Shown here in pieces: positions 1 through 23,213 of a stretch of DNA of 23,213 nucleotides. How positions within the stretch are numbered: position 1 is the first letter of the stretch; each line of letters opens with the position of its first letter. The position numbers and the translations under genes were made by a program. The notes beneath the pieces are model-generated. The model was not told the DNA's origin. It did no database searches and saw only the letters and a list, made by a program, of their open reading frames with translations. Origin of the DNA: a virus; the IMG/VR virus record IMGVR_UViG_3300044949_000876, positions 1 through 23,213 of that record; one strand, written 5' to 3'.

Positions 1-196
1 TGATCAGCTAGTGCTGGTGCCGGTTGAAAGGGTGAAGCCCGCGTCACCGGCGCTGCGCAGAGCTGGGGGATTCCCTCGGAACTGGGCCTGTCTCGGCGAT
101 CGGCTGCGGGTCGCTGCTGCTGGGGGGAGTTGGTGAATGAGTGACCCGCCTGTTTGGGCATCGCTGAGAGGCCTGGCGGGTGTTGCTGGGGTCAGG
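1..196 (-). other. left-edge segment, possible start of a gene running out of the window
   Basis: An ATG at 161 opens a frame that reaches the left edge without a stop (53 codons, MPKQAGHSFTNSPQQQRPAA and onward). It is hydrophilic and Gln/Pro/Arg-rich. Another minus frame is also open through most of the segment and stops at 6-4 but has no start codon. Neither shows convincing coding character, and no good Shine-Dalgarno is seen. An inverted repeat ACCCGCC (144-150) / GGCGGGT (175-181) is present without a T-run. Confidence 0.25.
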
Positions 197-199
197 CTA
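188..199 (-). repeat. gene-end repeat, copy 4 (short core)
   Basis: TAGCCTGACCC covers the stop of the 112-aa gene and shares 11 bases with copy 2. It is followed by a 35-base gap before the possible left-edge start at 161. Confidence 0.4.
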
Positions 200-535
200 C
201 AGCAACCGCTCGATGCGCTGCAGCTCGTCGCGGGCCTCTTCCTGGCTCAGGCCGCAGTCGAAGCAGTCGGATTCGTCGATGGCCGCCGGAGGCTCACCCT
301 TCCTCGCTTGCAGCCGCTTGAACGCCGCCTCGCTGATCACCACCGGCGGCGGGCTGGTGAAAAGAGCCGCCGCCAGCCGCTTCTTCAGCGCCTGGCGATC
401 TTCCAGCAGCCTGTGTATCAACTCGGCTTCCGTCATGCCGGCATACAGGGCGTGACGGGCGAGCCCGTCTCTGTGCGCCCAGTCGCCCAGCGATTCGCGA
501 CTGACTCCGCGTGACGTTGGCTTGTAGCTCCTCAT
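197..535 (-). CDS. hypothetical protein, 112 aa
   Basis: Start fixed at ATG 535 by AGGAG seven bases upstream and by the ATGA overlap with the zinc-ribbon gene. The protein begins MRSYKPTSRGVSRESLGDWA. The middle is a probable helix (AELIHRLLEDRQALKKRLAA), followed by PPPVVISEAAFKRLQARKGE and a C-terminal acidic segment with CFDCGLSQEEARDELQRIER. The single CxxC is not a complete zinc site, but a dimer could make one. Helical, mixed-charge composition suggests a regulatory or DNA-binding accessory role. The family is not recognised. The stop codon sits in the TAGCCTGA motif also found at other gene ends. Confidence 0.6.
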   Translation of the reverse strand: MRSYKPTSRGVSRESLGDWAHRDGLARHALYAGMTEAELIHRLLEDRQALKKRLAAALFTSPPPVVISEAAFKRLQARKGEPPAAIDESDCFDCGLSQEEARDELQRIERLL

Positions 536-765
536 TCCTGATCTCCTGATGATGGTGTGCGTGATTTCTGGCGCTGCCTCGCCACTCTCTCCCGGTTCCA
601 CTCCCTGGCAGCTGGCGATCGTTTCCAGCACCGGGAGCACAGGGGCGCGGTACGGTCGCTGATTACGGTGCGGCCGCACTGGGGGCAGGTGGGCAGGGCG
701 GGGAGGTTGCCAGCCTGGCGGAGGCGATGGCGGGCGGTTTTCTCGCGACTGGGTTGGCGGGGCAT
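532..765 (-). CDS. small zinc-ribbon protein, 77 aa
   Basis: ATG 765 gives MPRQPSREKTARHRLRQAGN. The core CPQCGRTVISDRTAPLCSRCW has two CxxC knuckles 13 residues apart, which is a zinc ribbon. Both flanks are strongly basic (EWNRERVARQRQKSR), as in small DNA- or RNA-binding phage proteins. Its TGA overlaps the next ATG (ATGA, 535-532), so the following gene is coupled to it. No Shine-Dalgarno precedes it. A longer frame at 197-850 reads through this region, but its N-terminal half is Pro/Arg shadow sequence. A regulator of transcription is one possibility; the specific role is unknown. Confidence 0.6.
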   Translation of the reverse strand: MPRQPSREKTARHRLRQAGNLPALPTCPQCGRTVISDRTAPLCSRCWKRSPAAREWNRERVARQRQKSRTPSSGDQE

Positions 766-784
766 GGCGTGGTGGTGCAGTGGT

Positions 785-801
785 GCCGGATAGGCTCCGG
801 C
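785..801 (-). other. perfect hairpin between two genes
   Basis: GCCGGA and TCCGGC form a perfect 6-bp stem around a 5-base loop in the 50-base gap between the 117-aa gene and the zinc-ribbon gene. No T-run follows on either strand, so it is not a standard intrinsic terminator. It may attenuate, protect or process the transcript. Confidence 0.35.
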
Positions 802-815
802 GGGCCGTGGGGTGG

Positions 816-1169
816 TCAGGCCAGCTCGTAGCCCTCAGCCTCTTTGGCATTGATCAGCCAGGTCGGCACGAGGAACATGCGAGACGCGCAGTTGATCCAC
901 TGATCGTTGACCAGCTCGCGTGCTTGCGACTTGGGTAGCCACACGATGGCAGGCTTGGGGTTGCCGCAGCTGTTCCAGCGGGTGCCCGTGACGCCGATGG
1001 CCTTTTCGGTCTCGCGCTCAACGCTGGCGGCGGAGATCAACTGGAAGCTGGAGATCAGCTTGCCGGCGGCCTTGCCAGCGGCGGTTTGGCCCAGGATGTC
1101 GCCGCTGATGTCGGTAGCGGCGACCCACTCAGATGTGGTGGCGATGGCGGGGAGCTTGGTACGGGTCAT
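816..1169 (-). CDS. hypothetical protein, 117 aa
   Basis: Start taken at ATG 1169 (MTRTKLPAIATTSEWVAATD). An in-frame ATG at 1211 would add a low-complexity proline run and would lie upstream of the probable transcription start. The sequence contains a Gly/Ala/Ser helix region (TAAGKAAGKLISSFQLISAA), then TRWNSCGNPKPAIVWLPKSQ and QWINCASRMFLVPTWLINAK. The two cysteines and many tryptophans suggest a compact folded domain. No family is recognised and no Shine-Dalgarno is seen. It is the first gene of a small leftward group with the zinc-ribbon and 112-aa genes. Confidence 0.5.
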   Translation of the reverse strand: MTRTKLPAIATTSEWVAATDISGDILGQTAAGKAAGKLISSFQLISAASVERETEKAIGVTGTRWNSCGNPKPAIVWLPKSQARELVNDQWINCASRMFLVPTWLINAKEAEGYELA

Positions 1170-1211
1170 GGCTGGCGGTGGCGGTGGGAGCTCTCTGCCC
1201 CCGATGCCCAT

Positions 1212-1240
1212 ACTGTAACCCGTGGGGCACGCCCTGGCAA
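1212..1240 (-). promoter_or_regulatory. candidate sigma70-type promoter for the leftmost gene group
   Basis: On the minus strand, TTGCCA (1240-1235) is followed after 17 bases by TACAGT (1217-1212). Both boxes are close to consensus and the spacing is optimal. It lies in the 178-base gap between the NblA-like gene and the gene starting at 1169. Transcription would begin near 1205, which excludes an ATG at 1211 and favours ATG 1169. The rest of the gap holds a small dyad (TCAGC, six bases, GCTGA near 1316-1331) and nothing else I can name. Confidence 0.35.
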
Positions 1241-1347
1241 CCCATCACCGGGTCAGTTCACACATCGTCACCCACTCACCACCCCAACCCTCTTAACACG
1301 TCCACCAAACCCGTCAGCGAAACAGCTGATCCGCCGACACGTCACCG

Positions 1348-1620
1348 CTACGCCGACCGCCTCCGCAGCTCCCGCGCCCACCGGTGATGCTCAGCCGTCG
1401 GCTCTCCCAACGGCGGCGCGCCCTTGAGCGCCAGCTCCACCTGCAGGTTGGCCGCCTTGCGCTGCAGCTCAATGATCAGGTGCTGCTGCTGGTACCAGGC
1501 CTGGATCAGCTCATCGCAGCGCTCCGCCAGCTGGTCCCGGCTCATGTGCGCGGCGGCGCGGCGGTCGCGTTCCATCTCGAAACAGCTCGACAGGCTGAGG
1601 GTGAGATCGAGGCCCAGCAT
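1348..1620 (-). CDS. nblA: NblA-like phycobilisome degradation adaptor
   Basis: This 90-aa protein begins MLGLDLTLSLSSCFEMERDR. From the first LSL it lines up without gaps against NblA proteins as I remember them: LSL-x3-F, twelve residues to MSRDQL (NblA has MS/IS-x-(D/E)Q), then a helix with leucines at matching spacing. NblA is a small helical dimer that bridges phycobiliproteins to the ClpC protease, causing phycobilisome breakdown (bleaching) under nutrient stress. Copies are known in freshwater cyanophages such as Ma-LMM01 and PaV-LD. This copy has an extra C-terminal stretch of about 35 residues (LALKGAPPLGEPTAEHHRWA) that typical 55-65 aa NblA proteins lack. No Shine-Dalgarno is evident, and an in-frame TGA lies seven codons upstream. 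It could instead be an unrelated short helical protein. Confidence 0.55.
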   Translation of the reverse strand: MLGLDLTLSLSSCFEMERDRRAAAHMSRDQLAERCDELIQAWYQQQHLIIELQRKAANLQVELALKGAPPLGEPTAEHHRWARELRRRSA

Positions 1621-1810
1621 GTCCGCGCAGCAGTTGGCTCAGTCTGAGCAGTGCGACCCCCCGCCCTACATCACCGTGGAGCGTGACGCCCGTGGCGGCG
1701 CCTGCTGGGTGGTGGTTGGCCTGGGCACTGAGGTCCGCTGCTACTGCGGCCAGCGAGCGGTGGCGCTGCTGGAGATGATGTGCGCCTCTAAGGGGATCCC
1801 GACGCCTTAG
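1619..1810 (+). CDS. small Cys-containing hypothetical protein, plus strand, 63 aa
   Basis: This is the only gene called on the plus strand. ATG 1619 is preceded by GAGG seven bases upstream, and the frame ends at TAG 1808-1810. The protein contains PPYITVERDARGGACWVVVG, a two-strand pattern, followed by GTEVRCYCGQRAVALLEMM with a CxC pair and a helix. Its regular strand-strand-helix order argues against a chance frame. Its ATG lies in a CATG palindrome also used by the divergent NblA-like start, so the two genes overlap by two bases. It converges with the metallophosphoesterase gene. It could be a small regulator with its own transcript. No family is recognised. Confidence 0.45.
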   Translation: MSAQQLAQSEQCDPPPYITVERDARGGACWVVVGLGTEVRCYCGQRAVALLEMMCASKGIPTP

Positions 1811-1814
1811 GCGG

Positions 1815-2966
1815 TCACTCGGTGAAGATCGGGAACGACCCGGCAAATCCCTTGTGGCTGTGCAAAAATCGCATCCCCTGCTGAGGCCGCTCGATCCGGT
1901 AGCCGCTTTGCAGGCCGTATGGCGCACACCCCGGCAGGCTGCCGTTGCTGGTGGCCCTGGACCCGAATCCCAGCGTGTGGAAGTGGCCGTGGAAAGTGTG
2001 ATCGGCCGGCACCGACTGGTCCAGGTTCTTGGCGTGTTTGTCCACGTTCCACAATGGCCCCGCCGCGCCGCCGTTGTATCTCACCGAATCGCCATGGAAG
2101 AATCGCAACCGCTTGCCGTACACATCCAGGTAGAGGCAGTCAGCGTCGGCGATGAACCACTCCAGCCGCGACTCATCCCGGTAGTGCCGGCGCATTGAGC
2201 AGTACGCCAGATGTTCGTAGCTGTTCTCGGTGGCGTTGGACTGCTGCTTCTTGGTGTTCCGCCCGTGGTTGCCCACGTTGCAGGGGATCAGGATCCTTTC
2301 CAGGTCGGAATGCTGCAGCAGGTAGTCCAGCCCCCGCACGATCGCCCGTTCACACCTGACGATCTGCTGCGTGGTGGTGAGCGTCTGATTCTGCACCGCA
2401 TCACCGTGTAGCTCCCCTTCAATCAGATCACCACCCAACCACACCACCGCCTCGCGCACCACTGCTGTGCTCCGTTGTCCGTTGATCACCTTCAGCGCAT
2501 TGCGGAACACGGCATCTAGCCGGTCGTCGAAAATCTCTGGGTTGAACTCGTTGAGCCCGTTGACGGATGACGGTTTGACGATCTGCCCGCAGTGCAGATC
2601 AGACAGCAGCAGGATCGGCACCGCCTCATCTTTCCGCGGATCCTCTGGCGGGGTGATGACGCCCTGATCGAAAATGTCCTTGATCTCAAGCGCCACCGTC
2701 AGCGCATCCTGCACCGCCTCTAGCTTGGCCAGGGCCCTTTCTGCGCTGGCCTTAGCATCCCGTGTCTCTGCCCGCAGCCGGCGCGCCTCCAGCTGTAGTG
2801 CCAGCACATCATCAGCTGTATCGCTGCGCTTGCCGTTGGGGCAGCACCCCGGCTTGCATAAAGGCCGCCGCTGGCCCGACTGTTCAACCCATTCAACAGA
2901 CGATTCAGGAATCCAAGCCCTGCAAACTTTCGACCGGCGACACTGATACGGGCGTTCGGTCGTCAT
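1815..2966 (-). CDS. calcineurin-like metallophosphoesterase with N-terminal Cys-rich region
   Basis: This 383-aa protein begins MTTERPYQCRRSKVCRAWIP. Cys9, Cys15, Cys37, Cys41 and Cys42 suggest a zinc-binding head. Residues about 54-95 form an Ala/Glu/Arg-rich helix likely to be coiled coil. The phosphoesterase domain has all the classic motifs: Asp123-x-His125 in SDLHCG, Gly179-Asp180 in GGDLIEG, Asn233-His234 in GNHGR, His291 in FFHGD, and His328/His330 in HGHFH. Such proteins bind two metal ions and hydrolyse phosphodiesters. With a zinc head and an HNH neighbour, a nucleic-acid substrate is plausible but inferred. A 15-base gap separates it from the HNH gene, with no clear Shine-Dalgarno. 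It converges with the plus-strand gene ending at 1810. Confidence 0.85.
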   Translation of the reverse strand: MTTERPYQCRRSKVCRAWIPESSVEWVEQSGQRRPLCKPGCCPNGKRSDTADDVLALQLEARRLRAETRDAKASAERALAKLEAVQDALTVALEIKDIFDQGVITPPEDPRKDEAVPILLLSDLHCGQIVKPSSVNGLNEFNPEIFDDRLDAVFRNALKVINGQRSTAVVREAVVWLGGDLIEGELHGDAVQNQTLTTTQQIVRCERAIVRGLDYLLQHSDLERILIPCNVGNHGRNTKKQQSNATENSYEHLAYCSMRRHYRDESRLEWFIADADCLYLDVYGKRLRFFHGDSVRYNGGAAGPLWNVDKHAKNLDQSVPADHTFHGHFHTLGFGSRATSNGSLPGCAPYGLQSGYRIERPQQGMRFLHSHKGFAGSFPIFTE

Positions 2967-2981
2967 CGCTTTAGGGGGTGA

Positions 2982-3326
2982 TCACGACGGGGACACTTGA
3001 GGCTTACCCTCAGTGTGCGGACTACTACCAATCCACCCATCAATTCGCGCTGCACGATGTACGCAGTGCCAGGCCTGGGCCTCAAACCACTCTCGCCAGT
3101 CCGTCGAGGATTTCGCCCCGTTGCAGCGGCGGCATGCCGGCACCAGGTTTTCGGCCACCGTCAGCCCGCCCCGGGAGCGCGGCAGCACGTGGTCGAGGGT
3201 GTCCGCCTGCTCAGAGCAGTAGGCACAGCTGCTGGCCCAGGAGTCGAAGATTCGCCGCCTGAATCGGGCCTTGGTGATTTTCTTGGGCTGGAGCTCGGTC
3301 TGATCGATCAGGTGATCGAAGGGCAT
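2982..3326 (-). CDS. HNH endonuclease
   Basis: This 114-aa protein begins MPFDHLIDQTELQPKKITKA. Cys34-x-x-Cys37 (CAYC) and Cys65-x-x-Cys68 (CRRC) form the structural zinc site. The catalytic core is LDHVLPRSRGG with Asp45-His46, Asn60 in ENLVPAC and Asn69 after the second cysteine pair, the standard beta-beta-alpha-metal layout. Phage HNH proteins of this size may nick or cut DNA, in some phages together with the terminase during packaging. Others are homing-type. Here it follows the endolysin (TGATG overlap) and precedes a metallophosphoesterase, so it may act in packaging or DNA processing. All expected metal and catalytic residues are present. Confidence 0.85.
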   Translation of the reverse strand: MPFDHLIDQTELQPKKITKARFRRRIFDSWASSCAYCSEQADTLDHVLPRSRGGLTVAENLVPACRRCNGAKSSTDWREWFEAQAWHCVHRAARIDGWIGSSPHTEGKPQVSPS

Positions 3327-4609
3327 CAGCGCTCAGCGATGACTGCCCATCCCGTGTTCGCGCCTTCCACCTGCCACCGTGGGCCGAAGTTTCGCCGGCT
3401 GTACCTGGCGAACCGGGCCACGCCTCCCAGGGTGGCGCCGCTCACCAGATCGGCCTCACCGAACGGGTCGTGCACGACCAGGTGATCCTTCGTGTAGCCC
3501 ACCACGATCAGCCAGTGGCCGCCGCCGGCTGGTGCCGACACCGGGCCGCGGTGCAGGAACCCGACCGGCACGGGCACGCCGCGGTTGATCTGCTGCTCCA
3601 GATCGGCGAACCCGGCCACCTTGGTGAACTTCGCCCGGATCCCGAAGCTCGACAGCGCCCGAATCTGCGCGGTGGGGTCGGTGGTGTCGCCGTACTGCTG
3701 GACCCGCTTGAGGTACTGATCGTCGCCGTTCGGGCCGGTGAGGGTGCCGGGTTTGAGGTGCTGCAGCAGCATGGCGCAGCTGGAGCTGAAACACATTCGA
3801 GCCGCCTGGGCCCGGTCGGCGCTGTCCATCTGCGCAAACCAGGGCACCTGCAGCGGGTTGCCGTAGCCGGTCTGCTGCTGCAGCTCCACCGCCGGCCGCC
3901 CCACCTGCGAGATTGCCGCCACTGACCGGGCGAAGTAGGCCTCCCGATCCGCTAGGCCGTTGGCGGGGTCGCGGCCGTTGACCTTCGCCGAAACCTGCCG
4001 GCAGCTGGCGCCCTGATCCACAAACGCATTGATCGCGTTCAGGTGCCACCAGAACCCGGCGGAGGTGAACGGATACCGGATCGACACGTAGGCCGCCCCG
4101 TCCATCACGTCTGGGTCTTTGATGTAGTCGGCGAAGCGCTGGTAGTTGTAGCGGCCCGTGAGCTGGATCGCCCCGGCGCCCTTGAACCGGCGACCGTCAC
4201 CGGTGCGGGTGTTGCCCAGGTCCTGCCGGCCTTCGTAGGCGTCGCCGCTGGCGAGCTCCAGCATCCACCGCAGGCCGCCGGATTCGTGGCCGACCTGGGC
4301 CAAGAAGTGCCGGATCCTCGCCGGGGTGTTGATCGCGAATCTCCGCAGGCAGGAGTTGAGATCCGCCAGCTGCGACGCGCTGGGCGATCTGGTGAACACC
4401 GCCGCGGCCTGGGCCATCGTCACCAGCTCGGCCGGCGGCGCCGGCGCTGCAGGGCTGCCCTGTGCCCGCCAGAGGTCGGTGAACTCCTGGCGCTGCTCAG
4501 TGGTGGCCCGCTCCCACGCGGCTTCCCACGCGGCCAGCTGGTGGGGGGTCATTGCGCCGGCACGGGCGACGTGCTCAGCAGCAGCGCGGAAGGTGGCGAA
4601 GGTCATCAT
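3326..4609 (-). CDS. two-domain endolysin: GH19 chitinase-like muramidase plus C39-type peptidase
   Basis: This 427-aa protein starts MMTFATFRAAAEHVARAGAM; the second ATG could also serve. Residues about 60-235 are a glycoside hydrolase family 19 domain: QVGHESGG with candidate acid Glu109, YEG with Glu126 as the possible second acid, then GDGRRFKGAGAIQLTGRYNY and NGRDPANGLADR. Phage GH19 proteins cut peptidoglycan glycan strands. Residues about 253-427 match the C39-like peptidase family: nucleophile Cys273 in RMCFSSSCAMLL, His365 in GGHWLIVVGY and Asp381 in HDPFGE. No signal peptide is seen, so export relies on the holin candidates just upstream. The stop overlaps the HNH start (TGATG). The second domain might instead target a host surface protein or be a binding module. 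Confidence 0.85.
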   Translation of the reverse strand: MMTFATFRAAAEHVARAGAMTPHQLAAWEAAWERATTEQRQEFTDLWRAQGSPAAPAPPAELVTMAQAAAVFTRSPSASQLADLNSCLRRFAINTPARIRHFLAQVGHESGGLRWMLELASGDAYEGRQDLGNTRTGDGRRFKGAGAIQLTGRYNYQRFADYIKDPDVMDGAAYVSIRYPFTSAGFWWHLNAINAFVDQGASCRQVSAKVNGRDPANGLADREAYFARSVAAISQVGRPAVELQQQTGYGNPLQVPWFAQMDSADRAQAARMCFSSSCAMLLQHLKPGTLTGPNGDDQYLKRVQQYGDTTDPTAQIRALSSFGIRAKFTKVAGFADLEQQINRGVPVPVGFLHRGPVSAPAGGGHWLIVVGYTKDHLVVHDPFGEADLVSGATLGGVARFARYSRRNFGPRWQVEGANTGWAVIAER

Positions 4610-4758
4610 TTCAGATCGGGCAGGCGGTCGCCAGTGGCGTGATCAGCGCGGCGGTAGAGCCGGCGCCAGGCGGGCTTGACGACCAGCTCCGCAAAGCCGG
4701 TGGTGAGCAGCCACACCACCAGCCCCAGCAGCAGGTCAGCGTTCGGGTGCAGCGTCAT
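4606..4758 (-). CDS. small single-pass membrane protein, 50 aa (lysis cassette)
   Basis: ATG 4758 overlaps the stop of the holin candidate (ATGA), and TGA 4608-4606 overlaps the endolysin ATG (TGATG). The 50-aa product has one hydrophobic segment near its N-terminus (ADLLLGLVVWLLTTGFAELV), then a strongly basic stretch (KPAWRRLYRRADH). An N-terminal membrane anchor followed by positive charge suggests N-out/C-in orientation. Possible roles are antiholin, pinholin-like partner or i-spanin remnant. None can be shown. Coupling on both sides makes expression likely. Confidence 0.6.
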   Translation of the reverse strand: MTLHPNADLLLGLVVWLLTTGFAELVVKPAWRRLYRRADHATGDRLPDLK

Positions 4759-5042
4759 GCGTCGGGGTCGGTGGGGCGGCGCCGGGCGCCGGGTGGGGAG
4801 TCATCCTCGTGGCGGTGCAGTGCCGGGTTCTTAGTCCAGTACCCGACCACTCCGCCCGCAGCCGCGCCTAGGGCCAGGTCAGAGGCGCGGGTGATCATGC
4901 TGTGGCCCGTCATCCAGCAGCTGTCCAGATCCTTGCCAGCCACACGGCAATCGATGATGTAGCCGACGCCGCCGACGATCGCCAGGCCGGCTGTCACGGC
5001 TCCCAGCCACGCGGGTGCTTGGCGGGTCATGTCGGATTTCAT
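4755..5042 (-). CDS. putative holin, two membrane segments
   Basis: This 95-aa protein begins MKSDMTRQAPAWLGAVTAGL. Two hydrophobic stretches are visible: about residues 12-31 (WLGAVTAGLAIVGGVGYIID) and 53-70 (ASDLALGAAAGGVVGYWT). Each segment is followed by a cysteine or charged turn, and the C-terminal tail is polar and Arg/Asp/Pro-rich. Size, two membrane segments and a charged tail fit a class II type holin, which makes the inner-membrane lesion that releases the endolysin. The gene is linked by ATGA overlaps to a membrane protein on each side, and the endolysin follows 146 bases later. Which of the three small membrane proteins is the true holin cannot be decided from sequence. Confidence 0.55.
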   Translation of the reverse strand: MKSDMTRQAPAWLGAVTAGLAIVGGVGYIIDCRVAGKDLDSCWMTGHSMITRASDLALGAAAGGVVGYWTKNPALHRHEDDSPPGARRRPTDPDA

Positions 5043-5230
5043 CGCCCCGCCTCCGCCCGCCGCTCCACGTCCCTAAGCCGCTCTTCGTGGTCTTTGAGCA
5101 TCTCTTGAATCCCCCCAAGGATGGTGGTGGTCCGGGCCTCGAATCTGCCCAAGCCGTTGGCGATCTTCCAGAGGGCTGTGACTCCTGCGCCGCACAAGCC
5201 AAGGGCGGTAAGGATGATCTCGGGTCCCAC
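5039..5230 (-). CDS. small membrane protein with C-terminal coiled coil (lysis cassette)
   Basis: GTG 5230 gives a 63-aa protein: a hydrophobic N-terminal segment (IILTALGLCGAGVTALW), then a charged amphipathic helix (IQEMLKDHEERLRDVERRA). One transmembrane segment plus a cytoplasmic coiled coil is common among small proteins next to phage holins. No ATG is in frame. The frame stays open upstream into the 58-aa gene, so a CTG start about eight codons earlier is possible. No clear Shine-Dalgarno is seen. The stop overlaps the next ATG (ATGA), tying it to the holin candidate. It could be a holin, a holin regulator or a spanin-like accessory. Confidence 0.55.
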   Translation of the reverse strand: MGPEIILTALGLCGAGVTALWKIANGLGRFEARTTTILGGIQEMLKDHEERLRDVERRAEAGR

Positions 5231-5253
5231 TGGTGCGGCGGCTGTATCTGTGG

Positions 5254-5430
5254 TCAGTCTGTGGAGGCCTTGCTCATCGCGAACTCCTCTACCACCTCGA
5301 TTAGCCCAGGGTCACGGCTATGCGATGCGTAGGGGTCTGTGTTCATGCCGAGCAGCTGCCGGTAGAACTCACAAGCCAGCACCCGCTCATCAGTGGCGGC
5401 AGGAATGTAGCCAGGGTCAGAGGGAAGCAT
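5254..5430 (-). CDS. small hypothetical protein coupled to the fibre gene, 58 aa
   Basis: ATG 5430 shares its first base with the fibre stop codon (TGATG) and the frame ends at TGA 5256-5254. The protein begins MLPSDPGYIPAATDERVLAC, has a helical middle (EFYRQLLGMNTDPYASH) and ends EVVEEFAMSKASTD. It is acidic, with no membrane segment. No family is recognised. A short gene locked to a fibre gene could be a fibre assembly chaperone or capping protein, but that is only positional inference. The overlap and the clean frame support expression. Confidence 0.55.
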   Translation of the reverse strand: MLPSDPGYIPAATDERVLACEFYRQLLGMNTDPYASHSRDPGLIEVVEEFAMSKASTD

Positions 5431-8400
5431 CAGAGCACGACGTTGGGGGTGATGTTGAAGCCATGTTCGGGGCTGATCCCCCGCACGTAGGACCTCAGCG
5501 CCATGTTCAGGAGGAACGTGCCATTTGCCTGATTCAGAGCGGCGGCGGTGATCACGGGGTTGTATTCCTTGCCGGTGCCGCCGACCGGGTTTGGTGCGCC
5601 GAAGGTGGCAGAGCCAGGAACGTACTTAGGCAGGATCTGCGTGATCTGATTGATTGCCAGTCCTGCCACCTTGAAGATACTCAATGCGGTGTTGTCAGGA
5701 GTTCCGCTGCCCAACCTGGAATCAGCGGCGAGAAACACTGTTGCGCCGCGCTCCTGATCTATCAGGCCCTCATTGCCTAGCAGCACACCACGGGTCTTGA
5801 CGGTGTTGTAGCCGTTGGAGCCGAACCGACCGACAAAGCCCTGCGAGACAGCGCCGGCGGACGATCCAGCCTGGCCTGTAAGGAACGACTCGCGAACGGT
5901 CAGGCTCCGCTTTGCATGGATGAACTGATCCAGGAAGGGGCCGCTGTCATTGTCGGCAGGCTCGGCGCCTGCACTGGTGAGCAGGTGAATGTGGTTTGCC
6001 AGGTAGCGGGTATCAGTTGAGTTCCGATACCAGCTGCGATCACCAGCGGCTGAACCTTGGTTGTAGCTGATCCTGCCGCCCATCTGATCAATCACTACGG
6101 GCTCGTTGGTGATCGATGAAAGGAACGTGTGGTGAAACTGCCGCCAGGTCCAAGGGGTGGCCACTGACGCTGATCCGTAGTGCGCACTGCCCGAATCGGG
6201 CACGGCATTTGTTACCCCCATGCCGGCGCTGGTGATGGCCGCATTCCCGCGCAGGTAGATGTTGCTCCACCGCAGCTGCACAAGGCCGTTGGTGGCGATG
6301 TACGGGGCACGGGTGGCGCCCAGTGATTCTTTGCGCGATGGCAGCGCCGGGCCGAACATGATCCCGCGCAGGTCCGCCACGTCCGTGCTGTTGCCCTCCA
6401 GCTGCAGCACCGGGGTGGTGGTCCAGCTGTCATAGGCCGGGCTGCGGCCATTGCTGATCCTGAGCTGGTTCAGGAACGTGTCAACGTTCGTAGTGGTGTT
6501 CGTGGTGAATGCACCACTGGGAAGCGCGACGCTGCCGGAGATGAGTTGCCCCTGAGTGATCGCCCCATCCGCCACCAGCTTGATCAGGTCGGGCACCCCT
6601 AGGAAGTGGAACCCGCCACGAAAATCCACGCCACGCAGGCAGCGCATCTGCCGGCCGATAGTGTTTACGTGCAGTTGATTGCCAGCGCTTGCGTTGTCGC
6701 GCAACTGCAGCACGAACGAACGGAAGTTCACCCGCGTGGTCAGGTTGCCGTAGCCCGATCCATCAAACCAGGATTCAGCAGTGGCAGGGTCGCCGGTTTC
6801 GGGGAAGATCAGCGGCCAGCCGGCTTGAGTCGGGTCAGAGGCGCGAAACACCACATTGCACTGCCACACCGACGCCGGGTCGTAGAGCCCCGGTGCGATC
6901 CTGATTTCTGCGGTCTGGTTGCCGCTGCCGATCACGGCGTTGGCGTACTCTGCTGCCCGCGCCAGGGTGGGAATCGAATCGGCCGGCGCGGTCGGCGGGG
7001 TGTCGAACATCTGATCAAGCGTCCGGTCTGCCGCCGTGGACTGCACGTAGATCGTGACCGTGCCGGTGGCGGCACTGATCAGCCGTTGCGCTTGCCGCCA
7101 GCGGTTCAGGCCGCGATACTCCACAAACGCTGGATCAGACTCCATCGCCGAGTCGGTGCTGGCGACGGCGCCGGGCAGCTCGGTCAGCTGGGCGATGCTG
7201 GCCACCCTGCCAGCGCCAGCGCGGTTGATTTTGGCCTGCGCTTGGCTGCCGAACTCGGCGGTGCCGGTGATCACCACGTCCTGCAGCTGGGCCGTGCTGC
7301 CCACCTGGATACCGTTCGGGAAGTCCGTCCTTTGCGCCTCATCCAGCGTCTGGCCGCCGAGTGATTCAGGGCTGATCGTGGCGCCCGTGGCGATGTCTTC
7401 GAGGCCCTTGGGTGTCACCTCGAAGCCGTCCTCATTGCTGCCCTTGGGCACCACCCGGCCGCCAGCTGCGGAGGTGAAGTAGTAGGTGAACTTATTGAAC
7501 TCCGAGAGATCGCCCTGCACCGCAGGCATGGCCTTCGAGTAGTTCCCGAAGCCGGCCCATTCCCACTGGTGGTTGTAGAGCCGGATCGTGCTGGGCCTGC
7601 GGAACTCCACCGCCCAGTTCCCCAGTCCGGTGGCAGCACCGCCTGATGGCGCCGTGGGGAAGTCCGTTGCGCTGCTCGGGTTGCGGTCGCGGCTGCCGGC
7701 AGCCCGCGGCACCAGAGCGGTATGGGCGGCGGCATCAGTGAATCCCAGCGCCCGCAGCAGGGCATAGGCGCCCAGGTAGTCCGTGGCGGTGCGGTACTGA
7801 TCGCGCACGGGGCCAGCGCCGGTCCAGATCGTCGTCCAGTTGATCCCCAGCGTGGTGGAATCGTCCGCGTCGCTGGTGTCGGTGTCGAGCACCAGGATGG
7901 GCGCCTCCTGGCTGATCGAATCCTCAGGGTTGAAGTCCGAGGGCATGTGAACGAAGCACTCGCCCCACAGCGCCGGGTCTGGCGACGCACCAGAGCTGAC
8001 GAACGTCCCCTTGGACTGCCAGTGCTTGCCGGCGTGTTTCACCACCGTTCCTTGGCGGTAGAACGTCGCGGTGGAATAGGTCTTCGAGGGGGCGCCGCGG
8101 CGGATGGTCACCTCGCTGGTGCGGGTGACTCCAGAGCCAGGCAGGGGGCCCGTGCCGGCGGCGGTTACCATCAGCACCTCCTCCCCGCCTGTGGCCAACA
8201 CCCGGCCGATCGCGCCGTTACTGCGGTTCGGGTCGGTCTGCAACACGGCGTCACGCTGCGGCAGCCTGGCGCTGGCGGTGTTGTTCAGGATCAGGCTGCA
8301 GCGCCGCTCAGCAACGGTCCTGGTGTCCACCACGCGGCGGAGATACACGCGCCTGCCCACCACGGCATTGCCTGCGGCCTCATTGGTGCCCGACTGCAGC

Positions 8401-10085
8401 GGGGCGGCTGTGATGCCGATCGAGGCCGGCGCAGAGCTGCTCCAGGCGCTGCTGCTCAGCGTGGCTCGCCAGTCAGCGCCAGCAGGGTTGTCGATCCAGA
8501 TCCGGGTGCCGCTGGCGAACGAATAGCCCAGGGACTGCAGCACTGCAGGATTGGTGGCGCTGCTCGGGTCGATCGCCAAGCCGTTGGTGAGCGTGATGGC
8601 TGAGCCGCTCACAGCGGCCACCACGCCCAGTTCAATGCGGCGAATGTTGGATCTTTTCTCGCTGAGATTCAGCGGCACCCGCACCCGGCCGACCGCCCAG
8701 TTTTTGTCCTTGTTGAAAGCGAAGCCTTTGTAGCCCTTCGCCAGGGCAGAGCAGCCGCCGAACGTTGAGTTGCCGCCGTTGTCGGTGATCTCCCCGCCGG
8801 AGTCCACCATCGTGACTTCAGACTGGCCAATTCCGAAGATTGAAACCTTCTGGATGTAGGCGTTGCTGATTGCCGAGATGTGCCGGGTTTGGCGTGCAGG
8901 ATTGCGCCGCACATTGTCGGGCGCTGCGTTGATGTACTTCTGGTAATCCTGCGGGGTGTTGGTCAGGCTTACCCAGTTGCCGCCTTCGTAGACCTGCCAG
9001 CAGCGCATGTCGGCCTGCTGGTTGGTGCCGGTGAAGTTGGCGCACACCATGCTGCGCAGACCACTCAGCTTGTTGCCATCCCAGAACGCCCCGCACATGC
9101 CGTAGTCGGAGCGGACCGACACGTTGAAGATGTACGGGCTGGCGCCCCTGGTGGTGTCCCACTGCGAGTTGGGCGCCTGGCTCTGATCGATCGGGCCGAC
9201 GATCTCATACTCACTGGCGCGGGCTGCCAACAAGGCGCTGCCCAAGTTGGCGCCAGTGCCAACGGTGGATTGGATCTTGGCGTAGAACGTATCAAGCTCG
9301 GTCTTACTGGCGGGGTGGAACACGTCCAGCAGGTGGACAGATTCGGTATGCCCGATCTTGTCCATTGCGGTGTAGTCGAAGAAGAATCCCGTGCCCGAGA
9401 CCTTCAGGATGCTGCGGCGGTTGCTGTAGTCCGCGCCCTCATCCGCCACCGCCGGCACCCAATTCGGGCGGATGGTGGTCTTGCGCAAGTCCAGCCCGCG
9501 CATCGAACACCCACGCGGCAGCAGCACGCCGCCAGTCGAGGGGTTGAATGCGATCAGCTCGGCCGGGGTCGGATCCTTCGCCGTGCCCCAGCTCGCCAGG
9601 CTGGTAGACCCGCTGCCGGGATCGTTCAGGGCGATGTGGACACCACCGCTGAGCACGATCGTCACGCAGTCCACGTGCGCCCGTGGATCGCTGTAGGTGT
9701 ACCAGCTTTTGCTGGTGATGATCGCCGCCTCGATCGCGGCGCGGTTGATGGTGCGGAAGGGCCGCGCTGAGGTGTATCCACACTCCAGGCGCTGCAGCTC
9801 AATCCGCTTCAGCTTCTGCTGGATGATCTCCGCATCGGTTGCGCCGGCTTCGTGGCTGTTGTAGGCGCCGCCAACGAATCGGTCTGAGCCTATGTACGGA
9901 TCAACGTAGAGGGTGAATGGTGCATTCAGGGGGTCAGCAACCGCAAGCGCACCCGCCACCACCCGAGCATTGCCGCCCAGCTGGCGGAGCATGTCGATCA
10001 GGACGGCGATCTGCCCCTTTGCCTCCGCCTGGCTGGCAGCCACGTCAAGGGCGCCGCTTTGCCCTGCCCGCTGCAGCTGGCTCAT
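5430..10085 (-). CDS. very large tail fibre / adhesin with probable beta-helix modules
   Basis: This 1551-aa protein is the largest gene in the window. It starts with a short predicted helix (DVAASQAEAKGQIAVLIDML) that could trimerise or anchor it. A module from about residue 57 opens with TLYVDPYIGSD and continues with ARPFRTINRAAIEAAII and VTIVLSGGVHIAL. A second module from about 1005 repeats the layout with VTIYVQSTAADRT, SIPTLARAAEYANAVI and AEIRIAPGLYDP. Both follow the opening pattern of right-handed parallel beta-helix (pectate-lyase-like, DUF1565-type) proteins. Between them lie Ser/Thr/Asn/Gly-rich strands. Position after the tail tip and before lysis fits a receptor-binding appendage. 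Enzymatic activity cannot be judged. The stop overlaps a 58-aa gene (TGATG). Confidence 0.7.
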   Translation of the reverse strand: MSQLQRAGQSGALDVAASQAEAKGQIAVLIDMLRQLGGNARVVAGALAVADPLNAPFTLYVDPYIGSDRFVGGAYNSHEAGATDAEIIQQKLKRIELQRLECGYTSARPFRTINRAAIEAAIITSKSWYTYSDPRAHVDCVTIVLSGGVHIALNDPGSGSTSLASWGTAKDPTPAELIAFNPSTGGVLLPRGCSMRGLDLRKTTIRPNWVPAVADEGADYSNRRSILKVSGTGFFFDYTAMDKIGHTESVHLLDVFHPASKTELDTFYAKIQSTVGTGANLGSALLAARASEYEIVGPIDQSQAPNSQWDTTRGASPYIFNVSVRSDYGMCGAFWDGNKLSGLRSMVCANFTGTNQQADMRCWQVYEGGNWVSLTNTPQDYQKYINAAPDNVRRNPARQTRHISAISNAYIQKVSIFGIGQSEVTMVDSGGEITDNGGNSTFGGCSALAKGYKGFAFNKDKNWAVGRVRVPLNLSEKRSNIRRIELGVVAAVSGSAITLTNGLAIDPSSATNPAVLQSLGYSFASGTRIWIDNPAGADWRATLSSSAWSSSAPASIGITAAPLQSGTNEAAGNAVVGRRVYLRRVVDTRTVAERRCSLILNNTASARLPQRDAVLQTDPNRSNGAIGRVLATGGEEVLMVTAAGTGPLPGSGVTRTSEVTIRRGAPSKTYSTATFYRQGTVVKHAGKHWQSKGTFVSSGASPDPALWGECFVHMPSDFNPEDSISQEAPILVLDTDTSDADDSTTLGINWTTIWTGAGPVRDQYRTATDYLGAYALLRALGFTDAAAHTALVPRAAGSRDRNPSSATDFPTAPSGGAATGLGNWAVEFRRPSTIRLYNHQWEWAGFGNYSKAMPAVQGDLSEFNKFTYYFTSAAGGRVVPKGSNEDGFEVTPKGLEDIATGATISPESLGGQTLDEAQRTDFPNGIQVGSTAQLQDVVITGTAEFGSQAQAKINRAGAGRVASIAQLTELPGAVASTDSAMESDPAFVEYRGLNRWRQAQRLISAATGTVTIYVQSTAADRTLDQMFDTPPTAPADSIPTLARAAEYANAVIGSGNQTAEIRIAPGLYDPASVWQCNVVFRASDPTQAGWPLIFPETGDPATAESWFDGSGYGNLTTRVNFRSFVLQLRDNASAGNQLHVNTIGRQMRCLRGVDFRGGFHFLGVPDLIKLVADGAITQGQLISGSVALPSGAFTTNTTTNVDTFLNQLRISNGRSPAYDSWTTTPVLQLEGNSTDVADLRGIMFGPALPSRKESLGATRAPYIATNGLVQLRWSNIYLRGNAAITSAGMGVTNAVPDSGSAHYGSASVATPWTWRQFHHTFLSSITNEPVVIDQMGGRISYNQGSAAGDRSWYRNSTDTRYLANHIHLLTSAGAEPADNDSGPFLDQFIHAKRSLTVRESFLTGQAGSSAGAVSQGFVGRFGSNGYNTVKTRGVLLGNEGLIDQERGATVFLAADSRLGSGTPDNTALSIFKVAGLAINQITQILPKYVPGSATFGAPNPVGGTGKEYNPVITAAALNQANGTFLLNMALRSYVRGISPEHGFNITPNVVL

Positions 10086-10109
10086 CTGGTTACGGCGGCT
10101 CGATTCCTG

Positions 10110-10127
10110 CCCTCAGGCTATGGAGCC
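10110..10127 (-). repeat. gene-end repeat, copy 3 (18 bp)
   Basis: Identical 18-mer to 22315-22332, covering the TAG stop of the 347-aa tail gene and preceding the 32-base gap before the fibre gene. Confidence 0.6.
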
Positions 10128-11161
10128 TCCTTTGCCAGCCTGATCTGGCCGGTCGCCACGAACTGCGCTGAGATCAGGATCACGTCGGTGGCGCTGGTGT
10201 TCACTGCCGTCTTGCCCAGCAGGATGTCGGTTTCGTAGAAGATCCGCTCTCGCACGTGGGTGGCCACGTTGCTAGTCCGCTGATCCACCAGCTGGAACCG
10301 AGCGCGGGCCTTGCTGCCCTGGCTGGTGAGCATCATTAGCCGGAGCATTCCTAGGCCGCTCTGCTCCCCTACTACGCGGCTGTGATCCATCTCCCCGTTG
10401 AACGATCCAGCGCCGCGCAAGGCACCCTTGGCGTACTCACCGAACGCCTGGCCGATCGCTTCCTGGTCCAACTGGGCCGCGTCCATCTCGAACACCCACC
10501 CGGTCAGATCGCACTGCATCAGCCAGCCGCGAGCCTCTGCATCCGCTGCCGTGTCGGCCAGCACCTGCGGCACCGGTGCCAGGTTCTGGGCCGGCTGCTC
10601 ACCATCGGTGATCTCCGCGTCGCCGATCGCCTGCAGCAGGGCCAGCGCTGCGGCCTCGTATCCGGAGCGGCTGGAGGCCGGCAGGATCAGCATTGGGCCG
10701 GGTGAGACATTGCGCAGCGGGATTAGGCCCTGGCTGCCGCCATTGATCGCGTCGAGCTCGGTGGAGTAGAACCGCACATCGTCCATCTCATCGCGGTGGA
10801 TGTAGGCCGTCGCGGCCTGCTGAAACCCGACCGTCTGCGCCGACTCCCAGAACCGCGCCGATGGGTTGGCACTCCAGAACCCGCCACCCGCCGTCCGTGC
10901 TGCCAGCGCAGGGCCCACGGCGGTCTGCCCGCCAGTCCAGAACGCATGGCCATCGGGGCAGGGCGCCGCGCCGTTGATGCCGATCCCGAGTGGCACGCCG
11001 CGCAGGCTCACCAGCAGCACCTCATCGCCCGACTGAAACGCCAGATCGGTCAGGTCCAGCGATGGTGATGTGCCGCGCTGCAGCCGCTGATCAGCCAGCG
11101 CTGTAGGCGCGGGCCACTCGCGGCTGAACTGAACAATTCCCTTGCGGCCTTCGACAGCCAT
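10118..11161 (-). CDS. distal tail structural protein, hypothetical
   Basis: This 347-aa protein begins MAVEGRKGIVQFSREWPAPT. The N-terminal part (to about residue 60) contains SGDEVLLVSLRGVPLGI. The middle is Ala/Gly-rich with GGGFWSANPSARFWESAQTV. The last 100 residues (GAGSFNGEMDHSRVVGEQSG, then MMLTSQGSKARARFQLVDQ, then VILISAQFVATGQIRL) repeat the strand pattern of the preceding 131-aa protein, suggesting a related tube-like domain fused to an extra N-terminal module. It is coupled to the upstream gene by a TAATG overlap. Its stop sits in an 18-base repeat shared with the end of the tail terminator gene, and a 32-base gap separates it from the fibre gene. Specific function is unknown. 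Confidence 0.5.
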   Translation of the reverse strand: MAVEGRKGIVQFSREWPAPTALADQRLQRGTSPSLDLTDLAFQSGDEVLLVSLRGVPLGIGINGAAPCPDGHAFWTGGQTAVGPALAARTAGGGFWSANPSARFWESAQTVGFQQAATAYIHRDEMDDVRFYSTELDAINGGSQGLIPLRNVSPGPMLILPASSRSGYEAAALALLQAIGDAEITDGEQPAQNLAPVPQVLADTAADAEARGWLMQCDLTGWVFEMDAAQLDQEAIGQAFGEYAKGALRGAGSFNGEMDHSRVVGEQSGLGMLRLMMLTSQGSKARARFQLVDQRTSNVATHVRERIFYETDILLGKTAVNTSATDVILISAQFVATGQIRLAKEAP

Positions 11162-11556
11162 TAGAGAGCACGGCTGGGCTTGCCGCTGATCACGAACGAG
11201 ATGCTGACTTGGGTGCTGTCGCCCACACTGGTGGCGATGCCCTGCGAATTGATTAGCGCCGGCCCGGAGATGGACTTGCTGCCGCCCTTGTAGATCGTCA
11301 TTACCAGATCATCAGGCGTCTCGCCATCATCAAAGATCCGATTCATCAGGTTCACCGTGGCCTGATCGTCGGTCTTGTAGAGCAGCGTGGCCGATCCGCT
11401 GGTGGTGCGTTTGCCGTAGCTGAAGGTATCGTCCAGCTCGCCGACGCCGGTCGTCTCCAACGTCTGCCGCTGGGTTTCCATGCTGATGCTGCGAATCTTG
11501 GCCACCTTCTGGCCCTGGAATCGCACCTCACCGTGCGTTGCGTTGGCGACAGTCAT
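11161..11556 (-). CDS. tail protein with tail-tube-like fold
   Basis: This 131-aa protein begins MTVANATHGEVRFQGQKVAK, preceded by GAGG seven bases before the ATG at 11556. The order of elements is an N-terminal hairpin, a segment METQRQTLETTGVGELDDTF, then SGSATLLYKTDD, a helix and VMTIYKGGSKSISGPALI, ending in alternating hydrophobic strands (TQVSISFVISG). This resembles compact tail tube subunits of HK97/lambda type. A second tube-like protein placed after the tip gene could be a distal ring or fibre adaptor. The stop TAA shares a base with the next ATG (TAATG). The fold call is by pattern only. Confidence 0.5.
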   Translation of the reverse strand: MTVANATHGEVRFQGQKVAKIRSISMETQRQTLETTGVGELDDTFSYGKRTTSGSATLLYKTDDQATVNLMNRIFDDGETPDDLVMTIYKGGSKSISGPALINSQGIATSVGDSTQVSISFVISGKPSRAL

Positions 11557-11576
11557 TGGGAGGCCTCGACCTTTGC

Positions 11577-11963
11577 CTACAGTCTAAGTTCCGCTCTGAA
11601 TGTGCACCGGCAGGTGATCCGCCGGCCGCCCTGCATACGGCTGCCCTCAGGTGGGCTGGCCCAATACCACTTCAGGCCAGGGCCGGGGTTGAACAGGTCC
11701 ACGTCGGTGAGATTCTTGCCAACGATCGCAGGGAACGTCACGTCGAACACCTTGCCCCGTGCTGCCGTGTGCGCCGCTTTGATCAGCGCATAGGCCGCCT
11801 GGGTGATGTTGGCGAACTCCAGGGTCATCGGCGCATCGCTGGCGCGGTCGCCCCACTGACGCACCGACCGCACGCCGGACTGTGAGCGCATCTCGGTCAC
11901 GGGGAAGTCCGGCTCGCCAAACTCGTGGCCGGTGGGTTGGATCTCGGGGAATTGAACCGTCAT
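11577..11963 (-). CDS. distal tail protein, hypothetical
   Basis: Start taken at ATG 11963 (128 aa, MTVQFPEIQPTGHEFGEPDF) because it overlaps the gpJ-like stop as ATGA. An ATG four codons earlier gives no better signal. The protein contains a Trp/Tyr-rich turn (PGPGLKWYWASPPEGS) and ends in alternating strand residues (RRITCRCTFRAELRL), suggesting a small beta-sandwich. Residues around 40-75 (DAPMTLEFANITQAAYALIK) look like a strand followed by a helix. I do not recognise the family. Its place between the tip protein and the fibre suggests a component that attaches side fibres or finishes the tip. Confidence 0.55.
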   Translation of the reverse strand: MTVQFPEIQPTGHEFGEPDFPVTEMRSQSGVRSVRQWGDRASDAPMTLEFANITQAAYALIKAAHTAARGKVFDVTFPAIVGKNLTDVDLFNPGPGLKWYWASPPEGSRMQGGRRITCRCTFRAELRL

Positions 11964-14900
11964 TGGATCACCCACGCGCCTGCTGTATCCCAGTCTGCCG
12001 CCACCAACAGGACGCCCGCATTGTTGATCGGCATGTGCACCGCTTCGATCTCATAGACGCCATCCTCGGTCGGGGTGATCCGGCTGATCTGATAGGTGCG
12101 CACCTGCGTGCTGGTCTGCTTCACGGTGAACATGATCCCGGCTGGCGATCCCTGCCCGTTGGTGACCGTCAGGGTGCCGGCGTCATTCACCGCCCCGCCG
12201 CCGCCCCAGCTCACCACGTCGTAGGTCCCGTTGGCCAGGGGCTGGGTGCTCACCACCGTGCCATTCCCCAGCACGATGCCGTTGTTGAACTGGTCGTAGA
12301 CCGTCGCATCCATCGCCACCCGGATCAGATCGCCAGGGCCCACGCCGGTGGTGATGCCCTCCATTCCGTCGTAGGTGGTTGTGAATCTGATCGTGTGGTC
12401 CCTGAACCTCCGCATCCTCAGGGCAAACTTCGCCACGTCGATGGCGTGGCTGCGGTTGGTGCAGAAGTCCGACAGGTTGATCGACTCCATCGGCAGGGTG
12501 TCGCTGCCGTGGGGCGCCGCCTCGCGTACCAGCACCTCGCGTTCCTCGGGGAACAGGCCGGGGTTGGTTGGGTTGGTGGAGCTGCGCTCCTGGCGCCACT
12601 TCACGCTGATCCGCGCCGGCTGGCGGTCATCAGGCGCGATGGACTCAAACTGGAAGCTGCCCTCAGCGATGTTGCCGGCGGTAAACAGGGCCTTGTGGGT
12701 GACTGCGCCGAAGGTGATGAACGGCACCAGGTCGTAGCGCCCGCCCACCTCGCGGAAATCGAGCAACATGGCACCGGCCGTGTCGGCGATCCACTGCCGC
12801 GGCGACTCCTGATCGATGATCACGCCACCGTCGAAGAAGTACCGCCGATCGCGGCACCACTGCGCTGCCGCTTGGAAGTTCACCAGGTTGATCAGGTCGT
12901 CTGGGATGGGCCTGGGCTTGTACTTCGCGTTGGTCAGCCGGTCCAGCGCCAGGTCTGGCAGCAGGTGCGAGGGGCCGGTGGTGAGGCTGTTGAGCAGCCG
13001 CCGCACCTCGGTGCCGCCGGTGACGTACCCGCTCAGCTGGCTGAACTGCCGCCACTCGAACGCCGAACGGGCATTCACGCCCAGCAGGCTGATGCCGGTG
13101 TACTGGGGCGCGGTCTCGTTCTCGCGGATTTCGTTGATGTAGACGATCTCATGCTCTGGCCCGTTGGCCGCCGTGGTCTGGGCCTCTTCGTAGACGAAGG
13201 CCTCGGCGAGCTTCCCCCAGGCGTCGAGGTAGTTGTTGTCATCCGGCCGCGGGATCCCGATCGACGGATCTCGTCGGGTGGTGGTGATGGTGAACTGTGG
13301 CCGGGTGCGGCTCACCGCCTCCCCGCTGCTCCGCCAGGTGACGCCGCCACTGGTGCCGCTGACTGCGCCGGAGAGCTTGGCGTCGAGGATCACTAGGTCG
13401 CCGGTGGCCGTGCCGCTGCGGATCTCCCAGCCGGTCAGGGGCTCGAACCGCAGCTCCCACCGCTTGAGCGATGGCATCTCCAGCCGCAGGTAGTTGAAGG
13501 TCGGCTGATCGCTGCCGGAGCGGATCCCGAAGCACGGCGCCAGCTGGGTGAACGCACCATCGCCGAACTCGCGGAACGACACCCGGAAGAACGAATAGCG
13601 CTCCTCTGAAGTGCTGATCACACCGCTCTGATACTGGTCAACGTTAATCCGTTGACCGCGCTTGATCTTGTCGTTTTCGCGGAACAGGCAGGCTCTGCCG
13701 TCAATCTCGGCCAGCGTCAGCGAGTCGCGGAAGTTGCACAGCCCACCGATTCGGATCCCGAGCGTGCTACGAATCCCGGCCTCAATGATCCGGCACTCGT
13801 TGGTGGTGCTCACGTGGCCCAGCGCACACCGCAGCAGGTGGGGCGCCGTGGTGGCCGTCTGTCGGGTTGTGTTGGTGGTCCCAGCTGCCGTGATCGTGCC
13901 GGTGCTCACCGTGGCCGCAGTGCCGGCCCGCACCACGCTGAAGGTGGCATTGATCGTCTGCCCGGTGCCGCCCGCGCCGTCCTCAGAATCGCTGACGAAG
14001 ATCCGATCGCTGGGGCTGCGGCCGGAGCAGATCGCCAGGGCTGAGCCGATCTTGTAGAGATCGCCTACCACGATTGCATCGTCCCAGGCCTTCTGCCGGC
14101 CGGCGACGGTGCTGGCCACGTCGGCAGCGGTTTCCTGTGCTGCGTCAAGCCCCTCGATCGGGAACACGATCAGCGCTTGCAGCCGCCGCGGGCTGGTGAG
14201 GGCGTTCACCGGGCCGGAGTCTTCATCTACGTCGCCTTCAAAGGTGTATTGATCGGTGCCTTTTTTCTGGACCGTGATCGTGACGTTGAACCTGGATTGG
14301 ATCGTCTGGCGGCTCTGTCCTGTCAGGCCGTTGTCCACCTCGATCAGGTACTCCACCAGGTACTGGCCGGCGGCGGCATCCTCGTTGATCAGCAGGGTCC
14401 GCACTGAGTCCACGTCGAAGGTGGCCGTCACCTCTACCTGATCAGTGCCAAGTGTCACGCTGCTCACCGTCATGCGAGCCGCGAAATCAAACCCGGTGAT
14501 CCGATCCTCGGTGTCTTCCTCGTAGATTTTCGGGGCTGACTGCAGCACCACCGCAGAGGTCCAGGTGGCGCCACCCTGCGTGCTCTGGAACGTGGTCAGA
14601 TAGTCGCTGCTGCGGTCGAGCCGATAGGTGAACGAATCACCTAGGCCGAACGACCCGGAGATTACGCCGGAGCGGGTTGAGTAGAACGCTGATTCCTTCG
14701 CCCGCTGCACCACCACGGACTGATCAATGTCGCAGGCAACGATCGCGTTGCCACTGCTGCCGATGGGCCGCAGCCGGGCGGTGAACTGCGGCCGGAGTTG
14801 CGGATTGAGCTTGAATCCCAGGTTGTTGCCGATCAGGCCGTAAACGCCAAACGTGGTGGAGGTGCTGGGCTTGCTGGTGGCGCTGAAGACCGCCTGATAG

Positions 14901-15628
14901 GTGTTGCCCAGCCCTCGGGCCATGAACACGTCTGCGCCGCCGTCGTTCTCTGCGTTGCCGATGTCGTTCGCAGCAGTGCGGCCGGCGATGCGATCAGCCG
15001 AGCGGATCCGGCCGCCGTCCGGGCGATGGTAGATCGTGATGCGGGCGCTGCTGCTGTTGGCGCCGCTGCTGCCCAGGTCGTAGGCGCCGATGGTGCTGTC
15101 ACCGATGGCGAACCCGTTGGGGTCGATTCCCGCCAGCCGGCCCTCACCGAGCATGAAAACGGCACGCACCATCTGACTGCCGCCCAGGCTCCAGATTTGC
15201 GACCACAGCAGGGTGGCGTTCACCCGCACACCGCCATAGGCCACGCCGTCGATGGTCTCGCGGTGTGCGTAGACCACGGGGATCGCCTCACCGATCGCCG
15301 CCACGTCCTGGACCGCATCGAACCCGCCACGGGGCGCCAGGGATTGGATGCTGGTTTGGTTGCGGCCCTGCAGCTGCCGTTGGCCCAGCTCTGCGCCGCG
15401 GCGGTTGCGGGGGGCGCCAGGGGCCAGCAGTACGCCGATCAGCTGTACGCCGATGCTCACCGCAGTCAGCACCAGCACCACGATCTGCGCTGCGGTGAAC
15501 TCGATGCCAGCCGTTACCGCAGGCTTGGGCGCCTCCGCTGCACGCTTGCGGACCTCATCGCGCCAGAACTCGTACTGCTCATCGCTCAGGCCCAGCAGCT
15601 CGGCCAGATAGCGATCAGATGGCAGCAT
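11960..15628 (-). CDS. central tail-tip / host specificity protein (lambda gpJ-like)
   Basis: The preferred start is ATG 15628 (1222 aa, MLPSDRYLAELLGL), because GGAGG lies seven bases upstream and the overlap with the previous gene is then only 14 bases. A start at 15697 would add 23 residues of Cys/Ser/Arg-rich shadow sequence. A hydrophobic segment at about residues 45-69 (TAAQIVVLVLTAVSIGVQL) and the motif GEAIPVVYAHRETIDG near 113-128 are typical of the N-terminal part of gpJ-type hub proteins. The remainder is long, beta-rich and Thr/Ser/Gly-rich. Such proteins form the baseplate hub and central tip that contacts the receptor or opens for DNA. It follows the gpK-like gene as in lambda. 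The stop overlaps the next start (ATGA). Confidence 0.85.
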   Translation of the reverse strand: MLPSDRYLAELLGLSDEQYEFWRDEVRKRAAEAPKPAVTAGIEFTAAQIVVLVLTAVSIGVQLIGVLLAPGAPRNRRGAELGQRQLQGRNQTSIQSLAPRGGFDAVQDVAAIGEAIPVVYAHRETIDGVAYGGVRVNATLLWSQIWSLGGSQMVRAVFMLGEGRLAGIDPNGFAIGDSTIGAYDLGSSGANSSSARITIYHRPDGGRIRSADRIAGRTAANDIGNAENDGGADVFMARGLGNTYQAVFSATSKPSTSTTFGVYGLIGNNLGFKLNPQLRPQFTARLRPIGSSGNAIVACDIDQSVVVQRAKESAFYSTRSGVISGSFGLGDSFTYRLDRSSDYLTTFQSTQGGATWTSAVVLQSAPKIYEEDTEDRITGFDFAARMTVSSVTLGTDQVEVTATFDVDSVRTLLINEDAAAGQYLVEYLIEVDNGLTGQSRQTIQSRFNVTITVQKKGTDQYTFEGDVDEDSGPVNALTSPRRLQALIVFPIEGLDAAQETAADVASTVAGRQKAWDDAIVVGDLYKIGSALAICSGRSPSDRIFVSDSEDGAGGTGQTINATFSVVRAGTAATVSTGTITAAGTTNTTRQTATTAPHLLRCALGHVSTTNECRIIEAGIRSTLGIRIGGLCNFRDSLTLAEIDGRACLFRENDKIKRGQRINVDQYQSGVISTSEERYSFFRVSFREFGDGAFTQLAPCFGIRSGSDQPTFNYLRLEMPSLKRWELRFEPLTGWEIRSGTATGDLVILDAKLSGAVSGTSGGVTWRSSGEAVSRTRPQFTITTTRRDPSIGIPRPDDNNYLDAWGKLAEAFVYEEAQTTAANGPEHEIVYINEIRENETAPQYTGISLLGVNARSAFEWRQFSQLSGYVTGGTEVRRLLNSLTTGPSHLLPDLALDRLTNAKYKPRPIPDDLINLVNFQAAAQWCRDRRYFFDGGVIIDQESPRQWIADTAGAMLLDFREVGGRYDLVPFITFGAVTHKALFTAGNIAEGSFQFESIAPDDRQPARISVKWRQERSSTNPTNPGLFPEEREVLVREAAPHGSDTLPMESINLSDFCTNRSHAIDVAKFALRMRRFRDHTIRFTTTYDGMEGITTGVGPGDLIRVAMDATVYDQFNNGIVLGNGTVVSTQPLANGTYDVVSWGGGGAVNDAGTLTVTNGQGSPAGIMFTVKQTSTQVRTYQISRITPTEDGVYEIEAVHMPINNAGVLLVAADWDTAGAWVIQ

Positions 15629-16016
15629 CCCGGGGCCTCCAGTATTCGAGGGGCATGAGCTGGCCGGCGACCTCCAGCGGCAGCCACTGCGCCCCACGGC
15701 GGTGATGCACGATCAGCAGGCCGTCATCCACCACCACGCCAACACCGAGACCCAGGGGCTGGCGGTGGAGCGCCAGCGCGTACTGCTCCAGTCTGTGGGG
15801 GACCATCAGGCGCCTCCATTCCCGCTGCAGCTGCTCCCATTGCCCGGTGGCGGCCATGACGAACCACTGCGGGTCCAGATCGGGCATGGCCAGGCCAGCG
15901 GATCGGCGGACCTTGGCGGCCATCACCAGGCAGCAGATACCCTTGCCGTCGTCAGGGTCGGCGCCAATCACATGCGGCAGGCGGGCGCTTACCCAGGCGG
16001 GCCAGTCTGCGGTCAT
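15615..16016 (-). CDS. compact tail-tip assembly protein, possible NlpC/P60-type (gpK-like)
   Basis: This 133-aa protein begins MTADWPAWVSARLPHVIGAD. Three features recall the NlpC/P60 peptidase half of lambda gpK: adjacent cysteines at 28-29 at the start of a helix (GICCLVMAAKV), a strand-turn with His104-His105 (GLLIVHHRRGAQWLPLEV), and a C-terminal LEYWRPR, an ending often seen in such proteins. It lies exactly where gpK would be, between the gpL-like and gpJ-like genes. It is much shorter than lambda gpK, and a canonical third catalytic residue cannot be assigned by eye. The start is in an ATGA overlap and the end overlaps the next gene by 14 bases. It could instead be a non-catalytic relative. 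Confidence 0.45.
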   Translation of the reverse strand: MTADWPAWVSARLPHVIGADPDDGKGICCLVMAAKVRRSAGLAMPDLDPQWFVMAATGQWEQLQREWRRLMVPHRLEQYALALHRQPLGLGVGVVVDDGLLIVHHRRGAQWLPLEVAGQLMPLEYWRPRDAAI

Positions 16017-16480
16017 TGCAGCGTCAGATTCCCGCTGGTGGGCAGCGCCCCCACCAGCACCTGAGACAGCACCCTGCCGCCGGGCGCCTTGACGGCATCG
16101 AGCGGGCTGGCCAGCTGGAGCTTGGCGATCGGCTCGCTGGTGTCGTGCTGCAGCTGCTGCGCCGCCCAGTATTCCGTGGTGAGCAAGACGCCGAGGCTCT
16201 GGTCAGCCCGGTTGACCTTGACGGACCGCACCTCCAGCAACCACTCCTGCTGGCTGGCCTCGGCAAACACGTTCAGCGTCAGAGCTGAGGTCGCCGCAGC
16301 GATCACCGCCTCGGATCGATCACCGCCTCGGGTGCTGGAGTTGGTGGCCACCGCCACCGGCAGGTAGGGGTAACTCTGGCCGTTGTGCGCGATGGTCTGG
16401 CCGATGAAGTAGTTCTGGGCCAGCCAGCTGGTATAGGTGCCATCCCGGCGCTTGAACCGCAGGAAGTTGCAGAGCTCCAT
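16013..16480 (-). CDS. minor tail protein, tail-tip (gpL/DUF1833-like)
   Basis: This 155-aa protein begins MELCNFLRFKRRDGTYTSWL and is mostly beta-strand in character. A C-terminal pattern (KLQLASPLDAV, then GGRVLSQVLVGALPTSGNLTL) resembles the membrane-distal ring proteins encoded after the tape measure in lambda-like tails. Its ATG shares one base with the tape measure stop, and its TGA overlaps the next ATG in ATGA, so it is embedded in the tail operon. There is no iron-sulfur cysteine cluster like that of lambda gpL (only one Cys, near the N-terminus). The position between tape measure and tip protein supports a tail-tip role. The family name is tentative. Confidence 0.5.
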   Translation of the reverse strand: MELCNFLRFKRRDGTYTSWLAQNYFIGQTIAHNGQSYPYLPVAVATNSSTRGGDRSEAVIAAATSALTLNVFAEASQQEWLLEVRSVKVNRADQSLGVLLTTEYWAAQQLQHDTSEPIAKLQLASPLDAVKAPGGRVLSQVLVGALPTSGNLTLQ

Positions 16481-19400
16481 CAGCTCAGCCCTGCCTGCCG
16501 CCTGGCGGTGGGGTTGTTGGTGATGCGTTTCTGGGCCAGTGCGGCGCCTTGCTTGGCAGACTCGCGGCCGATCCGTTGCGCCTCATCCCTGGTGACGAAA
16601 TCAAGCTCGCCAATCTGCACAGTCTCGAATCGGATAAGGCCATCGCCGCCGGCCGCGCCACCACCGGCCGCTGCGGATCCATCCATGCCACCCCGCTGGA
16701 ATGGCACGCTCAGGCCCTCCATGCCGCGCTGGAACGGCACGCTCAGGCCGCTGCTGGAGCTGGAGCTGCCGCCCTGCTGGGAGGCCTTGGCAGCGGTGGC
16801 AGCGGTGGCCTGGAACGGCACCGACAGGCCCCGCAGGCTGGCGTTGTTGATCGCCTCCAGCGCTTCGGTGGCCTCAGCCGGGATGATGCTGCCGGCCTGG
16901 TAGGGCACGAACAGCTCGGGGCCGTTCTCTCCGACTTTGTACGGCTGGCCGCTGGCGGTGCTGCCGCCGAGGGCGCGGGGGGCCAGGTTGGACGGGTCGA
17001 AGCTCAGCGAGGGTGAGAAGCTGCCAACGCTTTCCAGCGGGCCTGATGGTGCAAACGTCGAACCACCCCCAGCCACCGCACCCAGAGCCTTCAGGATGGT
17101 CTGCAGCGCGATCATGGCCATCTGCTTGGCGATGATCTCCGCGGCCATCTGCGCGAATCCTTGGGCCACGTCCTCGAAGAACCCGCTCAGCACCTGCCTG
17201 GCGCTCGCTGCGCCGCTGATCAGGTCGCGGAACGCATTGCCGAACGCCCCGCCGATGGTCTCGGCAGACTTGCCCGCCAGGGTGGCGATGCTGGTCATTT
17301 CAGCTAGGTCGTCTTTCAGGGTGGCGATCTGGGCCTCGATCGCCATGCCCTGGGTCTGGAAGGCAGCTGGCTCGGCGGCCTGGCTGGTCAGCTGCTGCAT
17401 CATGCGCACCCGTTCGGCCATCAGGTCGTTGATGTCCTGTTCGGCCTTGACCTGGGCGTTTTTCAGAGCGTGCTGTTTCTCCGATTCGATCCGCGCCAGC
17501 TGTTGCTCAGCGTTGTAATCGATGCCCAGCTCGACCAGCTGTTTCTCCAGCTCCTGAAACTCTCTCTTGACCTGAATCGCCCTGTCATTGATCTCCAGCT
17601 GCTCGAAGGCGTACTCCAGCCGGCGGCGATCAAGATCAGTCGTCGCGCCCAGTAGCTCGCTTTCTTGGTTGAGCTTGACGACAGCCTGGGTCCTGGCCTC
17701 GATGAACTTTTCGAGCTCGGTGGTGGCGGCTTGTTGCCGTTGCAGGAATTGTTCGGCGGTTTGCTGCGCCTCTTCGTAACCCGCAGTCGTGGCCTGTGCT
17801 TGTTCGACTGCCCCAAATCCGACGTTCTCCATCGATCCGCCGAAGAACGTGCTCAACGCCTTTTGGCGATGGGGGCCCATGTTGCTGACCCCGCTCACCG
17901 CGCTGGTGCCGAATGAGTCGCGGGCGTTGCGGTTGGCCTTCGGGTTGCCCGCCAGCACCGTGGTGTAGAGGTCCAGCAGGCTGGCGCCCTGAGTGCTCAT
18001 GCCGACGCCCTTGAACCGGTCCTGGAAGTACCGGACGACGGGCCCCATCACTTGCTCCTCAAACGACTGGTTCGGGCTGGCCCCGTACTTCTGCCGTTCT
18101 GGAGCACCGAACTGGATCAGCCCCATGTAGTTGTTGCCAGTGCCGCCACGAATAGACGGGCTGAACGTGCCGGCCGTCTCAAAGCTGATGATCGTCGCCA
18201 GGTCGAGCGGGCTGACGCCGAGCTTCTGAGCTGCGGCGACTAGCGCTTTGCCGCGGCTGGAGAGCTCAAACTTCGGAGCCGATCCTGCCGAGCCTCCCCC
18301 ACCACCACCACCCCCGCCTCCAGCCGCGCCTCCACCGCCAGGCAGCGCAGGCGCCGAGGGAGCGCCGGGGAGGGTGCCGGGGATTGGGGCAGTGGCGGGG
18401 AGTGCCGCGGCCTGGGGCGCTGCGCTGGGGCGGAAGTTCAGCGCCTGCTCCATGGCGCCGGCCATGTCCACGCCCAGCAGCTTGAGGATGCCTTGCATGG
18501 GGTTGAGCTGGCCCAGCATCTGAGAGATCAGCCGGCCCCAGTTGATCCCGATCGACTCGAACACTCCGCCGAAGATGGACTGAATGTTGATTCCCAGCTG
18601 CCTGAAGGCCGCGTCCACCGGGTTGAGCGTGTTCAGCAGGTTCTGCATTGCCTGCCGACCGACCGACTCCACGGCTCGGAATGCGTTCACCGCGAAGTTG
18701 CGGACGCTGGCGATAACCGCCTGGGCCCTGGCCGCCGCCGCCTGAACGTCTCGCTGCAGCGCCTGGAAAAACACCTCAAACCGGGCCGGGATCGTATTCA
18801 CGAACTCCCGAAACGGCTCGTTGAACTTGTAGGCCGCCGCCGTGGCCGCGATGATCCCGGCCGCGGCCAGCACCCAGGGGTTAGCCAGCACCGCCAAGTT
18901 CAGGCCTACTTGCGACTTGGTGGCGACGCCTGTTGACGCGGCATAGGCCTGCATGGCCTTCGTTGCAGCGCTGATTCCCCCGATGGCGCTCATCGCCGTG
19001 GTCAGGCCGAGAACAGCAACACCGGCGACGGCCGCAGCGGCTCCAACTTGTCTGACCGGCTCTGGCAGTTTGCTGGTCTGCTCTAGTATTCCGGTCGCCG
19101 CCTTGGTGAGCGCGATGGTGGTAGGCAGCAGCGATTGCCCGAACTGAATCTGCAGCTCCTGCCCCGCAATCTGCAGGTTGCGGAACTGCTGCGCCGGGCC
19201 CTTCATCGCCTCGGCCAGTTTCGGGGCACCGTCGCGCTCAATTCGCCCCAGAGCTGTGAGCACGATGTCGCCGGTGATCTTGCCCTCTTTCGCCAGCTCG
19301 CGGATCTGGCCGATCGGCACACCCATCACCTGGGCGATGCTCTGCACCACTGCCGGGGTCTGCTCAAACACGCTGTTGAGTTCTTCGCCGCGTAGCACGC

Positions 19401-20112
19401 CAGTGCCCAGCGCTTGGCTCAGCTGCAAGAACGCCGCGCTGGCCTCGGCTGACGTGGTGCCGCTCAGCTTGGCCGCTGTGTTGAAGCCGTTGTAGACGGT
19501 GCTGATCTCCTCCAGCGTCAGCCCGATTGGCCGCAGCCTGGCGTAGATCTGCGCAAACTCCTGGTTGGCCTGTGTCTGCGCAGTACCGAACTTCTCAGCG
19601 GCTGCAGTGGCGGCGGCCTGCACCCGGCTGTAATCGTCGAGGCCCTGCGATAGCGACCTCAGCCGCCGCTCTGATTCTTCGCTCGCCACCACGGCGCCCA
19701 GCGATCCGCCGATGGCCCTGCCAGCGCCGATCGTGGCCAGGCTGCTAGCGAGGCCCGCCGCCAGCCTGCGGCCCAGCGAATCACCGGCAGCGGTGGCCGT
19801 GGTGTCGAGGCCCCGCAGCTTCCCTTCGAGCTTCTGGATCTCGGCGCCGTACCGCTGAAACTCCCGGCTGCCGATCTTGGCCTGCTCCTGCAGCCCACGG
19901 AACGCGCCGATGCTGCTGCGGATCCCGGCGATCGTGCTGTCATTGGCGCGGGCGAACTGGAAGGTCGCTGCACGCAGCGCGCTCATCTCGCGGGCCGTGG
20001 TCTGGCTGCCCTTTGCCAGATCCTGCAGCGACCGCTGCACCTTCGTGATATTCGCCCCGCCCTTCACCTCGGCTGACAGCCGGATAGCGGTATCCAGGCT
20101 CATCCGGGCCAT
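16480..20112 (-). CDS. tail tape measure protein with embedded lysozyme-like domain
   Basis: This 1210-aa protein sets tail length and leaves the tail ahead of the DNA. Residues about 235-290 match the conserved N-terminal tape measure pattern (LRGEELNSVFEQTPAVVQSI, then PIGQIRELAKEGKITGDIVL). Two hydrophobic segments lie near 355-382 and 405-428. A glycine tract at about 590-610 leads into a muralytic-type domain (about 613-757) with a candidate catalytic Glu645 in ISFETAG followed by NYMGLIQFG. Residues about 775-930 look coiled-coil (many Glu, Gln, Arg). Near 1058-1073 is the VGENGPELFVPYQAG motif common at tape measure C-termini, then three GLSVPFQ repeats near 1095, 1122 and 1133. At about 1.5 angstroms per residue the tail would be up to about 180 nm. 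The stop overlaps the next ATG. Confidence 0.92.
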   Translation of the reverse strand: MARMSLDTAIRLSAEVKGGANITKVQRSLQDLAKGSQTTAREMSALRAATFQFARANDSTIAGIRSSIGAFRGLQEQAKIGSREFQRYGAEIQKLEGKLRGLDTTATAAGDSLGRRLAAGLASSLATIGAGRAIGGSLGAVVASEESERRLRSLSQGLDDYSRVQAAATAAAEKFGTAQTQANQEFAQIYARLRPIGLTLEEISTVYNGFNTAAKLSGTTSAEASAAFLQLSQALGTGVLRGEELNSVFEQTPAVVQSIAQVMGVPIGQIRELAKEGKITGDIVLTALGRIERDGAPKLAEAMKGPAQQFRNLQIAGQELQIQFGQSLLPTTIALTKAATGILEQTSKLPEPVRQVGAAAAVAGVAVLGLTTAMSAIGGISAATKAMQAYAASTGVATKSQVGLNLAVLANPWVLAAAGIIAATAAAYKFNEPFREFVNTIPARFEVFFQALQRDVQAAAARAQAVIASVRNFAVNAFRAVESVGRQAMQNLLNTLNPVDAAFRQLGINIQSIFGGVFESIGINWGRLISQMLGQLNPMQGILKLLGVDMAGAMEQALNFRPSAAPQAAALPATAPIPGTLPGAPSAPALPGGGGAAGGGGGGGGGGSAGSAPKFELSSRGKALVAAAQKLGVSPLDLATIISFETAGTFSPSIRGGTGNNYMGLIQFGAPERQKYGASPNQSFEEQVMGPVVRYFQDRFKGVGMSTQGASLLDLYTTVLAGNPKANRNARDSFGTSAVSGVSNMGPHRQKALSTFFGGSMENVGFGAVEQAQATTAGYEEAQQTAEQFLQRQQAATTELEKFIEARTQAVVKLNQESELLGATTDLDRRRLEYAFEQLEINDRAIQVKREFQELEKQLVELGIDYNAEQQLARIESEKQHALKNAQVKAEQDINDLMAERVRMMQQLTSQAAEPAAFQTQGMAIEAQIATLKDDLAEMTSIATLAGKSAETIGGAFGNAFRDLISGAASARQVLSGFFEDVAQGFAQMAAEIIAKQMAMIALQTILKALGAVAGGGSTFAPSGPLESVGSFSPSLSFDPSNLAPRALGGSTASGQPYKVGENGPELFVPYQAGSIIPAEATEALEAINNASLRGLSVPFQATAATAAKASQQGGSSSSSSGLSVPFQRGMEGLSVPFQRGGMDGSAAAGGGAAGGDGLIRFETVQIGELDFVTRDEAQRIGRESAKQGAALAQKRITNNPTARRQAGLS

Positions 20113-20138
20113 GTGTTATCCGATCGCCAGTCCTAGGG

Positions 20139-20150
20139 TCAGGCTATGGA
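20139..20150 (-). repeat. gene-end repeat, copy 2 (12-bp core)
   Basis: TCCATAGCCTGA matches 12 bases of the 18-mer. Here the stop codon used by the GT frame is the TGA inside the motif, not the TAG. A CCTAGG palindrome follows in the gap before the tape measure gene. Confidence 0.5.
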
Positions 20151-20953
20151 TCTTGCCGCCCCCAGATACTCCAGCTCGATCAACCGCAGATCCTCCAGCA
20201 GCCACACCCGGTCCCGGCGCTTCACGCCCTCATCCTTGGCGCATTGGATGAACACCCCGTAGTCCAATCCCACAGGGCCATTCATCCCCACCCGCCACTG
20301 GGTCTGCAGTTTCAGGAACCACGCCAGCGCTTCGCAGTTCTCCAGCAGGATCCCGAACGTCTTGGGCCGCTGCTCTACCTCAGGCACCTCCAGGCCGAAC
20401 ATGGCTGCAGCGTCGGCCGCATCCCTGCCGTCGTCAGCATCACCCTTCGCGGCGCCAGCGAGGAACAGCGCCGCGTCTATGAGTTTTTTGCGCGGAAGCC
20501 TCCTTGCTTGGCGGCAGACTTGGCGGGCTCGCCGGCGGCGCTGGGCTTGCCGATACTGGCGACCCAAGCGTTGAAGATCGCCGACGCAGCGCCCTGCATC
20601 CGCAGCATCTTGGCCTTGGCAGCATCGGTGAACTCGACAGGCTCGCCAGCCTCGTCCACCACCTCTTCACCCCAGCCGCAGAGCACCTCGGCGGCCAGAT
20701 CCTCATAGGTGCACGGCAGCGGCTCGGTGAGCACCTCCAGGTCATTGCTGCCCCGGTAGCTCTGCAGCGCCTCGTAGCGCTTGATGGTGGCCACGATCAG
20801 CGCATTGTGCTGCTCGTTGAGCTCGTCGCAATCCTCCTGGTCCAGCACCCGGAAATGGGCGGTGAAGGTATAGGCCTTCTTTAGGCCCGCCTTCACCGGC
20901 AGATCAACCGATACCGGCCACTCGATGTAGTCCGGCTCGTAGAGATGGAACAT
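20139..20953 (-). CDS. tail assembly chaperone, -1 frameshift fusion (lambda gpGT-like)
   Basis: Predicted fusion of 271 aa: 157 residues from the G frame through the AAC codon at 20483, then 114 residues from the -1 frame to TGA 20141-20139. The T part begins LIDAALFLAGAAKGDADDGR and includes a hydrophobic aromatic stretch (CEALAWFLKLQTQWRVG). The -1 frame is open as far back as 20567, but the region before the shift reads as a low-quality Arg-rich translation (MGRQYRQAQRRRRARQ), so it is not an independent gene. In lambda the T domain links tape measure-bound G to tube subunits. The same arrangement is expected here because the next gene, 26 bases on, is the tape measure. The fusion is inferred from the nucleotide signal and the overlap. 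Confidence 0.8.
20448..20504 (-). promoter_or_regulatory. programmed -1 ribosomal frameshift signal
   Basis: In minus-strand order there is an internal Shine-Dalgarno AGGAGG (20504-20499), then nine bases, then the heptamer A AAA AAC (20489-20483) in the correct zero-frame phase (GCA AAA AAC). A 7-nt spacer TCATAGA contains the zero-frame TAG. It is followed by an 8-bp GC stem CGCGGCGC / GCGCCGCG (20475-20468 with 20455-20448) closing a 12-nt loop. All parts of a dnaX-type bacterial -1 signal are present at usual distances. Confidence 0.85.
20477..20953 (-). CDS. tail assembly chaperone, short product (lambda gpG-like)
   Basis: This 158-aa protein is the zero-frame product, beginning MFHLYEPDYIEWPVSVDLPV and ending at TAG 20479-20477. 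The sequence is acidic and helical in the middle (LDQEDCDELNEQHNALI) with a Lys/Ala/Gly-rich tail. Chaperones of this group coat the tape measure during tail assembly and are absent from the virion. It sits directly between the tail tube gene and the tape measure gene. Near its end the frame carries a slippery heptamer, so a fraction of ribosomes should shift to make the longer GT product. No clear Shine-Dalgarno precedes the ATG, and translation probably continues from the tube gene six bases upstream. Confidence 0.8.
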   Translation of the reverse strand: MFHLYEPDYIEWPVSVDLPVKAGLKKAYTFTAHFRVLDQEDCDELNEQHNALIVATIKRYEALQSYRGSNDLEVLTEPLPCTYEDLAAEVLCGWGEEVVDEAGEPVEFTDAAKAKMLRMQGAASAIFNAWVASIGKPSAAGEPAKSAAKQGGFRAKNS

Positions 20954-20959
20954 GGCGAA

Positions 20960-22153
20960 TCAGAAGAAAACGAGGCGGGTTTCGTCGTTGCCGGCCGCAG
21001 ACTTAGGCAGCGCGGTGAACGGGATCTGCAGCATGCCGACCCCGTCAGAATCAGGGAAGGAGAGGTCGCCGTTGATTGCTGTTTTGGGGCAGAAGAAAAT
21101 GGAGCTTTCGGTAGCCGTCGTGCCCTGCTGCACAACGAACGGGCCATCGCTGGCGCCGCTGTTGTCAGCCGCAGCGGTGAAGAAGTTCTTCGTCGCCACA
21201 GGCGGGTTTTCGATCGTGATTGTGCCGTTCGGGTTGGGGCGGTCGGTGATGCGGGCGTGAGGTTCGCAGCCGATCAGTGAGCGGAACACGGCCGACAGGC
21301 CCCAGTCGAAGGTGAAGCCTTCGGAGCAGGGATTGAAGCCCTGGAACCGCAACGCCTTGGTGTGGGTCGGGGTGACGGGCACCGGCTCGGCTTGGTTGCT
21401 GTAGACGAATCCTTCAGCGCTCTTTGCGGTGGGGGTGGTGTAGCGGCCGACGCCGGTGATGGTGAAGGTGCCGTAGCCGTTCAGGGTGCTGTTGAGGGCC
21501 GGGCTGCCGCGGAATCCTTCAATCCGGTGAACGTTGGTGCCGTCCTTGACCGCCACGATGGTGCAGCTGCTGCCGTTGCCGAACGTGCTGATCGGCTGCA
21601 GCAGGGACAGCGCGGGGATCTTGTAGCCCACTGCGCCGCCGGTGAACGATGCGGTGGAAGGAACCACCGTCACCTGCCTGGTGGCGCCGTCGTGCGCCAC
21701 GATCACGCCTTTGTGACCCGTGTTGGCGCCGCTGGTGATCTCGATTGGCAGCCCCAGGTAAGCGTCGCTTGCGGGGTTGCTGCCGCTCAGGTCCGCCAGG
21801 GTGAGGGTGTTGGCGCCGCCTGCGGTGGCCGTACCGGTCAGTTCGGCGAATGCCGAGACGTTCATCCCGGCTGCCTGCAGCAGTGGCGTAAACCGGGGGG
21901 CGGTGGCTGCAACGCCAGAGCCGCCCCACTCGAATGTCACTGTGACGGCGACGTGCTCATTGGTCAGCGGCTGGCGGTCGGCACCGAGGAACCCTTTGAT
22001 CAGGTTCCGCTCGACTCGGGTGCCGGTGATCGGGTTCACCTCCAGCGACACGATCTTCACCGCGTCGGTGTTGGCGATCGGACTGGCCAGGGTGCCGTAG
22101 CTGGTCTCGGCTTTCACCAGCGCAAACGAATTACGAATCAGGAGTGCGGTCAT
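20960..22153 (-). CDS. major tail tube protein
   Basis: This 397-aa protein begins MTALLIRNSFALVKAETSYG and has the beta-rich composition of siphovirus tail tube subunits, which stack as rings around the tape measure. Around residues 115-180 there is an inserted segment rich in Gly, Thr and Asp (EITSGANTGHKGVIVAHDG and following), of a type seen in larger tail tube proteins. The gene lies between the tail terminator region and the tail assembly chaperones, the standard place for the tube gene. Its start overlaps the stop of the preceding 46-aa gene, and its TGA is six bases from the next ATG. At nearly 400 aa it is longer than lambda gpV (about 246 aa), so it probably has an extra surface domain. 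Confidence 0.75.
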   Translation of the reverse strand: MTALLIRNSFALVKAETSYGTLASPIANTDAVKIVSLEVNPITGTRVERNLIKGFLGADRQPLTNEHVAVTVTFEWGGSGVAATAPRFTPLLQAAGMNVSAFAELTGTATAGGANTLTLADLSGSNPASDAYLGLPIEITSGANTGHKGVIVAHDGATRQVTVVPSTASFTGGAVGYKIPALSLLQPISTFGNGSSCTIVAVKDGTNVHRIEGFRGSPALNSTLNGYGTFTITGVGRYTTPTAKSAEGFVYSNQAEPVPVTPTHTKALRFQGFNPCSEGFTFDWGLSAVFRSLIGCEPHARITDRPNPNGTITIENPPVATKNFFTAAADNSGASDGPFVVQQGTTATESSIFFCPKTAINGDLSFPDSDGVGMLQIPFTALPKSAAGNDETRLVFF

Positions 22154-22293
22154 CAGTCCTTGGCCTTCGGCGCGGGTTGGGGCTTGGCGGGCTCAGGCTT
22201 GGGCGCCTCAGCAGCGGGCACCATCTGGCCACTGGGGAGCATCACGAACTCCCCAGACAGGCCGTGGTGCTCATAGTGTTGGTCGGCCGCCAT
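22153..22293 (-). CDS. small Pro/Lys-rich hypothetical protein, 46 aa
   Basis: ATG at 22293 opens a 46-codon frame ending at TGA 22155-22153. The last A of the stop is the first base of the tail tube ATG (TGATG junction), so the two are likely coupled in translation. The N-terminal half contains EFVMLPSGQMVPA and the C-terminal third is a charged proline repeat-like tail (KPEPAKPQPAPKAKD). No domain is recognised. It follows a 29-base gap after the tail terminator gene. The overlap with the next start is the main support for it being real. It may be a small tail accessory protein, but no function can be assigned. Confidence 0.55.
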   Translation of the reverse strand: MAADQHYEHHGLSGEFVMLPSGQMVPAAEAPKPEPAKPQPAPKAKD

Positions 22294-22314
22294 GGTTGGG
22301 GGTGAGCTTCCGTA

Positions 22315-22332
22315 CCCTCAGGCTATGGAGCC
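22315..22332 (-). repeat. gene-end repeat, copy 1 (18 bp)
   Basis: The 18-mer GGCTCCATAGCCTGAGGG (minus strand) covers the TAG stop of the tail terminator gene. It is identical to the copy at 10110-10127 and precedes a 29-base intergenic gap. Confidence 0.6.
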
Positions 22333-22784
22333 GCGTTGATCGCGTCGTCGCGGGTGCGATAGCGGATCAGGAAACGGTGCTGCATCCAGCCGGCAGTGGC
22401 GTCGGCCTGTTCGTACTCCGGCCGCCAGCCATCGGGCTGCACGTCCTGGGCCAGGCCGCCAAGGGTCCGGTCGCTCATCATGCGGGCGTGCACGTCTACG
22501 CCGATCGGGTCGGCCAGCTGGTCGGGCACGTTGCCGCGCACGTAGATTTCGATCATCACCGGCAGCGCCTGATCGAGCCGGCCCAGGCTGGCGCCCGTGG
22601 TGCGCGGGGCGTTCACCGGGTTGTCCTCGCCAGGGCTGACGATCAGCGCCGGGGCCTCCGACCTAGAAAGCGCCTGCACCCGGCTGCGGTAGATCCTGAT
22701 GCCGACCTGCACCGTGCCGGGCAGGGTCACGGTGTGGATGTGGTTCAGGATCTGCTCTCGGAGGCTGGGGGCTGGGGTGGTCAT
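22323..22784 (-). CDS. probable tail terminator / tail completion protein (lambda gpU-like role)
   Basis: This 153-aa protein starts at ATG 22784 and ends at TAG 22323. It begins MTTPAPSLREQILNHIHTVT, followed by a mixed alpha/beta body with a central strand LPVMIEIYVRG and a C-terminal strand HRFLIRYRTRDDA. Size and secondary-structure pattern fit tail terminator proteins, which cap the tail tube and join it to the head. The stronger argument is position: first gene of the tail module, with only a 46-aa gene between it and the tail tube. A GAGG stands only one base before the ATG, so ribosome binding is unusual. The stop codon lies inside an 18-base repeat shared with the gene end at 10118. 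The role is inferred mainly from synteny. Confidence 0.55.
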   Translation of the reverse strand: MTTPAPSLREQILNHIHTVTLPGTVQVGIRIYRSRVQALSRSEAPALIVSPGEDNPVNAPRTTGASLGRLDQALPVMIEIYVRGNVPDQLADPIGVDVHARMMSDRTLGGLAQDVQPDGWRPEYEQADATAGWMQHRFLIRYRTRDDAINAAP

Positions 22785-22803
22785 ACCTCAGTGTGCAGGG
22801 CAC

Positions 22804-22835
22804 AAAAAACCGGGCCCGTTGGCGCGGCGCCCGGT
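22804..22835 (-). terminator. intrinsic terminator at the end of the upstream unit
   Basis: Read on the minus strand, ACCGGGC (22835-22829) pairs with GCCCGGT (22815-22809) as a 7-bp stem. The last T begins a run of six T (22809-22804). GC stem plus T-run is the classic Rho-independent form. The run ends about 20 bases before the ATG of the tail terminator gene at 22784. Confidence 0.7.
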
Positions 22836-22883
22836 GAGGTAGTGGATTGGCGGGGGATTGCAGGGCGGAGAAGTCGAGGGACA

Positions 22884-23057
22884 CTACGAGGTGCGGTTTG
22901 GCCTCTCGATTTCTTCAGGCTTGATTGGCGTTCTGAGCCATGCCTTGAACTCTCGATCCAGTTCGGCAAGGTCGCAGGCTGGGCCGATGCTGAACGAAAG
23001 CAGCGTTTCGGGCGGACGGTGGGCCAGAGCGTTCTGAGTGGTGGTAAGTGTGTTCAT
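22884..23057 (-). CDS. small hypothetical protein, 57 aa
   Basis: ATG at 23057 lies four bases after the stop of the preceding gene, and the frame ends at TAG (22886-22884). The protein begins MNTLTTTQNALAHRPPETLL and has a charged C-terminal half (LDREFKAWLRTPIKPEEIER). I do not recognise the family. It has no membrane segment and no cysteine pairs. The near-contiguous spacing after the upstream gene and the intrinsic terminator about 50 bases downstream support it as the last gene of its transcription unit. A competing 62-aa frame at 22781-22969 runs through the terminator and looks like a shadow. Confidence 0.5.
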   Translation of the reverse strand: MNTLTTTQNALAHRPPETLLSFSIGPACDLAELDREFKAWLRTPIKPEEIERPNRTS

Positions 23058-23061
23058 TGCT

Positions 23062-23213
23062 TTACGGTATCGCCGCCGCGATGGCGTTGATCAGAGCGGT
23101 CACGCGGGCGTCGAGGAGGGCGAGGTCTAGGGATTCGCCGATGGAGTAGAAGGCTAGGCGGCCTGCCGTAAGCGCTCCCGGGTTTAAGCTCCTTTGGAAT
23201 AGGAGCGTAGATT
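23062..23213 (-). CDS. 3' end of an unidentified phage protein (partial, runs off the right edge)
   Basis: This frame stays open from the right edge for 49 codons and stops at TAA (23064-23062), four bases before the next start codon. The visible C-terminus is helical and alanine/leucine-rich, with the sequences RLAFYSIGESLDLALLD and VTALINAIAAAIP. No ATG, GTG or TTG lies in frame inside the window, so the gene probably begins to the right. An AAAGGAG sequence near 23180 has no matching start codon in this frame. By position, upstream of the tail terminator, it could belong to the head-tail connector region, but nothing in the sequence shows that. The function is unknown. Confidence 0.5.
   Translation of the reverse strand, partial: STLLFQRSLNPGALTAGRLAFYSIGESLDLALLDARVTALINAIAAAIP

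Follow-up and report, generated by a model that had tools for sequence, protein, structure and literature searches.

A conserved cyanosiphovirus gene is a probable remote relative of nblA and lies head-to-head with a divergent partner gene

NblA is the cyanobacterial adaptor for degradation of the phycobilisome, a homodimer that forms a four-helix bundle. The protein has been described as a helix-loop-helix, and a conserved motif in its N-terminal part is reported to bind ClpC and one in its C-terminal part to bind phycobiliproteins (PMC4103541). That some cyanophages carry nblA, as the preliminary description of the locus studied here had noted, is borne out by published work; phage nblA genes exist, expression in Synechocystis or S. 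elongatus of NblAs from other groups of phages results in the loss of phycobilin, and the NblA of S-SCSM1 was itself recognized by remote homology only (PMC9602691). Photosynthesis is needed by many cyanophages, and the sequenced Synechococcus siphoviruses are without psbA and psbD, for which other auxiliary genes have been proposed as substitutes (PMC6157547). The freshwater Synechococcus siphovirus S-LBS1 infects the phycoerythrin-rich Synechococcus TCC793, and the paper that describes this phage makes no mention of nblA (PMC6157547).

The stretch of viral DNA that we analyzed (hereafter the window; 23,213 nucleotides, IMG/VR record IMGVR_UViG_3300044949_000876) encodes, at positions 1348–1620 of the minus strand, a protein of 90 residues that begins at an ATG, whose N-terminal part reads MLGLDLTLSLSSCFEMERDRRAAAHMSRDQL..., and that carries LSL-x3-F, MSRDQL and a spacing of 12 residues from F14 to M26. 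This open reading frame (P0001) is, judging by its conservation, a real gene, with homologues in about 40 viral contigs and in S-LBS1. In particular, alignment-guided scans identified 37 viral contigs that encode this NblA-like family, and two more were reached through the partner gene described below; no cellular member emerged when 84,980 genomes were scanned by pattern. Codon comparisons indicate that the gene is under purifying selection, dN/dS between close relatives being approximately 0.05–0.13 over the first 65 codons. The nearest isolate to the window phage is S-LBS1, whose homologue (ATS93204, annotated as a ‘hypothetical protein’) is 56% identical to the window protein. Because S-LBS1 infects a phycoerythrin-rich Synechococcus, the host of the window phage is most likely a phycobilisome-bearing cyanobacterium of the freshwater Synechococcus type.

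Curated models failed to recognize the window protein as NblA. The Pfam NblA profile PF04485 (gathering score, 25 bits), with which the preliminary description had proposed to check its assignment, gave no match to the window protein at E ≤ 1 and none in the S-LBS1 record, and no member of the family alignment had NblA among its Pfam matches. Scans of the window protein with PHROGs and NCBIfam likewise returned no NblA match, and the phage NblA model PHROG 23930, which does match the NblAs of PaV-LD and Ma-LMM01, did not match it. (Weak Pfam names, among them release factor and cytochrome, were isolated matches with low scores and were rejected.) The absence of a match in these family models would be expected were the protein a short helical hairpin of separate origin whose likeness to NblA is fortuitous. 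However, the NblA of a cyanobacterium of the family Cyanobiaceae (G129) also falls under the PF04485 cut-off (22.7 versus 25 bits), and the negative Pfam result therefore weighs little for a phage of Cyanobiaceae-type hosts. PF04485 is thus a narrow model, and it probably under-counts NblA in Cyanobiaceae. Picocyanobacterial NblA (LSLGQQFELER...QAWHSQ, for example in L196 and L225–L251) often occurs as multiple copies within a genome.

Comparison of alignments with hhalign revealed a match between the NblA-like family (19 members) and cyanobacterial NblA (27 diverse, non-redundant sequences) that spans 50 ungapped columns (Prob 90.4, score 33.2) and places residues 5–54 of the window protein, encoded by positions 1459–1608 of the minus strand, opposite NblA columns 3–52. 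The features from which the relationship was originally proposed, namely LSL-x3-F, the 12-residue spacing, MSRDQL and a register with NblA free of gaps, are thus all upheld, as is the location of the start codon just ahead of the conserved block, which begins a few residues past the ATG. The highest score reached by 400 column-shuffled NblA alignments was 17.6, that reached by 200 shuffled family alignments was 15.8, reversed alignments scored below 10, and none of 42 further gene families from these phages, used as natural decoys, scored above 12.6. The match to NblA, which stands well above both the shuffled columns and the natural decoys, is therefore more than chance would produce. (Cyclic rotations of the NblA alignment were rejected as decoys because they retain the homologous blocks.) The match was weakened but not removed when the LSL block or the MSRDQL block was masked singly, and it was abolished when both were masked.

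Searches with single profiles and single proteins pointed the same way. When a profile built from 33 NblA sequences of Cyanobiaceae (NblA was found in 107 of the 201 genomes searched) was run against 7,553 six-frame open reading frames from phage loci, the window gene was detected with an E-value of 0.0013 and outranked the annotated NblAs of PaV-LD and Ma-LMM01. The first decoy appeared at rank 28 (E 7.9), preceded only by known phage NblAs, members of the NblA-like family and gp26 of phage S-CBS1; the most diverged members of the family fell among the decoys. BLASTP with the single window protein against 5,505 open reading frames, a database enriched in NblA loci, gave among the matches listed only NblA, the best being Cyanobiaceae NblA with 38–42% identity over 40–42 residues (E 0.004–0.005). 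Among 390 cyanobacterial genomes searched with the family profile, genuine NblA genes were hits 2 and 3; the top hit (E 1.7e-5) runs antisense to hydrogenase-looking genes and was set aside as a chance open reading frame. In a profile search of the PDB, S. elongatus NblA (3cs5) was matched with an E-value of 0.045, profile positions 5–52 aligning with residues 7–54 of 3cs5 across both helices, again ungapped, yet GCN4 coiled coils scored as high as NblA. Since coiled coils matched equally well in that search, and since an antisense reading frame reached 1.7e-5, single E-values are to be read as optimistic.

An AlphaFold2 model of the single chain built with 26 relatives contains helices at residues 10–24, 28–66 and 76–89 (pLDDT 91–96 over residues 11–60; pTM 0.50), the first two of which sit at the positions of the NblA helices, so that the predicted secondary structure agrees with the helix-loop-helix of NblA (PMC4103541). 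Foldseek with this model matched no PDB entry and gave no meaningful hit to viral models; short helical hairpins may lie below what this search can detect. A hairpin that resembles NblA by chance would account for this null result and for the equal scores of coiled coils in the PDB search; however, it would have to be reconciled with the shuffle and natural-decoy controls, the ranking among 7,553 open reading frames and the top BLASTP matches, all of which are NblA, and we regard it as highly improbable. Instead, these findings make it very probable that the window gene and nblA share a common ancestor, and they identify the gene, at the level of sequence, as a remote NblA relative that had gone without annotation as such. 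The NblA-like identity put forward earlier is accordingly retained on the evidence of profile–profile comparison, the Cyanobiaceae profile and BLASTP, and finds no backing in PF04485. In a tree of the 50 aligned columns, in which support is low, the NblA-like family is monophyletic (0.86), S-CBS1 gp26 is its sister (0.80), and both group with Cyanobiaceae NblA (0.63), a topology that agrees with acquisition of the gene from Cyanobiaceae-type hosts without proving it.

The pattern of conservation within the family bears on what the protein may do. Column counts over 26 distinct relatives show that LSL is invariant (26 of 26), as are M16, R20, A23, A24, R28, L38, Q45, L59 and V61, and that the helix 2 segment DELIQxxxQQ is retained. 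Position 14, by contrast, is alanine in 15 relatives, phenylalanine in six (the window included) and leucine in five, and the phenylalanine of LSL-x3-F is therefore not a family feature, since 20 of the 26 have alanine or leucine there. The E-Q of the classical motif L-S-x-E-Q-x-F is absent from the family. Because the N-terminal motif is the part of NblA reported to bind ClpC (PMC4103541), contact with ClpC may be altered in most members. This raises the main rival to a degradative role, namely that substrate contact is kept and protease contact lost: a homologue that pairs with host NblA, or that fills the phycobiliprotein site without recruiting ClpC, would protect the phycobilisome and allow light harvesting to continue for the phage. 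The loss of the aromatic residue and of E-Q in most members, alongside retention of LSL and helix 2, would fit such an antagonist, as would the reported role of the N-terminal motif in binding ClpC (PMC4103541) and the need of many cyanophages for photosynthesis (PMC6157547). However, the window's own clade retains F14–E15 as in host NblA, and those phage NblAs that have been assayed to date act to promote degradation (PMC9602691); we therefore think a protective role unlikely for the window protein.

The preliminary description had also pointed to a C-terminal extension of about 35 residues as absent from ordinary NblA. An extension of about 36 residues (residues 55–90, encoded by positions 1351–1458 of the minus strand) is indeed present; it comprises the end of helix 2, a proline-rich linker and a helix at residues 76–89 with a conserved EHxxxAREL, and P69, H78 and A82-R83-E84 are conserved across the 26 relatives. 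The window protein, at 90 residues against an NblA average of about 63, is thus not short by NblA standards; since tails are also found in some genuine NblAs, however, length is a weak criterion. A conserved extension that most cyanobacterial NblAs lack, in a gene whose place, ahead of a phage sigma factor and adjoining a partner gene, is itself conserved, could also be read as the new recognition element of an NblA-fold adaptor redirected to another Clp substrate, such as a host regulator. Nothing points to another substrate, however, and the core is most like the NblA of the likely host family, which makes redirection of this kind quite unlikely in our estimation.

On balance we favor, as probable though well short of certain, the interpretation that the window gene encodes a phage NblA adaptor for proteolysis of the phycobilisome; an NblA-type adaptor is the most likely function in view of the host context, given by the Synechococcus-phage type of the endolysin and by the phycoerythrin-rich host of S-LBS1, and of the loss of phycobilin caused by other phage NblAs. 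According to this model, the protein would be a phage-borne helix-turn-helix adaptor that derives from the NblA of Cyanobiaceae hosts or has a common ancestor with it. By analogy with NblA, its conserved N-terminal region, together with the terminal part of helix 2, would bridge the host ClpC–ClpP protease and phycobiliproteins, and dismantling of the phycobilisome during infection would free amino acids and limit light damage. The conserved C-terminal extension would probably add a second contact, with substrate, with ClpC or with the product of the divergent partner gene.

That partner gene (P0002; positions 1619–1810, plus strand; 63 residues) is arranged head-to-head with the NblA-like gene in 38 of 39 loci, where the two start codons overlap as CATG (positions 1618–1621 in the window). 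Across loci it encodes 53–65 residues with the conserved motifs PYITV..D.RGG.CWVVVG..RCY.G.RA, and AlphaFold2 models the product as three strands and a helix (core pLDDT 93–96). We found no relative of this protein in Pfam, PHROGs or the PDB, and Foldseek likewise returned nothing meaningful. Its Gln-Ser codons CAGTCT (positions 1640–1645, plus strand), 20–25 nt upstream of the NblA-like ATG, are invariant in 38 of 38 partner genes, yet TCT makes up only ~5% of the serine codons in long genes of the window (20 of 391). This invariance despite the rarity of TCT suggests a constraint at the level of the DNA just ahead of the NblA-like start. We considered CAGACTG as a phage promoter element and rejected it, there being no clear enrichment over 16 loci (4 of 33, versus 7% for permuted 7-mers); both copies in S-LBS1 lie 21–22 nt ahead of a start codon. 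We accordingly claim only local conservation of the DNA.

With the NblA-like gene taken as the plus strand, the loci share the order endolysin, optional HNH endonuclease and exonuclease, partner (minus), NblA-like gene (plus), variable genes, sigma factor (minus) and gp157. A downstream sigma factor is present in 34 of 39 loci, and four of the remaining five are close to an end of the contig or locus. In the window, all on the minus strand, an exonuclease-type protein (PHROG 284; positions 1815–2966) is the upstream neighbor, conserved there in part of the relatives, and is followed by an HNH endonuclease identified by Pfam and PHROG scans and locus comparison (positions 2982–3326) and by an endolysin of Synechococcus-phage type (positions 3326–4609; best matches, Synechococcus phages). 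The endolysin fuses an N-terminal muramidase/chitinase-like part to a C39-like peptidase C-terminal part. Downstream of the NblA-like gene, in the variable region before the sigma factor, the window has an open reading frame of 131 residues (positions 816–1211, minus strand) that is found in none of the related loci. The NblA-like gene thus does not sit at an accessory end, as had been supposed, but keeps its place across the related loci, with the lysis genes on one side, the phage sigma factor on the other and its divergent partner as immediate neighbor. In one related locus (L022), identity to the window is 90% or more as far as the NblA-like ATG and ~60–70% beyond it, and in another (L003) the pattern is reversed; it thus seems that the NblA-like allele is exchanged by recombination at its start codon, as a cassette.

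More tentatively, and with fairly low confidence, we suggest that the two genes form a module. In it, an NblA homologue that has gained a C-terminal helix and whose ClpC-binding motif is degenerate would cooperate with its head-to-head partner, serving either as a protease adaptor that is regulated, or directed by the partner, or to inhibit host NblA; the partner would control expression or activity of the adaptor. If the favored interpretation, an adaptor for phycobilisome proteolysis, is correct, dismantling of the antenna would be a conserved trait of this cyanosiphovirus lineage, and one overlooked because curated models under-detect NblA of the Cyanobiaceae type. Our findings raise the question of whether infection by these phages ends in destruction of the phycobilisome or in its protection.

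Set against known systems, the family resembles NblA (PF04485; 1ojh, 2q8v, 2qdo and 3cs5) in being short, in its N-terminal LSL block with 12-residue spacing to M-S-R/H-D/E, and in a predicted helix-turn-helix aligned over 50 ungapped columns, and it differs in lying below detection by the model, in a degenerate EQ-x-F and in its conserved extension of 36 residues, absent from most cyanobacterial NblAs. With Cyanobiaceae NblA, of Synechococcus/Cyanobium type, it shares the blocks L-S-L-x3-F-E-[LM]-E-R-x2-R and L-x-Q-A-W-[HY]-x-Q (38–42% identity over ~40 residues); Cyanobiaceae NblA differs by a one-residue gap between the helices, by having no M-S-R and by an unlike C-terminal tail. The NblAs of Ma-LMM01, MaMV-DC and PaV-LD (PHROG 23930) and of marine cyanomyoviruses such as S-SCSM1 are likewise borne by cyanophages, whereas the family described here occurs in S-LBS1-like siphoviruses, is unmatched by PHROG 23930, and adds both the extension and the divergent partner. 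Finally, gp25 and gp26 of the estuarine Synechococcus siphovirus S-CBS1 (L253, positions 4645–5079) have starts 33 bp apart, without overlap, and a different C-terminal motif, but they too lie between an endolysin and a sigma factor; gp26, which carries no NblA annotation, ranks with NblA, and gp25 resembles, by eye, the partner.

Follow-up and report, generated by a model that had tools for sequence, protein, structure and literature searches.

The viral contig analysed here (IMG/VR record IMGVR_UViG_3300044949_000876; its 23,213 nt are referred to as the window), from a phage sampled as environmental DNA, almost certainly carries a programmed -1 ribosomal frameshift signal, through which two tail assembly chaperones, G and the longer GT, would be produced from one start. 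The anatomy of the sequence, the reading frames, their conservation and the signs of selection on three elements, namely an upstream Shine-Dalgarno (SD) sequence, a slippery heptamer and a downstream stem, were established directly. The frameshift signal and the tail genes are located on the minus strand (Table 1), where the open reading frames (ORFs) of G and T, in frames 0 and -1, overlap and directly precede the tape measure gene. G is placed between the genes for the tail terminator and the presumed major tail protein on one side and the tape measure gene on the other, and the gene order equals the U-V-G-T-H order of lambda. T matches both PF08809 (DUF1799, E 2.2e-11) and phrog_680 (E 5.9e-19), and its Klebsiella phage homologues carry the annotation tail assembly chaperone, while phrog_569, the family matched by G, carries only the label "tail length tape measure". 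An earlier interpretation made from the letters alone (the sequence-only reading) had identified a G/GT pair joined by a -1 frameshift, and this is strongly supported by the DUF1799 domain of T, the phrog_569 match of G, the tape measure gene that comes next and the tail terminator upstream. Foldseek returned no significant fold match for G, and a PDB sequence search with the G profile gave no match; comparison of G with the HK97 tail assembly chaperone 2ob9 in VIA-align 2 yielded a Z of 2.5 (rmsd 4.5, 84 aligned), with unrelated rows scoring higher Z. Among named phages, the closest match to G and the best match to the tape measure protein are both from cyanophages. Profiles of T and G found no relative in 84,980 prokaryote genomes, and hence no prophage or host was identified in that set.

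Table 1. Elements of the frameshift signal and neighbouring tail genes in the window.
Feature	Position	Strand	Basis
Tail terminator	22323..22784	-	phrog_4204, E 5.7e-31
Presumed major tail protein, 397 aa	20960..22153	-	synteny alone; without family match
G, zero-frame tail assembly chaperone, 158 aa	20477..20953	-	ORF; phrog_569, E 1.8e-8; synteny
SD-like stimulator AGGAGG, 9 nt before heptamer	20504-20499	-	sequence; wobble constraint; anti-SD duplex
Linker CTTCCGCGC, 9 nt, AGGAGG to heptamer	20498-20490	-	sequence
Slippery heptamer A_AAA_AAC (AAAAAAC)	20489-20483	-	read GCA AAA AAC in G frame
T, C-terminal domain of GT in the -1 frame, 114 aa and a stop	20139..20483	-	DUF1799
Spacer TCATAGA, 7 nt, heptamer to stem	20482-20476	-	sequence; contains G stop
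Zero-frame stop TAG of G, one codon past heptamer	20479-20477	-	sequence
Stem 5' arm CGCGGCGC, begins 7 nt past heptamer	20475-20468	-	fold
Stem 3' arm GCGCCGCG	20455-20448	-	fold; outermost pair covaries
Tape measure protein, 1210 aa	16480..20112	-	PF20155 (TMP_3), E 1.5e-32; many PHROG tape-measure families

The layout given in the sequence-only reading (AGGAGG, nine bases, a phased heptamer, a 7-nt spacer bearing the stop, and a stem) is correct to the base, and its product lengths were reproduced from the reading frames, with translation giving 158 aa for unshifted G and 157 + 114 = 271 aa for the shifted product GT. The heptamer sequence AAAAAAC occurs twice in the window against 0.33 occurrences expected from shuffles, A_AAA_AAC is the sole in-frame X_XXY_YYZ (Y = A/T) among the 13 minus-strand genes examined, and the exact arrangement GGAGG-N9-AAAAAAC occurs once in the window. 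That ribosomes slip here, how often they do so, and what G and T do are inferred. Most ribosomes would read GCA AAA AAC TCA TAG and release G, while a minority would move back by one base on A_AAA_AAC, pair anew as AAA AAA, continue with CTC ATA GAC across the junction AKN-LID and complete GT. The slip would presumably be promoted by pairing of AGGAGG, 9 nt upstream, with the 3' end of 16S rRNA, and by the GC stem 7 nt downstream, which would stall the ribosome. If their roles are as in lambda, G would coat the tape measure, and the T domain would recruit the major tail protein.

Relatives were gathered by IMG/VR scans with G and T, giving 41 distinct 120-nt contexts. With the exception of one contig, all IMG/VR relatives of G whose site can be read carry a phased A_AAA_AAC, followed 0 or 3 nt later by the zero-frame stop, and T in the -1 frame, and the A's of the heptamer are retained where its first codon, GCA, becomes TCA or CAA. 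Relatives without the heptamer, or with G and T in one frame, which had been named beforehand as findings that would speak against a frameshift, were thus not encountered outside that contig. In the contig concerned (L082 and L147), around position 1667, A5 replaces A6, a one-base deletion that would abolish frameshifting there; because L153, with the same flanks, has A6, this is likely a sequencing error, although unproven. Beyond these relatives, the DUF1799 pairs of further named phages all have T in the -1 frame and a heptamer that adjoins the G stop, namely A_AAA_AAC in S-LBS1, S-CBS1, HK639 and pAEv1818, and G_GGA_AAC in PS-1, Marilyn, BUCT603 and phiPMW. A canonical heptamer was not found at the junction of Klebsiella phage mtp13, for which the start was chosen automatically. 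Among the papers searched, none linked DUF1799 with frameshifting.

Synonymous sites were compared among loci picked by homology of the G protein and not by the presence of GG[AG]GG. Although 7% of Gly codons are GGA, this codon is used at the first Gly of the GG pair in 44 of 45 distinct sequences, and its wobble site there, which lies in the SD, has 1 inferred change, compared with 10 at the next Gly and a mean of 5.4 over the four-fold sites of G. The wobble site of GCA in the heptamer has no change against the same mean and the same adjacent Gly. Both sites are among the 5 slowest of the 33 four-fold sites of G (p about 0.02); V15, V90 and G93 are also slow, which tempers the evidence for selection on the SD. 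An unexplained synonymous constraint was likewise observed at codon 16 of G (20908-20906, minus strand), where GTT, a codon that accounts for 8% of those for Val, is invariant among all 42 sequences with Val.

Pairing with the anti-SD amounts to -11.2 kcal/mol in the window, -10.6 kcal/mol in the lone GGG variant and only -1.5 to -6.7 kcal/mol in distant DUF1799 phages, these energies being calculated with the standard bacterial 16S tail, from which that of the host may differ. GGAGG is conserved, and its spacing to the heptamer, 9 nt when one further base is counted with GGAGG, falls inside the published window of 9-14 nt for SD stimulators of -1 frameshifting (PMC5009743). In distant DUF1799 phages, an XXX_AAAC heptamer and the stop are present without a strong SD; the SD is therefore specific to the lineage of the window, where it appears to have been selected.

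The downstream stem consists of 8 bp, all GC, with a 12-nt loop, to which the minimum-energy fold adds 2 inner pairs (10 bp, 8-nt loop). Its energy alone is not extreme for such GC-rich DNA (z -0.24 over 91 nt, -1.6 over 40 nt, and -2.2 relative to synonymous recodings), in which the z-score of a whole-region fold is uninformative, and its support is carried by conservation. In every sequence, the stem is more stable than the average synonymous recoding, by 0.7 to 2.6 sd. At T columns 3, 4 and 10, which are four-fold Ala sites within the arms of the stem, there are 0, 0 and 0 changes in 46 sequences against a mean of 3.9 (p about 0.008), the wobble sites of both Ala codons in the 5' arm being unchanged throughout. 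The outer stem is formed by all 18 distinct downstream sequences, and its outermost pair covaries (C-G/U-A/U-G); however, the other 5 of the 6 outer pairs never vary, and the evidence from covariation is therefore thin. There are two main versions of the stem, the 8-bp form of the window and an Arg-for-Leu form with the inner stem re-registered around a bulge, both of which have the outer six pairs in common. The conservation of the three elements, proposed as a check in the sequence-only reading, can thus be described as follows: the heptamer, GGAGG and the outer stem are kept within the lineage, and a strong SD is absent in distant phages.

Other explanations of the overlapping frames were weighed against this evidence. 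T could be a separate gene, translated by reinitiation after the G stop with GGAGG as the ribosome-binding site, or from an internal start. SD sequences that serve translational coupling do occur ahead of many gene ends (PMC5009743), and an ATG is present in the T frame at MFGLEVPE; however, this codon is about 80 nt past the heptamer and encodes Val in many relatives, no ATG or GTG of the T frame is found near GGAGG, and conservation of the T peptide extends up to the first codon past the heptamer. Reinitiation would, moreover, have no need for an invariant, phased A_AAA_AAC, and a separate T gene is highly improbable. The same very low probability is assigned to transcriptional slippage, in which RNA polymerase would add or drop a base in the A6 run and the edited mRNA would be translated to GT. 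Such a run is present and slippage on A runs is known in bacteria, but the bacterial cases have been described on runs of 9 A/T (PMC5009743), whereas nearly all relatives, and four distant phages, have a run of six A's and then a C, and the G_GGA_AAC of other distant members is not a homopolymer. Transcriptional slippage also predicts no selection on an upstream SD or a stem, both of which show signs of selection.

It is also unlikely, if less remote, that the heptamer is the whole functional signal, with the SD and the stem arising incidentally from GC-rich codon usage and from conserved peptides (GG and AALFLAGAA). The lack of a strong SD in distant DUF1799 phages and a stem just modestly stronger than its synonymous recodings would fit such an origin, but it leaves unaccounted for the near-invariance of a rare GGA codon next to a variable Gly, the anti-SD pairing kept by the lone GGG exception, and the frozen wobble sites of the stem.

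Programmed -1 frameshifting of tail chaperones is established in lambda, HK97, L5, P2 and others, and chaperone pairs need not have an efficient shift. The window has in common with these systems the gene order, the 0 and -1 ORFs just before the tape measure gene, and a heptamer at the end of G with a stop soon after; unlike them, it has A_AAA_AAC, a DUF1799 T, and a strong, conserved GGAGG 9 nt upstream together with a conserved GC stem 7 nt downstream. The sequence-only reading expected the site to shift efficiently, but the shift may be less efficient than that, as A_AAA_AAC is a modest site in E. coli, weaker than A_AAA_AAG, although the host here may differ; in lambda, the G:GT ratio is about 30:1 (PMC5009743). 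For one tail-chaperone site, the assay of the GeneTack study gave 7% frameshifting (PMC3711429). Phages phiCbK (PMC3556154) and Loki (PMC5313236) have the same kind of gene pair, for which AAAAAAC has been reported as the shift site, and the Loki site also adjoins the G stop; these descriptions mention neither an SD nor a stem, unlike the window.

Stimulation by an SD plus a stem is established for dnaX and many IS elements (PMC5009743, PMC3711429). E. coli dnaX and IS3-type cassettes have the same order as the window, with an upstream SD, an A-rich heptamer and a downstream stem-loop, and the window shows the dnaX-type features of an SD within 9-14 nt and a stem-loop after a 7-nt spacer. However, the genes differ, and dnaX uses A_AAA_AAG with a shift of about 50% that gives a shorter product, whereas the shift in the window would give a longer one. 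The signal in the window is an ordinary but well-built example of the known lambda-type G/GT frameshift, with dnaX-like stimulators in an unusually complete set.

A search with the pattern AGGAGG-N8-11-AAAAAACTGA returned, among the matches listed, at least six unrelated gene pairs with the same layout (L225, L237, L240, L242, L256 and L272). Of these listed matches, L237, L256 and, weakly, L242 are phrog_313/8233 tail assembly chaperones, L225 and L272 are phrog_2115 tail proteins, and L240 precedes a tape measure gene; the sequences downstream of their sites fold weakly (-6 to -14 kcal/mol over 40 nt). Since unrelated pairs share the layout, an SD with A_AAA_AAC at chaperone sites is not unique to the window; the earlier description of its signal as richer than that of lambda is fair as a count of elements. 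The complete three-part set may be rarer than the SD plus A_AAA_AAC. In terms of coding context, GGAGG encodes Gly-Gly in the DUF1799 lineage, and AGGAGG is mostly found in the Glu-rich tails of the phrog_313/8233 and phrog_2115 chaperones. These six pairs possibly represent recurrent SD-stimulated chaperone frameshifting. At a likelihood that we place slightly below even, internal SD stimulation may have been gained separately in several unrelated phage families, tuning G:GT on a modest A_AAA_AAC lineage by lineage.

T and the presumed major tail protein (20139-22153 in the window, and relatives) are co-inherited, with a partial Mantel r of 0.84 given G (p 0.0005) in a sample of 31 loci, several of which are closely related. 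G, which lies between them, has been exchanged: within the group of the window its identity falls to 69%, while that of the presumed major tail protein is at least 93% and that of T at least 86%, and L036 provides a further example of exchange at the DNA level. This co-inheritance agrees with what would be expected of binding partners, and with the lambda model, in which T binds the major tail protein (PMC5009743). Co-inheritance of G with the tape measure protein was unsupported (partial r -0.004, 31 loci). Elsewhere in the window, a full-length match to abiF RNA (Rfam RF03085; 50.9 bits against a cut-off of 37) is present near the left end (144-180, minus strand), and any gene preceded by it on this strand would fall beyond the window edge. 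A tRNA-Pro(ggg) called by ARAGORN at 18376-18459 on the plus strand, antisense inside the tape measure gene, is probably a false positive, and Rfam gives no support for it.

Cyanophages S-LBS1 and S-CBS1 resemble the window in having DUF1799 chaperones, A_AAA_AAC followed by the stop, T in the -1 frame and a strong hairpin close downstream, which differs from the stem of the window but occupies the same place (z -5.2 and -4.3, respectively). However, their anti-SD pairing is weak (-6.1 and -3.6 versus -11.2 kcal/mol). Neither record has an annotated frameshift, and the two pieces are listed as unrelated proteins; in S-LBS1 (L193, 2995-3713), the chaperone G is annotated as an ABC-transport ATPase component. 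These records exemplify how GT is missed by annotation. Collectively, the window offers a clean, conserved case of all three classical -1 stimulators at one tail-chaperone site, and, with distant relatives that are missing one element, it forms a natural series in which to compare how the G:GT ratio is set by phages.
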